Assembly (NCBI RefSeq): GCF_000379025.1
Contig: NZ_KB900618.1
Span: 1-64,000 of the forward strand
Source: Orenia marismortui DSM 5156
GTDB lineage: Bacteria; Bacillota; Halanaerobiia; Halobacteroidales; Halobacteroidaceae
Length of the DNA: 64,000 nucleotides
Direction of reading: 5' to 3'
Below are positions 1 through 64,000 of this stretch, one piece after another (the first letter of the stretch is position 1; the number at the start of each line of letters is the position of its first letter). The notes beneath the pieces were generated by a model, which had not been told where the DNA came from, did no database searches, and was given only the letters and a program-made list of their open reading frames with translations. The translations under genes were made by a program, and so were the position numbers.

Positions 1-126
1 ACAATGTTGTCAATAATTTTTCAAAATTATTTTTCAATAACTTTTAAAAACAAAAGATTTCTTAGCGACAACATCAATAAGTTTAACATTTGAATCAATA
101 CTTGTCAAGAATCTTTTTGATTTGAT
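1..126. other. Left edge, no gene seen
   Basis: No coding region is visible. The stretch ends at the likely left tip of the ISLre2 element. Bases 62-75 (TTAGCGACAACATC) resemble the left inner arm of the attC-like sites further right, so the cassette array may continue to the left of the window. The matching right arm is not present here, so this is only a hint. Confidence 0.3.
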
Positions 127-1670
127 AGTGTCAAGTTTCTGTAGGTAAAAGTTTAAAACTCCTCTTTTGATAATTAAAGCAATGACTTTACTGCTTTAAA
201 CAGTCTAGTTCTTACTCCTTTATTTATACTTGGGATATTATTGCTTGGTTCAGCAAATTTCTTTTTCAAATTATTTTTCACTACTTTTGATTCTATTTCC
301 ACTATTTTTTCTTCTTTTTGCTCTTTTCTTGCTTTCTCTAGAATAATTTCTTTTAATTCGTATTCTGTTCCTCCATTAAATTTAAAAGACCTTAATCTTG
401 CCATCTGATCTACTCCTACTTCAGACCAACCCATTGGTCTTGAACTTAATCTATCTGATAATATATGACTAACATGACCTTCAGCACTACAACCAATAGC
501 ATTTTCATCTTTATAATAGTTTACTATTCCAGCCCAGTTATTATAAATATAGCTTCTACTTTGTCTTATCGCTTTCTTCTTAGATTCCTTTTCAGCTTGA
601 GATATCAATTCACTAAATATCTCTTTTATCTGTACTTTATCTAAATTATTTATTCCTTGCCAAAGATCAAATCTAAGCTTTTGGGCATGTCCTGTAGCCT
701 TTAAAACATACTTATTTAAATGATATCTATCTAGTATCTGCTTACTTTTAGGCAACCACTTTAAACCCTCTTTAATCCAAAGTGCCCCATCTCCTGCAAT
801 ATAAATCTGCTTTATGCTATCAAAGTCGTAATTATCCTCTATATAGTCCATAATTTCTAGCCACAAGTCTTCCGACTTGTTATACATACCTGAAAAGGAA
901 TAACTGTTCTTTAACTTATTTCTACCATTTTCTTTAATAATTCCTTCATGAACATAAACTAATCTTGGTACAGCATTCTTCCCGTTTTGCAAAGAAACAT
1001 GGTCTTCATCAGCTTCTATATATAAATAATCAATCTTTCTTTTTGCTTTCGGATTACTTAATTTATCGTTTTCTATTTTACCTAATTTTCTTATTTTATT
1101 CATAACTGTTTGACCTGTTATAGTTAAATTATTCACTACTTCCTCTCCTACTTTGGCGTAAGATTTATCAATTGATAAATCTACTATCTTTGCTTCTAAG
1201 CCAGTATCTATCCTTTGATACTTATCTATACCTAATTTTTTATCTGCTAAATGTTCATACTCTTTATTGAACTTAGATTTATAATACCTTCTCTCAAATT
1301 CAACTTCACCAAACTCTGTTATCAATTTTCTCTTCTTTTTTCTTACTATCTTCCAATTCTTTTTACGCTCAGGACTTTCCTTAATTACTTCATCTATTAC
1401 TTCTATAATATACTTACACAACTCTTTACCTAATTCATCAAAGTCTTTTCTTAGAGTATTTATAAAGTCTGAAATATCTTCTTTATCACTCAATAGAATA
1501 TTTTTTAAAAATTCTTCTGAATTATCCTTAATTTTTTCTCCAAACTGCTGTATAATTGTATCCATAGGGACTCCTCCTTGATGTGTTTTGATTAGGTACT
1601 TAACACTTTATCAAAAGAGGAGTCCTTTTTCTAATTTTTTGATTAAATTTACCTACACTTATTTTACACT
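127..1670 (-). mobile_element. ISLre2-family insertion sequence
   Basis: The element is inferred from the transposase and from imperfect terminal inverted repeats. The left end reads AGTGTCAAGTTTCTGTAGGT from 127. The right end, read on the minus strand from 1670, is AGTGTAAAATAAGTGTAGGT, and both continue into AAA. A second shared block (CTCCTCTTTTGATA) lies just inside each end. No target-site duplication is obvious between the flanks ending at 126 and starting at 1671. The element sits immediately left of the first attC-like site. Confidence 0.8.
174..1565 (-). CDS. ISLre2-family transposase (UPF0236 type)
   Basis: The 463-residue protein is the usual length for the ISLre2/UPF0236 family, which is thought to cut and rejoin the ends of its own element. 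Visible family hallmarks are the acidic block with EADEDHVSLQ near residue 185, the IAGDGALWI segment near 255, and the C-terminal GCSAEGHVSHILSDRLSSRP segment near 365-385. The start is supported by AAGGAGGAGTCCC upstream on the minus strand. The frame is open throughout, so the transposase may be active. It lies tail-out from the cassette array and is not a cassette gene. Confidence 0.92.
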   Translation of the reverse strand: MDTIIQQFGEKIKDNSEEFLKNILLSDKEDISDFINTLRKDFDELGKELCKYIIEVIDEVIKESPERKKNWKIVRKKKRKLITEFGEVEFERRYYKSKFNKEYEHLADKKLGIDKYQRIDTGLEAKIVDLSIDKSYAKVGEEVVNNLTITGQTVMNKIRKLGKIENDKLSNPKAKRKIDYLYIEADEDHVSLQNGKNAVPRLVYVHEGIIKENGRNKLKNSYSFSGMYNKSEDLWLEIMDYIEDNYDFDSIKQIYIAGDGALWIKEGLKWLPKSKQILDRYHLNKYVLKATGHAQKLRFDLWQGINNLDKVQIKEIFSELISQAEKESKKKAIRQSRSYIYNNWAGIVNYYKDENAIGCSAEGHVSHILSDRLSSRPMGWSEVGVDQMARLRSFKFNGGTEYELKEIILEKARKEQKEEKIVEIESKVVKNNLKKKFAEPSNNIPSINKGVRTRLFKAVKSLL

Positions 1671-1730
1671 AAGTAAATGCTAATTGGAAGAGGGGAGGGG
1701 TATTGTAAATTGTGGAGAACGCAAAACGTC

Positions 1731-1864
1731 TTATAACATGAGATTAGCAACATCCCAATTTAGGTGAATAGATGAAAGTCGGGGCTGACTTATGTTAGAT
1801 TTATAGGTTTATCTTGAGAATAGGAGTATTGTCAGGGACGTCGTGAAGCTGCGGGACGTTAGGC
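1731..1864 (+). repeat. attC: attC-like site A
   Basis: R'' is TTATAAC at 1731-1737. The left arm TTAGCAACATCCC at 1744-1756 pairs with GGGACGTCGTGAA at 1835-1847. R' is GTTAGGC at 1858-1864, a perfect GTTRRRY box. The middle carries GGGGCTGACTTATGT. Its upstream cassette has been replaced or cut by the ISLre2 element, so only the tail of that cassette (1671-1730) remains. Confidence 0.82.
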
Positions 1865-1922
1865 GACAGAGCCGACAAGTGCATCAAAATTGATTTTTTA
1901 AATAGTTTTGTAAAAGAAAATA

Positions 1923-1951
1923 TTGATATTATGTTTAATTGAATGTATAAT
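1923..1951 (+). promoter_or_regulatory. Promoter of the toxin-antitoxin cassette
   Basis: TTGATA at 1923-1928 and TATAAT at 1946-1951 are separated by 17 bases. An AT-rich imperfect inverted repeat follows at about 1944-1978 and could be an antitoxin operator. A private promoter is typical of toxin-antitoxin cassettes in integrons, which must be expressed wherever they sit in the array. Confidence 0.6.
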
Positions 1952-2026
1952 ATTATTAAGAATAATGCATAATATATTGTGACAAAAATTAAAAAGAGAG
2001 AATATAATATATTCGGGGGTGAGAAA

Positions 2027-2320
2027 ATGGCTACTTTGAGTGTGAATCGTGAGAATATGATTTCTTCTACAGAGGTTGTACGTAATTTTAGCAAAGTTTT
2101 AGATAAGTCTAAAGAATCTCCAGTATTTATTATGAGAAATAATGATATTGAAGGGATAATGATGGATATAGAAGAATATGAGATGTTATTAGAAAAGATA
2201 GAGTATTTAGAAAATAAATTGGAAGATGCATATATAGCTAAAGAACTTAAAGGAAGAAAAGAAGGATTTGATTTGAAAGATGCAGTAAAAGAGGAGGAAA
2301 TCATGGATTTATTAGATTGA
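2027..2320 (+). CDS. Phd/YefM-family antitoxin
   Basis: This 97-residue protein has the Phd/YefM N-terminal DNA-binding fold, seen in the VNRENMISSTEVVRNFSKVL segment and in the following FIMRNNDIEGIMMDIEEYE hairpin-helix motif. The acidic C-terminal part would wrap the toxin. It probably neutralises the downstream RelE-like protein and represses the operon (family knowledge). I chose ATG 2027 because GGGGGTGAG lies just upstream; a longer GTG frame from 1979 has no such site. It is the first gene of cassette 1, 20 bases before the toxin gene. Confidence 0.85.
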   Translation: MATLSVNRENMISSTEVVRNFSKVLDKSKESPVFIMRNNDIEGIMMDIEEYEMLLEKIEYLENKLEDAYIAKELKGRKEGFDLKDAVKEEEIMDLLD

Positions 2321-2340
2321 TTATTTGGGAGGACTAAGAT

Positions 2341-2649
2341 ATGGAAATAGTGTTTCATCCTGAGGTTAAAGAGGATATAAAAGATTTAGATGGGAATATA
2401 AAAAATAGATTAAAAAAGACATTGAAAAAAATAAAAAGGGCACCAAGATTAGGCAAACCTTTAGGAAACCAAGGGAATATAGATTTATCTAATTGTTTGA
2501 AAATGTATTTTTATAAAAAGAAATATAGAGTTGTATATGAAATTTTAGATGAAGAAAAGATTATGATTTGGTCTATTGGAAAGAGAGAGGCAGAAGTTGT
2601 ATATTTCAGTGCTTATAAAAGAATATTGCAAAATGAAGGGAGAAATTAG
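2341..2649 (+). CDS. RelE/ParE-superfamily toxin
   Basis: The 102-residue protein has the compact RelE/ParE layout: MEIVFHPEVKEDIKDL, a lysine-rich helical pair, then the core strands YFYKKKYRVVYEI and IMIWSIGKREAEVVY. RelE-type members cleave mRNA on the ribosome; ParE-type members poison gyrase. Sequence alone does not separate the two here, though GKREAEVVY near the C-terminus favours the RelE-like side. GGGAGGACTAAGAT precedes the ATG. It forms a two-gene cassette with the antitoxin, and attC-like site B follows about 145 bases later. Confidence 0.85.
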   Translation: MEIVFHPEVKEDIKDLDGNIKNRLKKTLKKIKRAPRLGKPLGNQGNIDLSNCLKMYFYKKKYRVVYEILDEEKIMIWSIGKREAEVVYFSAYKRILQNEGRN

Positions 2650-2667
2650 TATCCCTTTATTTTTTTA
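2636..2667 (+). terminator. Weak intrinsic terminator after the toxin gene
   Basis: AAGGGA at 2636-2641 pairs with TCCCTT at 2652-2657, followed by a T-rich run to 2667. The stem is only six base pairs and overlaps the end of the toxin gene. Confidence 0.4.
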
Positions 2668-2792
2668 TGAACTTATTGGATAATTAATGAAAATATAGTA
2701 TTATAATCTACAAAGGTAGAGATTTGTTAGATATAATGAAATGTTAACTCATTAAATTAAAATTTTAGGAATAAAAGATCGTCGGCTCCATC

Positions 2793-2924
2793 GCCTAACA
2801 GCACGTTAGCGACATCCCAGCTATAAGTATAAATGAAAGTTAGGGTGACTTACGTAAAGCTCAGTGGTTTGATTTGAGATTAGGAGCGTTGGCAGAGACG
2901 TCGCGAACCTGCGGGACGTTACAC
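2793..2924 (+). repeat. attC: attC-like site B
   Basis: R'' is GCCTAAC at 2793-2799, a perfect RYYYAAC box. The left arm TTAGCGACATCCC at 2806-2818 pairs with GAGACGTCGCGAA at 2895-2907. R' is GTTACAC at 2918-2924. The flank 2781-2798 is complementary at 16 of 18 positions to 1859-1876, the first bases of cassette 1, nearly 1 kb upstream. That is the expected scar of a circularised cassette. Confidence 0.88.
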
Positions 2925-3048
2925 GACATGCTAAGTTCTGTTTGGTACTCAAATTTTCTGTTAGGGTATGGCTTTTAATTCTTGGGAAAATAAGATATAA
3001 TATTGTTAAATCGAAGTAATTATAGTAGTTAGCGAGGGATAAAAATAT

Positions 3049-3972
3049 ATGAAAAGAGAAATTTTAGACCCAAAAGTTGATTTTGTATTTAAACAGATAT
3101 TTGGCTCGGAAAAGCATCCAGAGATTTTGATTGCATTTCTAAATAGTGTATTTGGAACCAAGGGAACTGAAGAGGAAATTGTAAGTGTAAAGATAGAAAA
3201 TACAGATGTGGATAAAGATTGGGAAAATGATAAGTTTTCTCGCTTAGATATTAAAGCAACTGCTAATAACAATACTAAGGTAAACATAGAAATTCAGTTA
3301 AAAAATCAATATAATATGAAAAGAAGAACATTATATTATTGGAGTAAGTTGTTTGAGTCTCAGATGGAAGAAGGAGATCCGTATCAGAAACTTCAAAAAA
3401 CTGTAACAATAAATATTTTGAATTTTAATTATTTAAGAGAGAATAATAGGTATCATAATACTTATTTATTAAAAGAAAGAGAGACTAATGAGGTATTAAC
3501 TGATTTGCAAGAAATTCATTTTATAGAGTTGCCAAAATTAAATGCAGATAGGTTTAAAAACATTGATGAGGTGGAAAGTAAGAGAGATGAGGATAACTTA
3601 ATTCCTTGGGCACTATTTTTGAAAAATCCTGATAGCGAGGTGATAAAAATGCTTGAGGAAAGAATAAAAGAGTTGAAAGAAGCAGCAGAAATGTTAGAAT
3701 TATTAAGTCATGATAAAAAAGCTAGAGAGTTATATGAGAGTCGTCAAAAGGCAATTCATGACCAAGTTACTAATATAATAGGTGCTACACAAGAAGCAAG
3801 AGAAGAAGGAAAAAAAGAAGGAATGAAATTAGGAGAAGAAAAAGGAATAGAAAAAGGAAGAATGAAAGAGAAAATTGAAACTGCTAAAAATTTATTAAGC
3901 ATGGGATTAGATATAGAAAAAGTAGTTAAGGCAACCAGTTTAAATAAAGAAGAGGTAGAAAAATTGAAATAA
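3049..3972 (+). CDS. Rpn/PD-(D/E)XK nuclease-family protein
   Basis: The 307-residue protein matches the Rpn / PD-(D/E)XK putative-transposase family, whose members are nucleases linked to recombination and phage defence. It opens with LDPKVDFVFKQIFGSEKHPE. The nuclease core shows the acidic residue in RLDIKATANNN (near 65) and the E-x-Q of NIEIQLKNQYN (near 78). The C-terminus carries the usual charged helix rich in GKKEG/GEEKG and ends in a [14 protein letters not shown] helix. It is the only gene of cassette 2, with its own terminator. GAGGGAT lies upstream of the ATG. Confidence 0.85.
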   Translation: MKREILDPKVDFVFKQIFGSEKHPEILIAFLNSVFGTKGTEEEIVSVKIENTDVDKDWENDKFSRLDIKATANNNTKVNIEIQLKNQYNMKRRTLYYWSKLFESQMEEGDPYQKLQKTVTINILNFNYLRENNRYHNTYLLKERETNEVLTDLQEIHFIELPKLNADRFKNIDEVESKRDEDNLIPWALFLKNPDSEVIKMLEERIKELKEAAEMLELLSHDKKARELYESRQKAIHDQVTNIIGATQEAREEGKKEGMKLGEEKGIEKGRMKEKIETAKNLLSMGLDIEKVVKATSLNKEEVEKLK

Positions 3973-3978
3973 AGTTGA

Positions 3979-4020
3979 ATCCCTGAGTAGTTATATTTTA
4001 ATCTCAGGGTTATTTTTTTA
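3979..4020 (+). terminator. Intrinsic terminator after the Rpn-type gene
   Basis: CCCTGAG at 3981-3987 and CTCAGGG at 4003-4009 form a stem, followed by a T-rich run. It isolates cassette 2 from the next cassette. Confidence 0.7.
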
Positions 4021-4096
4021 TCTTGGCAATGGGAATAAAATCTTAAAATTATTAAAAACAGTAAATTTGGATTAAATATTTAAAAAGACGCACGTC

Positions 4097-4227
4097 GTGT
4101 AACAGCACTTTAGCGACATCCCAACTTAAGAGGATAAATTAAAAGTGGGGTTGACTTATGTGAGTGGTAGCTTTAATTAGAAGTTGGAGTATTTATGGGG
4201 ACGTCGCGAATCTCAGGGACGTTATGT
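4097..4227 (+). repeat. attC: attC-like site C
   Basis: R'' is GTGTAAC at 4097-4103, followed by the arm TAGCGACATCCC. The matching arm GGGGACGTCGCGAA ends at 4210, and R' is GTTATGT at 4221-4227. An extra stem CCAACTT/AAGTTGG is present inside the middle. The flank 4091-4102 pairs with the start of cassette 2 (2919-2930) at 11 of 12 positions. Confidence 0.87.
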
Positions 4228-4381
4228 GACATTCTCCCCCCAAAAACCATTGAAACCGATGTTAAAACATTGGTTTAATTAACTAATAGAATTCAACTTT
4301 TCAGATTGTTTATCATTTCGTTTGGTATATGCTATAATATTTATAAACAATATGATTAATAAATATTAGGAGGGATAGTTT

Positions 4382-4636
4382 ATGAAATGGGAAGAAGTTA
4401 GGAAGATATATCCCGATAAATTTGTTAAGTTGGAAGTACTAGATTCTCATATCGATGGGAATAAAGAATATGTCGATGAAGTTGCTGTCATAGATACTGT
4501 TTCTGAAGATAATGCTACTAAAGAATTTTTAAAATCTAAAGATAATATTTTGGTTTATAATACTTCAAAGGAAGATATTACTCTTGAAATTAGGAGTAGG
4601 ATTGGATTAAGAGGAGTATTCAGAAATGAAAATTGA
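4382..4636 (+). CDS. Small acidic protein paired with retropepsin-like gene
   Basis: An 84-residue soluble protein starting MKWEEVRKIYPDKFVKLEVL, with no recognised catalytic motif. Small genes of this kind commonly sit directly upstream of clan AA aspartic-protease-like genes, so the two products probably act together (inference). AGGAGGGATAG precedes the start. The stop codon overlaps the TTG start of the next gene (TTGA at 4633-4636), which suggests translational coupling. It is the first gene of cassette 3. Confidence 0.7.
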   Translation: MKWEEVRKIYPDKFVKLEVLDSHIDGNKEYVDEVAVIDTVSEDNATKEFLKSKDNILVYNTSKEDITLEIRSRIGLRGVFRNEN

Positions 4637-4980
4637 ATATAGAAATTACTTATAGAGGTAAATCAAAAATTATTGATAATATAGTAGTAGATACGGGTGC
4701 ATCAAACTCTTTAATTTCACAAGAAGAAGTAGATGAGATAGGAATAAGAATTAGTAAAGATGATAAAATTGTAACTTTTTATGGAATTGGTGGAACTGAA
4801 CATGCATTTATAAAGACGATTGATGAGGTTAAGATAGGTGAGCTTAAATTAAATAACTTTTCAATAGATTTTACTCTGTTGCCTTATGAAGATATTAATG
4901 GGTTACTAGGAATAGACATATTAATTGAGGGGGGATTTATAATTGATTTAGATATATTAAAAATAGACAGGAAAGATTGA
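4633..4980 (+). CDS. Retropepsin-like (clan AA) aspartic protease-type protein
   Basis: This 115-residue protein carries the retropepsin-like signature: VVDTGASNSLIS near residues 18-29 (the active-site DTG), a flap-like GIGGTEHAF, and the distal GLLGIDIL strand near 94-101. Proteins of this size act as homodimers in the retropepsin fold, each chain giving one DTG. The start is TTG 4633, overlapping the upstream stop. The only nearby ATG (4626) is out of frame and soon closes. The substrate is unknown. Confidence 0.8.
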   Translation: MNIEITYRGKSKIIDNIVVDTGASNSLISQEEVDEIGIRISKDDKIVTFYGIGGTEHAFIKTIDEVKIGELKLNNFSIDFTLLPYEDINGLLGIDILIEGGFIIDLDILKIDRKD

Positions 4981-5139
4981 TCAAATATATTCTGAATTAT
5001 AATAGTAGTTTATCACAAGACAGGGATGTGCTTTCTGATAAATATTTTTTTATTATCGCCCGGATATATTTTCCTGTTTAATTATTTTTTAACTATAAAA
5101 TTATTTGAAGTTAAGGTAAAAATATTGGGGAGAACGATC

Positions 5140-5279
5140 ACATAACAGGGTATTAACAACATCAGTTTCAGTGCTGACTTATGAAATTTAGTTTTACTTT
5201 GATATCAGAATTATAATTGCAGATTGGAGAGGTTACTTATATTTACAGATGGACGTCGTGAATTTCCAGGACGTTATGT
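5140..5279 (+). repeat. attC: attC-like site D
   Basis: R'' is ACATAAC at 5140-5146, with a left arm around TTAACAACATC. The right arm is GGACGTCGTGAA at 5251-5262 and R' is GTTATGT at 5273-5279. The flank 5127-5145 pairs with the start of cassette 3 (4222-4239) apart from a three-base internal mismatch, over 18 positions. The middle is a little longer than in the other copies. Confidence 0.85.
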
Positions 5280-5351
5280 GACAGAAATGGATGGAAGTTT
5301 ATTATTTTTAATTAAATTAAAAGAATAGGGGTTGAAGAAAAATGTTTTTAA

Positions 5352-6275
5352 ATGTTTTTATATGAAAAGAAGTTTTTATTATTAGGGTTGTGTTTATTTG
5401 TATTAATTACTTTTGTAGGATGTTCCGATTCAGATACAGAAAATTTATCTAAAGAATTTACAATAACAACTAAAGTAGTGGAAGGTTTAGGGGAAATAAA
5501 AGTTATTCCAGAACAAGAAACATATAAAAAAGGAACAGAAGTAACTATAAAAGCTAATAGATATATTATATCAGATATTGTAGCCTCTTATAAATTTAGT
5601 CATTGGACAGGAAGCTCATCTGGAAAGGAAAGTGAACAGACTTCCCCAATAACTAGTGATATGGAAATAGGGGCTGTTTTTATTTCAACAGAAATTGAAG
5701 AAAATAAATGGATTTTTAATACTGATGATGATATAAAATCAAGTCCGGCGATAGGAGAAGATGGTACTGTTTATGTTGGCAGTAATGATGGTAATTTATA
5801 TGCAATAAATCCAGATGGGACAGAAAAGTGGAAGTTTACAAGTGAACTTTCAGATGAAATAATAACATCAAGTCCAGCAATAGGAGAAGATGGTACTATT
5901 TATATTGGCAGTCAACTAGACTTATATGCAATTAATTCAGACGGGACAAAAAAATGGAGATTAAACACTTTGAGCACATTACATTCAACCCCAGCAATTG
6001 CTTCAGATGGCACAATTTATGTTGGTAGTACAAGAGGAGAATTATATCAAATTAATCCAAATGGAAATGAAGAATGGAAATTTATACTTCCTTGGCAAAC
6101 AGGTTCTAGTCCAGTAATAGGTGAGGATGGAACAGTTTATATTGGTGGTTTAGGACCAGATAATTTAAAAATTGGTTATATATATGCCTTTGAAGGAACT
6201 GGTTCAGGTTTAGCAAATAGTTCATGGCCTATGTTCGGAAATAATATAAGACATACAGGGAAAAAAGGTAACTAG
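5352..6275 (+). CDS. Lipoprotein with InlB-like domain and PQQ-type propeller repeats
   Basis: Residues 1-25 form a lipoprotein signal peptide with the lipobox FVGC, so the product should be anchored on the cell surface or periplasmic face. Residues about 35-115 (VVEGLGEIKVIPEQ to MEIGAVF) look like a divergent InlB B-repeat/bacterial Ig-like domain containing FSHWTG. Residues about 120-290 hold at least three beta-propeller repeats of the SSPAIGEDGTVYVGS / LYAINPDGTEKWKF kind. It is cassette 4 alone. The RBS is weak. Another ATG at 5342 closes after seven codons, so 5352 is the better start. Confidence 0.82.
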   Translation: MFLYEKKFLLLGLCLFVLITFVGCSDSDTENLSKEFTITTKVVEGLGEIKVIPEQETYKKGTEVTIKANRYIISDIVASYKFSHWTGSSSGKESEQTSPITSDMEIGAVFISTEIEENKWIFNTDDDIKSSPAIGEDGTVYVGSNDGNLYAINPDGTEKWKFTSELSDEIITSSPAIGEDGTIYIGSQLDLYAINSDGTKKWRLNTLSTLHSTPAIASDGTIYVGSTRGELYQINPNGNEEWKFILPWQTGSSPVIGEDGTVYIGGLGPDNLKIGYIYAFEGTGSGLANSSWPMFGNNIRHTGKKGN

Positions 6276-6307
6276 TTTTGTCTCTAAGGACGCCATCCAT
6301 ATCCATC

Positions 6308-6437
6308 ACATAACAGTGGATTAGCTACACATCACTTGAGAATATGAATAGCGGCTAGGGTTGACTTATGTAAGATTGCGGCTTAATTAGAAAATAGGAG
6401 CACTAATGGAACGTCGCGAACCCCAGGAACGTTAGAT
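6308..6437 (+). repeat. attC: attC-like site E
   Basis: R'' is ACATAAC at 6308-6314 and R' is GTTAGAT at 6431-6437, a perfect GTTRRRY box. The right arm is GGAACGTCGCGAA; the left arm is less well kept. The flank 6293-6313 pairs at 18 of 21 positions with 5274-5294, the beginning of cassette 4, about 1 kb upstream. Confidence 0.87.
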
Positions 6438-6656
6438 GAAATTATACTTTGTTGATATGAATAGTTTTTTCAGTTAAAAGAAGATCTTTTTAATTAGTTT
6501 AAGTATGGGTTTAAAAGAATGATTTTTATTGCGGGGAGTTAAAAGTTGTATGACATATTTTCAGTTGTATTTACAAAAAAATCAATACTTGTAATTTTAT
6601 ATTATAAGTAAATAAATTTAGTCGAGAATATTCGTAAGTAAAAAGGAGGTCAAATC

Positions 6657-6992
6657 ATGATTATATGGAGTGGAGCAGGAATCTTAGTGCCAATAGTTAC
6701 TTTTTTATCTCTTATTTTATCTGAGTTATCTATAGAATTTTTATTTAATTCTCAAAATTATTATCAAGAACATGGGTGGCCTAAATTAGTTGGCTTTCTT
6801 ATTGCAGGTGTAATTTGTAAAATTACAGAAAAAAAGTTAAATAAAAACTGGAATAGTATATTTATTGATAAGGAAACAGGAGAAGAAGTGGTAATCAAAA
6901 CAAAACATACTTTCTTTTTTATAACCATGGAAATGTGGGGGATGATCATGCTTCCTATTTTTGGAATTGCTTTTCTATTTGTAAGAGGGTAA
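6657..6992 (+). CDS. Small integral membrane protein, tandem paralogue 1
   Basis: The 111-residue protein has about three predicted membrane segments (residues 3-25, 45-58, 88-109) around a short soluble hairpin. That hairpin, IDKETGEEVVIKTKHTFFFI, is repeated with variation in the next gene, so the two are paralogues. I do not recognise a function. AAGGAGGTCAAATC gives a strong ribosome site. The two genes together fill cassette 5. Confidence 0.7.
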   Translation: MIIWSGAGILVPIVTFLSLILSELSIEFLFNSQNYYQEHGWPKLVGFLIAGVICKITEKKLNKNWNSIFIDKETGEEVVIKTKHTFFFITMEMWGMIMLPIFGIAFLFVRG

Positions 6993-7028
6993 TTCTAATA
7001 AATTTATATTATAGAGGCGGTGAATTTA

Positions 7029-7331
7029 GTGGTTACAAGAATTGAATTTGCTTTTTTAGTACAAGGGATTGTATTTTTAGGTTGGATAGTTTCAGGTGGT
7101 ATATTAAAAAATACAAGTGATAATATTACATGTTTTTCTGGATTTGTTATTGCTGGATTATTTTGTTTTATATCAGGGAAGTTATTGAATAAAAAAGGAA
7201 AAGTTCTTATTAATAAAGAAACTGAAGAAGAAATTATAGTAAAGACAAAGTATACCTTTCTTTTTATTAATGTAGAATATTGGGGATATATTCTTCTAAT
7301 TATAGGAAGTGGAGCTTTATTTCTACTTTGA
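7029..7331 (+). CDS. Small integral membrane protein, tandem paralogue 2
   Basis: About 100 residues with three likely membrane segments. The segment INKETEEEIIVKTKYTFLFI matches the neighbour's hairpin, and both are followed by a WG motif. A duplication inside one cassette, or two similar cassettes fused by loss of the site between them, would explain this. I chose GTG 7029 because GAGGCGGTGA (7014-7023) sits just before it; the alternative GTG 7020 lies inside that site. Function unknown. Confidence 0.65.
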   Translation: MVTRIEFAFLVQGIVFLGWIVSGGILKNTSDNITCFSGFVIAGLFCFISGKLLNKKGKVLINKETEEEIIVKTKYTFLFINVEYWGYILLIIGSGALFLL

Positions 7332-7351
7332 TCGTGAAAACGTACAACTTC

Positions 7352-7482
7352 GTCTAACAGCACCTTAGCGACATTCCAATAGTGAGCGCAAATGAAAGTA
7401 GGACTGACTTATGTGAGGTTGCTAGGTTTAATTGAAGTTAGGAGCATTAATGGGGACGTCGCGAATCTCAGGAACGTTATCA
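7352..7482 (+). repeat. attC: attC-like site F
   Basis: R'' is GTCTAAC at 7352-7358, a perfect RYYYAAC box. The left arm TTAGCGACATTCC and the right arm GGGGACGTCGCGAA are well kept. R' is GTTATCA at 7476-7482. The flank 7342-7357 pairs with the start of cassette 5 (6432-6447) at 13 of 16 positions. Confidence 0.87.
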
Positions 7483-7515
7483 GACATGCCCCCTTATGAG
7501 AGAGGAGAAGATATT

Positions 7516-8778
7516 ATGGAGAAATTAGAAAAAAAGATTTCTAAAAACATGGATAATCCTAGTGAGTTAGAGATTATTTTTAGGAAAAATCCTGATGAAT
7601 TTAGAATGGCTTTTGATAAAGTATTTTCAGAAAATCCTAATTCTTTAGTTTTAAGAGTTTGGAAAGAAAGACTATATTTTAAATCTTCTAAGCAAGTTAA
7701 AAAGGAATCGCAAAATAATTCAAATGGAATAGTATTTATTACTGTTTTATCTTTATTTGCAGGAACTATTGCAAAAATAGTTTTTGGATTAATGGAAAGT
7801 AATTCATTGAATCCTGCTAATTTAATTTTTTCAGTATTACCAGTGTTAGCCTTCTATTTTATTATGAGGAATAAAATTCCCCCAAAAATTGTTTTAGTGG
7901 TTTCAGCTCTTTTTATAGGCTCATTAACATATATCAATATTTTACCTATTGATAATGCTTCAGATAGTATATATCTTGCTAATTTACATCTGCCATTTTT
8001 CTTATGGACTTTAGTAGGGGTTGCATTTATAGGAAATGATATTACAAATCTACATAAACGAATGGATTATTTGCGATATAATGGAGAGGTTGTGATTTAT
8101 AGTACTATTATTCTGATTTGTGGAGTTATTTTAACTGGTTTAACACTTAGTCTATTTATGGTTGTTGATATTAATATTACTGAATTTTATATTACTACGG
8201 TTGTAGTATATGGAATTGCAGCTACACCAATTGTAGCTACTTATTTAAATAGAGTTAGAAATAATGTAGTTGATGATTTTGCACCATATTTAGCAAAAAT
8301 ATTTAGTCCACTTATTCTTGTGACCTTAGTTATATATTTAATTATAGTTGTTGTATTACAGAAAAATCCGTATACAGATAGAAATTTTTTGCTTATTTTT
8401 AATATGATGCTTTTAACGGTTTTAGCAATAACTATATTTACTATATCAGAAAGAAAAGCTGATTCTTCGAAAAATTTAAATGACTATATAACTGCTTCTT
8501 TAATAGCTGTAGCTTTATTAATTAATGGAGTTGCTTTATCAGCTATTTTGTTTAGATTAACTTCCTATGGTATAACTCCAAATAGAATTGCTGTATTAGG
8601 AGTAAATTTAATAGTTTTTGTAAACCTGATTTTAATAACAATTAATTATTATGGGTTCTTAGTAGGTAAGAATACAATTGAATCAGTTGAGAAATCAATT
8701 ACTAAATATTTGCCTATATATTCTATATGGACTATTATTGTTACCTTTATTTTTCCATTAATTTTTAATTTTAAGTAA
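7516..8778 (+). CDS. Polytopic membrane protein, function unknown
   Basis: The likely product is 420 residues. It has a soluble N-terminus of about 65 residues (FRKNPDEFRMAFDKVF, then KERLYFKSSKQ) and roughly ten to twelve hydrophobic segments to the C-terminus. The overall form recalls DUF4153-like membrane proteins, but I cannot confirm that. I chose ATG 7516, preceded by AGAGGAGAAGAT. The same frame stays open back to 7432, inside attC-like site F, but that would translate the site itself. It is the only gene of cassette 6. Confidence 0.65.
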   Translation: MEKLEKKISKNMDNPSELEIIFRKNPDEFRMAFDKVFSENPNSLVLRVWKERLYFKSSKQVKKESQNNSNGIVFITVLSLFAGTIAKIVFGLMESNSLNPANLIFSVLPVLAFYFIMRNKIPPKIVLVVSALFIGSLTYINILPIDNASDSIYLANLHLPFFLWTLVGVAFIGNDITNLHKRMDYLRYNGEVVIYSTIILICGVILTGLTLSLFMVVDINITEFYITTVVVYGIAATPIVATYLNRVRNNVVDDFAPYLAKIFSPLILVTLVIYLIIVVVLQKNPYTDRNFLLIFNMMLLTVLAITIFTISERKADSSKNLNDYITASLIAVALLINGVALSAILFRLTSYGITPNRIAVLGVNLIVFVNLILITINYYGFLVGKNTIESVEKSITKYLPIYSIWTIIVTFIFPLIFNFK

Positions 8779-8912
8779 AGGGAACTACTTCGCCCAGTAA
8801 GATCCCAGTTGATATGCATAAATGAGGGCTGGGCTGACTTATGTTAGATTTATAGGTTTATCTTAAGAATAGTGGATTATTGAGGATGTCGCGAATCTGG
8901 GGGACCTTATCT
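8779..8912 (+). repeat. attC: attC-like site G, left-truncated
   Basis: The right half is clear: GGGCTGACTTATGTTAG, GATGTCGCGAATCT and an R'-like box where GTTA has become CTTA (8906-8909). The R'' box and most of the left arm are missing; only AAGATCCCAG remains. A deletion on the left side probably disabled this site. Confidence 0.7.
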
Positions 8913-9230
8913 GACATACATACATAGTCACTTTATTTGTTTACCCATATATAAAATGAAAATATGTAGGAAATATTATAAAAGTTTGTTTATTAAAGGA
9001 TATTTACTGTATAACAAGAATTATCTATATAATTTAAGATAAGCAAAATGAATTTATTATATAAAAGTTACAAGGGGGTATAAAAATATGAGGTTATGCA
9101 TTGTTTTAACTCCATGCAAAGTTAAATTAAGATAAAATTGCATGGAGATATCAAAAATTTAATTTGACTTTGCTACTTTGATAATTCTTTATATTAAATT
9201 AATCAAGGAGCATTCCTGTAATAAATAAAT
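8913..9230 (+). other. 5' part of cassette 7, with overlapping hairpins
   Basis: Bases 8907-8923 pair with 11943-11959 beside site H at 15 of 17 positions, so this is the start of cassette 7, now split by an IS110-family element. It holds a 15-codon frame at 9088-9135 behind a strong CAAGGGGG site. Two mutually exclusive hairpins are also present: 9110-9119 with 9138-9147 (10 bp, perfect), and 9116-9130 with 9159-9173 (15 bp, one mismatch). No other gene is seen. Confidence 0.5.
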
Positions 9231-9247
9231 ATCTAGATAGACAAAAA

Positions 9248-9307
9248 GAGCACCTCCTGATATAATACGGGGTATCTAAAAGATCCCTAAATAAAAAGGA
9301 GGTACTC
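9248..9307 (+). promoter_or_regulatory. Hairpin hiding the transposase ribosome site
   Basis: GAGCACCTCCT at 9248-9258 is complementary at 10 of 11 positions to AGGAGGTACTC at 9297-9307, which contains the Shine-Dalgarno sequence of the IS110-type transposase. An inner stem (GGGGTATCT with AGATCCC) extends it. In RNA reading in from outside, the site would be closed, a known way for insertion sequences to limit transposase synthesis. Confidence 0.6.
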
Positions 9308-9312
9308 ATAAA

Positions 9313-10596
9313 ATGAATTATAATCGAAATCGTAAAATAATGCAAGTAAAAACTTCAACTTTAGTGATTGGGGTTGATATTGCAAAGAAAAAGCATGTTG
9401 CAAGAGCTCAAGATTATCGTGGTATTGAATACGGAAAAGCGTTAGCTTTTCAAAATTCAAAAGAAGGATTTGATAACTTTTCAAAGTGGATGTTTAAATT
9501 AAAAGATCAATATGAGAAAGAAGATATAATAGTTGGAATGGAGCCAACAGGTCATTATTGGTTGAATTTAGCTCAACTTTTAAGATGCAAGGAAATAAAG
9601 TTGGTATTAGTCAATCCAAGTCATACAAAGAGAAGTAAAGAGTTAGATGATAATTCTCCGACAAAGAATGATAAGAAAGATGCTAAAGTAATAGCTCAAT
9701 TAGTTAAAGATGGGCGCTATTCAGAGCCTAATATACCAGTTGGTGTTTATGCTGATGTTCGTGTAGCAATGACCCATATGGAAAGATTAAATAAAGATTT
9801 ACAACGGGTAGTAGGAAAGATACATCAGTTTATTGATAAGTATTTTCCTGAATATTTAACAGTATTTAAAGGTTGGGATGGAAAGGCGTCTTTAGTTACA
9901 CTAAAGACATTTCCTCTGCCGTCTGAAGTAGTAAAAATGACACCAGAAGAAATAGTTTCAATTTGGAAGAAAAAAGTTAAAAGAGCAGTTGGAATAAAAC
10001 GAGCTAAAAAGCTTATAAGAGCTGCTGAAAATTCAGTAGGTTTAACTGAAGGAGCTGAAATAGCAAAGTTTGAATTAAATTATTTCTTAGATCAATATGA
10101 AAATATAACAAATCAAAGCGAAGAATTAACCAATAAAATAGAAGAGTTATTAAAGAAAGTACCAGATTCAGAATCAATGTTAAGTATCAAAGGGGTAGGA
10201 ATAAAGACAGTAGCAGGATTTATTTCAGAAGTTGGAGATATAAATAACTATGAACATCCACGACAAATACAAAAGCTAGCAGGGTTGAATTTAATGGAAA
10301 ATAGTTCAGGCAAACATAAGGGAAGAACTTGTATTACTAAAAGGGGAAGAGCTAAATTGAGAGCTTTACTATATAGAGTGATGCTGCCTCTGGTAGCAAA
10401 GAACGAAGAGTTTAAAGCACTTCATGAATACTACACAACTCGCTCTGAAAACCCTTTGAAGAAAAAGCAATCCCTAGTAGCTTTATCATGCAAATTAATT
10501 AGAGTATTATTTGCCTTATGGAAAAAGCAAGTGAAATATGATAGTGAAAAATTATTTAGAGATATTAAGCGTTCAAATTTACAGGAAGCTGCTTAA
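9313..10596 (+). CDS. IS110-family transposase (DEDD recombinase)
   Basis: The 427-residue protein has the two-part IS110 layout. The N-terminal RuvC-like DEDD domain shows VIGVDIAKKKHVA (near 19), VGMEPTGHYW (near 78) and the KNDKKDAKVIA segment (near 120). The C-terminal Transposase_20 domain shows LSIKGVGIKTVAGFISEVGD (near 295), the AGLNLMENSSGKHKG block with its catalytic serine, and RGRAKLRALLYRV. Family members recombine DNA under guidance of an RNA from the element's non-coding end. The frame is intact. Its ribosome site is AAGGAGGT, which is paired in the upstream hairpin. Confidence 0.92.
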   Translation: MNYNRNRKIMQVKTSTLVIGVDIAKKKHVARAQDYRGIEYGKALAFQNSKEGFDNFSKWMFKLKDQYEKEDIIVGMEPTGHYWLNLAQLLRCKEIKLVLVNPSHTKRSKELDDNSPTKNDKKDAKVIAQLVKDGRYSEPNIPVGVYADVRVAMTHMERLNKDLQRVVGKIHQFIDKYFPEYLTVFKGWDGKASLVTLKTFPLPSEVVKMTPEEIVSIWKKKVKRAVGIKRAKKLIRAAENSVGLTEGAEIAKFELNYFLDQYENITNQSEELTNKIEELLKKVPDSESMLSIKGVGIKTVAGFISEVGDINNYEHPRQIQKLAGLNLMENSSGKHKGRTCITKRGRAKLRALLYRVMLPLVAKNEEFKALHEYYTTRSENPLKKKQSLVALSCKLIRVLFALWKKQVKYDSEKLFRDIKRSNLQEAA

Positions 10597-10679
10597 AGAT
10601 ATTTAAAGTAAATTATTGGAATGTAAATTTTATAATATAAATCAATTATTTATGTTTGTTTTTCTTAGAGTAAGTACTT

Positions 10680-10865
10680 TGAAAAAGGAAGACTGGAAGA
10701 GCTGGAATTAATTTTTTCAATACGGGCATAGACCCTGACAAGGAGCATATCCAGCCTCCACCCATGGATAGGTAGAACGAAGGAATGTAGGGACATAGAT
10801 CCTGGGAGATATGGGAGGTTAAACTACCATGGAGATGTGGAGTTCCAATAAGCGACCATATTTTT
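10680..10865 (+). ncRNA. Candidate bridge RNA of the IS110-family element
   Basis: This non-coding stretch is visibly richer in G and C than anything around it. It carries paired and repeated blocks: CATAGACCCTG and CATAGATCCTG, CCTCC with GGGAGG, and two CATGGA units. IS110/IS1111 elements encode a structured guide RNA at a non-coding end; in the IS1111 branch it lies downstream of the transposase, as here. Secondary structure and loop targets were not computed. Confidence 0.5.
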
Positions 10866-11028
10866 TAAAATAATTGTTAAGTTTTTGGGGTTAGTTTATC
10901 CTTTCAATTCCAAATATTAATTGGTTTTAATAATTAAATCCATATTCCTTTTTTATAAGAAAACGAAATTCTAAGAATGAATGAGCATGAGTGAGATAAA
11001 TTTAATTTATAGAGGGAGGAAAGTTAGA

Positions 11029-11808
11029 ATGATATTAAGAGGAAACACATATTCAAAAACGCTTGAAATGGAAACGGGAATTACAGTTGTTACATCTAAT
11101 AAAATTATAGAAGAAGTTAAATATAAAGTAGCATATTTATTACATGGTCTTTGCGGAAGAAATGGTGACTTAGCAGATTATACAATGTTACCTGCATTTG
11201 CAAATGATTATAATATTATATTTATTATGCCAGAGGTGGCGAGAAGTTTTTATACAGATATGAAATATGGGTTGAAATATTTTAGTTATATTACAGAAGA
11301 ATTGCCTATAATTTGTAAAAGTATCTTTAACATATCATCCAAAAGAGAAGATACTATAATTATGGGAGCATCAATGGGTGGATATGGAGCTTTGAAATCT
11401 GCTCTATCAAAGCCTGAACAATATGGATATTGCTGTGCTTTTTCATCACCTTGTTTATATTTAAAAGAAGGTTTAGAAATGCAGAGAATGTATGGTCATA
11501 CAGAGGAATTTAAACAAACTTATGGTGAACAAATGATAAAGGATTTTCATGCAATATTTGGTGCTGAGCTTAAGTGGGATTCAAGATATGAAATAATGGA
11601 GTTAGCGAAGAAGATAAATCATAAAAAGACAAAGCCAATTATCTATGCAACATGTGGAACTAAAGATCATCTAAGAGAGGATAATATTCGATTTAGAGAA
11701 GAAATGAAAATGCTTGATTTTGATTTTATTTTTGAAGAATGGGAAGGTAATCATGATTGGTATTTCTTTAATGAATCTATAAGGAGAGCTTTGAAAAAAC
11801 TTATCTAA
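11029..11808 (+). CDS. Esterase, FrmB/esterase-D type
   Basis: This alpha/beta hydrolase of about 259 residues resembles the short esterase family that includes S-formylglutathione hydrolase and FrmB. The start KTLEMETGITVV, the oxyanion segment YLLHGLCGRNGD, the nucleophile elbow GASMGGYGALK and a C-terminal GNHDWYFF histidine are visible. An aspartate in CGTKDHLRE would complete the triad. I prefer ATG 11029, preceded by GGGAGGAAAG; an earlier ATG at 10981 has no ribosome site and extends past the family's usual start. It is the gene of cassette 7, now downstream of the IS110-type element. Confidence 0.82.
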   Translation: MILRGNTYSKTLEMETGITVVTSNKIIEEVKYKVAYLLHGLCGRNGDLADYTMLPAFANDYNIIFIMPEVARSFYTDMKYGLKYFSYITEELPIICKSIFNISSKREDTIIMGASMGGYGALKSALSKPEQYGYCCAFSSPCLYLKEGLEMQRMYGHTEEFKQTYGEQMIKDFHAIFGAELKWDSRYEIMELAKKINHKKTKPIIYATCGTKDHLREDNIRFREEMKMLDFDFIFEEWEGNHDWYFFNESIRRALKKLI

Positions 11809-11953
11809 GATAGAGTTATAGGGTTATATTGTTATATGATTTGTAGTTATAATTTTAAAATGGAGGGCAGGAAACTGTCCTTTATTTTAATATAAGAAAT
11901 ATTTTAAATATATTCTTATATTTATCATATAGTTCTAGATTTGTATATACGTC

Positions 11954-12084
11954 AGATAAGATGACCTTAGCAACATCCCAATAGTGAGGATAAATGAGGG
12001 TTGGGGCTGACTTATCTAAGATTTATAGTATTATTTGAGATTGGGAGCATTATCAGGGACACCGCCAATACTAGGAGGTTATAC
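11954..12084 (+). repeat. attC: attC-like site H
   Basis: R'' is AGATAAG at 11954-11960, where the conserved final C is now G. The left arm TTAGCAACATCCCAAT pairs partly with ATTGGGAG and GGGACACCGCCAA on the right, and R' is GTTATAC at 12078-12084. The flank 11943-11959 pairs with 8907-8923, the start of cassette 7, across the inserted IS110-family element. Confidence 0.8.
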
Positions 12085-12303
12085 GACATTTAAACTCAAA
12101 GTAATAAATTAACAATATCAGGAGATGTTTTATGTGAAATATAATAATAATTAGGATTATTTTTAGTTAAAAGATAATTTTTCTAATTAGTGTGAGAAAA
12201 ATAAATCATTAAAATAGATTCATAGATATTTACACAAATTCTTTATTATAAATGGGGAAATTTAGCTAAGAGTATTCTAATTTAGAAAATGAGGAGTGAT
12301 AAT

Positions 12304-12804
12304 ATGGAATATATAATTGATAAAATGGAATATGAAGATTGGGAAGAGGTAAGAGAAATTTATCTTGAAGGAATAAAGACAGGGAATTCAACTTTTCAGA
12401 TTAAAGCCCCAAATTGGAAAGAATGGGATAAAGGACATAGCTCAGAATGTCGTTTAGTTGCTAAAGAAGGAGATGATGTTCTAGGGTGGGCAGCATTAAG
12501 TCCAGTTTCTAGTAGATGTGTTTATTCTGGTGTTGCTGAGGTAAGTATTTATATAGCTTCACAATATAGAGGTAATGGTATAGGAACTGATTTGTTAAAA
12601 GAATTAATTGAAATATCAGAAAGAAATGAATTTTGGACATTACAAGCAGGTATTTTCCCAGAGAATAGATCTAGTTTATTATTACATAAAAATTGTGGTT
12701 TTAGAGAAGTGGGGATAAGAGAGAAGATTGGAAAGATGAAAAATGGTGAGTGGCGTGATGTTGTTTTATTAGAAAGAAGAAGTAATAAAGTAGGAATAAA
12801 ATAA
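12304..12804 (+). CDS. GNAT acetyltransferase, phosphinothricin/L-amino-acid type
   Basis: The 166-residue protein matches the Pat/MnaT branch of the GNAT family, which moves acetyl from acetyl-CoA to the amino group of phosphinothricin, methionine sulfone or related amino acids. Family signs are DWEEVREIYLEGIKTGNSTF near residue 10, LGWAALSPVSSR near 60, the acetyl-CoA loop QYRGNGIGTDLL near 90, and ENRSSLLLHKNCGF. ATG 12304 is preferred because GAGGAGTGAT lies directly before it. It is the only gene of cassette 8. Acetyltransferases are common integron cargo. Confidence 0.87.
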   Translation: MEYIIDKMEYEDWEEVREIYLEGIKTGNSTFQIKAPNWKEWDKGHSSECRLVAKEGDDVLGWAALSPVSSRCVYSGVAEVSIYIASQYRGNGIGTDLLKELIEISERNEFWTLQAGIFPENRSSLLLHKNCGFREVGIREKIGKMKNGEWRDVVLLERRSNKVGIK

Positions 12805-12826
12805 TAAAGTGCAGGATCTGACCATC

Positions 12827-12944
12827 GTATAAGAGTAGATTAGTTACATTCCATAGTGGTATATAAGGTAGTTATGCAAGAGCTAGAGTTTATATTAGAT
12901 TAGGAGTATTATAGGGGATATCGCGAATCTGAGGAAAATTGTAT
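12827..12944 (+). repeat. attC: attC-like site I, degenerate
   Basis: R'' is GTATAAG at 12827-12833. The left arm (TTAGTTACATTCCA) and right arm (GGGGATATCGCGAA) are recognisable, and R' has decayed to ATTGTAT at 12938-12944. The bases TCGTATAA before R'' match the complement of the start of cassette 8 (12079-12086). Confidence 0.68.
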
Positions 12945-13003
12945 AAATTTAATAAAAATTGTTTTATTTTGATAAACATCAAGAAATCAAGGGAGAGAGA
13001 AGA

Positions 13004-13789
13004 ATGAAAATATATCAAGTAGATGCTTTTACTGATAAAGCATTTAAAGGAAATCCAGCAGCTGTATGTATATTATCGGAATTGAAAGAAGATAGTTGGA
13101 TGCAGAATGTAGCAGGAGAAATGAATTTGTCGGAAACTGCATTTCTTTATAAAGAAAAAGAGGGGTATAATTTACGTTGGTTTACTCCAAAACATGAAGA
13201 AGATCTGTGTGGACATGCTACTTTGGCTAGTGCATATGTACTATGGGAAACTCAAAGAGTGGGTGAGGATGAAGAAATATATTTTAATACAAGAAGTGGA
13301 GTATTAACTGCAAAGAAAAATAAAGAATGGATAGAACTAAATTTTCCAATTGAAGCTGAAAAAGAAGCAGAAGCTCCAGATATGCTAATAAAGGCATTAG
13401 GAATAAAACCTAAATATATCGGAAGAAATCGTCTTGATTTTTTAGTAGAAGTTGAATCTGAAGAAATTGTTAGAAATATTAAACCTGATTTTAAACTTTT
13501 GGATAGTGTTAAAACGAGAGGAGTTATTGTAACTAGTAAATCTAGCTCAGAAAAATATGATTTCGTTTCAAGATTTTTTGCCCCAGAAGTTGGAGTGAAT
13601 GAAGATCCAGTTACTGGTTCAGCACATTGCTGTTTAGCTCCATTTTGGAAAAAGAAATTGAAAAAAGATGAATTTTTAGCTTATCAAGCATCAGAAAGAG
13701 GTGGAATGATAAAAGTTAAATTAGAAAAAGACAGAGTTTATTTGAATGGGAAGGCTGTAATGATATTAGATGGTAGATTATTAAAATAG
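13004..13789 (+). CDS. PhzF-family isomerase
   Basis: The 261-residue protein belongs to the PhzF / diaminopimelate-epimerase-fold family. MKIYQVDAFTDKAFKGNPAAVC opens the first half (split as MKIYQVDAFTD and KAFKGNPAAVC), with the catalytic glutamate in MNLSETAFLY near residue 45. The second half has RFFAPEVGVNEDPVTGSAHC, typical of the family. Members isomerise small metabolites; the substrate cannot be read here. I chose ATG 13004, behind GGGAGAGAGAAG, rather than an in-frame TTG at 12959 lying beside site I. It is the gene of cassette 9. Confidence 0.87.
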   Translation: MKIYQVDAFTDKAFKGNPAAVCILSELKEDSWMQNVAGEMNLSETAFLYKEKEGYNLRWFTPKHEEDLCGHATLASAYVLWETQRVGEDEEIYFNTRSGVLTAKKNKEWIELNFPIEAEKEAEAPDMLIKALGIKPKYIGRNRLDFLVEVESEEIVRNIKPDFKLLDSVKTRGVIVTSKSSSEKYDFVSRFFAPEVGVNEDPVTGSAHCCLAPFWKKKLKKDEFLAYQASERGGMIKVKLEKDRVYLNGKAVMILDGRLLK

Positions 13790-13822
13790 TATGGAACTAA
13801 TACAAAGTAGGTTTTCTGAACT

Positions 13823-13844
13823 TCATATAACATATGTTATATGA
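13823..13844. repeat. Perfect 22-bp palindrome
   Basis: A fully self-complementary 22-base palindrome contains ATAAC followed by GTTAT, the half-site sequences found at the two ends of the attC-like sites. It lies after the PhzF gene, inside cassette 9. It is not followed by a clean T run, so a terminator is unlikely. Confidence 0.7.
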
Positions 13845-13963
13845 TATTTTGTTATTGTAATTATTATCTTATTTTTTAAGATTTAAATAAATTAAAGTTA
13901 ATTATACCATCCTTAAATCAGATATTTTGCTTAATGAAAACTTTATATTTTTATTTAGATAAT

Positions 13964-14085
13964 TTATTACGAGTTAGCTTTAGATAAACTCAAGTTTAAG
14001 CATAAATTAAGATTAGAGCGAACTTAAGTCAGGTTGTACTTCTAGGCTAATGAGGATCTTCAAGAATCTTAGCTACCATTTTAAT
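13964..14085 (+). repeat. attC: attC-like site J, strongly decayed
   Basis: TTATTAC at 13964-13970 stands where R'' should be, and TTAGCTTTAGATAAAC follows as a decayed arm. AGAGCGAACTTAAGTCAG matches the conserved middle, and TTCAAGAATCTTAG the right arm. No clean R' box remains. The flank AATTTATTAC fits the complement of the start of cassette 9 with one insertion. This is the last site recognised. Confidence 0.5.
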
Positions 14086-14119
14086 TTTAGTCATTTATTA
14101 AAAGATAGGAGGGGTAAAA

Positions 14120-14995
14120 ATGGGATTAAAACATTTATTGACAAACTATTGGTGGGGTATTTTAATAGGAATTCTCTTATTAATTATCCTAGCTTTTATA
14201 ATCGCTAACCTTCAAATGAGATGGAAAATTTCCAGGGAAGTAGAATTATTAATGAATGTATCAGAACAAAAGAAAGAAGAAAAAGAATCAAGGTTAATTA
14301 TTGAAAAGGATTTAGAAATACTTCCGAAGCCAGTAAAGAAATGGCTAAAATACGTTGGGGTTGTAGGCCAAGAAAAAATTCGTACTGTAACATTTTCTCA
14401 GCGGGGGAAAATGAGATTAGATCCAAAACAAGAAAAGTGGGTAGAAGCTAAAGCTAAACAATATGTAAGGGTGGATGAACCAGGATACTTATGGCATGTT
14501 GATCTGCCAATGATCCCGGTAGTCCATATCAAAGGTAGAGACTTGTTTTATGAGGGTAAAGCTTCTATAGAGATTCGTATTGGATCTTTAATACCGGTTG
14601 TTAACGTAGGTAGTAACAAAAAAGTGAATGAATCATCGCTTCATCGTTTTTTACTAGAACTGCCTTGGTATCCAACTGCAGCTATTGAAAATTATATAAC
14701 TTGGGAGGCACTTAATAAACAAAGTGCTAAAGCAATTTTGTCTTATCGTGGGATATCTGTTGAAGCAATTTTTTACTTTAAAGAAGATGGAGAGCTTAGC
14801 AGAATAGAAAGTCTTCGCTATAAAGAAAGTGATAAAGAAGCTGAGAGAATTCCCTGTATTGGTGAGATCAAAGGGCAGATTATCGTAGATGGATTAAAAA
14901 TTCCACATCGCATTGATGTAACATGGATAATTGATGGCAAGGCTTTTACTTGGTATAAACTTGAAAATTTTGATATTCATATGGATAGGAAATAA
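14120..14995 (+). CDS. Membrane-anchored DUF6544/DUF6920-like protein
   Basis: The 291-residue protein has one N-terminal membrane segment (about 11-31) and then a soluble, mostly beta domain. The stretch LPKPVKKWLKYVGVVGQEKI near 68 and the RGKMRLDPKQEKW segment resemble the DUF6544/DUF6920 family of unknown function. PWYPTAAIENYITWEAL near 180 is another likely conserved block. AGGAGGGGTAAAA precedes the start. It follows the last recognisable attC-like site, and I see no site after it, so it may be the first non-cassette gene. Confidence 0.6.
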   Translation: MGLKHLLTNYWWGILIGILLLIILAFIIANLQMRWKISREVELLMNVSEQKKEEKESRLIIEKDLEILPKPVKKWLKYVGVVGQEKIRTVTFSQRGKMRLDPKQEKWVEAKAKQYVRVDEPGYLWHVDLPMIPVVHIKGRDLFYEGKASIEIRIGSLIPVVNVGSNKKVNESSLHRFLLELPWYPTAAIENYITWEALNKQSAKAILSYRGISVEAIFYFKEDGELSRIESLRYKESDKEAERIPCIGEIKGQIIVDGLKIPHRIDVTWIIDGKAFTWYKLENFDIHMDRK

Positions 14996-15173
14996 GGTTC
15001 TTTTATTTAAACTTTAAGTAAGTAGATAATAAATTCAGGTTATTAACTTTGATGAGTTATAGACCTTTGTAAGGACAGTTAAAGAAATTAGATAATATTG
15101 AAGGTTAAGTAGCCTTAAGTGGATATTTTAAAAGTATAATAATTATTTATTATTAAAATCAGGGATAGATTTT

Positions 15174-15794
15174 ATGTTAACTTACCATAATCAGTCAGAT
15201 ATTTGTGTTCTTGTTATTCATGAGATTTATGGAATCAACCAACATATGCAAACTATATGTGAAAAATTATCAGATTGTAGATTTGATGTTATCTGCCCAA
15301 ATTTATTGCAAAGAGAAGATTGTTATAGTTATTGTGATGAAAAGGATGCTTATCAAAATTTCAAAGAAAATATCGGTTTTTCATTAGCAACAAGAAGAGT
15401 AAAAGCGTTATTGTATAAGATTAGAGATAAGTATGAGATTATTATAGTAGTTGGTTTTAGTATAGGAGCAACAATAGCTTGGCTATGTAGTAATGATAAA
15501 AATCTTTGTGATATCATAATTGGCTATTATGGTTCAAAAATTAGAGATTATACAGAAATACTGCCTAAATCTCCAACTATATTATTTTTCCCAGAGGAAG
15601 AGAAGGAATTCAATGTATTAAATTTAATCGAGAAGATAAAAGAAAACACAAATATTAAAATTTATAAATTTAAAGCAGAACATGGATTTAGTGATCCTTA
15701 TTCAAGCAAATATTGTTTTAAAACAGCAAAGAAGGCGGAAGAAAAGATGATGGAATTCATACAAGACTATATTGATGATTTTATTGTGGGATGA
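15174..15794 (+). CDS. Dienelactone-hydrolase-like alpha/beta hydrolase
   Basis: The 206-residue protein has the dienelactone hydrolase fold: VLVIHEIYGINQHMQTICEK (near 11), the nucleophile elbow VGFSIGATIAW (near 98) and the histidine motif EHGFSDPYSSKY (near 173). Classical family members use cysteine in a GxCxG elbow; here it is serine, and the elbow ends in GA rather than GG, so the natural substrate may differ. GGGATAGATTTT precedes the ATG. It stands alone. Confidence 0.75.
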   Translation: MLTYHNQSDICVLVIHEIYGINQHMQTICEKLSDCRFDVICPNLLQREDCYSYCDEKDAYQNFKENIGFSLATRRVKALLYKIRDKYEIIIVVGFSIGATIAWLCSNDKNLCDIIIGYYGSKIRDYTEILPKSPTILFFPEEEKEFNVLNLIEKIKENTNIKIYKFKAEHGFSDPYSSKYCFKTAKKAEEKMMEFIQDYIDDFIVG

Positions 15795-15978
15795 GAGATT
15801 TTAGAACATTTCTCATTTGAAAGAATTTATAAAATTATAGGGAAGGTTGTAAAAGTAGGAACTAAGAATAAGCTTAATATTTCTAGAAGAAAATTAAACA
15901 AAGCAAGAGCATTGGGACGTGATTTGTAGAAAATCTTTTAAATTTATTAAAGCTTCGATATACATCTTATCTTGAAGT

Positions 15979-16010
15979 AAAAAAAGTCCCTGCTTAGGGA
16001 CTAAAGTTTA
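15979..16010 (-). terminator. Terminator of the 16028 outer-membrane gene
   Basis: AGTCCC (15985-15990) and GGGACT (15997-16002) form a stem. On the minus strand it is followed by a T run. Confidence 0.75.
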
Positions 16011-16027
16011 GAAGTTATATGCTTAGT

Positions 16028-16774
16028 TTAAAAATTATAAGTAAAACCTACTTTAGTTTCGAAGCCACTTAAATCAAGTTCTGAAATTTCAATATTATTT
16101 TCAGTTATATTTTCGTCTAGATCCATTTTTAAATAGCGATAACTAATATTACATAAGAAATTTAGATTATCTGTTAAAGAATAGTGGAAGTTAGAACCTA
16201 TTTTAAAGCCTAATTCTCCTTCTAAATCACTATCGTTATTTACATCTCTATTTGTAGAATTACTAATATTAATATAATATTCATTATTTATCTCTCCAGT
16301 ATAATAACCTATTCCTCCTGTTAATTGTAAATAATCATTTAATTTTTTGCCAACTTCTCCATAGATACCTTGTACTTTGATTTCGTTATTGAGTTTTACC
16401 ACAGTAGTCCCATTATTATTATTTGGATCTGTCCATTCAGTGTATACTGAAGCATTATCTTCATTAGAAAATTCTTCATATTGGGCTGTTATTAATAGAT
16501 TATTTCTTGTAGTAGAAATACCAATATAGTATCCATTAGCATCTTCGATCTGATCTAAGGGGTCTATTACTTTTTTATTAAAGGTATAACCTAATGACTC
16601 ATCGAATTCAATTATATTATCTATAGAATGATTATATTCTTGAATATAATCATTAATTTCTGGATCTAAGTCAAGGTAATAATAGCCCCCTACAATTTGA
16701 TATTCCGCTGCTAAAGTAGTGGTAGAGAATAAAATTATAAGAAAGGTTGAATAAATTAATATTCTTTTCTTCAT
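16028..16774 (-). CDS. Outer-membrane beta-barrel protein
   Basis: The 248-residue protein has a clean signal peptide (residues 1-22, ending LAA). It then shows alternating polar/hydrophobic strands separated by acidic, asparagine-rich loops and closes with KVGFTYNF, whose final phenylalanine is the usual C-terminal signal of outer-membrane barrels. Such proteins need an outer membrane and fit a diderm Firmicute. The ligand or pore function is unknown. GGAGGTAAACC precedes the ATG and a terminator follows; it is a single-gene unit. Confidence 0.72.
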   Translation of the reverse strand: MKKRILIYSTFLIILFSTTTLAAEYQIVGGYYYLDLDPEINDYIQEYNHSIDNIIEFDESLGYTFNKKVIDPLDQIEDANGYYIGISTTRNNLLITAQYEEFSNEDNASVYTEWTDPNNNNGTTVVKLNNEIKVQGIYGEVGKKLNDYLQLTGGIGYYTGEINNEYYINISNSTNRDVNNDSDLEGELGFKIGSNFHYSLTDNLNFLCNISYRYLKMDLDENITENNIEISELDLSGFETKVGFTYNF

Positions 16775-17153
16775 GGTTTACCTCCTTTCTTCTGATAATT
16801 AATAAATATTATTTAAAATTACTAGAAAATATTCATTAAATAAAAATAAATTTATATAAAGAGTGTGAATTAGAAATAAAAAGAAAAGTCAAAAAATTAG
16901 ATTTTTCATTTGATTTTTATATCTTTGATTTAAAAACTATAAAATTCACTGCTTCTTGAAGGTGTATTCTAGTTAGTAGTTAATTATTTAAATGGTGATT
17001 ATTATAAGTGATTACATTTTATGCAGATGACTTATGGATTAAATGACTTATTAAATTTATTAGTTAACCTGCAAATGGAATAATAGCTAAGATTGTAGTT
17101 TGATAAATATAGATAGGCAATCATAATCAAGATTAATTTATTGAGGTGATGAT
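16775..17153. other. AT-rich intergenic region
   Basis: No gene is supported. Promoters for the two diverging neighbours must lie here, but I found no convincing -35/-10 pair. ATGACTTAT occurs twice (near 17028 and 17045); its likeness to the attC middle motif is too short to interpret. Confidence 0.4.
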
Positions 17154-18398
17154 ATGCTAGGAGAAAGTAGTTATGATGTCATAAGTACTATTCTAGAAGA
17201 AGTTTATAAGGAAGAGAGTATAATTGAGACAGATAGACTCAGAAATAATAATTTTATAGATGCTCTATTAGTTATTAGTAGTTTAGTTGATAAAAATGAT
17301 TCTACTTGTAGCGAATGTTTAGGAGTGAAAAATAAGATTCTAAGCTTAAGCAAAAAATTAAAAGCTATTATAAAGTACCCTAAACAGTATATTGGATATC
17401 AGCAGGAGTATAATGAGATTATAGTAAATTTCTTAGAACATTTTTGTACAAGACATAATAATTTAGAAGAAATTTTGAGTAAAGGATATAATTGTAGAGA
17501 TTATTATTGGTTGAGAGTAATATATGAACTAGAAATAATAAGAAATAGTAGACGGTTAAAGAAGATAAGCAAAAGATATGATATAGATTATTTAAGTCTA
17601 GCTTTCCTATGGATAATTGAAAATATTGAAGTAGAAGGAGGAAGCTATAGAGAACTAAATCAAGAAATGAATAAATTTATTTTTAATCTTTTTGAAACAG
17701 AGGATTTAGAGATTTTAGCTAATGATTATTTAAATCTTGTAAAACAATTAGCAATTTTGTTAGAAGAAGAAAGAAATAGATATAAAGAAGAAAGAAATGA
17801 AGATTATAATTTATACTATGATTTGACTCTCCTAGTTAAGGGAAGAGACATAATTGAGGAAGAAGAATCTAGAAAAAAACGAAGTAAGTTTATAAATATA
17901 TTGTACATATTAGATTATAATAAACATGATAATAAATATCTATTAAAATTAACAACAATGGCCTTTAATATTGAAGGTTCAGCTAGAGAAAGTGAATTTT
18001 GTAATCAGTTAAAGAGAAAGTTAACTTTTTCTCTAGAAGAAATAGAAACATTTAAGAGTAAGAAAAGGAAAAATTTTGTAGCATATAAAAAATTCAATAA
18101 AAAGTATCGTAAGCTTATAAAAAATTACAAAAATCATTTTAAAAATTATCATGATAAATTTGATGTTGAGAGTTTTGATAAAAAGATAATAACTCCCTTA
18201 GTCTATTTAATAGCAGGTATTATTGGTATATTTTCTGCTTATCTTGCAGATAAATATAATTTACCAGGCAGATTTATAATGATTATATTTATATTAGTTT
18301 TTGTATTTGTTGAAGATAAAGTCGAAAAGAAAATGCTTCATTGTAAAATCAAATTGAACAAAATAAAAATAGCCATAGGGCACCAAACTGTAATATAA
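17154..18398 (+). CDS. Unknown coiled protein with C-terminal membrane hairpin, 3' end replaced by IS30
   Basis: The present frame codes 414 residues. Most are charged helices rich in lysine, glutamate and tyrosine, followed by two membrane segments (about 346-364 and 374-390). The IS30 copy begins at 18335, so residues after VEDKVEKK come from the element. Joining the two target-duplication copies restores the original ending: after VEKK come ILKLICKTKDVF and a stop at 19592-19594. The insertion therefore swapped about 12 residues for 21. I do not recognise the family. GGTGATGAT precedes the start. Confidence 0.6.
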   Translation: MLGESSYDVISTILEEVYKEESIIETDRLRNNNFIDALLVISSLVDKNDSTCSECLGVKNKILSLSKKLKAIIKYPKQYIGYQQEYNEIIVNFLEHFCTRHNNLEEILSKGYNCRDYYWLRVIYELEIIRNSRRLKKISKRYDIDYLSLAFLWIIENIEVEGGSYRELNQEMNKFIFNLFETEDLEILANDYLNLVKQLAILLEEERNRYKEERNEDYNLYYDLTLLVKGRDIIEEEESRKKRSKFINILYILDYNKHDNKYLLKLTTMAFNIEGSARESEFCNQLKRKLTFSLEEIETFKSKKRKNFVAYKKFNKKYRKLIKNYKNHFKNYHDKFDVESFDKKIITPLVYLIAGIIGIFSAYLADKYNLPGRFIMIIFILVFVFVEDKVEKKMLHCKIKLNKIKIAIGHQTVI

Positions 18399-19542
18399 TT
18401 AAATCACCACAAAATAACCAGTTACAGGAGGGTGCACACTATGACTTACTTAAATGATACACCAAAATCCCGAAAAAATAAACACCTAAATGCTTATGAA
18501 CGTGGTCAAATTGCATTATTACATTCCGAAGGAATGAATCCAAATGCTATTGCAAAACGTTTAGGTAGAGCTTCTAATACCATTAGAAACGAACTAAAAC
18601 GTGGTACAGTTTCTCAAATTAAAGCTAATAAAAAGATTATGGTCTATTACCCTGACACTGGTCAAAGAGTTTATGAATCTAATCGCAAGAATTGTGGTCC
18701 TAAATTTAAACTTTTGCAATGTGAAGAGTTCATTGATTATGTTATAGAACAGTTCTACGAAAAAGGACATTCTCTTGATGCTATATGTGGTGCAGCAAAA
18801 CTTCATAATAAATTTCCAAAGCCAGAGATGGTATCTACTAAAACGCTTTATAACTACGTCAACGCTGGATTATTGACAATTAAAAACATTGATTTACCTT
18901 TGAAGCTTAAGCGTTCTTCAAAAAGAAAGCACACTAAAAATAATAAAAAGAAGCTTGGTACAAGTATAGATCAACGCCCTGAAAGTATTAATAATCGTAG
19001 TGAGTTTGGTCACTGGGAAATTGACACTATGATAGGCAAAAAGACTAAAAATGAATCAGTTTTACTTACTATGACAGAACGTATGACTCGTAAAGAAATT
19101 ATTCGTAAAATCCCTGCCAAGACTGCTCAAGCAGTTCAAGATGCTATTTTAAAGCTCGTTAATGAAGCAGGAGATTGTTTTCCAAAAGTATTTAAAAGCT
19201 TCACTTGTGATAATGGCTCTGAGTTTGCTCAAATGTCATTTTTAGAGCAAATTAGTGATACTAAAGTATACTTTGCACATCCATATTCATCATGGGAAAG
19301 AGGAACTAATGAGCGTCATAATGGTCTTATAAGACGCTTTATCCCTAAAGGTAATAGTCTAAACCAATTCTCTATTGAATCTATTGCTAGAGTCCAAAAC
19401 TGGTGCAATACTTTACCAAGAAAAATCTTAGATTACCTAACCCCTGATGAAATATTTGAAGATAAATTAAAACAAATTCTTTATGACTAAATAACCAAAT
19501 TATTACAGTTTGAAAATGTTCAATTTATTATTGCAATTTAAG
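18335..19542 (+). mobile_element. IS30-family element, copy 1
   Basis: It is 1208 bp and flanked by a 13-bp duplication TCGAAAAGAAAAT (18322-18334 and 19543-19555). Ends are imperfect inverted repeats: CTTCATTG... on the left against CTTAAATTG... on the right, with AAATTGAACA and AAACTGTAAT shared further in. It matches copy 2 at 38224-39432 almost base for base. Confidence 0.88.
18441..19490 (+). CDS. IS30-family transposase (intact)
   Basis: The 349-residue product has an N-terminal helix-turn-helix (LNAYERGQIALLHSEGMNPN, AIAKRLGRASNTIRNEL). The DDE core is visible as GHWEIDTMIGKK (near 195, first D), FTCDNGSEF (near 257, second D) and SSWERGTNERHNGLIRRFIP (near 282, the E), which are the IS30 signatures. 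ATG 18441 follows CAGGAGGGTG by a normal distance; a GTG at 18432 lies too close to the ribosome site. Unlike copy 2, this frame is unbroken. Confidence 0.93.
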   Translation: MTYLNDTPKSRKNKHLNAYERGQIALLHSEGMNPNAIAKRLGRASNTIRNELKRGTVSQIKANKKIMVYYPDTGQRVYESNRKNCGPKFKLLQCEEFIDYVIEQFYEKGHSLDAICGAAKLHNKFPKPEMVSTKTLYNYVNAGLLTIKNIDLPLKLKRSSKRKHTKNNKKKLGTSIDQRPESINNRSEFGHWEIDTMIGKKTKNESVLLTMTERMTRKEIIRKIPAKTAQAVQDAILKLVNEAGDCFPKVFKSFTCDNGSEFAQMSFLEQISDTKVYFAHPYSSWERGTNERHNGLIRRFIPKGNSLNQFSIESIARVQNWCNTLPRKILDYLTPDEIFEDKLKQILYD

Positions 19543-19593
19543 TCGAAAAGAAAATATTAAAATTAATTTGTAAGACAAAAGATGTTTTTTGAT

Positions 19594-20217
19594 TTGTTTT
19601 ATGAAAGATAAAGATCTAGTTTTTTTATATTAATCTTTAGTAATATTTTATCATATTTGATCAGTAATAAAAGATAACTTGAAATAAGTAAGAATTTTTT
19701 ATTTATAAGGGAAGTATTTGAAATGTCAAAAGAAGATATGATTCAAACTTTGTAGAAGTGGACAAAAAAGCTAAAAGAAAAAGATGATAAAAGGTTTTTC
19801 TTGAAGAATTAGAGAAAAGAATTACTTTCAAAAGTCACATGAAAAGTTTTAGAAGTTGCTGTCAGTCGAGGAGTTAATTTTAAATTTTATTCGTCCATTT
19901 CATAGGTTGTGGTTGTATGTTTTGGTCCAACTTTATTGAAGATGGCTAAAGAAAGTGCTATTAAAAGTAATCTTCCAGCAGAGGTATTAAATAAAATACT
20001 CAATACTATATATTCTTGGTGTTGAGAAAAGATGGGAGATCATATAAATAGAGATATAATGGGGATAATTAGATAAGCGGATATTAAAGTTAACAATGTT
20101 AAAAACCGCCTATTAGACACCTACTATTCAATATGGACAGAGCCTAGTAAATAGTTGTAAGAATTTATTTGCGAGGTATTGGACTGTGTAGTAATTTAAG
20201 TATAAGATTTTATTATA
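19594..20217 (+). pseudogene. Decayed coding DNA, unidentified
   Basis: Coding-like fragments remain, but in shifting frames with stops. One begins MSKEDMIQTL after a ribosome-site-like AAGGGAAG (start near 19723) and breaks at a TAG, with KWTKKLKEKDDKRFFLEELE continuing. Another near 19925-20035 reads FGPTLLKMAKESAIKSNLPA and ends in a stop. I cannot name the parent families. No intact gene is present. Confidence 0.45.
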
Positions 20218-20259
20218 ATGAAAATAATTCGTAAATCTAGTAAAAATGGAGGGGTATTA

Positions 20260-20952
20260 ATGAAAAGAATAGGATTAATTGGTGGTATGAGTTGGGAATC
20301 TTCACTTGAGTATTATCGTATTACTAATGAGTTGATTAAAGATCGGTTGGGATCACCTCATTCATCTAAAAGTATTATGTATTCAGTTGATTTTGCTGAA
20401 TTTGAAAAATTACAGCATAATGGAGAATGGGAAGTAATAGCTAGCAAAATGATTAATATTGCAAAAAAATTAGTAAGGTCAGGGGCTGAATTAATATTAA
20501 TCTGTACAAATACAATGCATAAAATAGCTGAAGATGTTCAAAAGAATATCAAAGTTCCGTTACTACATATAGCAGATGCTACTGCTGAAGATATCAAAGC
20601 TAAGCAGATAACTAAAGTTGGTCTTTTGGGTACTAAGTTTACTATGGAGCAAGATTTTTATACAGGAAGGTTAAAGGAGAAACATGGAATCGATGTAATT
20701 ATACCCGATACTAGAGAGAGGGACATTGTTCACAATGTAATTTTTAAAGAATTAATATCTGGAATTATAAAGGAGGAGTCTAAAGTTAAATTTAAAAAGA
20801 TAATCAAAAATCTCAAGGCTAATGGTGCAGAAGGAGTAATTTTAGGTTGTACAGAGATTCCCTTATTAATTGAAGATGAAGATAGTGAACTACCTATATT
20901 CAATACTACAATGCTGCATGCCAAAAAAGCTGTTAATTTAGCCTTGGAATAA
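20260..20952 (+). CDS. Aspartate/glutamate racemase-family protein
   Basis: The 230-residue protein has the two-cysteine racemase layout: IGLIGGMSWESSLEYYRITN at the N-terminus, the first catalytic cysteine in LILICTNTMHK (near 84), and the second in GVILGCTEIPLLI (near 191). Family members invert the alpha carbon of aspartate or a related amino acid by a two-base mechanism without PLP. I chose ATG 20260, preceded by GGAGGGGTATT; a frame from 20218 lacks a site. It stands alone downstream of decayed DNA. Confidence 0.87.
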   Translation: MKRIGLIGGMSWESSLEYYRITNELIKDRLGSPHSSKSIMYSVDFAEFEKLQHNGEWEVIASKMINIAKKLVRSGAELILICTNTMHKIAEDVQKNIKVPLLHIADATAEDIKAKQITKVGLLGTKFTMEQDFYTGRLKEKHGIDVIIPDTRERDIVHNVIFKELISGIIKEESKVKFKKIIKNLKANGAEGVILGCTEIPLLIEDEDSELPIFNTTMLHAKKAVNLALE

Positions 20953-21071
20953 AAGTAATATCTAAGCTTAAGTAGTAATAATTAAACTAATTGTAGAATT
21001 TGAAACTTTAGTAATTATTATAAATCTCGACTATGGTATTATTTAAAAATCTCAATTTTTGGAGGAAAATT

Positions 21072-22232
21072 ATGAAAAAAGTCTTTTTGATTCTTAGCAT
21101 ATTGATTATTATAATAAATGGTCTAGCTTTTGCTAAAGCCTTATATCCAACAATGACCCTAGTCAAAGATATTGAATCTTCTTCTTATTTGATTAGTAAG
21201 CAGCAAGCTAAGTTGGCTTATCACCCAATAAACTTAATTGATGAAGATCCAAAGACAGCTTGGATTGAAGGGGTAGAAGGTGATGGGATTGGTGAATATC
21301 TTACTTTCTACTTTTTAAGAGCAATTGATATTGAAGGAATGAAGATTTTAAATGGTTATGCCAAGTCTAATGAATTATTTGAGTCAAATAATAGAATAAA
21401 GGCTCTAGAATTGATTATAAATAGATCGCAGCGAAAAACTATCCTATTAGATGATATAAATAAAGAACAGATTATAAATTTTAAAGCGGAGAATGTAAGG
21501 TCAATTAAATTAATAATCAAAGATATTTACAAAGCTAAGTTTGATGATACTGCTCTTTCAGGAATCGAATTTTTAACTAATATAGAAAGTGAAAAAGTAA
21601 ATATAGAGAGAAGGGAAGAAATTATTAAGCTGTTTAATAGAGCTAATTTTGGAGAAACTTTTAGATCAAATCAGAGTACTAAGTTATATCTAAATGCTTT
21701 AGACAATAAGTTCAAAGAAGGTATTGGGCCACAAATAATCAGAGAAGTCTTTGCAAGTGATTATCCTTCCTTAGATGGTGCAGGAAATGATTTGAGGCTT
21801 CATAATCTTCTGCGGGCTATTAAGAAAAATCCTAATTTAATTTCACCAGTTTTAAAAGTAGTCTATGATAAAAGTGATAAAGGATTATTAGCTTCTGAAT
21901 CTGACCTAGAAGATATCTATGTATATACAATAAGAATGTTATTAGATGATAATTTGGTCGCATTACCTTTGATGAAAGATAGTGGGGTTGGCTATTATAC
22001 TACATATTATAATATTTTAGATTTGGGCGATACAAGAATTGTGCCTAAATTCTTAGATAAATTAATTGAAACCGGTATTTGGCATGAGTTTTCTTGTGAG
22101 TTAATGCCTAGCGAAATTTTAATTAGGGAGAAGGATGATTATACTGAACAAGTTATTAAAAAATATTTAAAGAAAAAAGCTATGAGTCAAGAAGTAAGAG
22201 AAGAATTGAAAAGAGTTCTAGTAACAGATTAA
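21072..22232 (+). CDS. Exported protein with NADase-type/discoidin-like glycan-binding domain
   Basis: The 386-residue protein starts with a signal peptide (about 1-22, ending AFAKA). Residues about 40-175 hold a discoidin-like beta domain with YHPINLIDEDPKTAWIEGVE, GEYLTFYF and SIKLIIKDIYKAKFDDTALS, features of NADase-type glycan-binding domains. The rest is helical and unassigned. It is probably periplasmic or secreted and binds a polymer (inference). ATG 21072 follows GGAGGAAAATT; an upstream ATG at 21033 would spoil the signal peptide. Confidence 0.72.
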   Translation: MKKVFLILSILIIIINGLAFAKALYPTMTLVKDIESSSYLISKQQAKLAYHPINLIDEDPKTAWIEGVEGDGIGEYLTFYFLRAIDIEGMKILNGYAKSNELFESNNRIKALELIINRSQRKTILLDDINKEQIINFKAENVRSIKLIIKDIYKAKFDDTALSGIEFLTNIESEKVNIERREEIIKLFNRANFGETFRSNQSTKLYLNALDNKFKEGIGPQIIREVFASDYPSLDGAGNDLRLHNLLRAIKKNPNLISPVLKVVYDKSDKGLLASESDLEDIYVYTIRMLLDDNLVALPLMKDSGVGYYTTYYNILDLGDTRIVPKFLDKLIETGIWHEFSCELMPSEILIREKDDYTEQVIKKYLKKKAMSQEVREELKRVLVTD

Positions 22233-22369
22233 TTTTAGAGTAAAGAGAGAAGATAGGCTGATTATAAAGAGCTGCTTATTTCTTATTACTACAGAATGAT
22301 AAAATATCTTAGCTTATATTTTTCTTTTAGAAATTATATAAGTAGTTGCTTTATAGAGGGAGGGATTAA

Positions 22370-23191
22370 ATGCAGATAGATAAGTTAAGTAAAGTATACT
22401 TTTCTCCAACTAATACAACCCAAGAGATAGTTGAAGCTATAGCCAAGGGACTAAGAATTGAAGATACAGAGAGAATAGATTTGACTAAAGTAGATACTCG
22501 TAAAAATTTCAGCTTGAATCTTAATTCAAATAATCAACTTTTAATTATTGGGGTTCCAGTTTATGAAGAAAGAATTCCAGATTTAGTTAAAGAGCCATTA
22601 AATAATCTTAGAGGAGAAGGGCAAGGAGTAATTTTAATAGCTGTTTATGGAAATATTGGTGAGGGTATAGCACTTCAAGAACTAAAAAATTTAGTCGAAA
22701 AAAATGGCTTCAATGTAGTTGCGGCAGGATCGTTTATTGGAGAACATTCATTTTCTAATTCCCAATTAAAAATTGCAACAGGACGACCTGATGAAGATGA
22801 CTTAAAGCAAGCAGAACAATTTGCTATAAGAATAACTGAGAAGTTGCTAAAGATTGATAATATTGAAGAAATTTCTAAGTTAAATATTCAAGGTGAATTG
22901 CCATTAATGGCTAAATTTTTACCCAAAAATAGTGCTAAAATCTTTGCTAAAAGACCTAAAGTTGCTAAGGAAAAATGTAATAACTGTGGTATATGTATTA
23001 AGGTATGTCCAGTAGGGGCTATTGATCAAGAAGAGCTGAAAATAAACAATGAAATATGTTTGCGTTGTTTTGCTTGTGCAAAGAAATGTCCTCAAGAAGC
23101 TAGAAATATTAAGTTTAAAAAAGAATTATTAGTTAAATTTATTTTAAGAAAAAAGGGTGCAGAAAGAAAAGAAGTAAAAATTTATCTTTAG
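22370..23191 (+). CDS. EFR1-family flavodoxin/ferredoxin fusion
   Basis: The 273-residue protein joins an N-terminal flavodoxin-like domain (YFSPTNTTQEIVEAIAKG, residues 10-27, then LLIIGVPVYEERIP) to two C-terminal 4Fe-4S clusters. The cluster motifs are CNNCGICIKVCPVGAID near 203 and CLRCFACAKKCPQEARN near 225. EFR1 proteins are anaerobe electron carriers of unknown partner. GGGAGGGATTAA precedes the start. No redox partner is encoded beside it, though an iron-sulphur protein follows. Confidence 0.9.
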   Translation: MQIDKLSKVYFSPTNTTQEIVEAIAKGLRIEDTERIDLTKVDTRKNFSLNLNSNNQLLIIGVPVYEERIPDLVKEPLNNLRGEGQGVILIAVYGNIGEGIALQELKNLVEKNGFNVVAAGSFIGEHSFSNSQLKIATGRPDEDDLKQAEQFAIRITEKLLKIDNIEEISKLNIQGELPLMAKFLPKNSAKIFAKRPKVAKEKCNNCGICIKVCPVGAIDQEELKINNEICLRCFACAKKCPQEARNIKFKKELLVKFILRKKGAERKEVKIYL

Positions 23192-23207
23192 ATTAACTTA
23201 GTATTAT

Positions 23208-23391
23208 AGATGTCCAAGTTTAAAGTGACACTTAATGGATATAAAGAGACACTTTTAGGTGCTAGGTGATAGGTCATAGGAGGTTAGTAAGATCTTTCTA
23301 TGTCCTAGATCCTAACGCCTAACTCCGAAACTGTCGCTTTATCTATCTATAACGATATATTTAGATTTCATTCTAAGGTTGAACATCTATA
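23208..23391. repeat. Hairpin repeat family, copy 1
   Basis: A long imperfect inverted repeat. The outer arms begin AGATGTCCAA on the left and AGATGTTCAA read from the right. Inner arms are ATAAAGAGACACTTTT and, inverted, ATAAAGCGACAGTTTC. The core is built from TAGGTG/TAGG words, including CCTAACGCCTAACTCC. Related copies lie at 29455-29590, 39450-39625 and 49400-49545. Confidence 0.75.
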
Positions 23392-23465
23392 TTAATATAA
23401 ATTATTTAGACCATATCTTCATTACTAGTAAATAAAATAGTATATAAATTTTGGAGGGTTTTAAA

Positions 23466-24227
23466 TTGAAGCAAAAGCTTAAAAAATTAATTAAGGAATA
23501 TGTAAAAGACTATCCAGCACATAAAGAGGTGGAAACTGAATGGAGAGAACCTATAATCAAGTTTGCTGATGCCAATGATCAAGGATTTATTAAGTTAAAG
23601 GAGATTATTGGCCCAACTCATGCTCTGCCTCAAGATTTTTTAACAGATGCCCAAAGTGTTATTGCTTATTTTATTCCTTTTGATCAAGCAGTTGTAAATT
23701 CAAATATAGAAGGAAGATATAGTTCTAAAGCTTGGGCTAAAGCTTATATAGAAAGTAATGATTTAATATCTAATCTGAATAAGTGTATTAAGCAGAAGCT
23801 TGATAGTCTTAATTATAAGTCTACTATTATACCTGCTACTCATAATTTTGATCAAGAGAGTTTAATCAGTGATTGGTCACATCGACATGTAGCTTATCTT
23901 GCGGGGGTGGGTAAATTTGGCTTAAATAATATGTTAATTACAACTAAAGGGTGTTGTGGTAGAGTTGGAAGTATAGTAAGCAACTTAAAAATAGAGCCTA
24001 GTAAAAGAGATGATAAAGAATATTGTCTTTATTACAGTAGTGGAGTCTGTAAAAAATGTGTACAAAGATGTGTCAATGATGCCTTAAAAGTTGATTCTTT
24101 TGATAGGCATAAATGTTATGAAATATTGTTAGCTAATGATAAATTACATGCTGATCTTGGCTTAACTGATGTCTGTGGCAAATGTTGTGTTAATTTGCCG
24201 TGTTCCTTTAGTGATCCAGTAAGATAA
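23466..24227 (+). CDS. Epoxyqueuosine-reductase-like iron-sulphur protein
   Basis: The 253-residue protein resembles shortened QueG-type proteins. The middle has SVIAYFIPFDQ and HRHVAYLAGVGKFGLNNMLI (near 143-162), the region that holds the cobalamin in QueG. The C-terminal part is cysteine-rich (KGCCGRVGS, YYSSGVCKKCVQRC, CGKCCVNLPC). Clusters are not the textbook CxxCxxCxxxCP spacing, so a role in queuosine synthesis is uncertain. The start is TTG 23466, because GGAGGG at 23453-23458 is the ribosome site. Confidence 0.7.
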   Translation: MKQKLKKLIKEYVKDYPAHKEVETEWREPIIKFADANDQGFIKLKEIIGPTHALPQDFLTDAQSVIAYFIPFDQAVVNSNIEGRYSSKAWAKAYIESNDLISNLNKCIKQKLDSLNYKSTIIPATHNFDQESLISDWSHRHVAYLAGVGKFGLNNMLITTKGCCGRVGSIVSNLKIEPSKRDDKEYCLYYSSGVCKKCVQRCVNDALKVDSFDRHKCYEILLANDKLHADLGLTDVCGKCCVNLPCSFSDPVR

Positions 24228-24398
24228 GGAAGGTATAGATTCAATTATAATGGCTCCAATAAATAAGAATAATAGATCAAAAATAAGGGTCTTTAATCTC
24301 ATTTTTTTACATTGATAGTAGTTATAGAAGATCATATACTTATCTGCTACAATACAGTATAAGAGTTAAGTTTATTTAAATTTAAGAGAGGAGAAGAA

Positions 24399-24896
24399 AT
24401 GATTATAAGAGAGATTCAAAAGAAGGATGCAGAAGATTTCCTTGAATTATGCAAAAAATTAGATAGAGAAACAGAATTTCTACTTTTAGAACCTGGAGAA
24501 AGGAAGCTGACAGTAGCAGAGCAAAAGAGAAAGATTATTAATACTCAGGCTGCAAGAAATAAAAATATTTTTCTTGTAGAAGATGAGGGGAGTTTAATTG
24601 CTTATTTAGGTGCATATGGAGGAGAGTTTAAGAGAAATTTCAATACTATTTACATAGTAGTAGCTGTCTTAGAAGGTTATACAGGTCAAGGAATTGGAAG
24701 CAGGCTTTTTCATCACTTAGAACAATGGGGTCAAGAGGAGGAATTCCATAGGTTTGAGTTAACTGTAATGTCCCATAATAATAGAGCTATCAATCTTTAT
24801 AAAAAAATGGGCTTTGAAATAGAAGGTTTAAGAAAAGATGCTTTATTTATTAATGGTAAATATATAGATGAATATTATATGAGTAAATTAATTTAA
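24399..24896 (+). CDS. GNAT acetyltransferase (RimJ/SpeG-like)
   Basis: The 165-residue protein is a standard GNAT: MIIREIQKKDAEDFLELCKK start, IYIVVAVLEGYTGQGIGSRL with the acetyl-CoA loop GQGIGS near 98, and the C-terminal NNRAINLYKKMGFEIEGLRK motif near 127. The last motif is shared with ribosomal-protein and spermidine acetyltransferases. The acceptor is not predictable. GAGAGGAGAAGAA precedes ATG. Another GNAT gene follows 46 bases on, so the two may be cotranscribed. Confidence 0.88.
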   Translation: MIIREIQKKDAEDFLELCKKLDRETEFLLLEPGERKLTVAEQKRKIINTQAARNKNIFLVEDEGSLIAYLGAYGGEFKRNFNTIYIVVAVLEGYTGQGIGSRLFHHLEQWGQEEEFHRFELTVMSHNNRAINLYKKMGFEIEGLRKDALFINGKYIDEYYMSKLI

Positions 24897-24942
24897 TTTA
24901 TTGATAAAACTTAAGATTCAATATGGAATCGGAGGGTAGATT

Positions 24943-25389
24943 GTGATTAGAATGGCAAAAGAGGATGAGTTAAAAGTAATTGTTAAGATGAAATTAAAGA
25001 TGTTTAAAGAGGCAGGAGTAGATGATCATTTACCTAGTAATGCTTATGATGATATTTTGGAGTCTTATCAAGAGTTATATAAGCAAGATAAAATGAGACA
25101 TTTTTGTTTTCAAGATCAAGGAGAAATAGTTGCTTGCGCAGGAGGTTTTATTAAAGAAGATATCCCTTTTTCTTTTTTTAATCCACCTTATTACGGTTTT
25201 ATAGGAGATGTTTATACAGTTGTTAAATATCGTGGAAATGGATATGCAACAAGATTAACCAATCAGGTGATTCAATGGTTGAAAGAAAAAAATGTAGAGG
25301 TGATCAGGCTTTTAGCCTCTAAAGCTGGGGAAGGTATCTATAAAAAGTTGGGATTTAAAGTGTCAGATGAGATGGTTCTTGAATTATAG
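24943..25389 (+). CDS. GNAT acetyltransferase
   Basis: This 148-residue GNAT starts at GTG 24943, 7 bases after GGAGGG. Family marks are MIRMAKEDELKVIVKMKLKM, the strand FIGDVYTVVKYRGNGYATRL with the acetyl-CoA loop near residue 92, and a shortened C-terminus with GIYKKLGFKVSDEMVLEL. It is unlike its upstream neighbour beyond the fold. The acceptor is unknown. Confidence 0.85.
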   Translation: MIRMAKEDELKVIVKMKLKMFKEAGVDDHLPSNAYDDILESYQELYKQDKMRHFCFQDQGEIVACAGGFIKEDIPFSFFNPPYYGFIGDVYTVVKYRGNGYATRLTNQVIQWLKEKNVEVIRLLASKAGEGIYKKLGFKVSDEMVLEL

Positions 25390-25444
25390 AAATATTTCTT
25401 ATTTATTAGAGTAAGGAGATCAAAGAGAATGGGGATGAATAGAG

Positions 25445-25831
25445 ATGAATAATACAGAATTAACATTAGTTGCTTTAGAGGAAGTTTTCGCTATTTGCCA
25501 GTTAGCAGCTACAGAAGAGATTCCTGCTTGGTCACAGCAAAATTCTAGTTTTATTTCAATAACTCTTACAGCTGAGGAGCTTTCAATAGTTTGTCCTGAG
25601 AGCTTTGTTCCAGATGGGATAAAAGCGGAACTGGGCTGGAAAACCTTAAAAGTTAAAGGACAATTAGATTTTAGTTTGACAGGAATTTTGTCTTCTATTG
25701 CTGAACCTCTTGCTAAAAATGAAATTAGTATTTTTGCTATATCAAGTTATGATACTGATTATATTTTAGTAAAGCAAGAAGATTTTAATGAGGCGATAAA
25801 TATTTTGAGTAATGATTTTAAAATTGAATAA
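25445..25831 (+). CDS. ACT-domain protein (CASTOR-like)
   Basis: The 128-residue protein is built of two ACT-like units, similar to the CASTOR/ACT_7 family of amino-acid sensors. Visible family segments are LEEVFAICQLAATEEIPAW, FISITLTAEELSIVCPE, and the ligand-binding stretch LTGILSSIAEPLAKNEISIF followed by SSYDTDYILVK. It may bind an amino acid; no partner enzyme is adjacent. It is about 55 bases after the GNAT gene and may share its transcript. Confidence 0.82.
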   Translation: MNNTELTLVALEEVFAICQLAATEEIPAWSQQNSSFISITLTAEELSIVCPESFVPDGIKAELGWKTLKVKGQLDFSLTGILSSIAEPLAKNEISIFAISSYDTDYILVKQEDFNEAINILSNDFKIE

Positions 25832-25992
25832 AGTATTTTTAAGCTAATAATAGGAGGATAGTTATAAGGTTAGATAGCTGTAAATTTAGTTCAATAGTAC
25901 TTATTTAGACTTTGTCTTCAGAGCTCATGGTTAAAAATGAGATTTTAAATTTTTTATAAACTTATATATTAGATAAAGTGGAGGGGATTCAA

Positions 25993-26436
25993 ATGAAATT
26001 TAAAGTTACTTTGATTGTATTACTTATAATATTAAGCTGTACAACTGTTACTTTTGCAAAGAATATCGGATTTGATAAAGAGCAAGGGGTGAGAAGTTAT
26101 TGTGATTCTATTATGGAATATTTAGCTAAAGATGAGGTTCAAAAAGCCTTTGACCTATTAGAAGGACAGTGGATTTTTTCAGCTACAGAGATTCAAAATG
26201 TTGAACTGCAAACTATCAAGCAATTAGATTTAGTTAAGGGTAGATTTGGTGATGTTCTAGGCTATAAATTTATAGAAAAAGAAATAGTCGCTGAGATATT
26301 ATGCAAATATACTTATGTAGTAAAATATGAGAACCATATAATAAGGTGGATCTTTATCTTTTATAAAGCTGAAGATAAATGGCTATTAAATAGTTTTAAA
26401 TTTGATGATTCGATAGAAAAATTATTTAATAATTAA
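25993..26436 (+). CDS. Exported small protein, NTF2-like/DUF3887-like
   Basis: The 147-residue protein has a signal peptide (about 1-23, ending TFAK). A mature domain of about 120 residues follows, with EYLAKDEVQKAFDLLEGQW at its start and VKYENHIIRWIFIFYKAEDK near its end, a pattern seen in NTF2-like proteins such as DUF3887. Function unknown. ATG 25993 follows GGAGGGGATT; the GTG at 25978 lies before that site. Confidence 0.6.
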   Translation: MKFKVTLIVLLIILSCTTVTFAKNIGFDKEQGVRSYCDSIMEYLAKDEVQKAFDLLEGQWIFSATEIQNVELQTIKQLDLVKGRFGDVLGYKFIEKEIVAEILCKYTYVVKYENHIIRWIFIFYKAEDKWLLNSFKFDDSIEKLFNN

Positions 26437-26476
26437 ACTATTATAGCTGTGTAAATAAATAAGGGGGGATTTAATT

Positions 26477-27241
26477 ATGAAACTTGAGATTAATTCAAAG
26501 GAGAAATTATATTTTGTTTTGATGTTAATTTTTAGCTTGTTTATCTATTTAGGACTGATTTTTTCAATTATTGGTGGCTTCTATATCTTAATTTTTGCTA
26601 TAGCAGCTCTTATTTCTCATGGAGTATACATTGGTTATATTAAAGGAAATGGGATAAAGGTATCAAATAAACAGTTTCCAGAAATTTATCAAACTGCCCA
26701 AGAATTATCTGAGAAATTAGAATTAAAAAGAGTACCTTCAATCTATATTTTACAATCTGGAGGATTACTAAATGCATTTGCAACAAGATTTTTTGGTAGA
26801 AACTTTGTTATTATCTATTCTGATGTATTAGAGTTAGCCTATGAGGAAGGTGAAGAAGCAGTTGCTTTTGTTGTAGGCCATGAATTAGCCCATCTAAAAA
26901 GAAAGCATTTGCGCTGGAGATATTTATTATATCCAGCGATGATTATACCTTTTTTAGCTAAGGCTTATTTTAGAGCTTGTGAGTATACTTGTGATCAAAT
27001 AGCTTTTCAATTAAGACCAGAAGGAGCAATTTCTGGACTCCTAGTTTTAGCAGCAGGAAAGAAGATGTACAAGAGAGTTAATATAGAAGAAGTAATCAAT
27101 CAAGCTGAGGAAGAAAGAGGATTTTGGCTTTGCTTATCAGAAATTTTATCAACCCATCCACATCTAAGCAAAAGATTAACTAGAATATATGATAATAAAT
27201 TTTTATTCTCAGATGAAAGCTCAAATAGCTTAGGTATTTAA
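26477..27241 (+). CDS. M48-family metalloprotease
   Basis: The 254-residue protein has two N-terminal membrane segments (about 12-30 and 32-50) and the zinc motif VVGHELAHLKRKH near 136 (HExxH). The third ligand lies in CEYTCDQIAF near 169, and THPHLSKRLTRI near the end matches the M48 substrate region. M48 enzymes degrade misfolded membrane or envelope proteins. The strong site AAGGGGGGAT precedes the ATG. It follows the exported protein gene by 40 bases. Confidence 0.9.
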   Translation: MKLEINSKEKLYFVLMLIFSLFIYLGLIFSIIGGFYILIFAIAALISHGVYIGYIKGNGIKVSNKQFPEIYQTAQELSEKLELKRVPSIYILQSGGLLNAFATRFFGRNFVIIYSDVLELAYEEGEEAVAFVVGHELAHLKRKHLRWRYLLYPAMIIPFLAKAYFRACEYTCDQIAFQLRPEGAISGLLVLAAGKKMYKRVNIEEVINQAEEERGFWLCLSEILSTHPHLSKRLTRIYDNKFLFSDESSNSLGI

Positions 27242-27587
27242 AGTATAGTTTCTTATTAGATTATTTTTAGCAGCAGAAAAACTATTAAAACTAACTAGCG
27301 TATGACTTTTATTTATTATCAAAATAAAAAAGAAGAGTTTAAATTATGCCTTAACAAAGAGATGAAATACACTTATGTTAAGGCATAAATTTTAGATAAG
27401 AAGGAAGTGACTAAGCATGGCACAAGAAAATTTTTATACTGAAGTATATCCTGATATTATTAAGCAATGGAAGTTTTATTTGAATCTATTAGACTTATGA
27501 AATTGAGATATAGATGTGAAAGATACCCCCCTGGATATGGTATAAAATTTGATGAAGTTAAGTTTAATTATTTCTAGGAGGTTGATA
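27242..27587. other. Intergenic with 13-bp perfect hairpin and a short reading-frame remnant
   Basis: TTATGCCTTAACA (27344-27356) is fully complementary to TGTTAAGGCATAA (27376-27388), with a 19-base loop. A 27-codon frame (27417-27500) follows GAAGGAAGTG and reads MAQENFYTEVYPDIIK then stops; it may be the start of a lost gene. No intact gene is seen. Confidence 0.5.
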
Positions 27588-28235
27588 ATGAACAGCAAAG
27601 TAATCTTAGTACATGGATATAAGAAAAACCAGAATGATATGTTAGTTTTAAAAGAAAATTTGGAAGATTTAGATTATGATGTGATATTGGTTGATCTACC
27701 TTTAACCTTTAAAAAGATTGAGGCTTGTAATTCTATCTTCAAACAGAAAATAGAAAAAATCATATCTAATTTAGATCAGAATGAAAAAATTAGTTTTGTT
27801 GGTCATAGTACAGGTGGATTAATCATAAGATGCTTTTTATCTAATACAGAGTATCAGGGTAGAGTTCATAGATGTGTTTTAATAGCTACTCCAAATCAAG
27901 GAAGTCAATTAGCTAATATAGCTGCTAAATTTGCTAATATATTCATCAATATTTTTAAAACCTTGGACTCATTAAGATCTAGTAATGTTCAAAAACTGTT
28001 TTTAGAAGATATAGCTACTATTGAAGTAGGAGCTATTGCTGGTAATAAGAATAATTTATTTTTAGGAAAGTTACTGAAAAATGAAAATGATGGTAGAGTT
28101 CAAGTTGATTCTGTAAAGTATAATGGATTGAAAGATTTTATTGTTATCCCTTATGGTCATAAAGAAATCCACTATAAATTTAAAACAGCAGAGTTAGTAG
28201 ATTCCTTTCTAAGGAAGGGGAAATTTAAAAGATAA
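27588..28235 (+). CDS. Alpha/beta hydrolase, lipase/PGAP1-like
   Basis: The 215-residue protein has the lipase fold: KVILVHGYKKNQND at the start (oxyanion region), the nucleophile elbow ISFVGHSTGGLIIRCFL near 75, and IATPNQGSQLA just after. NDGRVQVDSV near 177 and a histidine in YGHKEIHY near 197 match the acid and base of this group. It probably cleaves an ester; the substrate is unknown. ATG 27588 follows AGGAGGTTGAT, so an upstream in-frame ATG at 27549 is not used. Confidence 0.8.
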   Translation: MNSKVILVHGYKKNQNDMLVLKENLEDLDYDVILVDLPLTFKKIEACNSIFKQKIEKIISNLDQNEKISFVGHSTGGLIIRCFLSNTEYQGRVHRCVLIATPNQGSQLANIAAKFANIFINIFKTLDSLRSSNVQKLFLEDIATIEVGAIAGNKNNLFLGKLLKNENDGRVQVDSVKYNGLKDFIVIPYGHKEIHYKFKTAELVDSFLRKGKFKR

Positions 28236-28321
28236 TAAGGTTTAGAAAGGTTGATTAATTTACTCAAATTTAAAATTTTTTAGTTTTGGAATAAAGATAA
28301 AAGTAATGATTTATGGAAGTG

Positions 28322-29428
28322 CTAATATTTTAATTTAACTAAATATGGATCTTTAGAAAATGAAATAAAATTAAATAAGAAGAGGATATGGTCCCAACTT
28401 TCATTCATTAAAGCTGCTATACTCCCATTATAATAGCGAAGATCTATTATTTCTATCTGTGCATAGTGATTTGTCAAGAAAGGAATCATGCTATTTGCAT
28501 AAGAATCTTTGAAGACTAAAAGTTTTTTTCTATCTGTTTTAGAATTTAAATGACTCTTAATGGAAGCTCTACTAGGATTGTTATGAAGAAACATAGCATA
28601 CTTATCACGTCCATCTGCAAAGCTTAAATCATAGATAGATGATTTTAATACACCATCTACATAAAAGTTAGCATCTAAGTGTGGATCATACCAAATGAAA
28701 TCGGCCTTTCCCTTCTTCTTTTTTGCAGCAGAGTAGAAAGTACCATAAAAGTCTTCAATGACTTTAGGAGTGAATTTTTCCAATGGCACCGCTAAAAATC
28801 CTACTTCTTTGGAGTAAGCTTCATAAGCGTAGTATGCTCCTGTGCTTGTCCAGTGGTGATCCAAGCGGTAATAAATATATTTGTTAGTATGTTTTTTAAG
28901 TGCTTGGTATAGATCTATGAATCTTCTGTCGGACAAATTTAGCTCCTCTTTTAGCCATTGAAGCCATTTAGCCTGATTGACATTATATAGACCTATAGGT
29001 ACTAGATCTTCTAAAATAGTATAGCTGTTTGGGGCAATTGCAACATAAATGTTCTGATCTTTATAAATTTGAAGAAAGCTATTTAATGTTTCAACATTAG
29101 TAAAAAAATTATCTGCTAATGTCAAATATTTATTAAATAAATATCCCTTTTTTCCAAAAATAATATTATTATTTTCTTTTTTAAGTAGTGCTTCTTCAAA
29201 AAAAGCTTTTAACCCCATCCATTGATTTCTAAAGATAAATTGATCTGCTACATAACTTTCGTATTTTTCTGTATATCTTCCACTAATCAAATCATTCCAG
29301 TGAAAGTCAGGTTTTTGAGACAAATAACGATTTTCAAATTCTGAAAATGACCGGGGGGGAAGCAATAAATTAACTATAGTTATAATTCCTACAACCATGG
29401 CAAATATCAAAATAGTAAAGTGTTTCAA
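28322..29428 (-). CDS. DHHW/AlgX-like acetyltransferase-associated protein
   Basis: The 368-residue protein has an N-terminal signal anchor (about 4-24) and an SGNH-like AlgX/DHHW domain. The FENRYLSQKP segment near 31 and YRLDHHWTSTGAYYAYEAY near 192 carry the family's name-giving DHHW motif. FKDSYANSMIPFLTNHY near 310 holds the serine block. Such proteins accept acetyl from an MBOAT partner and transfer it to an extracellular polymer. The start is TTG, after AGGAGGTGAG. The MBOAT gene lies upstream, now separated by a hairpin repeat. Confidence 0.88.
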   Translation of the reverse strand: MKHFTILIFAMVVGIITIVNLLLPPRSFSEFENRYLSQKPDFHWNDLISGRYTEKYESYVADQFIFRNQWMGLKAFFEEALLKKENNNIIFGKKGYLFNKYLTLADNFFTNVETLNSFLQIYKDQNIYVAIAPNSYTILEDLVPIGLYNVNQAKWLQWLKEELNLSDRRFIDLYQALKKHTNKYIYYRLDHHWTSTGAYYAYEAYSKEVGFLAVPLEKFTPKVIEDFYGTFYSAAKKKKGKADFIWYDPHLDANFYVDGVLKSSIYDLSFADGRDKYAMFLHNNPSRASIKSHLNSKTDRKKLLVFKDSYANSMIPFLTNHYAQIEIIDLRYYNGSIAALMNESWDHILFLFNFISFSKDPYLVKLKY

Positions 29429-29454
29429 ATTCCACTCACCTCCTAAAGCAGTAT

Positions 29455-29590
29455 TAAAGTGACAGTAACGAGTGACTAGTAACAGGTGACAAGTTAAGTT
29501 GTTTACTGGTTACTCGTCACTTGTCACTAGTTACTGAATTGTCGCAATATCTATCTATGAAGGCATATTTAAATTTAATTCTTAAGTTGG
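29455..29590. repeat. Hairpin repeat family, variant copy
   Basis: The right part (TGTCGCAATATCTATCTATG, then TATTTAAATTTAATTCTTAA) matches the right arms of copy 1. The core differs: it is built of AGTAAC and AGTGAC words in opposing arms, with CAGTAACGAGTGACTAGTAA facing its near complement. It lies between the MBOAT and DHHW genes. Confidence 0.65.
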
Positions 29591-29612
29591 AAGATTATAA
29601 TTCCAATAATCT

Positions 29613-30986
29613 CTAAAACCTAAAATATAAGAATGGATTAAAGGTCGAATCTACCAAATAACTTACTGAAATTAAAAATATTATCATTAAGGCAATTCCA
29701 ACTAAGATGAATCGTTGTGCATATCGTTCATATACTTTTTTGATCCAATAAGTTGAAAATAAGATAGCTAATAGAAAGGTTATCCCATAATTACTAAGGG
29801 CGTATAAATAATCTTGACCTCTGTCAAAGGAGAACATCTTATGTATGTATAGCCATAGCTGAGTAATGTTTGGTGTAGCGAAAATTACCCAGCCAAAGAT
29901 TATAACTATCATAGCATATATATGGGAGAAAATTTTATGATTGTAAAGCCATTCTAATAAAAATTCTTTTTCTATTATTAGAAAGAAGGCAAAATAAAGC
30001 CCCCATAAAATAAAATTCCAACTGGCACCATGCCAAAATCCAGTTAAAGACCAAACAATGAACAAATTTAATCGTTGTCTTTTAACCCCTTTGCGATTCC
30101 CACCAAGGGGAATATACAGATATTCTCTAAACCAATCACCAAGGGTTATATGCCATCTTCGCCAAAACTCGGTAATACTTGTAGACAAATAAGGGAAGTC
30201 GAAGTTTTTAGGAAATTGAAAACCAAGCATCTTGCCAAGACCTATGGCCATAAGGGAATAACCACTGAAATCAAAGTAAATTTGAAAGGTATACCCGATA
30301 ATCCCCAGCCAAGCCATAGCCATAGATACATGAGTAACTCCTATTGCTTCTATATCTTTCCAAAGCATACCGATAGCATTAGCAATAATTACTTTACTGG
30401 CAAGTCCCATGATAAAATAGCGAATTCCTTCGCTAATTTGCTCTAATTTTATCTTGCGATCTTTCAGTTCTTTCTGTATATCTACATATTTTACAATTGG
30501 TCCTGCTATAAGCTGTGGAAACAAACATACATATGCTCCAAAATTAATAATATTCTTTTCAGCTTTTACTTTTCCTTTATACACATCTAAGGTATATGAC
30601 ATTGTCTGGAAAGTATAAAAACTAATGCCCAAAGGAAGTGTTAGTCTTAGAGGGGTAAATTCTGTATTTAGTACACTATTTAAATTAGCAATGAAAAAAT
30701 CAATATATTTAAAAGTCATCAGAAGACCTATATTAGTGAAAAGAGAGAAGCCTAAAAATAAGCGTTTCACCCAGAGTTTTTGAAAATAATCAATAGCATT
30801 AGAAGCCGTGTAGTCCACTAGGATAGAAATAAGCATAATTAAGATATATCTTGGTTCACCCCAGGCATAAAAAATCAAACTGATGATAAGTAACACCCCA
30901 TTTTTCATAAAATAGGGTGTTATATAATAGATAGCTAGTGCAAAGGGTAAAAATCGAAATAAAAATAACAAGCTACTAAATACCAT
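29613..30986 (-). CDS. MBOAT-family O-acyltransferase (AlgI-like)
   Basis: The 457-residue protein has about ten membrane segments. MBOAT hallmarks are FDFSGYSLMAIGLGKMLGF near 236, EFWRRWHITLGDWFREYLYI near 268 with PLGG after it, and the catalytic-histidine region LTGFWHGASWNFILWGLY near 315. AlgI-type proteins pass acetyl groups across the membrane to modify exported polysaccharide. GAGGACTTAG precedes the ATG, which is one base beyond the stop of the upstream DUF4358 gene, so the two are translationally linked. Confidence 0.92.
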   Translation of the reverse strand: MVFSSLLFLFRFLPFALAIYYITPYFMKNGVLLIISLIFYAWGEPRYILIMLISILVDYTASNAIDYFQKLWVKRLFLGFSLFTNIGLLMTFKYIDFFIANLNSVLNTEFTPLRLTLPLGISFYTFQTMSYTLDVYKGKVKAEKNIINFGAYVCLFPQLIAGPIVKYVDIQKELKDRKIKLEQISEGIRYFIMGLASKVIIANAIGMLWKDIEAIGVTHVSMAMAWLGIIGYTFQIYFDFSGYSLMAIGLGKMLGFQFPKNFDFPYLSTSITEFWRRWHITLGDWFREYLYIPLGGNRKGVKRQRLNLFIVWSLTGFWHGASWNFILWGLYFAFFLIIEKEFLLEWLYNHKIFSHIYAMIVIIFGWVIFATPNITQLWLYIHKMFSFDRGQDYLYALSNYGITFLLAILFSTYWIKKVYERYAQRFILVGIALMIIFLISVSYLVDSTFNPFLYFRF

Positions 30987-30987
30987 T

Positions 30988-31533
30988 TTATTTCACTAAG
31001 TCCTCTATGGCTTTCACACCAATTTGAACCTGTTCTTGAGCAAATTCAAGTCTTTCTTCTTCAGTTAGTCCTTCCTTGTCGTTAATTTTACCAAGCATTA
31101 AAAAGAATACATAATTTTCAATGACTAAAACCTTTGCTGCTTTCACCTTGGCCATATTAGCAGGATATTGCAAGCTGTTGTTGACTAATTCTGAATGGTA
31201 TGATCTTAAAGCGTTGGCTACTTGATTTACAGCATCTTTATCTTCCTTTACTTTTAACCCAATAAAGGTGTCAACATGTGCACTCATCATAGGCCCTTCG
31301 GCAATATCTTCTTTTACTAAATTCATTGGAATACCATAAACCTTTGCTAAAACATCTTCATTAATAGGCATTCGTGGGAGATAATTTTCCCCATATGCTT
31401 CTTTAACAGATGTATGTGCCTTTTTTAAGAAATCTTCTCCTAAAACTACTTTCTTTTCTGAAGTACATGCTACAATTATGAATGTCATTATTAAAACCAT
31501 TATTAAGCTAATTATCAATTTGATTTTTTTCAT
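30988..31533 (-). CDS. DUF4358 lipoprotein
   Basis: The 181-residue protein has a lipoprotein signal with VACT at residues 21-24. It matches DUF4358, a family of small lipoproteins commonly found beside MBOAT/DHHW pairs: YGIPMNLVKEDIAEGPMMSA near 71, MSAHVDTFIGLKVKEDK, and VENYVFFLMLGK-like text near 138. It is the first gene of the three-gene O-acetylation operon. AAGGAGATATT precedes the start. A role in presenting or sensing the modified polymer is inference. Confidence 0.8.
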   Translation of the reverse strand: MKKIKLIISLIMVLIMTFIIVACTSEKKVVLGEDFLKKAHTSVKEAYGENYLPRMPINEDVLAKVYGIPMNLVKEDIAEGPMMSAHVDTFIGLKVKEDKDAVNQVANALRSYHSELVNNSLQYPANMAKVKAAKVLVIENYVFFLMLGKINDKEGLTEEERLEFAQEQVQIGVKAIEDLVK

Positions 31534-32008
31534 TTTTTATAATATCTCCTTCTTATAAATGTTATTTTTTCATTTAATAAGATTAAATAAAGATAGTTTA
31601 TATTGTTTCAATTAGCGATATATATATTATTTGATTTATTGTTGAAAATATGTATTTATGGTGTTTAAATAAGAGGAAAATTTATATATTATTTAATTAT
31701 TAATTCTATAAATTTAATAACCAAATGCTTTCTTAGCAATTGAAAATAAATTTGCCATTTTAAATATAATATTTGTGATAGTGTTCAAATGATCTACTTC
31801 TTCATCTTGTGCAAAATATTGTTCATCTGAAAATAAATTTTCAATTAAAAATTGTTAATAATTTTACAGATAGTAGTTCTGGTGATATAATAGGAAGAAA
31901 ATTACTTATTTATGAAAAGTTGTGTTAAAAAATAAATTTTATGATTAATAGAATTCAATCCTCTAAAGGTATTAGCAAGTCAAATCTAATTGATTGTGAG
32001 GGGTTCTG
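31534..32008. other. AT-rich region with a short coding fragment
   Basis: No intact gene. On the minus strand, from about 31850 to a stop at about 31717, lies a fragment reading ENLFSDEQYFAQDEEVDHLN and ending KKAFGY. It has no start codon and is preceded by a stop, so it looks like the tail of a lost gene. I do not recognise the family. The promoter of the O-acetylation operon should lie just right of 31534. Confidence 0.4.
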
Positions 32009-32725
32009 ATGATTAAAATAGCTCATCGAGGATATGTTAATGCTAAATATGTTGAAAATTCTTATTTTGCGATATCAAAAGCAATTGAACTGGGATATGA
32101 TATGGTAGAAATAGATATTAGAGAAACAAAAGATCAAAGAATAATTTTGAATCATGATGATAGTCTAAATAGAGTTTTTGCTATAAATAAAAAAGTTAGC
32201 GATCTCTCTGTAAAAGAAATCAAAGCTATCACTGGTAGAGATATTTTAACATTAGAAGGCTGTTTGAAACTTTGTAAGGATGAGGTAGGCTTGTTGATTG
32301 AGATCAAGGATAAAAGTTATTCTAGAGATTTTTTAGAGAATATATACCAGTTACTAAAAAAGTATAAGATGCTTAATCAAGTTTTGATATATCCGCCTAG
32401 AGAAGATTTAATAGATTTTTATCTAGCAAAAGTCAAAGTAGGGGTTGCATATAATCAGATTAGAAATTTTGAGCAAAAAGAGGGTTTAGCAGATAGAATA
32501 TTTGCTTTAGCAATGCCTGAAATATGGACTCAAGAAAGAATAAAGGAGATGCATGATAAGAACTTGATCTGTTTAACTACTGTTAAGAAAACATATTTTG
32601 ATAGAAATTTCCCAGGTGCTGATCATCTTAAATTAGCTAAAGAGTATATACATCAATTAAAGCAAATGGACATAGATGCTATAAATATAGACTCTGTTTA
32701 TCATAAGTTCTTATTTAGTGATTAA
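32009..32725 (+). CDS. Glycerophosphodiester phosphodiesterase-family protein
   Basis: The 238-residue protein opens with the GDPD catalytic motif IAHRGYVNAKYVENSYFAI (His at residue 5). EIDIRETKDQRIILNHDD near 35 carries the metal-binding Glu and Asp and the second histidine. LLIEIKDK near 91 adds the next metal ligand. The enzyme should hydrolyse glycerophosphodiesters to glycerol-3-phosphate and an alcohol using a divalent metal. No signal peptide, so cytoplasmic. GAGGGGTTCTG precedes the ATG. Confidence 0.9.
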   Translation: MIKIAHRGYVNAKYVENSYFAISKAIELGYDMVEIDIRETKDQRIILNHDDSLNRVFAINKKVSDLSVKEIKAITGRDILTLEGCLKLCKDEVGLLIEIKDKSYSRDFLENIYQLLKKYKMLNQVLIYPPREDLIDFYLAKVKVGVAYNQIRNFEQKEGLADRIFALAMPEIWTQERIKEMHDKNLICLTTVKKTYFDRNFPGADHLKLAKEYIHQLKQMDIDAINIDSVYHKFLFSD

Positions 32726-32746
32726 GTGAAAATAATTTTATCTTAA

Positions 32747-33073
32747 ATACTTGATGATGGTATAGAAGTAGGTGCAAAGATAGATATTATAGCTGATATA
32801 GGTGTTATTATAGAATATAGAGATGGATTTGATAAATATACTACTGGACAGATTCAGCTTTCTTATTGTTTTTATTCAAAAGTCAGAGGGAAGCTTAGAG
32901 AAAGCTCCTTTACTCAACAGTAGTTATCTATGGGCTTTGAGTTGAAATGCTTTCCTATTAATGAAGCTTTAGAGATTGTTGAGAATGATAACCCTGAGAA
33001 TAATTTAGGTCAATTTATACATCAGAGGGATTTAGCTTTTATTAAGAAAGCAAAAGAGATAATCGGTTTTTAG
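32747..33073 (+). pseudogene. Nudix hydrolase remnant
   Basis: The frame from 32747 reads a Nudix C-terminal half: ADIGVIIEYRDGFDKYTTGQ, IQLSYCFYSKVRGKL, then after an in-frame TAG at 32921 MGFELKCFPINEALEIVEND and FIHQRDLAFIKKAKEIIGF. The N-terminal half with the Nudix box is missing and no start is present. Both truncation and an internal stop show it is dead. Confidence 0.72.
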
Positions 33074-33173
33074 TGTGTTAATCTCTAAGATAGGCTGACT
33101 TATAGAAGGTAGATATTGAAAATTATTTTAGTTTATAATAAGTTTACACTAGATATAAGGAGGAGATGATCAG

Positions 33174-33437
33174 ATGGAGGAAGATAATCAAAGCTTAAAA
33201 GAACAAATTATAGTTAAGGTCAAAAATAAGATAAAAATTGGCTATATATCATTATTTATAGTTGGTATTTTTTATTGTCTTAATAATATATTTAAATTTA
33301 TTAGTCCCAAATTTGATGGAGTAAGAGAACTATTCATTATCTTATTATTGATATTTATAGCTGCTTTGATTTTAGATGCTTATAAGTTAATAATTGAAAT
33401 ATTAGAATTTGTGAGTACTAAAGAAGATTCTAAATAA
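33174..33437 (+). CDS. Small two-helix membrane protein
   Basis: An 87-residue protein with a charged start and two membrane segments (about 24-42 and 53-72). The motif-poor sequence cannot be assigned. AAGGAGGAGATGATC gives a strong ribosome site, which together with a clean frame supports a real gene. It is 43 bases upstream of the cupin gene and could be cotranscribed with it. Confidence 0.6.
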   Translation: MEEDNQSLKEQIIVKVKNKIKIGYISLFIVGIFYCLNNIFKFISPKFDGVRELFIILLLIFIAALILDAYKLIIEILEFVSTKEDSK

Positions 33438-33480
33438 GGTGACTATTTGAATTCTATATTAGATTAGAAGGGTGATAGAA

Positions 33481-33795
33481 ATGGATGATTTTATAGTACC
33501 AGCAAAACACTTTAAATTTAAAGCTAAGAAGTTATCAGAAAAGCTTGAAGGTAGTATGTCAGATTCTTCAGTTGCCTATATTGAACCTCATGGTGGAGGG
33601 CCTAAGCCTAGTCATACCCATGAACATGATCATTTTTTTATTGTGGTTAAAGGTTGTGCTACTATAGAGATTGGAGAAGAAAAGTTAAAGGTAGAAGAGG
33701 ATCAATCAGTTTTAGTACCAGGAAGTGAAGTACATTCTGTTTGGAATGAGTCTGATGAATTATTAAAGATGATTGGAATAACAATTCAAGCTTAA
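33481..33795 (+). CDS. Cupin-domain protein
   Basis: The 104-residue protein is a single cupin barrel. The first metal motif is SHTHEHDHFFIVVKGCATIE near 40, and the second lies around VLVPGSEVHSVWNES near 75. Histidines in HTHEHDH and the later VHS would bind a metal. Small cupins of this type are often isomerases, oxygenases or sugar-binding regulators; none can be chosen here. ATG 33481 fits AGAAGGGTGAT better than the in-frame GTG at 33472. Confidence 0.82.
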   Translation: MDDFIVPAKHFKFKAKKLSEKLEGSMSDSSVAYIEPHGGGPKPSHTHEHDHFFIVVKGCATIEIGEEKLKVEEDQSVLVPGSEVHSVWNESDELLKMIGITIQA

Positions 33796-33830
33796 TAAAT
33801 TATAAATAATATATGGAAGGGGTTTAAAAG

Positions 33831-34667
33831 ATGAAATTAACTGTTCTGATTGATAATAATACTTTAACGGATAGATATTTTATTGGTGAACCAGGTATTT
33901 CTTTTTTTATTGAAAGCGAAGGAATTAAATTATTATTTGATACAGGATATTCTGACGCTTTTATTCAGAATGCAAGTAAAATGAACTTAGATTTATTAGA
34001 TATTAATTACATAGTACTATCTCATGGTCACCTTGACCATAGCTGGGGTTTAGAGCCTCTTAGTCGGAGATATATGGAGGCTGAAATCGAAGGTCAAATT
34101 AACAAAATTCCTAAGTTAATAGGCCATCCACTTATATTTGAAGCAAAAAGTATAGCTGGAACTCCTATAGGAATGAATTTATCCCAGGAGTTTCTTGAAG
34201 ATATATTTACTTTGAAGCTAAGTAAAGATCCTATCTGGTTAACAGAGAAGTTAGTGTTTTTAGGTGAGATTCCACGTAAGTTCAAATTTGAAGCTCAAGA
34301 TCCTATTGGAGTTAGAAAGTCAAGTAACTTAGAAGTTGAAGATTATCTTTTAGATGATTCAGCTTTAGCATTTATTTCAGCAGATGGTTTGGTAATTATT
34401 ACTGGATGTTCTCATTCAGGTATTTGTAATATAATTGAGTATGCTAAAGAAATTACCAAAGTCAATGAAGTAAGTGAAATTATCGGAGGCTTTCATCTTT
34501 TAGACCCTGAGGCTAAGAAAATGGAAGAGACTAAAGATTATCTAGCCAAGTTAGACTTAACTGCATTATATCCTTGTCATTGTACTGATCTTAAAAGTAA
34601 ATTTGAATTAGCTAAAATAGTGGAAATTAAGGAGGTAGGAGTTGGACTTCACTTAGAATTTAATTAA
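33831..34667 (+). CDS. MBL-fold metallo-hydrolase
   Basis: The 278-residue protein has the metallo-beta-lactamase fold. KLLFDTGYSDAFIQNA near 37 comes first, then the zinc motif VLSHGHLDHSWGLEPL near 63 (HxHxDH). ITGCSHSGICNIIEYA near 189 and IIGGFHLLDPEAKKM near 215 supply the remaining ligands. The pattern is that of the subgroup near methanopterin-synthesis/RNase-Z-like hydrolases seen in many anaerobes. The substrate is unknown. It lies 35 bases after the cupin gene and both may form one unit. Confidence 0.87.
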   Translation: MKLTVLIDNNTLTDRYFIGEPGISFFIESEGIKLLFDTGYSDAFIQNASKMNLDLLDINYIVLSHGHLDHSWGLEPLSRRYMEAEIEGQINKIPKLIGHPLIFEAKSIAGTPIGMNLSQEFLEDIFTLKLSKDPIWLTEKLVFLGEIPRKFKFEAQDPIGVRKSSNLEVEDYLLDDSALAFISADGLVIITGCSHSGICNIIEYAKEITKVNEVSEIIGGFHLLDPEAKKMEETKDYLAKLDLTALYPCHCTDLKSKFELAKIVEIKEVGVGLHLEFN

Positions 34668-34774
34668 AATATTTTGAGGTGGGTTTACTTTTATCATTTA
34701 AGTCACTTATAATCTAGTCACTTATGAATATATCTTGTTAAAAAATAAGCTTAAAAGATAAAAAATTCAAAATA

Positions 34775-34830
34775 AAAATAGACTAAAATCTAAAAATATA
34801 AAATTAGATCTTAGTCTATTTATCTTTTTT
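34775..34830. terminator. Bidirectional terminator between convergent genes
   Basis: AAATAGACTAAAATCTAA (about 34776-34793) pairs with TTAGATCTTAGTCTATTT (34804-34821). T runs follow on the plus strand, and A runs precede the stem, so it can serve both the MBL-fold gene and the minus-strand gene at 34833. Confidence 0.75.
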
Positions 34831-34832
34831 GA

Positions 34833-35324
34833 TTAAAAACGAATCCCTGAGGTAAACATAAATCCTTCTATGGAAAGGGGGATTAAATCTATACCAAAAT
34901 GCTTATATTCAAATCCAATAGTTGGCATTATAGCAGGAAATGTCTTTAACTTATTTATAAAGCCATTATATTTTCCATCTTCATCATCATAACCATGGGC
35001 AATACCTGCAGTAATCTTCCAGCGTATCTTCAGATCTCCTTTTTTATAAAGCTGATATGTCTTACCAGTATAAATATACCAAGAAGGCTGATAAAATGAA
35101 TTTTCAAAGGATGCAAAACCATAAAATTTAGAATTAGATAAATGATATTCAAGACTAACTAAATTTGGATCATTATTATAAAAGTCATTACTTCCCCAGT
35201 GTTGTGTTATGATATCAGTCTGTAGATAAAAATGGCCATATTCTGTTGGATCAGTTTCTTTTGCAAAAGTGCTTGTGGTTATAAAAGAGATTATCAAAAA
35301 AAGTAAAACTGCTTTTAATCGCAT
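34833..35324 (-). CDS. PagP-like outer-membrane beta-barrel protein
   Basis: The 163-residue protein has a signal peptide (1-21, ending TFAK), eight likely beta strands and a C-terminal FTSGIRF with final phenylalanine. Segments resemble the PagP-like group: QTDIITQHWGSNDFYN (a possible catalytic His), YGFASFENSFYQPSWYIYTG (N-S where PagP has D-S), WKITAGIAHGYDD and FPAIMPTIGFEY. PagP moves palmitate to lipid A. With the altered active site, activity is uncertain. It supports an outer membrane in this organism. Confidence 0.65.
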   Translation of the reverse strand: MRLKAVLLFLIISFITTSTFAKETDPTEYGHFYLQTDIITQHWGSNDFYNNDPNLVSLEYHLSNSKFYGFASFENSFYQPSWYIYTGKTYQLYKKGDLKIRWKITAGIAHGYDDEDGKYNGFINKLKTFPAIMPTIGFEYKHFGIDLIPLSIEGFMFTSGIRF

Positions 35325-35655
35325 TATCTATCTACTCCTTATATATTTTTATGCCAAATAATTTCTCATATTTCTCGAGTATATGAATAACTAACTAATT
35401 TACAAATTGAAATAGTTATGAGTAATTATCTAACTATTTCTATATTCTATACAAATAACTCGTTTCCTTTAAAGTGATAATTATATGCAAGTTTGGAGTA
35501 AATCAATTTCTTAAAATAATAATTATTTTGGCATTTTATAATATTTTTAGATTAATTAGATTGATTTCTATGTTAATATAAAAAATAGTATAAAAAGAAG
35601 GATAATTATTATTTAGAGAGGAATATTATATTTGTATAAAAATAGGAGGGGTTAG
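35325..35655. other. Divergent AT-rich intergenic region
   Basis: It separates the minus-strand barrel gene from the plus-strand lipoprotein gene, so promoters for both must lie here. I see no clear -35/-10 pair, repeat or hairpin. Confidence 0.4.
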
Positions 35656-36624
35656 ATGATAAGTAATAAGAGAAAACTATTAATTATTGGAGTTATTTTA
35701 GTATTATCACTTAGTTTGGCAGGCTGCTCTAGCAGTACTGATGATTTAGATAATAATGCAGGAGATGATAGCCAAGTTTGGAATTCTTATGAGCATTCTA
35801 GTTTTGCTGTTACATATGCACCAAGTTGGATGCCTTATGAGTTTGAAGATGTTGTTAGCGAAATTAGTGATTCAATTGAAAGTAGTGAGCAATTTGCTGA
35901 TATAAAGGATCAATTTGATAAACTTGAAGAGGAATATAATATTAAATTTAATGAAAATACAAGTGTAATTGAAGAGATAATCTATTCAGCTGGAGAGCTG
36001 TACCATGAGGTTTATGACTTGAATCGAAAGTTTGCTAATTCTAATCTTGAGGATATATTTACTGAAGAGGATCTTAATAGACTAAGGGAAGATTATAATC
36101 TGACTGATAAAGAAATTAAACTTATTGTTAGTGAAATGCTTCATTCTCTTTGGTTAGACTTAGGTAAATTAAAGGCTTATACGGAAGCTCTTGAAAAAGA
36201 TTTGGATGAAAGTGCTTTAATACTTCCTAAAAAATTAGATCTTGAATTTCCAGCTGCTGGTGAAGAATTGCAGGAAGATGAATTGATAAAGAATGAGTTT
36301 TCATTTCAGGCTTTCAGATATACTAAAGATGATTTGATTGATCTTGGCTTCGATATGCCCCAAAATAAGGAACAATTCTATCAAGCAATACAATTATATG
36401 CAGAACAAGAATATCCAAATAGTGAACATAGTAAGTTTGATATGAATGAGAATGATTATTCGGCTTATAAGATAACAGCAGAAGTTAATGGTAGAAAGGT
36501 TACTAATATAGCTATTTATAAAGATGGCAAAGCTGGTTGGGTCTATTATCAAGGAACTATTCAGGGATATGATAATAATTCTGAGATAGCAGATAAGATG
36601 GCAAAGTCATTTAAATTTAAATAA
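35656..36624 (+). CDS. Lipoprotein of unknown function
   Basis: The 322-residue protein has a lipoprotein signal with LAGC at residues 22-25 (so the mature protein begins with lipidated Cys25). A serine/aspartate-rich linker and a mostly helical acidic body follow (SYEHSSFAVTYAPSWMPYEF near 48, then long Glu-rich helices). The C-terminal 80 residues may form a small alpha/beta domain (YSAYKITAEVNGRKVTNIAI). I recognise no family. AGGAGGGGTTAG precedes the ATG, and a terminator follows. Confidence 0.65.
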   Translation: MISNKRKLLIIGVILVLSLSLAGCSSSTDDLDNNAGDDSQVWNSYEHSSFAVTYAPSWMPYEFEDVVSEISDSIESSEQFADIKDQFDKLEEEYNIKFNENTSVIEEIIYSAGELYHEVYDLNRKFANSNLEDIFTEEDLNRLREDYNLTDKEIKLIVSEMLHSLWLDLGKLKAYTEALEKDLDESALILPKKLDLEFPAAGEELQEDELIKNEFSFQAFRYTKDDLIDLGFDMPQNKEQFYQAIQLYAEQEYPNSEHSKFDMNENDYSAYKITAEVNGRKVTNIAIYKDGKAGWVYYQGTIQGYDNNSEIADKMAKSFKFK

Positions 36625-36660
36625 AGTTTACAAGGCAACCTGTTGAGGTTGTCTTTTACT
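36625..36660 (+). terminator. Terminator after the 35656 lipoprotein gene
   Basis: AAGGCAACCT and AGGTTGTCTT form a stem with a four-base loop, followed by a T-rich stretch. Confidence 0.72.
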
Positions 36661-36924
36661 TTATGAATTATTTAGTACTATGTATAGATTATTAAAAAAT
36701 AAAATTACTTTTTAATATTATTAAATTTTCAAATTAATAGAATAAATCACACAGGAAATTTAGCATTTAATATCTATTTTTAAAGGAATTATTTAGTATT
36801 GTGGATAATTAATTAACTAGTTGTGAATTATAAAATATATTAATATTGAAGAAATCATAGTTGTAATTAAAAATTCGTTGATAGCACTTATTTAAATTCA
36901 TATATTCAAAAGGAGATAAAAACT

Positions 36925-38103
36925 ATGAAATTTGACTTAAATAAATTTCTGATTTCATGCTCATTTGTCTTAGACTTTATTGAGATAGACATTCTAGATA
37001 ATATAACGAATCATTGTAAAAAAGTGGGTTATATCTCATTGAAAATAGGAGATAGTTTTCATTTGTCTGAAAAGGAAAAGTTCAACTTACTTGTTTTCGC
37101 TATCTTACATGATATTGGTGGAGTTGAAAATAAGAAAAAAGTTAGTAAAGGTGAGTTAGAACAGGCAAAAGAACATTGTATTATTGGAGAGAGAAGTATA
37201 AGAAATTTCCCTTTCTTTTTTGATCAATATAAAAATATTATTTTATATCACCATGAAAATCATGATGGTAGTGGTTTCTTTCAAAAAGAAAAAGATGAGA
37301 TTCCTCTTTTTTCTCAAATTATCTCAATAGCAGATTATTGTGAATTAATCTATAGTTCAGATAAGAGCAGAGAAGAAATAATACTAGAGATAAAAAAAGA
37401 GCAGGGTAAAAAGTTTTCAGAAGACATGGTCAAGAAATTTATAGAAATTAGTCAACAGGAAAGCTTTTGGCTAAATTTAAAAGATGAGTTTATTTTAAGT
37501 GCAGTAGAAGCTGAAAGTCCAAAATTTAATCTTGATTACTCTTATCAACAGCTTAATGAAGTTACAACTCTATTTTCTGATATAATAGATTCTAAATCTC
37601 ATTTTACTAAACGACATTCAGCAGGATTGAGTAAAAAAGCGGAGATAATGGCTGAATTTTATAACTTTAGTCCAGAAAAGAAGTATAAATTTATAATTGC
37701 TGCTAATCTTCATGACTTAGGAAAGTTAGCAATTTCCAATTCTATTCTAGATAAACCTGGGAAATTAACTAAAGAAGAGTTTGGCAAAATGAAAGCTCAT
37801 ACTTTTTATACTAGGAAAGTACTTGAAAGAATAGATGGATTTGATGAGATTACAGAATGGGCTGCTAATCACCATGAAAAGCTTGAGGGATCTGGTTATC
37901 CATATGCTTTTGATAAAGATGATTTAGACTTTCCTTCACAAATTATGATGGCCCTTGATATTTATCAGGCACTTAGAGAAGATAGACCTTATAGAAGTAC
38001 AATGAGTCATGCAAAAGCCATGGGAATCTTAAATACCATGGTGTCAGCAGGTAAATTAAATTCAAAGATTGTTAGTGATATTGCTAAAGTTTTTAAGTCA
38101 TGA
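36925..38103 (+). CDS. Double HD-domain protein with C-terminal HD-GYP
   Basis: The 392-residue protein carries two HD units. The first has FAILHDIGGVENKKKV near 62 and YHHENHDGSGFF near 110. The second is a full HD-GYP: TKRHSAGLSKKAEIM near 232, NLHDLGKLAISNSILDKPGK near 255, and HHEKLEGSGYPYAF near 313. HD-GYP domains break down cyclic di-GMP, so it probably lowers the level of that messenger. AAAAGGAGATAAAA precedes the ATG. No receiver or membrane segment is present. Confidence 0.88.
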   Translation: MKFDLNKFLISCSFVLDFIEIDILDNITNHCKKVGYISLKIGDSFHLSEKEKFNLLVFAILHDIGGVENKKKVSKGELEQAKEHCIIGERSIRNFPFFFDQYKNIILYHHENHDGSGFFQKEKDEIPLFSQIISIADYCELIYSSDKSREEIILEIKKEQGKKFSEDMVKKFIEISQQESFWLNLKDEFILSAVEAESPKFNLDYSYQQLNEVTTLFSDIIDSKSHFTKRHSAGLSKKAEIMAEFYNFSPEKKYKFIIAANLHDLGKLAISNSILDKPGKLTKEEFGKMKAHTFYTRKVLERIDGFDEITEWAANHHEKLEGSGYPYAFDKDDLDFPSQIMMALDIYQALREDRPYRSTMSHAKAMGILNTMVSAGKLNSKIVSDIAKVFKS

Positions 38104-38164
38104 TTCAGTTTTTATGATTAATTATAAATATAATCTACTCTAAAGTCAGAATAGTTTATATTGG

Positions 38165-38200
38165 AGTACAGAAGTTTTTTGGCTTCTGTATTTTTTCTTA
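38165..38200 (+). terminator. Terminator after the HD-GYP gene
   Basis: TACAGAAG (38167-38174) and CTTCTGTA (38183-38190) form a stem followed by a T run. Confidence 0.78.
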
Positions 38201-38223
38201 TTAAATATAATTTTCTTTTTAAG

Positions 38224-39432
38224 GCTTCATTGTAAAATCAAATTGAACAAAATAAAAATAGCCATAGGGCACCAAACTGTAATATAATTAAATCACCACA
38301 AAATAACCAGTTACAGGAGGGTGCACACTATGACTTACTTAAATGATACACCAAAATCCCGAAAAAATAAACACCTAAATGCTTATGAACGTGGTCAAAT
38401 TGCATTATTACATTCCGAAGGAATGAATCCAAATGCTATTGCAAAACGTTTAGGTAGAGCTTCTAATACCATTAGAAACGAACTAAAACGTGGTACAGTT
38501 TCTCAAATTAAAGCTAATAAAAAGATTATGGTCTATTACCCTGACACTGGTCAAAGAGTTTATGAATCTAATCGCAAGAATTGTGGTCCTAAATTTAAAC
38601 TTTTGCAATGTGAAGAGTTCATTGATTATGTTATAGAACAGTTCTACGAAAAAGGACATTCTCTTGATGCTATATGTGGTGCAGCAAAACTTCATAATAA
38701 ATTTCCAAAGCCAGAGATGGTATCTACTAAAACGCTTTATAACTACGTCAACGCTGGATTATTGACAATTAAAAACATTGATTTACCTTTGAAGCTTAAG
38801 CGTTCTTCAAAAAGAAAGCACACTAAAAATAATAAAAAGAAGCTTGGTACAAGTATAGATCAACGCCCTGAAAGTATTAATAATCGTAGTGAGTTTGGTC
38901 ACTGGGAAATTGACACTATGATAGGCAAAAAGACTAAAAATGAATCAGTTTTTACTTACTATGACAGAACGTATGACTCGTAAAGAAATTATTCGTAAAA
39001 TCCCTGCCAAGACTGCTCAAGCAGTTCAAGATGCTATTTTAAAGCTCGTTAATGAAGCAGGAGATTGTTTTCCAAAAGTATTTAAAAGCTTCACTTGTGA
39101 TAATGGCTCTGAGTTTGCTCAAATGTCATTTTTAGAGCAAATTAGTGATACTAAAGTATACTTTGCACATCCATATTCATCATGGGAAAGAGGAACTAAT
39201 GAGCGTCATAATGGTCTTATAAGACGCTTTATCCCTAAAGGTAATAGTCTAAACCAATTCTCTATTGAATCTATTGCTAGAGTCCAAAACTGGTGCAATA
39301 CTTTACCAAGAAAAATCTTAGATTACCTAACCCCTGATGAAATATTTGAAGATAAATTAAAAAAAATTCTTTATGACTAAATAACCAAATTATTACAGTT
39401 TGAAAATGTTCAATTTATTATTGCAATTTAAG
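38224..39432 (+). mobile_element. IS30-family element, copy 2
   Basis: It is 1209 bp and nearly identical to copy 1. It is flanked by a 13-bp duplication TTTTCTTTTTAAG (38211-38223 and 39433-39445). It landed just downstream of the HD-GYP terminator and directly beside hairpin repeat copy 3. Confidence 0.88.
38330..39380 (+). pseudogene. IS30 transposase, frameshifted
   Basis: Compared with copy 1, one extra T lies in the run after GAATCAGTT (near 38948-38954; five T instead of four). The first part stops after about 217 residues and the rest continues in another frame from about 38940. One further change near 39362 turns a C into A. The break separates the first DDE aspartate from the others, so no active transposase is expected unless the ribosome slips. 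Confidence 0.88.
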
Positions 39433-39449
39433 TTTTCTTTTTAAGATAG

Positions 39450-39625
39450 ATCTCCAACCCTAAAGTGAAACTTTATGAGTATAAAGAGACACTTTTAGGT
39501 GCTAGGTGATAGGTAATAGGAGTTAGTAAGATCTTTCTATGTCCTAGCTCCTAACGCCTAACTCCGAAACTGTCGCTTTATCATTCTATAGAGACAGATT
39601 TAGATTTTATTCTAAAGTTGGATAA
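39450..39625. repeat. Hairpin repeat family, copy 3
   Basis: It shares with copy 1 TATAAAGAGACACTTTTAGG, GTTAGTAAGATCTTTCTATG and CCTAACGCCTAACTCCGAAA followed by CTGTCGCTTTATC. The left outer arm is slightly shortened. Confidence 0.75.
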
Positions 39626-39674
39626 TTGTATTTAAGCAGAGATATGAAATCTCAGAAGCTAGGAGGAATAGAAA

Positions 39675-40328
39675 ATGAATTGAAAGGAAAATTTTTTATT
39701 TAAAACTTTTGCTTTTTATATTATCTTATTTTTGCTAATACAGATAAGTTTAAAGCTGAATTTGAAGTATATGACTGGAAGAGTAACCTTTATAATAGCA
39801 GTTGTTTGGATGGTTCTTACTATTCCAGGTTATATTTTGTCTAAGAAGATCAGATATATAAGTTATCTATATCCAATAATAAATGCAGTAATTGCAGGTA
39901 TGACAATAGCTTCATATTATATTATTCAATCTATAGAAGCAGATATCCTTGATTGCCATATTTTTGGATTTATCTTATTTATGGTTTTCAATTATGGAAT
40001 TATCATTATTACTAGTAAGAGAAAGCAGATAAGTTTAATCAATATAATATTGAGTATAATAGGGGGCTTAGCAGCTATATATCTATGGACAGTAATTAGT
40101 GTTAGCTTAGGAAGTCATCTATTATTTTTGATTATAATTTATCTTTGTTTTTTTATCGCTTTATATCTCAATAAGCAAAAGGATTCTAATTATTTAACTA
40201 TAGTCAATTTTGCTTCAGTGATCATGTTTGGAGGAGTATTTTTGCTTGTTCTGATTCTTATCACAGAAGGAGAGGGGATAGAAATTCTCGATATGAGCTG
40301 GTGGAAGGATAGAAAAAAGACTAGATAG
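39675..40328 (+). pseudogene. Integral membrane protein gene with stop at codon 3
   Basis: AGGAGGAATAGAAA leads to ATG 39675, but the third codon is TGA (39681-39683). The same frame then runs open to 40328, giving about 215 residues with five to six membrane segments (for example FAFYIILFLLIQISL, VTFIIAVVWMVLTIPGYI). The only later start is a TTG at 39732 without a ribosome site. Either one base change has inactivated the gene or expression starts weakly at that TTG. Family not recognised. Confidence 0.62.
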
Positions 40329-40346
40329 ATTATAGGAGGAAGTATA

Positions 40347-41135
40347 ATGGAAATAATAACTTATATAGAAAAGATAAAAAATGCTTATCTAGAAACTTTT
40401 ACAGCAAAGCTTGAAAGACCATGGGGAATTCTATTTTATAATACAGATAATCCTACTTATTATGATGCTAACCATGCTTATATTAGAAGAGTCCCAGCCG
40501 ATACAGATAAGGTGGTAGATGAAGTAATAGAGTTTTATAAAAGTAAAGAAATAATTCCTAGATTCTATATCTATAATCTAGAAAAGCAGAGTTATCTAGA
40601 AGAAGTTTTAGAGAAAAGAGGATTTAGCTTTGAAGAATTCCTAGATCCTATTCAGCTTTGGAATTCTAAGGTGATAGAAGTTGAAAATAGAGGTTTGATT
40701 AGAATTGAAGAGGTCAGCAAAGAAAATTTTTATGATGCTTTAGAGGTGCAAAGTAAGATCAAAGAGTTTGGTGGTAGAGAGATTAGAGAACAGGCTTTTC
40801 AGGCAGAATTCAATCATCCACATCATAGTAGCTTTTTATTGAGTTATAAGGATAAGCCTTGCTCCATTGCCTCTGTTTTCCGTTATCAAGAAGAAGCAAT
40901 CTTAGAAAATCTAGCTACATTAGAAGAGTTTAGAGGTCAAGGGTTAATTGGAGAATTGATTTATTATCTGCAAAGAAAGATGTATGAACAGAAGGTAAAG
41001 AAATTATGGGTTTTCCCAATTAGTAAAAGGGCTGAAGCAGTTTATAAAAAGTATAATTTTAAAACCATTACTAAGCTAAGAACAGGGCATGCCTTTTTAA
41101 GAGGAAAGGGTTTGAAAAAAATACAAGAAGACTAA
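40347..41135 (+). CDS. GNAT-family acetyltransferase
   Basis: The 262-residue protein has a degenerate N-terminal half and a clear C-terminal GNAT domain. IASVFRYQEEAILENLATLE near 172 and EFRGQGLIGELIYYLQRKMY near 195 include the acetyl-CoA loop, and AVYKKYNFKTITKLRTGHAF near 232 the usual final motif. The acceptor is unknown. AGGAGGAAGTATA precedes the ATG. It is 18 bases after the broken membrane-protein gene and would have been in the same operon. Confidence 0.82.
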   Translation: MEIITYIEKIKNAYLETFTAKLERPWGILFYNTDNPTYYDANHAYIRRVPADTDKVVDEVIEFYKSKEIIPRFYIYNLEKQSYLEEVLEKRGFSFEEFLDPIQLWNSKVIEVENRGLIRIEEVSKENFYDALEVQSKIKEFGGREIREQAFQAEFNHPHHSSFLLSYKDKPCSIASVFRYQEEAILENLATLEEFRGQGLIGELIYYLQRKMYEQKVKKLWVFPISKRAEAVYKKYNFKTITKLRTGHAFLRGKGLKKIQED

Positions 41136-41138
41136 AAA

Positions 41139-41166
41139 AGAGAAGATTATAATCTTCTCTTAAATA
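41139..41166. terminator. Bidirectional terminator
   Basis: AAGAGAAGATTA is followed directly by its complement TAATCTTCTCTT, between two convergent genes. A-rich DNA lies on one side and T-rich on the other. Confidence 0.7.
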
Positions 41167-41174
41167 CTTACTTT

Positions 41175-41905
41175 TTAATAAATTTGTGTTAAAAATTGCT
41201 TTGTTCTTTCATTTTTCGGATTAGTAAATATTACTTCAGGTTTTGCTATTTCTATGATTTCTCCTTGATCCATAAAAATAACTTTGTCAGCGACTTCACG
41301 AGCAAATCCCATTTCATGAGTTACAATTAACATTGTCATACCTTCTTGGGCTAATTCTTTAAGTACTTTTAAGACTTCACCTACTAATTCTGGATCTAAA
41401 GCTGAGGTAGGCTCATCTACTAATAATAATTTAGGATTAGTGGCTAATGCTCTAGCAATTCCAACCCTTTGTTGTTGACCACCTGATAATGCAGCTGGAT
41501 AAGTATCTCTTTTATCTGCTAAGCCTACTTTAGTTAGTAATTTTTCACCGATTTTAATAGCTTCTTCTTTGTTAACATTCTGGATTACTATTAATGCTTC
41601 AGTAATATTTTCTAATGCAGTTTTATTACGAAATAAGTTATAACTTTGAAATATCATTCCTGTATCTTGTCTTAGTTGATAGATATTATCTTTTTTTTTC
41701 TTTTTAAGTTTACTTCTAAATTATCAAGCGTTAAGAAGCCATCATCAGCTTCTTCTAAGATATTAATTGATCGCAAAAAGGTTGATTTTCCAGAACCACT
41801 AGGCCCTATAATTACTATTACTTCTCCCTCTGCTACCGAAAGATCTATATCTTTAAGAACTTTCAAATTTCCAAAAGATTTTGTTAAGTTTTTAATTTTT
41901 AACAT
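41175..41905 (-). pseudogene. Polar amino-acid ABC transporter ATPase, frameshifted at A9
   Basis: The N-terminal part (41905 to 41672) has the Walker A motif GPSGSGKST and ends in [11 protein letters not shown]. The rest (41657 to 41175) has [10 protein letters not shown], the signature [16 protein letters not shown], Walker [13 protein letters not shown] and the His switch. They join perfectly as [16 protein letters not shown] if one A is added to a run of nine A at 41691-41699 (minus strand). It is either a recent loss or a slippage site. It is the last gene of a three-gene transporter operon, GlnQ/ArtP-like. Confidence 0.85.
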
Positions 41906-41922
41906 GATTTATAGATCCCACC

Positions 41923-42579
41923 TTATTGATAAGCTTTTTCTAAATTTCTTTCTAGAAAAGCTTGTAATTTATAGATAAGCAAAAATAAGATTAAATAGAC
42001 AATGGCTGCAGTAATATACATCTCTAAATAACTGCCATGTAAAGCAGCTAGTTTTTTAGTTTTTGCCATTATCTCTTCGATACTAATTACAAAAACTAGA
42101 GAAGTATTTTTAATTAAATTAATAAAAGTATTTCCTGTAGCAGGTAAGGCTACTAAAGCAGCTTGGGGAAGTATAATCCGATACATTGCCTGCCAATAGG
42201 TCATTCCTACTGACAAAGCAGCTTCTAATTGACCTTTATCAATAGATTTTATTGCTCCTCTAAATACTTCTGATAGATAAGCTCCTACATTGACTCCTAA
42301 TGCCAGATAAGCTGAATTATAGGCACTAAACTCTATACCAATTCTAGGTAAACCAAAATAAACAATATAAATTTGTACTAAGAGTGGTGTCCCTCTGATA
42401 ACAAAGACATATAATTCTGAAACTTTATCTAAGACAGCTAACTTATAAAGTCTAAATAAAGCAGTTACTAACCCTAATAGTAATCCAATAAGCATTGCTA
42501 TTAGGGCAATTTTTAGTGTGATTAGTCCAAAGGGTAGTAGAAGTGGTAATTTTTCTAATATCATTTTAAAATTTATCAT
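41923..42579 (-). CDS. Polar amino-acid ABC transporter permease
   Basis: The 218-residue protein has about five membrane segments and the HisM/GlnP-type permease loop SVGMTYWQAMYRIILPQAAL near 125, the site that touches the ATPase. YVFVIRGTPLLVQIYIVYFG near 57 is also typical. ATG 42579 follows GAGGGGATAA; the frame extends to 42606 without a ribosome site. It overlaps neither neighbour, starting 14 bases after the binding-protein stop. Confidence 0.9.
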   Translation of the reverse strand: MINFKMILEKLPLLLPFGLITLKIALIAMLIGLLLGLVTALFRLYKLAVLDKVSELYVFVIRGTPLLVQIYIVYFGLPRIGIEFSAYNSAYLALGVNVGAYLSEVFRGAIKSIDKGQLEAALSVGMTYWQAMYRIILPQAALVALPATGNTFINLIKNTSLVFVISIEEIMAKTKKLAALHGSYLEMYITAAIVYLILFLLIYKLQAFLERNLEKAYQ

Positions 42580-42592
42580 ATTTATCCCCTCA

Positions 42593-43363
42593 TTAATGGC
42601 TGACATCTACTCCAAACCATTTAAGTGATATCTCTTTTAGAGTTCCATCGCTTTTCATTTCTGCTAAAGCATTATTTATCTTATTTAGTAATTGCTTATT
42701 TCCTTTTCTTAAGGTAATTCCATTAACGACCTTCTTTACTACCTTACCAGTAACCTTTAAATCTAATCCAGTTTTTTTAATATTAATTCCTGCTGCAAGC
42801 TTATCATTTAAAGCTGCATCAATTCTACCTATATCTAAATCATTTAAGGTATCCAATAAGACTTCATAAGTTTTGACTTCGATTTTGTTATTTTGGTCAA
42901 ATTCTTTAATGATTTGCTCATAATTACTACCTAATCCTACTCCTACTTTTTTACCTTTTAAATCTTTTAAACTTCTAATCTTATTATTATTTGATTTCAC
43001 AATTAATTGTGCTCCTGAGTAAACATAAGGCTCGCTAAAGTCATACTTTTCTTGTCTTTCAGGAGTGATTGCTACCTGATTAACAATTATGTCAAATTTT
43101 TTAGCTTCTAAAGCACCAAACATTCCAGACCATTTAGTAGGTATAAATTTAATCTTATATCCTATTCTGTTAGCAATTTCCCGAGCAACCTCTACATCAT
43201 ATCCTGTTAATTTACCGTCTTCAGTTTCAAAATTAAAAGGTGGATAAGTACCTTCTACTCCTACTTGTAATGTCTTTTTGTCATTGGCTTGATTACTAGT
43301 ACAACCGATAATCAAGCTCATTATTATCATTAATGAAAATATTACAATTGATTGTTTTTTCAA
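42593..43363 (-). CDS. Polar amino-acid ABC transporter substrate-binding lipoprotein
   Basis: The 256-residue protein has a lipoprotein signal with IIGC at 18-21. The SBP_bac_3 pattern follows: LQVGVEGTYPPFNFETEDGK near 32, GYDVEVAREIANRIGYKIKF, and DIIVNQVAITPERQEKYDFS near 92. The VNQV text and ERQEKYDFSEPY resemble cystine-type binders, but the ligand is not certain. The start is TTG, after GGAGGGGTTAAA. It is the first gene of the operon, with a strong promoter upstream. Confidence 0.9.
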   Translation of the reverse strand: MKKQSIVIFSLMIIMSLIIGCTSNQANDKKTLQVGVEGTYPPFNFETEDGKLTGYDVEVAREIANRIGYKIKFIPTKWSGMFGALEAKKFDIIVNQVAITPERQEKYDFSEPYVYSGAQLIVKSNNNKIRSLKDLKGKKVGVGLGSNYEQIIKEFDQNNKIEVKTYEVLLDTLNDLDIGRIDAALNDKLAAGINIKKTGLDLKVTGKVVKKVVNGITLRKGNKQLLNKINNALAEMKSDGTLKEISLKWFGVDVSH

Positions 43364-43409
43364 TTTAACCCCTCCAATTACTTAAATTCCTAGTTGTTTT
43401 CTTGGTTTT

Positions 43410-43438
43410 ATTATAATTGATTATACCTTTGCTGTCAA
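43410..43438 (-). promoter_or_regulatory. Promoter of the amino-acid ABC operon
   Basis: On the minus strand TTGACA (43438-43433) and TATAAT (43415-43410) are both perfect, with a 17-base spacer. Confidence 0.82.
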
Positions 43439-43645
43439 GCACTAATATTAAAAGCTAGAAGTTGAAAATTAAATACTAAGATTTAGTCAAATATAGCTTG
43501 AAAAATTATTATAAATTAAAATATAAGAAGACTTGTTTGTAAGATTAGATTGATATGGTATTATTTACAGCAGTAAGTTAAGTTATAAAAAGTTAAAAGT
43601 TAGTATAAATTAATAAGTAGATAATTATTAAGGAGGCAGTTAATT

Positions 43646-43945
43646 ATGACAAATATAAAAGTTGATCCTTTCCCAATCAAAGGGGGAGATAAGGTTAAGA
43701 TTGAATATGATGGTATGCTTGCTCAAAATGGGGCAGATCAGATCTATTTACATGCAGAGATGGTGAATCATCAAGATATGAAGGATATAAGAGATATTAG
43801 AATGTATGAAAAACAAGGAATTTGGACAACTGAAGTAGATATTCCCCAAGAATATGAGGAATTTAATTTATCCTTTAAAGATTCTGCTAATAATTTAGAT
43901 AATAATTATGGTGATAATTGGACATATACAATAGTTCATAGTTAA
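43646..43945 (+). CDS. Carbohydrate-binding module protein (CBM25-like)
   Basis: The 99-residue protein is a lone starch-binding-type module. IEYDGMLAQNGADQIYLHAE near 18 and FNLSFKDSANNLDNNYGDNW near 73 match the CBM25/CBM53-like pattern. No signal peptide or enzyme domain is present, so it may act inside the cell on storage glucan (inference). AAGGAGGCAGTTAATT precedes the ATG. It is a single-gene unit with its own terminator. Confidence 0.8.
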   Translation: MTNIKVDPFPIKGGDKVKIEYDGMLAQNGADQIYLHAEMVNHQDMKDIRDIRMYEKQGIWTTEVDIPQEYEEFNLSFKDSANNLDNNYGDNWTYTIVHS

Positions 43946-43976
43946 GGAATAGCTTAGTTTTATAGTTGTAGTTTCT

Positions 43977-44000
43977 CCTCCATAGAATGGAGGATTTTTA
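43977..44000 (+). terminator. Terminator after the CBM25-like gene
   Basis: CCTCCAT (43977-43983) and ATGGAGG (43987-43993) form a stem with a short loop, then a T run. Confidence 0.78.
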
Positions 44001-44312
44001 TTTGTCTAATAAATATTATGATTGAATAAGAGTAAATAGATATCTATTTTTCACACTACTTACTAAATTTATAATTTTTTTAATTTTAAAGTTACAAAGA
44101 AATTAGCTATTTATATAAAATTTTATTATAGTCAAGAATTATTTAACCTTAATAAGTATTGATCTTAAAGCAAAGTTAAGAAGGGCTAATTTTAAATAAT
44201 ATTTGTGCAAAAATTATTATGAAAATTATTGATTATGAAGGGATATAAAGTTTTTTATAGAAATAGTTAGTAAATAAATTCAAAAACTATAAAAATAATG
44301 GGTAGTGATAAT
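44001..44312. other. AT-rich intergenic region
   Basis: I see no gene, repeat or strong promoter in this stretch, which must carry the promoter of the EAL-HDOD gene. Confidence 0.4.
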
Positions 44313-45527
44313 ATGAATTTCTTTGTAGCTAGGCAACCTATATTTGATTGTGATCAGAATGTATGTGCTTATGAATTGTTATATAGGAATAGCTTGGATA
44401 ATTATTATAAAAGTGTAGATGGAGATCAAGCAACTTCTGAAGTTATTAATAGCTTTTTTCTAATGGGAATGGATGCTATAATTGATGGTAGCAAAGCCTT
44501 TATAAATTTTACTTCTAATTTATTAAAGGATGAAGTACCTACTATTTTTGATAAAGATACAATTGTAATAGAAATCTTAGAAGATGTAGAGCCTGATAAG
44601 AAGATAATAGAAGTTTGTAAGAAGATGAAAGAAGAAGGTTATACTATAGCCTTAGATGATTTTGTATTTTCACCTAAATATTTGCCTTTATTAGAGATAG
44701 CAGATATTATTAAGGTTGATTTTTTAATTAGTCCAGTTGATGAGAGAAAAAGGTTGGTTAAAATAGCTCAGAGAAGAGGAATAAAATTATTAGCTGAAAA
44801 GGTTGAGACAAGAGAAGAATTTGAAGAGGCTGTTGAAATGGGTTATTCTTATTTTCAGGGTTATTTCTTTAGTAAACCTGTGGTTTTGACAGGGACTGAT
44901 TTGCCAACTTATGCAACAAATTATTTTGAGATTTTAGAAGAGTTAAATCAAGATGAACCTGATTTAGATAATATTTCAGCTATCTTAGAAAGAGATTTAT
45001 CTTTATCATATAAGTTATTAAAATTAATCAATTCAGCAGCATTCTATTTAAGAGAAGAGATAACCTCTATTAAAAATGCTTTAGCTTTATTAGGAATTAA
45101 TGAATTTAAGAAATGGATTAGTCTAATAGTACTAAAGAAAGCTTCCAAAGGTAAACCTCAAGAAATTATGAAGATATCAACAATTAGAGCCAAATTTGCT
45201 GAACTAATAGCTTGTAAATTAGGATTTGAAGATAATAAATCTCAGTTTTTTATGGTAGGCATGTTTTCAATGATTGATGTATTAATGAACCGAAAACTAG
45301 ATGATATTCTCAATGAATTACCAATAGCTAATAAAATTAAGTGGGCTTTACTTGGTAGTAAAGGAATTTTAAAAGATGTATATGATATTGTCTTAGATTA
45401 TGAAAGAGGGGAATGGAATAAGGTCTCCCAACAGATAGAAAAATTTGATTTAAAGGAAGAAGATCTTTCTCAATTATTTATTAATGCAGTTGAATGGTCT
45501 AATGAGGTCTTAAAGCAGGGGGCATAA
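44313..45527 (+). CDS. EAL-HDOD (YuxH-type) signalling protein
   Basis: The 404-residue protein joins a degenerate EAL domain to a HDOD domain. The EAL half shows FFVARQPIFDCDQNVCAYEL at the start, IVIEILEDVEPDKKIIEVCK near 85 (EIL in place of EAL) and YFQGYFFSKPV near 185. The HDOD half shows YKLLKLINSAAFYLREEITS near 230 and IKNALALLGINEFKKWISLI near 250. Such fusions sense or relay signals rather than cleave cyclic di-GMP. I prefer ATG 44313; GGTAGTGAT lies just upstream. Confidence 0.87.
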   Translation: MNFFVARQPIFDCDQNVCAYELLYRNSLDNYYKSVDGDQATSEVINSFFLMGMDAIIDGSKAFINFTSNLLKDEVPTIFDKDTIVIEILEDVEPDKKIIEVCKKMKEEGYTIALDDFVFSPKYLPLLEIADIIKVDFLISPVDERKRLVKIAQRRGIKLLAEKVETREEFEEAVEMGYSYFQGYFFSKPVVLTGTDLPTYATNYFEILEELNQDEPDLDNISAILERDLSLSYKLLKLINSAAFYLREEITSIKNALALLGINEFKKWISLIVLKKASKGKPQEIMKISTIRAKFAELIACKLGFEDNKSQFFMVGMFSMIDVLMNRKLDDILNELPIANKIKWALLGSKGILKDVYDIVLDYERGEWNKVSQQIEKFDLKEEDLSQLFINAVEWSNEVLKQGA

Positions 45528-45580
45528 GCTAAACAAAAAGAGAAGTGGAATTAAATTCCACTTCTCTTTTTGTTTAGCTT
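45526..45580. terminator. Bidirectional terminator with 25-bp perfect stem
   Basis: Bases 45526-45550 are fully complementary to 45556-45580, with a five-base loop. The stem includes CAAAAAGAGAAGTGGAA. It separates the converging EAL-HDOD and FNT genes and overlaps the stop codon of the first. Confidence 0.88.
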
Positions 45581-45610
45581 TGTTATTTATCTATAGTTAA
45601 CTTATTATTA

Positions 45611-46474
45611 CTATACTGCCATATCTTCAGAACTTGTGATTGAACTGTCTGCTGATTTATTAGCAAAGATATACCAATAAGCAAAGCCTATAATTAATCC
45701 TCCACCAATTATATTACCAATAGTTACAGGTAATAGATTGTGTAAGAAGAAATTTGACCAAGTTAATTCCTGTAATTCTGTTGTATTAATTTGAGCTGCT
45801 TTTAAATATAATGGGTTCTTACTTGCAATAATTCCTGCAGGTATATAGTACATATTAGCAATACTATGTTGAAAGCCTGCTATAATAAAAGCAAAGATAG
45901 GAAAGAAGCAAGCCCATACTTTACTAACAATATCTTTACTACTATATGCAGCAAGTGCAGCAGCACATACAATAATATTACACAAGATTCCTAAAATAAT
46001 AGCTTCTCCAAAGCCAGCTTCTAGCTTATGTAAAGCTAAGTGAATGTGATAGGCTCCTAAAGCACCTTTTCCAGCATCAAATTGTCCCCCTGCAATTGTC
46101 ATAATGGCAACAAGAACAGTTCCAATAAAGTTACCACCATAAACTAGAACTAGATTTTTTATCATCTCAAGTCCTGTAATTCTTTTTTCTAAGACACTCA
46201 TACTCAACAAGCAGTTACTTGTAAATAAATCTGCTCCTACAATTAGAATTAGCATCAGTCCTACTGGAAAAATAGCACCAGTTATTACTTTTGCTATTCC
46301 AGGATTTGTGATAGTATAAGCTGCTGTATTACTTGATAAAGCTCCCATGGCAATGAAGATACCAGCTATAATAGCTGATAATAGGACGATAGTATTATTA
46401 CGTTTTGTTTTTTTTACTCCTGCTTCAATAGTATAACTTATAGTTTCTTCTGGTTTTAAAAATCTCTTATGCAT
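45611..46474 (-). CDS. Formate/nitrite transporter family channel
   Basis: The 287-residue protein has six membrane segments in FNT arrangement. Key segments are GAIFPVGLMLILIVGADLFT near 67, YGGNFIGTVLVAIM near 105 and GFQHSIANMYYIPAGIIAS near 203, with the conserved central histidine. FocA/NirC proteins pass formate, nitrite or hydrosulphide; no enzyme gene beside it shows which. ATG 46474 follows TAGGAGGAAAATA; an in-frame ATG at 46531 lies before the promoter-like DNA and is unlikely. Confidence 0.9.
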   Translation of the reverse strand: MHKRFLKPEETISYTIEAGVKKTKRNNTIVLLSAIIAGIFIAMGALSSNTAAYTITNPGIAKVITGAIFPVGLMLILIVGADLFTSNCLLSMSVLEKRITGLEMIKNLVLVYGGNFIGTVLVAIMTIAGGQFDAGKGALGAYHIHLALHKLEAGFGEAIILGILCNIIVCAAALAAYSSKDIVSKVWACFFPIFAFIIAGFQHSIANMYYIPAGIIASKNPLYLKAAQINTTELQELTWSNFFLHNLLPVTIGNIIGGGLIIGFAYWYIFANKSADSSITSSEDMAV

Positions 46475-46673
46475 TATTTTCCTCCTAAAATTAAACTTGT
46501 TAAAATATTCACGAATAAAATCATAACACATTTATTATAACAATTCAACGATTTTATTAGTTTAATGAATAGTGTGAAAATTTAGATTATCTTTCTTAAT
46601 AAATTATAAAAGGGATAATTATTTATAGAACAAATTTTTTAGAAGTTTTAACTTAAGATAAGTGCTTTAAAGC

Positions 46674-46702
46674 TTGATAAAAGATATAAGCTATAGTATA
46701 AT
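46674..46702 (+). promoter_or_regulatory. Promoter of the GH4-gldA unit
   Basis: TTGATA (46674-46679) and TATAAT (46697-46702) with a 17-base spacer. The long leader from here to 46861 shows no recognised riboswitch. Confidence 0.7.
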
Positions 46703-46860
46703 ACTAGCAAAAGAACCAATGTTCACAAAAGAATAATTGTACAGATTAGAATCTTATTAGCTAGTAGAAATGCTTAATAAATTTATTTTGATATAAAGGG
46801 ATAAGCTAAGTTTATAATAATCTAAGGAAAATATATATTTAAATCTAGGAGGTAATAATT

Positions 46861-48087
46861 ATGGGAATCAAATTAACGGTAATTGGTGGGAGTGGTTTAT
46901 ACACCCCTTTATTATTTGATGCAATCATTAATTATAAGGAGAAGATTGATTTTGATGAGATCTGTCTAAATGGTAGAACTGAAAGTAAGTTAGAAAAGGT
47001 AGCCAAATTAAGTCAAAATTTAATTGATAAGTCAGATTATGATTTTAAGCTTACATATACAACAGACCGTAAAGAAGCCTTAATAGAAGCAGATATTGTA
47101 CTTAATCAGATTAGAGTAGGAGGTATGAAGGCTAGAGCTAATGATGAAGAGTTTCCACTAAAATATGATATTATTGGAGAAGAGACAGTAGGTCCTGGTG
47201 GTTTTGCTAATGCGTTACGTACTGTTCCAGTAGCTTTGGACTTAGCTTCTGAAATGGAAAAATTCTGTCCAGAGGCTCTATTAATGAACTTAACTAATCC
47301 AGCTAGTATTGTACAACAAGCAATTGAAGAAGAGACTAATATTAATGTAGTTAGTATTTGTGACTTACCAATGGGAGTTCTTAATAAGATTGCTAAGCTT
47401 TTAAAGGTGGAAGTAAATGAGATTAAATATAATTATTTTGGTTTAAATCATTTAGGTTGGTATACAGGAATTTATGTTAGGGGTGAGGATAGAACTGAAG
47501 ATGTTCTAGATAAAATAGAAGAATTAGAATTAGGTATTGATGTAGAGTGGATTAGAAGTCTAGGTATTATTCCATTACCCTATTTAAAGTATTACTATCA
47601 TCATAATAGAGAAGTTGAAAAAGCACAAAATAAAGATCAACTTAGAGCCCAAGAATTAATCCAAACTAGTGAAGAAATTGCAAAATCTTTAGAAGATAAT
47701 CCAGAATCTATCCCAGAATTGATTTATCAGAGAGGAGCTATTTGGTATTCTGATATGATTGTCCCTATGATTGCGGCAATCGATAATGATAAAAATGAAG
47801 AATTCATCTTGAATATAGCCAATAATGGACTAATACCTGGAATAGATGATGAAGTAATAGTAGAGGTATCTACTATTGTTAATGCTAATTCTATTAGGGC
47901 TTTAGAAGTAATAGAGGTCCCAGTTAATGTTAAAAGTATTTTGCAGCAAGAAGCTAACTATCGTAATTTAGCAACTAAAGCTGCTATAACCCAAAATAAA
48001 GATGATATTATTCAAGCTTTAGTCTCTAATCCTCAAGTAGATAATTATGATCTTGCTTATCAAATTTGGGATAATGATTTAAAATAA
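46861..48087 (+). CDS. Glycoside hydrolase family 4 (6-phospho-glycosidase type)
   Basis: The 408-residue protein has the GH4 Rossmann start LTVIGGSGLYTPLLFDAIIN, the phosphate/NAD segment NLTNPASIVQQAIEEET near 143, the metal cysteine in VSICDLPMGVL near 167, and the histidine in GLNHLGWYTGIY near 195. GH4 enzymes open phospho-glucosides by an NAD+ and Mn2+ dependent oxidation-elimination. No PTS gene is adjacent, so the phospho-sugar must come from elsewhere. AGGAGGTAATAATT precedes the ATG. Glycerol dehydrogenase follows 66 bases on. Confidence 0.9.
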   Translation: MGIKLTVIGGSGLYTPLLFDAIINYKEKIDFDEICLNGRTESKLEKVAKLSQNLIDKSDYDFKLTYTTDRKEALIEADIVLNQIRVGGMKARANDEEFPLKYDIIGEETVGPGGFANALRTVPVALDLASEMEKFCPEALLMNLTNPASIVQQAIEEETNINVVSICDLPMGVLNKIAKLLKVEVNEIKYNYFGLNHLGWYTGIYVRGEDRTEDVLDKIEELELGIDVEWIRSLGIIPLPYLKYYYHHNREVEKAQNKDQLRAQELIQTSEEIAKSLEDNPESIPELIYQRGAIWYSDMIVPMIAAIDNDKNEEFILNIANNGLIPGIDDEVIVEVSTIVNANSIRALEVIEVPVNVKSILQQEANYRNLATKAAITQNKDDIIQALVSNPQVDNYDLAYQIWDNDLK

Positions 48088-48153
48088 AGCAGGGAAATTT
48101 TATCTTTTATTCAATTATAAAAGAGAGAATTTAATATTAAAAGGAGTGATAAA

Positions 48154-49230
48154 ATGGCTAAGATTTTAATTTCTCCTGGGAAGTATGTTCAGGGAAAAGG
48201 TGTGTTAAAAGAGTTGAATGAGCATGTGGATCCTCTTGGTAATAAGGTATTAGCAATCTGTGATTCAGTGGTGTTAGATCTATTTGAAGAAGAGGTTAAA
48301 GAAGGATTAGCTAATAAGGAATTATTGTTGGAGAATTTTAATGGGGAATGTTCTAAGCAAGAGATTGAGAGATTGAAAGAGTTAGCCCAGTCAGAAGAGG
48401 TTGAAGTTATAATTGGTATTGGTGGAGGAAAGACTTTGGATACTGCTAAAGCAGTAGCTTATTATTCTCAATTACCAGTTGGAATTGTGCCAACTATTGC
48501 TGCAACTGATGCTCCTTGTAGTGCTTTAGCTGTAATTTATAGTGAAGAGGGTGTCTTTGAAGAATATCTATTCTTACCTACTAATCCAGATTTAGTATTA
48601 GTGGATACAGAGATAGTTGCTCAAGCGCCAGCTAGATTTTTAGTCGCTGGTATGGGCGATGCTTTAGCAACCTATTTTGAAGCTGATGCCTGTGCTTTAA
48701 CTAAAGCATCTAATATGCCAGGTGGTACTCAGACCTTAACAGCATTAAATTTAGCTGAATTATGCTATAATACTTTAATGAAATATGGAGTAGCTGCTAA
48801 AAAAGCAGTAGAAGCAGGAGTGGTAACTGAAGCTTTAGAGAAGATTGTTGAGGCAAATACTCTATTAAGTGGTTTAGGATTTGAAAGTGGTGGATTGGCA
48901 GCTGCTCATGCTATTCATAATGGATTTACAGTATTAGAAGAGACCCATGCTAAGACTCATGGTGAGAAGGTGGCTTATTCTACCTTAGTGCAATTAGTTT
49001 TAGAGGATAGAGATCCTGAATTAATTCAAGATGTTATCAGATTCTGTCAAGAAGTAGGTTTGCCGACAACCCTATCTGATTTAGGAATTGAAGAGTTAGA
49101 TGAAGATGAAATTTTTAAGGTTGCAGAAGCTAGTTGTGCTGAAGGTGAGACAATTCATAATATGCCTTTTAAAGTTGAAGCAGAAATGGTTAAAGATGCA
49201 ATTTTAGCAGTAGATAGATTAGGAAGATAA
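48154..49230 (+). CDS. gldA: Glycerol dehydrogenase
   Basis: The 358-residue iron/zinc-type alcohol dehydrogenase has MAKILISPGKYVQGKGVL at the start, the NAD motif IIGIGGGKTLDTAKAVAYYS near 88, PTIAATDAPCSALAV near 115, the metal aspartate in AGMGDALATYFEA near 167, and the metal histidines in AAAHAIHNGF and THAKTHGEKVAY near 250-270. The full set fits GldA, which converts glycerol to dihydroxyacetone with NAD+. AAAGGAGTGATAAA precedes the ATG. It probably shares the GH4 transcript. Confidence 0.93.
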   Translation: MAKILISPGKYVQGKGVLKELNEHVDPLGNKVLAICDSVVLDLFEEEVKEGLANKELLLENFNGECSKQEIERLKELAQSEEVEVIIGIGGGKTLDTAKAVAYYSQLPVGIVPTIAATDAPCSALAVIYSEEGVFEEYLFLPTNPDLVLVDTEIVAQAPARFLVAGMGDALATYFEADACALTKASNMPGGTQTLTALNLAELCYNTLMKYGVAAKKAVEAGVVTEALEKIVEANTLLSGLGFESGGLAAAHAIHNGFTVLEETHAKTHGEKVAYSTLVQLVLEDRDPELIQDVIRFCQEVGLPTTLSDLGIEELDEDEIFKVAEASCAEGETIHNMPFKVEAEMVKDAILAVDRLGR

Positions 49231-49235
49231 TGTTT

Positions 49236-49272
49236 TAAAGGGGTTGGACTTAATGGTCCAATCCCTTTTTAC
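49236..49272 (+). terminator. Terminator after gldA
   Basis: AAAGGGGTTGGAC and GGTCCAATCCCTTTTT form a long stem with a short loop and a T run. Confidence 0.82.
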
Positions 49273-49399
49273 TTGAGGGTTATAATTGAGATCTAGAATT
49301 AGCTTAAATAAGATTAACAATCTAAATTGTTAAGATTAAGTTAAAATACATATGGAAATAGAGGATAAGAATAAAATTTTAAAGAATTATAGTTATACA

Positions 49400-49545
49400 G
49401 TCATCCAAGCTTAAAGTGAAACTTAATGGGTATAAAGAGACATTTTTAGGTGATAGGAGTTAGGTTATAGGGGATAGTAAGGTCTTCCTACCTCCCATTT
49501 CCTAACGCCTAACTCCGAAACTGTCGCTTTATCTATCTATAATTA
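49400..49545. repeat. Hairpin repeat family, copy 4
   Basis: The left arm CATCCAAGCTTAAAGTGAAA, GGGTATAAAGAGACATTTTT and the right block CCTAACGCCTAACTCCGAAA match copies 1 and 3; the core words are shuffled (TAGGAGTTAGGTTATAGG). The right outer arm is lost just before the following gene. Confidence 0.72.
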
Positions 49546-49559
49546 TAAAGGGAGGGAAT

Positions 49560-50822
49560 ATGAAGAATAAGAAAGAGGTCTATTCATGGGTCTTATATGA
49601 TTTTGCTAATTCAGCCTTTGCTACTACTATTTTGGCGGTGGTATTACCTATATTTTATAAAGATATAGCAGCTAAAGGATTGTCTAATAATTTGGCTATA
49701 TCCTATTGGGGTTATACCCAAGCTGCTGCTATGTTATTTATAGCTATTCTTTCTCCATTGTTGGGGGCAATTGCAGATTATTCTAGTTCTAAAAAGAAAT
49801 TTCTAAGGTTTTTTGCTTACTTAGGTATGTTTGGGACAGCTCTATTATTTTTAATTAAAGAGGGAGATTATCTTTGGGCTTCTTTCTTTTTTATTTTAGG
49901 AAGTATAGGATTTTCAGGTGGAAATGTATTTTATGATTCCTTCTTAGCTACGATTACTTCAAAGAATAAGATTGACTATGTTTCATCTTTAGGTTACTCT
50001 GCAGGTTATCTTGGAGGAGGATTATTATTAGCAATTAACTTATTAATGATTTCTAAACCAACTTTATTTGGAATTAGCAATACTTTATTAGCTACTAGAT
50101 TAACTTTTATTAGTGTAGCAATTTGGTGGTTTTTATTTTCGATTCCTATCTTCAATAATCTTAAAGAAGATAGAGGGCATAATATTTCTATTAAGTTTAG
50201 TAAATGTATTAAGGCAGGATTTATAAGAGTAATTAGAACTTTTAAAAATATTAGAAAATATCCACAGTTGTTCAAGTTTTTGATTGCTTTTTGGATTTAT
50301 AATGATGGTATAGGAACAATAATTAGAATGGCTACTATCTATGGGCGGGGAATTGGCATTGCTCAAACAAGTCTAATAGCTGCTTTATTATTAACTCAGT
50401 TAATTGGTATCCCCTGTGCTTTGATCTTTGGAAAGATAGGTGAGAAATTTGGGGCTAAGTTTGGAATAATGATAGCTTTAATTGTTTATTTATTAATTAC
50501 TATTAAGGGATATTTTATTTCTACTGCTTTAGATTTTTGGATCTTGGCTGGGATGGTAGGGTTAGTACAAGGTGGAGTACAAGCATTAAGTCGTTCTTTA
50601 TATGGGAGTATGGTTCCTGAGAATAAAGCAGCAGAGTTCTATGGATTTTTTGGAGTTTCTAGTAAATTTGCTGCTATTACTGGTCCCTTTATCTTTGCTT
50701 TAGTTGGACAATTAACTGCTTCTAATAGATTAGGAATTATCTCTATAGCTCTCTTTTTTATTATCGGTATTCTGATCTTAAGTAGAGTAGATGTAGAGCA
50801 AGGAAGAAGAGAAGCTATTTAA
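49560..50822 (+). CDS. UMF1/Atg22-type MFS transporter
   Basis: The 420-residue protein has about twelve membrane segments. It opens with the family marker YSWVLYDFANSAFATTILAV, and SPLLGAIADYSSSKKKFLRF near 63 and GGVQALSRSLYGSMVPENKA near 337 are further UMF1/Atg22 marks. The cargo is unknown; the yeast relative exports amino acids from the vacuole. AAGGGAGGGAAT precedes the ATG. Its 3' end overlaps the convergent phospholipase-like gene by eight bases. Confidence 0.88.
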   Translation: MKNKKEVYSWVLYDFANSAFATTILAVVLPIFYKDIAAKGLSNNLAISYWGYTQAAAMLFIAILSPLLGAIADYSSSKKKFLRFFAYLGMFGTALLFLIKEGDYLWASFFFILGSIGFSGGNVFYDSFLATITSKNKIDYVSSLGYSAGYLGGGLLLAINLLMISKPTLFGISNTLLATRLTFISVAIWWFLFSIPIFNNLKEDRGHNISIKFSKCIKAGFIRVIRTFKNIRKYPQLFKFLIAFWIYNDGIGTIIRMATIYGRGIGIAQTSLIAALLLTQLIGIPCALIFGKIGEKFGAKFGIMIALIVYLLITIKGYFISTALDFWILAGMVGLVQGGVQALSRSLYGSMVPENKAAEFYGFFGVSSKFAAITGPFIFALVGQLTASNRLGIISIALFFIIGILILSRVDVEQGRREAI

Positions 50823-51681
50823 TAAGCTCCCCTTCAAAATTTATTTCTTCAAAGGCTACTTTTAATTCTGAGTTATTCAACTCATCTTGAAGGTAGTCTT
50901 TTGTTATTTTTATTAATCTTATTCCTTCATCTACTCCAGCTAATAATAATTCTTTAAAGTGTAAATAATCTTCTTCTGTTAAGATATTATGGTTTATCTT
51001 AGTAGGATAGCTTAAAGTTTTAAGGTTAATTGGACTAATAGGGTTGAAGCTTTTGAAGGCTATTTTTTTGATCTTATAAGGACTATAAAAGATGTTTAGC
51101 ACTTTCTTTAAATCCCTGTAAGAATCATTGATTACTTTGTTTTTTGTACTGTGATTATGACTTCTATCTAAGATATGGATATAATAATCGATAAGTATAG
51201 CTGGTAAGTTTTTTCCTAAGTTAATCCTTGACGTCGGGGAGAGATTATAAGCTTTTTTATTCCAGATATCTTTAACCAAATAAGTATCTAGGTTTATCTC
51301 TAATAGCTTATGTTGCTTAGAATTCTTCTGTTTAGCAAAGACAAAGGGATGGGTCATCTTATCTACAGTATAATGAGCTAAGAAACCAGCAAAATAGCTG
51401 AGCAAGAAGGAAAAATCCTTATGAGTTCTATTGTTTTTTAAGTAATTAATACTTTCAATAAAGAGTGATTTAATATTTTTTTGATGAAGTTTAGTAGCAA
51501 TTTCAGGGCCTCTCTTTTCTTTAATCCAAGGCCAGAAATCATTATAAAAGAATAGATCAGGTCCTTGACAACCTAAATTAAATATTTTTTTATTATCTTG
51601 AATTATTCTTTTCAAAGTATGATCTTCTAGTTGCTTTAGGATTAACTCTCCTCCAATAATATGGCTCCAGAAATCAGGCAT
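50815..51681 (-). CDS. Zinc-dependent phospholipase C-like protein
   Basis: The 288-residue protein matches the PF00882 family: PDFWSHIIGGELIL at the start, FNLGCQGPDLFFYNDFWPW near 33, and SYFAGFLAHYTVDKMTHPFV near 104. These segments carry the metal-binding His and Asp of bacterial phospholipase C. No signal peptide is present, so it is likely a cytoplasmic hydrolase or of changed function. AAAGGAGAGAAGATT precedes the ATG. Confidence 0.85.
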   Translation of the reverse strand: MPDFWSHIIGGELILKQLEDHTLKRIIQDNKKIFNLGCQGPDLFFYNDFWPWIKEKRGPEIATKLHQKNIKSLFIESINYLKNNRTHKDFSFLLSYFAGFLAHYTVDKMTHPFVFAKQKNSKQHKLLEINLDTYLVKDIWNKKAYNLSPTSRINLGKNLPAILIDYYIHILDRSHNHSTKNKVINDSYRDLKKVLNIFYSPYKIKKIAFKSFNPISPINLKTLSYPTKINHNILTEEDYLHFKELLLAGVDEGIRLIKITKDYLQDELNNSELKVAFEEINFEGELIK

Positions 51682-51942
51682 AATCTTCTCTCCTTTTAAA
51701 GTTTGTCTTTACTATGATTCTGGATAACTATATATTTTCCTTTTAAATTATATTTAAAGTTACTTAGCCCACTATATTCACCAAAAACTGATTATTTCTA
51801 TATCTTAGTTATATAGTTGCTTTTGAAAGTAATTTCTAGCTAAGAACAATAGAATAATATGATTTTTGTTAGTTGCTTTTTCTTATTAATATGTTATCAT
51901 TATGGTCAACAATTTATTATTGGAGGGAATTATTTAAAAAGA

Positions 51943-53190
51943 ATGCTAAAATTAAAAAGATACTTAAAAGAATTTGGTAATTTTTCTAGTAATGGAAGGA
52001 GTTTTTTGGGATATATTATACTTAATTTTATCAGTCTAGGCGCTATACAGGTAATTTTAGGATTATATATTTTAGAGTTAGGGTTTGCTGAAGATTTCTT
52101 TGGGTTAGTAGCAGGAACTAGAATGTTGGCCACAGGATTACTAGCTATTCCTGCCGGAATATTAATTGATAGAGTTGGGGCAAAGAAGTTATTGCTAGTA
52201 TCAGCTCTTTTAGCTGGAGTATCTGTGATTATCCAAGGACTAACTGTTAATAAGTTTGTAATTTTGATCTCTAGTTTTATTTATGGTAGTGCTTTTGCTA
52301 TTTTATTTGTAATGATTGGACCTTTTTTATCTAATAATAGTACTGATCAAGAAAGAGAAGAGTTATTTAGCGTAAATTTTCTGTCAATGACCACAGCTAA
52401 AATAGTGGGGAGCTTATTAGTTGGATTTTTGCCAGCCCTTTTTGTAAAAGTATTGATGGTGGGTGAAGTCTCTAAATTATTATCTTATAAATTTATATTG
52501 CTGACATTAGGTATATTATCCCTTATGTCTATAATACCAATTAGCTATATTAAAGAAATAGATTCAATAAAAATTAATAGTCAAGATAAAGGTTTTGGGG
52601 TTATAGCAGGAATGAAGGAGGAAATAATAGGGAAATTAAGTTTATATCAATTTCTAATCGGGGCAGGAGGAGGTCTAATAGTTCCCTTCTTTAGTATCTT
52701 TTTGGTTAATAAGTTAGGTGCTTCTGCTGGACAAGCAGGAGTGATTATGTTTTTATACCAAATGATACGTGCAATTGCTCTTTTACTTACTCCTTTATTG
52801 ATCAAAAAATTGGGCAAAGTAAGATCAGTTGGTGTTGTACAAGCTACATCTTTGCCTTTTCTGCTGGCAATTGTCTTAGTTCCTAATTTTGCTATTGCTA
52901 GCGTTGCTTTATTATTAAGAGGGGCTTTGATGAGTATTTCCTTGCCTATAACCTCTGATTTTGCTATGGAGATTACTTCTACATCTCAGCATACTGTAAC
53001 TAGTAGTTTAATGAGAACAAGCAAGAGTATTGCAAAAAGTAGTAGCTCGGTAGTAGCGGGTTGGTTAGTTAGTAATTATGGATATTCATTGACTTATTTC
53101 TTAACCTTCTTTATTTATCTGGGGGGAACAGTTTTATTTGTTAAGTCTTTTTTGAATGTTGAGAGTCAGAAATTAAAATATAGTACTTAA
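51943..53190 (+). CDS. MFS transporter
   Basis: The product has about 415 residues and twelve membrane segments. The MFS loop 2-3 motif is seen in GILIDRVGAKKLLLVSALLA near 72 of this frame, and a GPFLSNNSTDQEREELFSV loop follows helix 4-5. Drug or metabolite export is likely, but the cargo cannot be read. ATG 51943 starts MLKLKRYLKEF; GGAGGG at 51921 is a little far upstream. The same frame runs open to 51859 with hydrophobic residues, so the true start is not certain. Confidence 0.75.
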   Translation: MLKLKRYLKEFGNFSSNGRSFLGYIILNFISLGAIQVILGLYILELGFAEDFFGLVAGTRMLATGLLAIPAGILIDRVGAKKLLLVSALLAGVSVIIQGLTVNKFVILISSFIYGSAFAILFVMIGPFLSNNSTDQEREELFSVNFLSMTTAKIVGSLLVGFLPALFVKVLMVGEVSKLLSYKFILLTLGILSLMSIIPISYIKEIDSIKINSQDKGFGVIAGMKEEIIGKLSLYQFLIGAGGGLIVPFFSIFLVNKLGASAGQAGVIMFLYQMIRAIALLLTPLLIKKLGKVRSVGVVQATSLPFLLAIVLVPNFAIASVALLLRGALMSISLPITSDFAMEITSTSQHTVTSSLMRTSKSIAKSSSSVVAGWLVSNYGYSLTYFLTFFIYLGGTVLFVKSFLNVESQKLKYST

Positions 53191-53192
53191 AT

Positions 53193-53219
53193 AAAAGGGC
53201 ATATGCCCTTTTATTTTTA
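53193..53219. terminator. Terminator after the MFS gene
   Basis: AAAAGGGCAT and ATGCCCTTTT form a perfect palindromic stem followed by T-rich DNA. Confidence 0.78.
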
Positions 53220-53344
53220 TATCCGTGTCTTTAGCTAGTTAAATCATAAAATTCCAATTATTGTAATATGAATTTAATAGGAAGGAGATTTTATTAAAGG
53301 AAGTTTAGAAATATTTATAGAATTTAAAGTTAGGGAGGGATATT

Positions 53345-54589
53345 ATGTCAATAATAAAAAAATGGAATGGTTTAGAATTACACACTAAAATTTTAATTGG
53401 TTTGATCTTAGGTATTATAGTCGGGGTTATTTTTGGACCAAAGACAGTTGTTATTGAACCCATTGGTCAATTATTTATTAGACTTATTCGGATGGTGATT
53501 ATTCCTTTAGTCTTTTCATCATTGATTGTAGGAGCTGCTAGTGTAGGAGATCCAAAAAGTTTAGGGAGAATCGGTAGTAAGACCATTGCTTTTTATTTAT
53601 GTACAACTGCTTTTGCAGTAATTATTGGGTTGGTATTGGGAAATGTTATTCAACCAGGAATGGGCTTAAGTTTAGATGTGGGAAATGTAAGTATGGAAGC
53701 TAAGGAAGCACCTCCGTTAAGTCAGACATTAATTAATATTGTTCCTAAAAATCCAATTGTAGCATTACAGCAAGGAAATATGTTACAGATTATCGTATTT
53801 GCATTATTTATCGGGGTTAGTATTTCTTTGATTGGTAAGAAAGGTGAACCGGTATTAAATTTCTTTGATTCTTTTGCCGAGATTATGTATAAGTTAACAG
53901 CACTTGTAATGGAATTTGCACCTTTTGGTATTTTGGCATTAATTGCTTCAGTAGTTGGCTCTTTTGGCTTAAGTGTGTTATTACCTTTATTGAAGGTCAT
54001 TATTGCTGTGTATTTAGGATGTTTAATTCATTGGCTGATAACTTATGGAGGGGCAATTAAATTCTTTTCTAGATTGAGTTTAGTTAAATTCTTTAAAGGA
54101 ATTGCTAGTGCACAGATCTTTGCTTTTAGTACTTGTAGTAGTTCAGGAACTCTACCTGTAACTACAAAGTGCTGTCGAGATAATTTAGGTGTCTCTGATA
54201 AGATTAGTAGTTTTGTATTACCTTTGGGTGCTACTATCAATATGGATGGAACAGCACTTTATCAAGGAGTTTGTGCTTTGTTTGTAGCACAAGTATATGG
54301 AATAGACCTTAATATAGCTCAACAATTCACAGTTGTATTAACAGCTACTTTGGCATCTATTGGTACTGCTGGAGTACCTTCAGCTGGATTAATTATGCTT
54401 ACTTTAACTTTAAAAAGTGTAGGTTTACCATTAGAAGGTGTTGCTTTAATAGCAGGTATAGACCGTATTTTGGATATGGCTAGAACGGTAACTAACATAA
54501 CTGGAGATAGTGCAGCTACAGTTATTGTAGCCTCTTCTGAAGGAGAAATTGATTTAGATGTTGCTAATGCAGAGACTGTTAGTGCTTAA
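53345..54589 (+). CDS. Dicarboxylate/amino-acid:cation symporter (DAACS)
   Basis: The 414-residue protein is a GltP/GltPh-type carrier with eight helices and two re-entrant loops. Marks are LFIRLIRMVIIPLVFSSLIV near 43, the serine-rich hairpin AFSTCSSSGTLPVTTKCCRD near 258, the cation motif LGATINMDGTALYQGVCALF near 297, and the second hairpin GTAGVPSAGLIMLTL near 340. It takes up glutamate, aspartate or C4-dicarboxylates with Na+ or H+. AGGGAGGGATATT precedes the ATG, and a strong terminator follows. Confidence 0.93.
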   Translation: MSIIKKWNGLELHTKILIGLILGIIVGVIFGPKTVVIEPIGQLFIRLIRMVIIPLVFSSLIVGAASVGDPKSLGRIGSKTIAFYLCTTAFAVIIGLVLGNVIQPGMGLSLDVGNVSMEAKEAPPLSQTLINIVPKNPIVALQQGNMLQIIVFALFIGVSISLIGKKGEPVLNFFDSFAEIMYKLTALVMEFAPFGILALIASVVGSFGLSVLLPLLKVIIAVYLGCLIHWLITYGGAIKFFSRLSLVKFFKGIASAQIFAFSTCSSSGTLPVTTKCCRDNLGVSDKISSFVLPLGATINMDGTALYQGVCALFVAQVYGIDLNIAQQFTVVLTATLASIGTAGVPSAGLIMLTLTLKSVGLPLEGVALIAGIDRILDMARTVTNITGDSAATVIVASSEGEIDLDVANAETVSA

Positions 54590-54598
54590 AGAGAATAG

Positions 54599-54637
54599 TT
54601 AAAAGTCCTTTTCAAATGAAAAGGACTTTTTTTTATA
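54599..54637. terminator. Bidirectional terminator between the symporter and azlD
   Basis: AAAAGTCCTTTT (54601-54612) and AAAAGGACTTTT (54619-54630), then a T run. It serves two convergent units. Confidence 0.82.
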
Positions 54638-54935
54638 GTAATAACTCTATTGCTAGCACACTTCCAATACCTCCACTGATAACTACTAATAGATCTACTT
54701 TTAGCCATGCTAATAGAAGAGAGATCAGTCCACCTGTAATAGCCGAGCTAATGCTATTAGTAGAGTATAAAATACCAGGAAATATTAAAGCACTTAAGGC
54801 AGCTACAGGTATGAATTCAAGAGTTCTTTTCAAAAAAGGAGGCATATTTATATTCTGTAAAATTACAATAGGGAGCATTCTTGGTAGGTAAGTTACAATT
54901 GCCATTGCAATTATTAGTAACCATAGTTTATTCAT
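54633..54935 (-). CDS. azlD: AzlD-family branched-chain amino-acid export subunit
   Basis: The 100-residue, four-helix protein has the AzlD pattern: LLIIAMAIVTYLPRMLPIVI near 5 and PPFLKRTLEFIPVAALSALI near 32. With AzlC it forms a branched-chain amino-acid exporter. ATG 54935 follows GGATGGTGAGAAG and lies inside the end of azlC (overlap of eight bases), a coupling usual for this pair. Confidence 0.88.
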   Translation of the reverse strand: MNKLWLLIIAMAIVTYLPRMLPIVILQNINMPPFLKRTLEFIPVAALSALIFPGILYSTNSISSAITGGLISLLLAWLKVDLLVVISGGIGSVLAIELLL

Positions 54936-55686
54936 TCTTCTCACCATCCTTTGGAAATAGTATAGCACCAGCTATTGAGGCCATAATTGTTGTGATAATA
55001 ATGGTCCAACCAGTAGATAAACTACTAAAGATTGAAATCCAATTCAAGCTTGAATTGATAATAATAGCTATAATTGAAACAATTAAAAAAGGGTGAGATT
55101 TTCTGAGATTGGGAATCAATAGGCCAATAAACATTACATACAAAGCAATCCCCATGCTTGATTGTACTATTTGCGGTAGTCCTGATCCTAAAAATACTCC
55201 AATAGCTGTTCCTCCAACCCAGGCAGAATAAGCAATCAGGTTTAATCCTAATACAAAAGGAAATTCTAATTTATTCTCTTCTTGCAAAGAAAGCATAGAA
55301 AAGGTCTCATCAGTTATTCCAAATGATAATATAGCTAACTTATCTTTAGTCATATTCTGATCAATACTTGGTGTTAGGGCAGCACTCATTAAAAAATGTC
55401 TCAGATTGACAATAAAGGTAGTCATAATAATCTCCCAATAACCTGTACCAAGGGCTAGCAGATTAACTGCTATAAACTGACTTGCTCCGGCGAAGACCAT
55501 TAATGACATGCTAATACTAATATGATTAGGAATACCATTAGCCTTAGCTAAAAGTCCAAAGGCGATTGCTATAGGAACATAACCGATAGCAATAGGGATT
55601 CCAGTTTTAATTCCTGATAGCAGATTAGATTCTTTTTGTATGGTTCTTTCTTCTATATTGCAGAAATTATTGTTATTTCTTTTCAT
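54928..55686 (-). CDS. azlC: AzlC-family branched-chain amino-acid exporter subunit
   Basis: The 252-residue protein has six to seven membrane segments and AzlC signatures GIKTGIPIAIGYVPIAIAFG near 25, MVFAGASQFIAVNLLALGTG near 63, and NLRHFLMSAALTPSI near 95. It exports branched-chain amino acids or analogues together with AzlD. AGGAAGTGTCAATATAG precedes the ATG. It is divergent from an XRE-cupin regulator, the usual arrangement for control of azlCD. Confidence 0.9.
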   Translation of the reverse strand: MKRNNNNFCNIEERTIQKESNLLSGIKTGIPIAIGYVPIAIAFGLLAKANGIPNHISISMSLMVFAGASQFIAVNLLALGTGYWEIIMTTFIVNLRHFLMSAALTPSIDQNMTKDKLAILSFGITDETFSMLSLQEENKLEFPFVLGLNLIAYSAWVGGTAIGVFLGSGLPQIVQSSMGIALYVMFIGLLIPNLRKSHPFLIVSIIAIIINSSLNWISIFSSLSTGWTIIITTIMASIAGAILFPKDGEKNE

Positions 55687-55691
55687 CTATA

Positions 55692-55728
55692 TTGACACTT
55701 CCTTTCTTTGCTAATATAATATATTATA
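55692..55728. promoter_or_regulatory. Promoter and likely operator of the azlCD regulator
   Basis: TTGACA (55692-55697), a 17-base spacer and TATAAT (55715-55720) form a perfect promoter for the XRE gene. A 14-bp palindrome TATAATATATTATA (55715-55728) overlaps the -10 box. A minus-strand promoter (TTGTGC, 17 bases, TATAAT) seems to overlap the same DNA, so one protein bound here could control both directions. Confidence 0.68.
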
Positions 55729-55778
55729 TAGTAATATGTTATAACGCACAAGCCTTGAATTTAGATAAGGAGGAATTT

Positions 55779-56339
55779 ATGGATAATATAAATATTAATA
55801 TTGCTAAAAAGCTTAATCAAATTAGAAAAAATAGAGGTTTTACTTTAAGTAAATTAGAGGAACTCACAGGTGTTAGCAAATCAATGTTAGGACAGATTGA
55901 AAGAGGTGAATCTAATCCAACAGTTAAGACATTGTGGAAGATTGCTAATGGATTAAATGTATCATTTTCTACCTTTATTGATGAAGATAACTCTAAAGTA
56001 TCAGTAATTTCTACCGAAGAGATTAATCCTTTGCTAGAAGAAAGAGGAGAATTTAGGGTTTATCCTATCTTTCCCTTTGATCACAAAAAGCGATTTGAAA
56101 TTCATGCTATAGAAATAGAAGCTGGATGTAGTTATGAGGCTGAAGCCCATTTTACAGGGGTAGAAGAGCATTTAATAGTTTCTAGAGGGATTTTAGAGAT
56201 ATTAATAGAGGGAGATACCTATAGAGTTAATGAGGGAAATACTATCCGTTTTGTTGCTGATAAAGCTCATGTTTATAGAAATGATACAGATTTTTTACTT
56301 AAGGCTCATGCAATTTTGTATTATCCTGTATTTAGATAA
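55779..56339 (+). CDS. XRE-family regulator with C-terminal cupin
   Basis: The 186-residue protein has an N-terminal helix-turn-helix (IAKKLNQIRKNRGFTLSKLE, then GVSKSMLGQIERGESNPTVK). A C-terminal cupin sensor follows (EIEAGCSYEAEAHFTGVEEH near 122 and VNEGNTIRFVADKAHVYRN near 152). It is of the PuuR/SutR type and probably senses an amino acid to control azlCD and itself. ATG 55779 follows AAGGAGGAATTT; an open frame back to 55692 covers the promoter and is not coding. Confidence 0.9.
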   Translation: MDNININIAKKLNQIRKNRGFTLSKLEELTGVSKSMLGQIERGESNPTVKTLWKIANGLNVSFSTFIDEDNSKVSVISTEEINPLLEERGEFRVYPIFPFDHKKRFEIHAIEIEAGCSYEAEAHFTGVEEHLIVSRGILEILIEGDTYRVNEGNTIRFVADKAHVYRNDTDFLLKAHAILYYPVFR

Positions 56340-56664
56340 GGTGAATAAAGATCGATTTTATAGTAAAATAGGTATTTAAGTCTAAAGTTGGATTAAAGAT
56401 AGATATTATGATATTTTTTTCAGTTGACGGTTGATAATTAAGTTCAAAACCTCACACCTCACACCTCACTCTAACTCCTCTGGTTTTATCAACCCGTCGT
56501 ACAGGAGCGGTCTCTCCTAATCTTAGGAGAAGGGGATATGGGATGGGTGTGAGAAAGTGCTCTAATATACCCCCATATATTACTATTAACTGTTAAAGAT
56601 AATCTGTCAATACAGATAATTGAATAATTGAGTATAGAAAATTAAAATAAAGGTGGCAATAATA
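56340..56664. other. Structured intergenic region, repeat-like
   Basis: No gene. A nested fold is visible: GACGGTTGATAA pairs with TTATCAACCCGTC, CTCACACC (present three times in tandem-like form) with GGTGTGAG, and TCTCCTAA with TTAGGAGA in a tight inner hairpin near 56513-56530. The build from short repeated words resembles the hairpin repeat family seen elsewhere, but no sequence block is shared. Confidence 0.5.
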
Positions 56665-57849
56665 ATGAAAAATTTATTTGCAGATAGGATCAATGATATT
56701 CCAAAATCTTTTATTAGGGAGATATTAAAGGTGGTAGATGATCCCGAAATAATTTCCTTTGCTGGTGGATTGCCAAATCCAGATTTCTTTCCAGTAGAAG
56801 AGATTAAGAAGGCAACTATTAAGGTATTAGAAGAGGATGGGAGTAATGTTTTACAGTATAGTACTACAGAAGGATATCTTCCTTTGAGAAAGTATATTGC
56901 TGATAGATATTTTAAAAGACAGGGTCTTAAAATCGATCCTGAAGAGATATTAATTACTAATGGATCACAGCAGGGTCTTGATTTAATAGCAAAGACCTTT
57001 TTAAATGAAGGTGATGGAGTTATTATAGAAGAGCCAGGATATTTAGGAGCAATTCAGTCATTTTCATTTTATGGGCCTGAATTTTTCTCAATCCCATTAT
57101 TAGAAGATGGAATTGATATTGAAATTTTAAAGGATGCGGTGATAGAAAATGATTGTAAGTTATTTTATGGTGTTCCAAACTTTCAGAACCCTTCTGGTAT
57201 AACTTATAGTAATGAGAGAAGAAAGGAAGTGGCTCAGCTTTTAGAAGAAAGTAATACTATCTTTGTAGAAGATGACCCTTATGGTGAATTGAGGTTTATC
57301 GGTGAAGATGTACCTTCAATGAAAAATCATCTTGGAGATAATACTATTTTATTGGGATCTTTCTCTAAAATAGTTGCTCCAGGGTTTAGGTTAGGATGGG
57401 TTTGTATGAATAAAGATAAGATCGATAAGGTTATTGTAGCAAAGCAGGCTTCAGATTTGCATAGTAATTATTTTGCTCAAAGAGTAATCTACCAATATTT
57501 GATTGATAATGATATTGATCAACATATAAGTAGGATTAAAGAGGTCTATGGACGTCAAAGAGGGAAGATGCTTAATAGTATTAAGAAATATTTTCCTTCA
57601 GAAATAAGCTTTACTGAGCCAGAAGGTGGAATGTTTCTATGGGTTAGCTTGCCTGATAAAATATCTTCTTTAGAATTATTTGATATGGCAATTAAGGAGA
57701 AGGTTGCTTTCGTTCCAGGTAGTCCTTTTTATGTTAATGGAGGAGGAAAGAATAGTTTAAGATTAAACTATTCAAATGTGGATGAAGCTAAGATTGAAGT
57801 AGGAATTAAGGCTTTGGCCAAGGTCATTAAAAGAGTAATTAATCGATAA
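56665..57849 (+). CDS. PLP-dependent aminotransferase (2-aminoadipate/LysN type)
   Basis: The 394-residue class I aminotransferase has ISFAGGLPNPDFFPVEEIKK near 32, LQYSTTEGYLPLRKYIADRY near 70, NPSGITYSNERRK near 178, and the PLP lysine in LLGSFSKIVAPGFRLGWVCM near 233. This set is typical of 2-aminoadipate, aromatic or branched-chain amino-acid aminotransferases. ATG 56665 follows AAAGGTGGC. It sits beside azlCD and its regulator, so a role in amino-acid balance is plausible (inference). Confidence 0.87.
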   Translation: MKNLFADRINDIPKSFIREILKVVDDPEIISFAGGLPNPDFFPVEEIKKATIKVLEEDGSNVLQYSTTEGYLPLRKYIADRYFKRQGLKIDPEEILITNGSQQGLDLIAKTFLNEGDGVIIEEPGYLGAIQSFSFYGPEFFSIPLLEDGIDIEILKDAVIENDCKLFYGVPNFQNPSGITYSNERRKEVAQLLEESNTIFVEDDPYGELRFIGEDVPSMKNHLGDNTILLGSFSKIVAPGFRLGWVCMNKDKIDKVIVAKQASDLHSNYFAQRVIYQYLIDNDIDQHISRIKEVYGRQRGKMLNSIKKYFPSEISFTEPEGGMFLWVSLPDKISSLELFDMAIKEKVAFVPGSPFYVNGGGKNSLRLNYSNVDEAKIEVGIKALAKVIKRVINR

Positions 57850-58043
57850 TTAAAGTTCGCGAAGGGTTATTTTTTAACCTGAAGGGTGCTTTCCCACGAG
57901 GAAGTACTCTTAGGGGGAATCAATCACTGGCTAATTCTCTAGGTCTTTAAAAAAGACCTTTCGTAATAAATTTGCTACTAGCCAATAGCCGCTAGCTAAT
58001 TACTATTCGCGTGGATTCGTGGTTAAAAAGCCCTTAAAGTAAA
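57850..58043. other. Structured non-coding region with partial repeats
   Basis: No gene. It contains GGTCTTT facing AAAGACC, GGGTTATTTTTTAACC, two GCTAATT blocks, and CGCG-bearing words at both ends (TTCGCGAA and TTCGCGTGG). It looks like a decayed hairpin-type repeat unrelated in sequence to the other family. Confidence 0.4.
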
Positions 58044-58070
58044 AACCCCCGCAATTGCGGGGGTTAATTT
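58044..58070. terminator. Bidirectional terminator beside dapL
   Basis: A 22-base perfect palindrome (58044-58065) with core CCCCCGCAATTGCGGGGG, flanked by A and T runs, between two convergent aminotransferase genes. Confidence 0.85.
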
Positions 58071-58071
58071 A

Positions 58072-59313
58072 TTAAAATACAAAATCTATATCAGATAATC
58101 TTCTTTTAACCTCTTCTAGAACTCGTGTCTCTTCTTCTTGATCTTCAGCTACAAAAGTAACTGAGAAACGAACAAAGTGTCCTGCATCATCCCAAGGTAC
58201 TGTAGAGATCAATTTTTCCTTGATTAAAAACTGGGAAAATTCTTCAGCATTAGTAAATTCTTTACCATCTTTTGTTCCTTTAGGTATTTCTACATATAAG
58301 TAGAAAGATCCTTTAGGCTTTTTAGCATCAAAGCCAATTTCTTTTAGAGTTTGAGCTAACATTTCATGGCGTCGAGAGTATTTTTCTGCTGTTTTTTCTG
58401 TGATTTCTGGGTGAGTTAGAGCATAAACTGCAGCTTTTTGGATAGCTCTAAATTGTCCAGAATCATTATTATCCTTAACTGTAGCAAAAGCTTTTACAAC
58501 TTTAGGATTACCTGCTACAAAGGCCATTCTCCAACCAGTCATATTAAAGGACTTGGATAATGATTGAATTTCAATACCAACTTCTTTAGCGCCTGGAACA
58601 GATAAGAAGCTTAATGGTTCATTATCATCAAATACTAATCCTGCATAAGCAGCATCATGAACTACTACAATATCATTCTCTTTAGCAAACTCAATTACCT
58701 CTTCAAAGAATTCTGTAGTAGTACTAGCTCCTGTTGGATTGTTAGGATAGTTTAAGTATAATAATTTAGCTCTTTCTTTTTGATCAGCAGTCAAAGTGCT
58801 TAAATCAGGTAAGAAATTATTTTCTTTAAGTAAGGGAAGTTTAACAACTTCTCCACCTAACCATTCTGTATGAGTTCCCATAACTCCATAACCAGGTGCT
58901 GTCATAATAGTAATATCACCAGGATTAATAAAAGCACTTGGTAACATTGCTAAAGCAGGTTTAGAACCAATAGAATGATTAACCTCAGTCTTAGGATCTA
59001 ATCCATTTACCCCAAAGACATTTTCCATATAGTTAGCAGCTGCTTCTTTAAATTCTGCAATACCATTATCGGCATAAAAACGATTCTCTGGTTTTTGAGC
59101 TTCTTTATATAAAATTTCTACAACCTCATCATCAGCCATCCAATCTGGCTCACCAACTCCCATATCGATTAACTCTATATCAGGATTTTCTGCCTTAGCA
59201 GCTCTTTTTGCTCTTTTAATCTTTTCGAATTTGTAGATTTTAGTGTCTTTACCGAAATTATTTCCTCCAATTCTCTCTGCGAATAAACTTTGTATGTAAC
59301 TTTCTTCTGACAT
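58072..59313 (-). CDS. dapL: LL-diaminopimelate aminotransferase
   Basis: The 413-residue class I aminotransferase fits the DapL family, which makes LL-diaminopimelate directly from tetrahydrodipicolinate for lysine and peptidoglycan. Marks are IDMGVGEPDWMADDEVVEIL near 50, FYADNGIAEFKEAA near 78, NYPNNPTGASTT near 191, HDAAYAGLVFDDNE near 219, and the PLP lysine in SLSKSFNMTGWRMAFVAGNP near 252. ATG 59313 follows AAGGGAGAATC; a second ATG at 59334 lies before that site. A strong promoter lies upstream. Confidence 0.92.
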   Translation of the reverse strand: MSEESYIQSLFAERIGGNNFGKDTKIYKFEKIKRAKRAAKAENPDIELIDMGVGEPDWMADDEVVEILYKEAQKPENRFYADNGIAEFKEAAANYMENVFGVNGLDPKTEVNHSIGSKPALAMLPSAFINPGDITIMTAPGYGVMGTHTEWLGGEVVKLPLLKENNFLPDLSTLTADQKERAKLLYLNYPNNPTGASTTTEFFEEVIEFAKENDIVVVHDAAYAGLVFDDNEPLSFLSVPGAKEVGIEIQSLSKSFNMTGWRMAFVAGNPKVVKAFATVKDNNDSGQFRAIQKAAVYALTHPEITEKTAEKYSRRHEMLAQTLKEIGFDAKKPKGSFYLYVEIPKGTKDGKEFTNAEEFSQFLIKEKLISTVPWDDAGHFVRFSVTFVAEDQEEETRVLEEVKRRLSDIDFVF

Positions 59314-59373
59314 AACTTGATTCTCCCTTCTCATGACCTAAATAATTATTGTATGTATTTTTCTTTACTATCT

Positions 59374-59402
59374 ATTATATAGATTTCTTGGAAGTAAATC
59401 AA
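59374..59402 (-). promoter_or_regulatory. Promoter of dapL
   Basis: On the minus strand TTGATT (59402-59397) and TATAAT (59379-59374) with a 17-base spacer. Confidence 0.72.
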
Positions 59403-59651
59403 CTGTTTATTGAAAAGTATTCTTAATTAATAATGATCAGTGAGTATAAATATTAAATAAATAATAAAAAATCAGATTAATTTTATCAATTAAGTTTAAC
59501 CTTATTAAAACTTTAAGTATTTAGAAAAAGAAAAAATATTATAAGACAAGATTCAACTGTGGAAAATAATAGATCTTGCTTATCTGGAACAACTATTTAG
59601 ATTAGAATAAATTCTGAGAGAGAAGAGTAAAAATTAACTAATAAGAATTAA

Positions 59652-60454
59652 TCTTTTTAAAAGTTGAGGATCATCTCAATTATGGGGTTATTCGTGAAAC
59701 AGTCAATAAGCCTAGAACTGAAGGCCCTTTAACTAAAAATGATTTATTGAAGATAGAAGAGTTAGATTCTCAATATAAAGGAGTAGGTTCCATAGAGGGG
59801 ATAGAGAAGCTAAGGAACTTAAAAGTTATAAATCTTAATAATAATTTTTCACTTAATATCACTCCTTTAGCAGAGATGAATAATTTAGTAGAATTGTTCT
59901 TAGGAGGAAATGATATAGATGATTTAAGTCCATTATCTAAATTAATTAACTTAAAGCGGTTGAGTATTGGGTACAATAAAATAAGTGATATAACACCATT
60001 AAGAACTCTAAAGAGTCTTAGAGAGTTAAACTTGCAGGATAATTTAATAGAAGATATTTCCCCTTTAGCTTACTTGACAAATTTAACTGAATTAGATCTT
60101 TATATTCTTAAGATTGAAGACATTAGTCCTCTAGCTAATTTAAGTAAATTGGAGCATTTATATATATTAGATAATCAAATTAAGGATATAAGTCCTTTAG
60201 CAAAATTAAAAGAATTAGATTGCCTCGATCTTTCAAATAATCAAATAGAAAATCTAGAGGCTTTAGCTGATTTAAAGAGTCTATCTTATGTATTTATTAG
60301 GGAGAATAAGATAAAAGATATAAGTCCATTATCAGATTTAACTAATCTGAATAAATTGGATCTTAGAGATAATCCCTTTGATTTATCTAAAGGGAATTCT
60401 AATATGAAGGTGATTAAAAAACTTAAAGCTGCTGGAGTTGAAGTGCTTTATTAA
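59652..60454 (+). pseudogene. Leucine-rich-repeat (internalin-type) gene, 5' truncated
   Basis: From 59652 the frame reads VEDHLNYGVIRETVNKPRTE, GPLTKNDLLKIEELDSQYKG and then about nine 22-residue repeats of the LxxLxxLxLxxNxIxDISPLxxL kind. The cap region matches the start of internalin-type proteins. However, a stop lies just upstream, no ATG is present before the cap, and there is no signal peptide. The first possible start is TTG 59747, inside the cap. Most likely a 5'-truncated surface-protein gene; weak expression from the TTG cannot be excluded. Confidence 0.68.
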
Positions 60455-60542
60455 GTTAAATTTGATATTATTAAAAGAATTATAGCTAAGAGCTAGAAAA
60501 ATAGCTGAGATAAATTTTGATCTAATTGAGAAAGAATGAAAA

Positions 60543-60580
60543 AAGCATATACTAATTTATAAATTAGTATATGCTTTTCT
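60543..60580. terminator. Bidirectional terminator
   Basis: GCATATACTAATTTA and its complement TAAATTAGTATATGC form a 15-bp stem with A-rich and T-rich flanks, between two convergent units. Confidence 0.8.
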
Positions 60581-60589
60581 ATAAAGCGA

Positions 60590-61045
60590 TTAATTAGTTT
60601 GTATAATATATACACCAATTATTATACAAATTGTTCCTATAATTCTTAAGGAATTAATTGGATGTACTGTAGCCCCCATTATTCCAAAGTGATCAAAGAT
60701 TATAGCTAGTATAATTTGACCTCCAATAACTAAACTGAACATATTTGCAAAGCCAATTTTTTGAGATGTAAATATTGTTGTAAATATATAAAAGGCTCCT
60801 AATAATCCTCCAATCCACATCCACCAATCAGATTCTTTTAAGTTTTGTAAAGAGGCTAGACTATCATTTTTACTAACCACATTTATAATAAAAGTCGTAC
60901 CTAAACCTAAACTTCCTACGATAAAACTAATAAGAGAAGCTAAAGTGGGGCTATTGATAAAGTTCCCTAACTTTGAATTTAAGCCTACTTGGATTGTTAT
61001 TCCAGCTCCTGCGATGAAAGGTAATAGATAATAAATCAGTTTCAT
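60590..61045 (-). CDS. YdcZ/DUF606-type DMT transporter
   Basis: The 151-residue protein has about five membrane segments and the YdcZ (DUF606) pattern: LPFIAGAGITIQVGLNSKLG near 8, SDWWMWIGGLLGAFYIFTTI near 70, and IGGQIILAIIFDHFGIMGAT near 105. These are half-size members of the drug/metabolite transporter group and probably work as dimers. A paralogue lies at 62744, facing away across trpS. ATG 61045 follows AAAAGGAGAGATT; the frame upstream has no ribosome site. Confidence 0.85.
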   Translation of the reverse strand: MKLIYYLLPFIAGAGITIQVGLNSKLGNFINSPTLASLISFIVGSLGLGTTFIINVVSKNDSLASLQNLKESDWWMWIGGLLGAFYIFTTIFTSQKIGFANMFSLVIGGQIILAIIFDHFGIMGATVHPINSLRIIGTICIIIGVYIIQTN

Positions 61046-62570
<1,525 letters not shown>

Positions 62571-62582
62571 AGCTAAGAGTGA

Positions 62583-62617
62583 AAATCCCCCTTATCAATA
62601 TTGATAAGGGGGATTTT
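62583..62617 (+). terminator. Terminator after trpS
   Basis: AAAATCCCCCTTATC and GATAAGGGGGATTTTT form a 15-bp stem with a six-base loop and T run. Confidence 0.88.
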
Positions 62618-62743
62618 TGCTAGAAATTTATTTTTCTTTAGACTTGGATTAATATAACTATAAAAATACTAATAATAAATAAGAATAAAATCTTCAAAAT
62701 TTACCACACTAATCTTAAGAATTTCAATTAAAGGAGACTATAA

Positions 62744-63187
62744 ATGGAAGGCATTATATTTATCATTATTGCAGCAATATCGGGATTAGCGATGGCTATA
62801 CAAGGCTCTTTAAACTCAGGATTAGGCAAGGTGATAGGAGATTTAGAGGCAACCTTTGTGGTTCATGTTATAGCTACTATGTTAGTATCATTATTGTTAT
62901 TTATTTTTTCTTTAGGAAAAGGGGATTTATCCCAATTATCTGAAGCACCTTGGTATACTTATTTAGGAGGAATATTGAATGTAATTATTCTTTATGGTGT
63001 AATATATAGTATACCAAATTTAGGTGTTGCAAATGCTACTACTGCTATAATTACTGGACAAGTATTAACTGCTATCTTGGTAGATCATTTTGGGTTATTT
63101 GGATTAGAAAAAATTCATTTTCAATGGACACAATTAGTAGGGGTATTATTTTTAGCAATTGGGGTCAAACTACTTTATGTAAAGTAA
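62744..63187 (+). CDS. YdcZ/DUF606-type DMT transporter
   Basis: The 147-residue protein has about five membrane segments: IAAISGLAMAIQGSLNSGLG near 8, YTYLGGILNVIILYGVIYSI near 73, and GQVLTAILVDHFGLFGLEKI near 107. It is similar in layout to the gene at 60590, so the organism has at least two half-size transporters of this type within 3 kb. They could form a hetero-pair (inference). AAAGGAGACTATAA precedes the ATG. Confidence 0.85.
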   Translation: MEGIIFIIIAAISGLAMAIQGSLNSGLGKVIGDLEATFVVHVIATMLVSLLLFIFSLGKGDLSQLSEAPWYTYLGGILNVIILYGVIYSIPNLGVANATTAIITGQVLTAILVDHFGLFGLEKIHFQWTQLVGVLFLAIGVKLLYVK

Positions 63188-63205
63188 ATTTCAAATTATT
63201 ATAGC

Positions 63206-63234
63206 TTGACAGACTTGGAAAAATTATATATAAT
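63206..63234 (+). promoter_or_regulatory. Promoter of trxA
   Basis: TTGACA (63206-63211) and TATAAT (63229-63234) are both perfect with a 17-base spacer. A small hairpin (CCCCCTACGGGG) follows in the leader just before the ribosome site. Confidence 0.85.
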
Positions 63235-63289
63235 TAAAAACAACAAACACCCCCCTACGGGGAGGGAAAAATAATTGAGGTGATTTTAA

Positions 63290-63616
63290 ATGGGACAAAA
63301 TACAGTTGAAGTAACAGAAGATAATTTTGAAGTAGAAGTTTTAGACTCTGATCTACCGGTAGTAGTTGATTTTTGGGCTCCATGGTGTGGACCTTGTCAA
63401 GCTATTGCTCCAGTATTAGAAGAATTAGGGGCAGAATATTCAGATAAGGTTAAAATTGCTAAGGTAAATGTTGATAATAATTCATCTTTAGCTCAAAAGT
63501 ATCAAGTAGCTAGTATTCCAAATCTAGTATTTTTCAAGGATGGAGAAGCAGTAGATAGACAAGTTGGATTCTCATCTAAAGAAGATTTGGAGAATAAAAT
63601 AAATAATATTGGATAA
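63290..63616 (+). CDS. trxA: Thioredoxin
   Basis: The 108-residue protein is a classical thioredoxin: VVVDFWAPWCGPCQAIAPVL near 24 carries the redox pair WCGPC, KVNVDNNSSLAQKYQVASIP near 60 holds the cis-proline, and the length is standard. It reduces protein disulphides in the cytoplasm. GAGGTGATTTTAA precedes the ATG. A strong promoter and a terminator enclose it as a single-gene unit. Confidence 0.95.
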   Translation: MGQNTVEVTEDNFEVEVLDSDLPVVVDFWAPWCGPCQAIAPVLEELGAEYSDKVKIAKVNVDNNSSLAQKYQVASIPNLVFFKDGEAVDRQVGFSSKEDLENKINNIG

Positions 63617-63652
63617 TAAAAGGTGGTTTTTCCACCTTTTATTATTTTGAAA
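63615..63652 (+). terminator. Terminator after trxA
   Basis: AATAAAAGGTGG (63615-63626) and CCACCTTTTATT (63632-63643), then T-rich DNA. Confidence 0.85.
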
Positions 63653-63694
63653 ACTATAATTTTTGAAAAGTGATTAATTTGTTAGTGGATAAGG

Positions 63695-64000
63695 CAGAAT
63701 AAGCATTATAAGCAAGGATATGGCTGTTCTGAAGCCATTTTACAAGCTATCAATGATGAATATAAATTGAATTGAGATGATGATATCTTAGAATTAGCAA
63801 CAGGATTTAAAAAGGGAATGGGTAGTGAAGAGTTATGTGGTGCTGTTACTGGATTAGTATTAGTTATTAATTATTTCTATGGTCGCTCTGATTTATCTCA
63901 ATCTACTAGAGCCCCTAAATTAGTTGCAAAGTTTATTAGAAAATTTAAGAATAGATCAAATTATTTATGAGACTAAAACGGAATTGCCTAAAGAATTTCT
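63695..64000 (+). pseudogene. C_GCAxxG_C_C-family protein remnant, runs off the window
   Basis: The frame reads HYKQGYGCSEAILQAINDEY, then a TGA, then DDDILELATGFKKGMGSEEL and CGAVTGLVLVINYFYGRS, the pattern of the C_GCAxxG_C_C family, whose members are thought to bind metal or redox cofactors through conserved cysteines. A second break near 63965 shifts the frame (IYETKTELPKEF continues). The N-terminus also seems frameshifted. It is clearly inactive. Confidence 0.68.

What the first reader, a model, noticed from the sequence alone, without database searches (positions are those of the whole stretch)
10680..10865. Candidate bridge RNA at the 3' end of the IS110-family element
The stretch after the transposase is clearly richer in GC than its surroundings and has repeated and paired blocks. 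IS110-family transposases use a structured RNA with two loops to choose donor and target. A downstream position fits the IS1111 branch. This offers a new natural guide from a halophile-like host.
Basis: partly seen in the sequence, partly recalled or inferred. Interest (0 to 1): 0.66.

Follow-up and report, generated by a model that had tools for sequence, protein, structure and literature searches.

The report
Bridge RNA targeting ribosome-binding sites
A jumping gene in a salt-loving bacterium appears to carry a guide RNA that steers it into the short 'start translating here' signals in front of genes, and its own end then puts a similar signal back; the guide RNA and what it pairs with can be read directly from dozens of related elements.

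Summary
A 27-pair, two-loop structure shows strong compensatory change across 32 relatives; a covariance model built from it finds the RNA downstream of the transposase in relatives left out of the model, down to about 40% protein identity. All four guide segments are supported by co-change with DNA: the left target guide matches the left flank (265/342 positions against 151 in shuffles, maximum 183), the right target guide matches the right flank, and both donor guides track rare changes in the element ends. This element's guide reads ACAAGGAG. All four copies, and 29 of 43 distinct insertions by elements with a ...GGAG guide, lie inside the Shine-Dalgarno sequence 6-12 nt before a start codon (1 of 37 for other guides). 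Related Halanaerobium genomes show the empty site. The right end (GAGGGAG) restores a Shine-Dalgarno. RNA position and guide order are IS1111-like, but the 427-aa recombinase and the lack of long subterminal repeats are not: I file it as an IS110-family variant. Nothing was tested at the bench.

The parts
9211..11018 (+). whole IS110-family element (1808 bp, excluding one copy of the AG core)
   Evidence: four copies >99.6% identical in own genome, flanks unrelated
9203..9210 (+). left target flank TCAAGGAG, i.e. the left half of the interrupted Shine-Dalgarno; core AG at 9209-9210
   Evidence: matches left target guide
9211..9217 (+). left element end CATTCCT (donor side pairing with the right donor guide)
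   Evidence: invariant in nearly all relatives; co-changes with the RNA in L136 and in L042/L045/L046/L052/L168
9238..9266 (+). transposase promoter TAGACA-17-TATAAT with TG before the -10
   Evidence: 11 of 12 consensus matches
9248..9307 (+). hairpin GAGCACCTCC (9248-9257) / GGAGGTACTC (9298-9307) that would hide the transposase's own Shine-Dalgarno in read-through transcripts only
   Evidence: fold of left ends; comparable hairpin with different sequence in most relatives tested
9313..10596 (+). IS110-family recombinase, 427 aa, DEDD (D22, E77, D120, D123) and Transposase_20 domains with SG motif (S332 G333)
   Evidence: Pfam PF01548 5e-30, PF02371 2e-21; NF033542 231 bits; invariant columns
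10701..10845 (+). bridge RNA (modelled core)
   Evidence: model R1 148.1 bits, E 1.8e-35, the only hit in the window; structure counts
10701..10755 (+). target-binding loop closed by helix GCTGGA (10701-10706) / TCCAGC (10750-10755), inner hairpin GGG (10724-10726) / CCC (10733-10735)
   Evidence: helices 1 and 2, 5 of 6 and 2 of 3 pairs with compensatory change
10712..10718 (+). right target guide TTTTTTC, complementary to GAAAAA to the right of the core
   Evidence: register and co-change with right flank over 57 sites; in this element the match to its own four sites is only partial
10738..10745 (+). left target guide ACAAGGAG, same letters as the top strand of the left target including core AG
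10757..10841 (+). donor-binding loop closed by helices TCCAC (10757-10761)/GTGGA (10837-10841), CATGG (10763-10767)/CCATG (10827-10831) and GGT/ACT
   Evidence: helices 3-6
10781..10787 (+). right donor guide AGGAATG, reverse complement of left element end CATTCCT
   Evidence: co-change in relatives
10810..10817 (+). left donor guide TATGGGAG, matches right element end ..TATAGAGGGAG in GGGAG
   Evidence: co-change to AGGAG in L042 and GAGAG in L168
11007..11018 (+). right element end TTATAGAGGGAG, which re-supplies a Shine-Dalgarno (GGGAGG) for the downstream gene; core AG at 11017-11018
11019..11031 (+). right target flank GAAAGTTAGA and ATG (11029) of the interrupted gene
   Evidence: start codon 10 nt after the end of GGAG, 259-codon ORF
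11029..11808 (+). target gene (259 aa, esterase/alpha-beta hydrolase-like by its sequence) whose Shine-Dalgarno received the element
   Evidence: ORF; function inferred from sequence only

Best explanation
The segment encodes a bridge RNA that forms a complex with the IS110-family recombinase encoded just upstream. Its first loop reads the target: a left guide (ACAAGGAG) and a right guide (UUUUUUC) together address a Shine-Dalgarno sequence AAGGAG|G.. in front of a gene. Its second loop reads the joined ends of the excised circular element (right end GAGGGAG, left end CATTCCT). The recombinase then joins the two DNAs at the shared AG core, without added bases. The element always lands in the sense direction, between the transcription start and the start codon of the target gene, and its own right end GAGGGAG(G) gives the gene a new Shine-Dalgarno at almost the same spacing. 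A hairpin in the left end would keep read-through transcripts of the target gene from over-producing the recombinase. Shown by computation: RNA structure, element ends, guide/flank and guide/end co-change, insertion in Shine-Dalgarno sites, empty site in relatives. Inferred: transcription of the RNA, binding to the recombinase, circular intermediate, RNA-guided strand exchange, continued expression of the target gene, and the role of the left-end hairpin.
For: Ends from four copies. Structure with 100 cells of double change against 29 in shuffles. Model hits in relatives not used to build it, e.g. L165, L167, L169, L166, L045, L168, all downstream of the recombinase gene, and exactly four hits in the own genome, one per element. 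Left target guide against left flank 265/342, shuffle mean 151, maximum 183 of 5000; holds inside the GGAG-guide class alone (50/60, shuffle maximum 45) and inside the other class alone (165/180, maximum 137). Right target guide 284/399, shuffle mean 208, maximum 240 of 3000. Donor guides: RNA AAGGACTGC with left end GCAGTCCT in L136, RNA AAGGAAG with CTTCCT in five Lachnospiraceae-like elements, RNA AGGAG with right end AGGAG in L042, RNA GAGAG with GAGAG in L168. Shine-Dalgarno: 29 of 43 against 1 of 37 sites, Fisher p 3e-10, spacing 6-12 nt with mode 8; background 2.5-7.4% of positions. Empty site: the joined flanks of L062 are contiguous in Halanaerobium relatives, with AAAGGAG-N-ATG at the junction in G034.
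Against: No RNA-seq, no binding and no transposition data. The right target guide fits this element's own four sites only in part (3 to 6 of 7 Watson-Crick pairs), its register differs by one nucleotide between sites (gap 4 or 5), and the right-guide signal within the Shine-Dalgarno class alone is weaker (9 of 3000 shuffles reach it). About a third of GGAG-guide insertions are not in front of a recognisable start codon. The single-sequence fold is only moderately stable. Restored expression of the target gene is not shown.
Confidence: 0.9

Rival explanations
1. The guide addresses the motif AAGGAG(G) and nothing about translation as such; Shine-Dalgarno sites are hit only because most such motifs in an AT-rich genome are Shine-Dalgarno sites, and because insertions inside genes are lost by selection.
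For: In the window 7 of 12 AAGGAGG and 17 of 53 AAGGAG sites already stand in front of a start codon. Guides of relatives are freely rewritten to unrelated targets.
Against: The fraction found (67%) is twice that of all AAGGAG sites; the class with ...GGAG guides is the widespread state on the tree, with few switches; the right end resupplies GGGAGG, which makes the choice harmless. The two readings differ in the reason, not in the chemistry.
Confidence: 0.35
2. The conserved RNA is a 3' untranslated or terminator structure of the transposase mRNA with no guide role.
For: It directly follows the gene and is followed by a run of T (about 10861-10866).
Against: Loop segments co-change with the flanking target and with the element ends, which a terminator would not do; no terminator-like match was called there.
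Confidence: 0.03
3. It is a regular member of the IS1111 group.
For: RNA downstream of the gene; guide that pairs with the top strand precedes the one that pairs with the bottom strand, as stated for IS1111 and reversed in IS110 (PMC11187229).
Against: Recombinase 427 aa, outside the 330-350 aa range of IS1111; only 27% identity over the C-terminal 150 aa to IS4321; no 11-13 bp subterminal inverted repeat. PMC11187229 notes IS110-type groups with a downstream non-coding region.
Confidence: 0.12

Closest known systems
IS621 and its bridge RNA (IS110 group; PMC11208160)
   Same: DEDD recombinase with Transposase_20 domain; RNA with a target loop and a donor loop, two guides per loop, left guide pairing with the bottom strand and right guide with the top strand, dinucleotide core
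   Different: RNA in the right end instead of the left end; right guide precedes left guide in both loops; recombinase 427 against 328 aa; core AG against CT; target Shine-Dalgarno against the IS621 target
IS1111-group seekRNA elements ISEc11, ISKpn4, ISPa11 (PMC11187229)
   Same: RNA downstream of the gene, top-strand complement first, natural rewriting of guides between relatives
   Different: recombinase length and sequence; no long subterminal inverted repeats; targets there are a short linear site, attC and REP, not Shine-Dalgarno sequences
IS110-type elements with a downstream non-coding region (a group noted in PMC11187229, Fig. 1b green)
   Same: the combination of an IS110-type protein and a downstream RNA region
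   Different: not characterised there; whether this clade is that group could not be tested because ISfinder sequences are not on hand

Membership tests
IS110 family (broad) RNA-guided recombinase | DEDD RuvC-like domain and Transposase_20 domain with SG motif | tested here: met
   PF01548 and PF02371; NF033542 above cut-off; D22 E77 D120 D123 S332 G333 invariant among relatives; IS621 and ISCro4 structures matched by profile at 1e-20
IS110 family (broad) RNA-guided recombinase | bridge RNA with two internal loops complementary to target and donor | tested here: met
IS110 family (broad) RNA-guided recombinase | insertion at a defined short target in one orientation, no target duplication beyond the core | tested here: met
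IS110 family (broad) RNA-guided recombinase | RNA-dependent recombination | not testable with these tools
   needs bench work
IS1111 group | non-coding RNA region downstream of the recombinase gene | tested here: met
   422 nt downstream against 102 nt upstream; RNA 10701-10845
IS1111 group | top-strand guide precedes bottom-strand guide in the RNA | tested here: met
   RTG 10712-10718 before LTG 10738-10745
IS1111 group | subterminal inverted repeats of 11-13 bp, 7 bp and 3 bp from the ends | tested here: not met
   read from the ends: only a short imperfect TTATAG/CTGTAA pair beside the donor sites, as in the IS110 group
IS1111 group | recombinase of 330-350 aa related over its full length to IS1111 | tested here: not met
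   427 aa; local match only to IS4321
IS110 group in the strict sense | RNA in the long left end | tested here: not met
   left end has 102 nt, occupied by promoter and hairpin

The most novel reading that the evidence does not exclude
A whole subfamily of bridge-RNA elements in Bacillota has, as its widespread and probably ancestral state, guides written for the Shine-Dalgarno sequence itself, so that the element uses the ribosome-binding signal as a universal landing pad, always lands in sense orientation, restores the signal with its own right end, and protects itself against the resulting read-through with a hairpin over its own Shine-Dalgarno; some lineages have since rewritten the guides to other repeated targets.
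Probability: 0.7. Interest if true: 0.72.

Novelty: new variant of a known kind. Interest (0 to 1): 0.62.

Why it matters
It gives a fully readable natural bridge RNA, with all four guides supported by co-change and a covariance model, in a clade whose layout mixes IS110 and IS1111 features; this helps to understand how the RNA moved between element ends and how guide order is tied to that. Targeting the Shine-Dalgarno sequence would be a new answer to how a mobile element finds abundant but nearly harmless sites, and predicts gene expression from the element's restored signal. The many natural guide rewrites (Shine-Dalgarno, a palindromic repeat of Bacillaceae, a Priestia site and others) are ready-made tests of programmability.

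Tried and rejected
Rfam had no credible match, with curated thresholds or permissive ones; it evidently holds no family close enough. A first automatic RNA alignment misplaced the outer helix because the right guide varies in length; I cut the sequences at the helix and repeated it. Right-guide registers with gap 0-3 or 6-8 gave no clear signal. I rejected attC as the target, although the element sits in what looks like an integron cassette array: the four insertions are in Shine-Dalgarno sites, not in the repeats. Own-genus genomes had no copy of the element, so the empty site was shown with a Halanaerobium copy instead of the window copy. Searches for a paper on IS110/IS1111 elements in Shine-Dalgarno sequences found none in the held library; subscription journals and ISfinder were not searched. 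Structure prediction of the recombinase was not run because the profile matches settle the domains.

Full report
Observation. The stretch 10680-10865 is richer in GC than its surroundings (0.40 against mostly 0.21-0.32 in nearby non-coding windows) and folds somewhat better than shuffles (z -1.92). That alone would be weak. It follows a 427-aa IS110-family recombinase gene, 9313-10596 (PF01548, PF02371; NF033542).

Ends. The host genome holds four copies more than 99.6% identical. Aligning them with flanks gives sharp ends...AAGGAG|CATTCCTGTAAT on the left and TTATAGAGGGAG|G... on the right, window 9211-11018 with a shared core AG. The candidate RNA is inside. A relative with 63% identical recombinase has four full-length copies with the same ends.

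RNA structure. 43 relatives were extracted and compared; 32 were aligned from the outer helix on. A two-loop structure of six helices and 27 pairs has 95.2% of cells paired (shuffles 85.0%, slid partners 33-47%), 19 pairs with changes on both sides and 100 doubly changed cells (shuffles 29). The two loops have the same plan: right guide, small hairpin GGGC-AUAGA-CCC, left guide. The covariance model R1 finds one place in the window, 10701-10845, 148 bits, four in the genome, and the RNA downstream of the recombinase in relatives not used to build it, at 38-126 bits.

Target guides. The left target guide sits right after the first hairpin. Over 57 insertion sites it matches the eight bases left of the element at 0.79-0.98 per position except the first; the first six positions match 265 of 342 times, shuffles 151 on average and 183 at most. 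The signal persists within the GGAG-guide class and within the other class. Examples: window ACAAGGAG/TCAAGGAG, L059 TATAGGAG/AATAGGAG, Cytobacillus CAAGAAAG/TAAGAAAG, Priestia plasmids CAAACTAG/TAAACTAG, L093 TGGGCCAG/TCGGCCAG. The right target guide lies 4-5 nt before the first hairpin and matches the right flank 284 of 399 times (shuffles 208, maximum 240); e.g. L076, L087 and L088 guide complement TTTAGTT, flank TTTAGTT. In the window's own element the right guide is UUUUUUC and fits its four sites only in part.

Donor guides. The left end CATTCCT is the reverse complement of AGGAATG (10781-10787). It is almost invariant, but where the RNA changes the end changes too: L136 AAGGACTGC with GCAGTCCT; L042, L045, L046, L052, L168 AAGGAAG with CTTCCT. 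The left donor guide shares GGGAG with the right end, AGGAG in L042 on both sides, GAGAG in L168 on both sides. These few cases were read by eye, not tested statistically.

Target biology. All four window-genome insertions and at least three of four in the second species are just upstream of a start codon. Over all loci, elements with a ...GGAG guide sit 6-12 nt before a start codon of an ORF of 60 codons or more (or at least 25 codons running off the end) in 29 of 43 distinct sites, mode 8 nt; other guides 1 of 37; Fisher p 3e-10; random positions 2.5-7.4%. The sites are not phylogenetically independent, so the p value is nominal. One of the 43 (L090, guide GCGGGGAG) really belongs with the palindrome-targeting group. 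The site is therefore the Shine-Dalgarno sequence. Joined flanks of a Halanaerobium copy (L062) are contiguous in other genomes of that class, and in G034 the junction reads AAAGGAGCATAAAAAAATG: the left flank of the element and the bases before the start codon are the two halves of one Shine-Dalgarno. The right end GAGGGAG followed by the target's G again gives GGGAGG at the right distance, so the target gene should stay translatable (inference).

Left end. The 102-nt left end has a strong promoter-like match (TAGACA-17-TATAAT) and a hairpin pairing GAGCACCTCC with GGAGGTACTC, the gene's own Shine-Dalgarno. Most relatives have a comparable hairpin with other letters, e.g. CTCCTTGGTAT/ATACCAAGGAG in L010. 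The 5' arm lies upstream of the expected transcription start, so only read-through transcripts would form it. For an element that always lands in sense orientation inside transcribed leaders this makes sense as protection; it is inference.

Distribution. Relatives are common in Bacillota (585 confirmed stretches, the best 80 kept), on 32 plasmids and in some viral contigs. On a quick tree the GGAG-guide state is widespread; a GGGCAG state, aimed at a palindromic repeat CTAACGGGGCAG|GTTAGTT, dominates one Bacillaceae/Paenibacillaceae branch; at least 8 changes among three guide classes are needed. This is natural rewriting of guides, as described for ISEc11/ISXne4 (PMC11187229).

Placement. It works like the IS110/IS1111 bridge or seekRNA systems (PMC11208160, PMC11187229). 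RNA position and guide order agree with IS1111; protein length and ends do not. I therefore call it an IS110-family variant with a downstream RNA. No paper in the held library reports Shine-Dalgarno targeting; an unlisted or subscription paper, or an ISfinder entry, could.

Not shown. Transcription, RNA binding, the circular form, guided recombination and continued expression of the target gene.

In passing. The element sits inside one unit of an array of about 125-nt repeats whose end triplets chain from unit to unit exactly as attC sites of integron cassettes do. This deserves its own study.

Noticed in passing
window 1728-1861, 2790-2931, 4094-4238, 6305-6434, 7349-7492, 8820-8917, 11951-12089, 12824; also C2:438-481 kb of the same genome: Array of about 125-nt repeats, same orientation, about one gene (or toxin-antitoxin-like pair) per repeat, ends TC-NNN-TAAC and GTTA-NNN-GAC. 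The NNN at the 3' end of one repeat is the reverse complement of the NNN at the 5' end of the next in nearly every checkable step: 5 of 6 in the window, and all but one in the second array and in a sister species. This is the signature of integron gene cassettes with attC sites. 26 copies in the own genome, 25 in G006, found in 11 of 14 related genomes. Looks like a large chromosomal integron in Halobacteroidaceae-like halophiles; Firmicutes are named among integron carriers in PMC8618304, but no paper on Halanaerobiales was found.
   Followed up: partly
L227:204-1247 (- strand; own genome C6) and L223:4346-5512 (- strand; G006, next to its array): Tyrosine recombinase, the best integron-integrase (TIGR02249) match of each genome, with an IntI-like C-terminus (..IESPLDKF) but aligning in two pieces with the integron-specific extra region (about model positions 180-233) missing or very divergent, below the family cut-off, and with an unusual N-terminal extension. 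Candidate integrase of the array above, possibly a non-canonical integron.
   Followed up: partly
L157:1819-4934 and L158:1735-5606 (Halonatronum genome G003): Seven identical full bridge RNAs but few intact recombinase genes; several copies keep only the C-terminal part of the gene, RNA and right end, some in tandem with the same right flank. Could be decay or elements mobilised in trans.
   Followed up: partly
L064-L126 (Bacillaceae, Paenibacillaceae): A branch of relatives targets a palindromic repeat, AACTAACGGGGCAG|GTTAGTTGAAnAAGG, in many genera; what this repeat is was not worked out.
   Followed up: no
window 18332-19359 and 38221-39249: Long identical repeats about 19.9 kb apart, probably another insertion sequence or duplicated gene.
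   Followed up: no

Follow-up and report, generated by a model that had tools for sequence, protein, structure and literature searches.

A putative PagP-type outer-membrane barrel of Orenia marismortui groups with the divergent Pseudomonas aeruginosa branch of PagP

What does a PagP-like gene do in a Firmicute, and does an asparagine-serine pair (N-S) at the place where PagP has aspartate-serine (D-S) mean that the active site has changed? These questions were raised by a sequence-only reading of a 64,000-nt stretch of the genome of Orenia marismortui DSM 5156 (contig NZ_KB900618.1, positions 1-64,000; hereafter, the window), whose premise that PagP relatives are known mainly from Proteobacteria is a fair one. 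The gene, which we annotate as that of a PagP-type outer-membrane beta-barrel on the basis of phrog_3600, hhalign and a structural model, occupies positions 34833-35324 of the minus strand and encodes a protein of 163 amino acids plus a stop codon from an ATG start (hereafter, the window protein). A Shine-Dalgarno-like AAGGAG (35335-35340, minus strand) lies 10 bases upstream of the ATG. Residues 1-21, ending in TFA (35262-35324, minus strand), form a probable signal peptide, as judged by hydropathy and a model helix at residues 2-20, with the cleavage site read by eye; hydrophobicity is strong over residues 3-17, where the Kyte-Doolittle mean is 2.28. Also on the minus strand are the codons for His42 (35199-35201), which aligns with the E. 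coli PagP histidine, and Asn75-Ser76 (35097-35102), which align with the E. coli PagP Asp-Ser, and the last barrel strand, FTSGIRF (residues 157-163; 34836-34856; model strand 154-162), which ends in a C-terminal Phe. We take His42 to be equivalent to His33 of E. coli PagP in mature numbering, and Asn75-Ser76 to Asp76-Ser77. The signal peptide, the 163-residue size, the histidine, the N-S pair and the FTSGIRF end are all found where the sequence-only reading had placed them.

The conservation of this open reading frame in relatives, its ribosome-binding site and its signal peptide confirm that it is real and not a chance occurrence. Its length alone is weaker evidence, given that when the window was shuffled 20 times at the mononucleotide level, one shuffle contained a stop-free run of at least 163 codons. 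What argues against chance is that 16 other sequences are 33-60% identical to it and that 26 alignment columns, His42 and Asn75 among them, are invariant. Promoter prediction around the gene revealed no excess over shuffled sequence (8 predicted promoters versus 8.6 in shuffles).

The family is present in a minority of Halanaerobiia. Of 61 genomes searched, namely the window's own and relatives of it, 15 carry the family, twice in the window's genome and in one other; a profile search found it in 15 of 59 class genomes, for a total of 17 copies, none of which has an internal stop. Among the class genomes with completeness of 90% or more and contamination of 5% or less, 13 of 47 have it. The remaining 44 of the 59 class genomes, some of them incomplete, produced no match. 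Two named relatives are from Halanaerobium. In the 17-row alignment of the family (A1), from which open reading frames L003, L001 and L011 were omitted as the window itself or duplicates, the histidine and the asparagine are invariant (17/17 each), and the residue that follows the asparagine is Ser in 11 members and Thr in 6. Several rows of A1 lack the first Met or the last Phe because of the coordinates chosen for extraction; all 17 full-length members, the window protein included, end in Phe. Only 2 of 299 genomes were matched in a phylum-wide search, namely the window's own and one of the same order, so within the phylum as sampled the family was seen nowhere else. PagP homologs are reported to be lacking in Veillonella (PMC10665443).

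The window protein is not a canonical PagP. It matches nothing in Pfam, nor is the PagP family PF07017 among those that the 17 members hit; across 21 genomes PF07017 never exceeds its cut-off, and its one weak match (E 0.56) is at another gene in G004. Likewise, the window protein does not match the NCBIfam PagP model (NF008271), its sole NCBIfam match being noise (histidine-tRNA ligase, E 0.2). Profile-profile comparison with hhalign places canonical PagP at some distance. The class alignment alone gave 0.5% against canonical PagP, while a broad 23-row alignment, from which an unrelated phage row, a split Halomonas gene and near-duplicates had been removed, gave 16.3% (E 0.0016, single comparison) against E. 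coli PagP alone and a weak 41.9% (E 2.7e-4, single comparison) against six canonical sequences. Controls with OmpX (0.4% over 38 columns) and OmpW (1.0% over 17 columns) are comparable like for like with the 16.3% value, since each of these is a single sequence. In the comparison of the broad and canonical alignments, the histidine and the Asn/Asp-Ser pair are in register.

A much closer relationship is found with the PagP of P. aeruginosa. The profile PHROG 3600, described as an antimicrobial peptide resistance and lipid A acylation protein PagP, matches the window protein with an E value of 4.6e-12 and, with the limit relaxed to E 10, matches 16 of the 17 members (best, 3.6e-16) but not the remaining one. 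E. coli PagP matches the same profile (E 1.3e-6); thus, PHROG 3600 bridges both branches of PagP. Plasmid records contributed three matches, from Halomonas, P. aeruginosa (annotated as pagP, palmitoyltransferase) and Methylibium. The Halomonas sp. PA16-9 relative (L024:2785-3467) is divided between two reading frames in the plasmid record as deposited. The P. aeruginosa sequence that we compared, WP_003082771.1, is the one annotated pagP in its plasmid record, and we take it to be a PagP of the PA1343 type. Aligned to it with hhalign, the 17-row family alignment gave 99.8% with E 1.3e-28 (single comparison) over 139 columns, and within this profile alignment the window protein is 31% identical to P. 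aeruginosa PagP over 139 columns. The family consensus and P. aeruginosa PagP have in common LQTS..T.H, NN.Q.L.GLEY and F.NS..Q, and P. aeruginosa PagP likewise lacks an NCBIfam match. A Variovorax relative is flanked by one gene annotated as 4-deoxy-4-formamido-L-arabinose-phosphoundecaprenol deformylase and another annotated as phosphoethanolamine-lipid A transferase, neighbors that fit a role in lipid A modification. The window protein is an unremarkable member of the divergent PagP branch of P. aeruginosa, met in a phylum where it was not expected.

The predicted structure is consistent with this placement. An AlphaFold2 model built with nine sequences (three plus six viral relatives; the three alone gave a pLDDT of 44.4) has a pLDDT of 79.2, a pTM of 0.71 and eight main strands, at residues 31-44, 56-61, 66-74, 80-95, 98-110, 128-140, 143-150 and 154-162, with a short extra strand at 47-51. 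Confidence is low, near pLDDT 60, for residues 1-30, 41-50 and 111-130. The sequence-only reading had specified beforehand that a fold other than an eight-stranded barrel would refute it, and no such fold was predicted. Its description of the protein as PagP-like also holds up: in addition to the profile matches to phrog_3600 and P. aeruginosa PagP, Foldseek places PagP 1thq (E 4.2e-5) at the top of its PDB matches, ahead of PagP 3gp6 (E 1.1e-4), with TM scores of 0.58-0.64 and rmsd values of 4.4 and 8.0. Ail, OprF and OmpA come after these at E < 1e-3, and a PagP NMR structure ranks 14. VIA-align does not separate PagP (Z 13.3 and 12.7) from OmpA, OprF and designed barrels (Z 13.4-14.1) or from PagL, so the fold alone is no proof of an enzyme. 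The model thus supports an eight-stranded barrel and favors PagP over other barrels only mildly. It contains no clamp helix before strand 1: the only helix of at least four residues spans residues 2-20, in the signal peptide, strand 1 begins at residue 31, and residues 21-30 have a mean pLDDT of 62.

We now turn to the N-S pair. The site of canonical PagP consists of His, Asp and Ser, which have catalytic roles, and in six aligned canonical sequences the histidine and the Asp-Ser pair are invariant (6/6). The proposal that N-S represents a changed active site is not borne out, because the P. aeruginosa, Variovorax and Methylibium relatives and three Vibrio phage relatives have N-S too; nor is the pair unusual, given the asparagine in 17 of 17 aligned class members. 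In alignment A3, D-S is found only in E. coli PagP, one class row has N-T, and an unrelated phage row is gapped. N-S thus marks a branch of the family, of which it is the ordinary site, and does not point to lost or new activity. It is compatible with activity, since P. aeruginosa PagP, a reported lipid A palmitoylator, carries it. This branch spans Gamma- and Betaproteobacteria, phages and Halanaerobiia, which indicates that it stands on its own and is no oddity of P. aeruginosa.

The host genome contains one lpxC, clustered with kdsA, kdsB, lpxK, lpxB, lpxA and fabZ, all over their NCBIfam cut-offs, which bears out the earlier description of the host as a diderm Firmicute. An lpxI-like gene in the cluster falls under its cut-off (121.8 versus 400 bits), and of the 10 proteins of the cluster that were scanned, 2 had no match at E 1e-5, including a possible acyltransferase. 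Models of MlaA and PldA found no match at E 0.001 in 13 genomes, so another device against stray phospholipid would be useful. Halanaerobiales have LPS and are reported to lack the Mla system (PMC10665443), and the Halothermothrix orenii genome paper, by its own description the first for the order, identified LpxF, a 4'-phosphatase, as the sole lipid A modification system (PMC2626281). For Halobacteroides lacunaris TB21, a strain that may lack the gene, the lipid A is reported to contain only 12:0(3-OH), 10:0 and 10:1, with no palmitate (PMC5532643). In a diderm Firmicute, a PagP-type barrel offers a concrete candidate for the control of lipids in the outer leaflet.

The contexts of the 17 copies were compared using mechanically chosen open reading frames. 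Neither direct neighbor of the window copy (33831-34667 and 35656-36624) recurs in the 16 other stretches. A lipase-like alpha/beta-hydrolase gene is present in the window at 27549-28235 (plus strand), with relatives in Halanaerobium (L052:1231-1905 and L053:1181-1843), and lies 6-7 kb from the PagP-like gene in 3 of the 17 stretches. At 28322-31533 (minus strand), genes for a DHHW/AlgX-like protein, an MBOAT O-acyltransferase and a DUF4358 protein stand in a row that looks like a polysaccharide O-acetylation set, and at 38321-39380 (plus strand) are two overlapping open reading frames with HTH_38 and integrase core matches, which look like an IS30-type transposase split over two frames. All nine Halanaerobium copies (family f3; L048 and L050-L057) adjoin a gene of the UDP-glucose dehydrogenase type (one checked by Pfam). 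Six of the nine stretches carry a Wzz-type gene (one checked by Pfam), and six of the nine copies lie next to a protein of approximately 370-470 amino acids with a signal-like start; of two such proteins checked, one weakly matched DUF2330 and one matched nothing.

Four copies have a different context: this genome's second copy and those of G001, G002 and G004 lie beside cobO (checked by Pfam in two of the four) in co-directional runs of cobalamin biosynthesis or uptake genes (G000:C1:527832-528299, which is L041:7829-8341; L045:8810-9313; L046:7772-8293; L047:7910-8563). A cobalamin riboswitch is found upstream on the same strand in all four, at approximately 3 kb in G004 and approximately 15-19 kb in the other three, and the four copies form one clade with support of 95/98 (94/92 in a tree with two phage sequences added). 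The riboswitch scan, which covered the non-Halanaerobium stretches, found none in L042, L043, L044, L062 or the window. From gene direction, we infer that the B12-linked copies are co-transcribed with the cobalamin genes. One scenario, speculative and unlikely on present evidence, is that in part of the Halanaerobiia a PagP-type acyltransferase joined the cobalamin regulon and would be made together with a TonB-dependent corrinoid receptor when B12 is short, remodeling the lipid around that receptor; the window copy would then be the B12-independent paralog, on which a lineage without detected MlaA or PldA may rely for lipid asymmetry. The B12 linkage of these sister copies is the sole potentially novel part of our analysis, and it does not concern the window copy.

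Phage-borne relatives are also found. Vibrio phage members with the histidine and N-S are the autolykiviruses L029 and L037-L039, as well as L031 and L033. Viral contigs searched with three phage proteins yielded 1, 4 and 1 loci; no relative was confirmed there when the query was the window protein, the class alignment, P. aeruginosa PagP or the Methylibium protein. Vibrio phage pv27 was rejected as a relative: its match is weak, is one of six near-identical matches, and is to a tail-tube-like protein. Its row was removed from alignments A4 and A7 and remains in A3. The first match of the model in BFVD is a Salinibacter phage protein, and phages of halophiles might move a PagP-like gene. In a tree rooted on Methylibium, P. 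aeruginosa and Variovorax are nested within the class with support of 88/91 (not starred), with Methylibium and Variovorax flagged as long branches; with two phage sequences included, all 17 class sequences group in a single clade (61/65). Neither tree resolves the direction of transfer.

Taken together, these results lead us to regard the window protein as a probable phospholipid:lipid A acyltransferase that belongs to the divergent PagP branch of P. aeruginosa and is exported as an outer-membrane barrel. Once exported by means of its signal peptide, the protein would form an eight-stranded barrel in the outer membrane. A phospholipid misplaced in the outer leaflet would enter this barrel, and the site formed by His42 and Asn75-Ser76 would move one of its acyl chains onto a lipid A hydroxyl, thereby clearing stray phospholipid and tightening the leaflet. 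The family, signal, barrel, conserved site and host lipid A genes in this proposal were computed; catalysis, the acyl donor, the acceptor and the chain length are inferred. Palmitate is doubtful as the chain for this clade, which may use another. Counting against this reading are the palmitate-free lipid A of H. lacunaris, the 44 of 59 genomes without a match, the Thr for Ser in 6 of 17 members, the single member without a phrog_3600 match, the weak match to canonical PagP and the VIA-align tie, and this function leaves the cobalamin linkage of four relatives unexplained.

Some of the same observations suit a PagP-derived barrel that acts on outer-leaflet lipids without being a lipid A palmitoyltransferase, whether by adding a C10 or C12 chain to lipid A, by moving a chain to a phospholipid headgroup or by hydrolyzing stray phospholipid. 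The short non-hydroxy chains and missing palmitate of the Halobacteroides lipid A (PMC5532643), the Ser/Thr variation among members and the lack of MlaA and PldA matches in 13 genomes, together with the Mla system being described as absent from Halanaerobiales in PMC10665443, are in its favor, but the site is identical over the branch and the P. aeruginosa relative reportedly adds C16, leaving this reading somewhat unlikely. We find it improbable that the protein is a small non-enzymatic barrel with a structural or ligand-binding role, serving as an accessory to corrinoid uptake in four relatives and as a paralog with a related role in the window. Four of the 17 copies do adjoin cobO in runs of B12 genes that have a cobalamin riboswitch upstream, the order in G004 is riboswitch, TonB-dependent receptor, TonB, PagP-like gene and cobO, and the modeled fold ties with those of non-enzymes; however, even these four copies keep the catalytic-type residues, and the window copy has no cobalamin neighbors, and a scan of the entire window at the gathering threshold found no riboswitch. 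Finally, the Thr for Ser in 6 of 17 members and the patchy distribution could be read as signs of decay or inactivity in a relative that has persisted by chance, but 26 columns are invariant among sequences only 33-60% identical to the window protein, 0 of 17 matches contain an internal stop and the ribosome-binding site is good, all of which makes decay very improbable.

The window protein can be compared with three known groups of proteins. Canonical enterobacterial PagP (PF07017; PDB 1thq and 3gp6) shares with the window protein the eight-stranded barrel and an aligned His and Ser. It differs in that the window protein is only 15% identical to E. coli PagP, has Asn in place of Asp, does not match PF07017 and lacks the N-terminal amphipathic helix, a feature that one paper calls characteristic of PagP and its homologs (PMC2887491). 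The PHROG 3600 phage proteins, from Vibrio phages including one autolykivirus, share the profile and, in the three aligned, the His and N-S, but they are phage-borne and only 18-26% identical to the window protein. P. aeruginosa PagP, although from another phylum, has the signal peptide, size, His and N-S motif of the window protein and, as read from sequence length, is likewise too short for a clamp helix before strand 1. It has GYRGEY where most class members have GYDDE.G.Y and ends in Leu, whereas all 17 class members end in Phe. P. aeruginosa PagP is reported to put palmitate (C16) on lipid A (PMC10865791, PMC7916210, PMC13265386).
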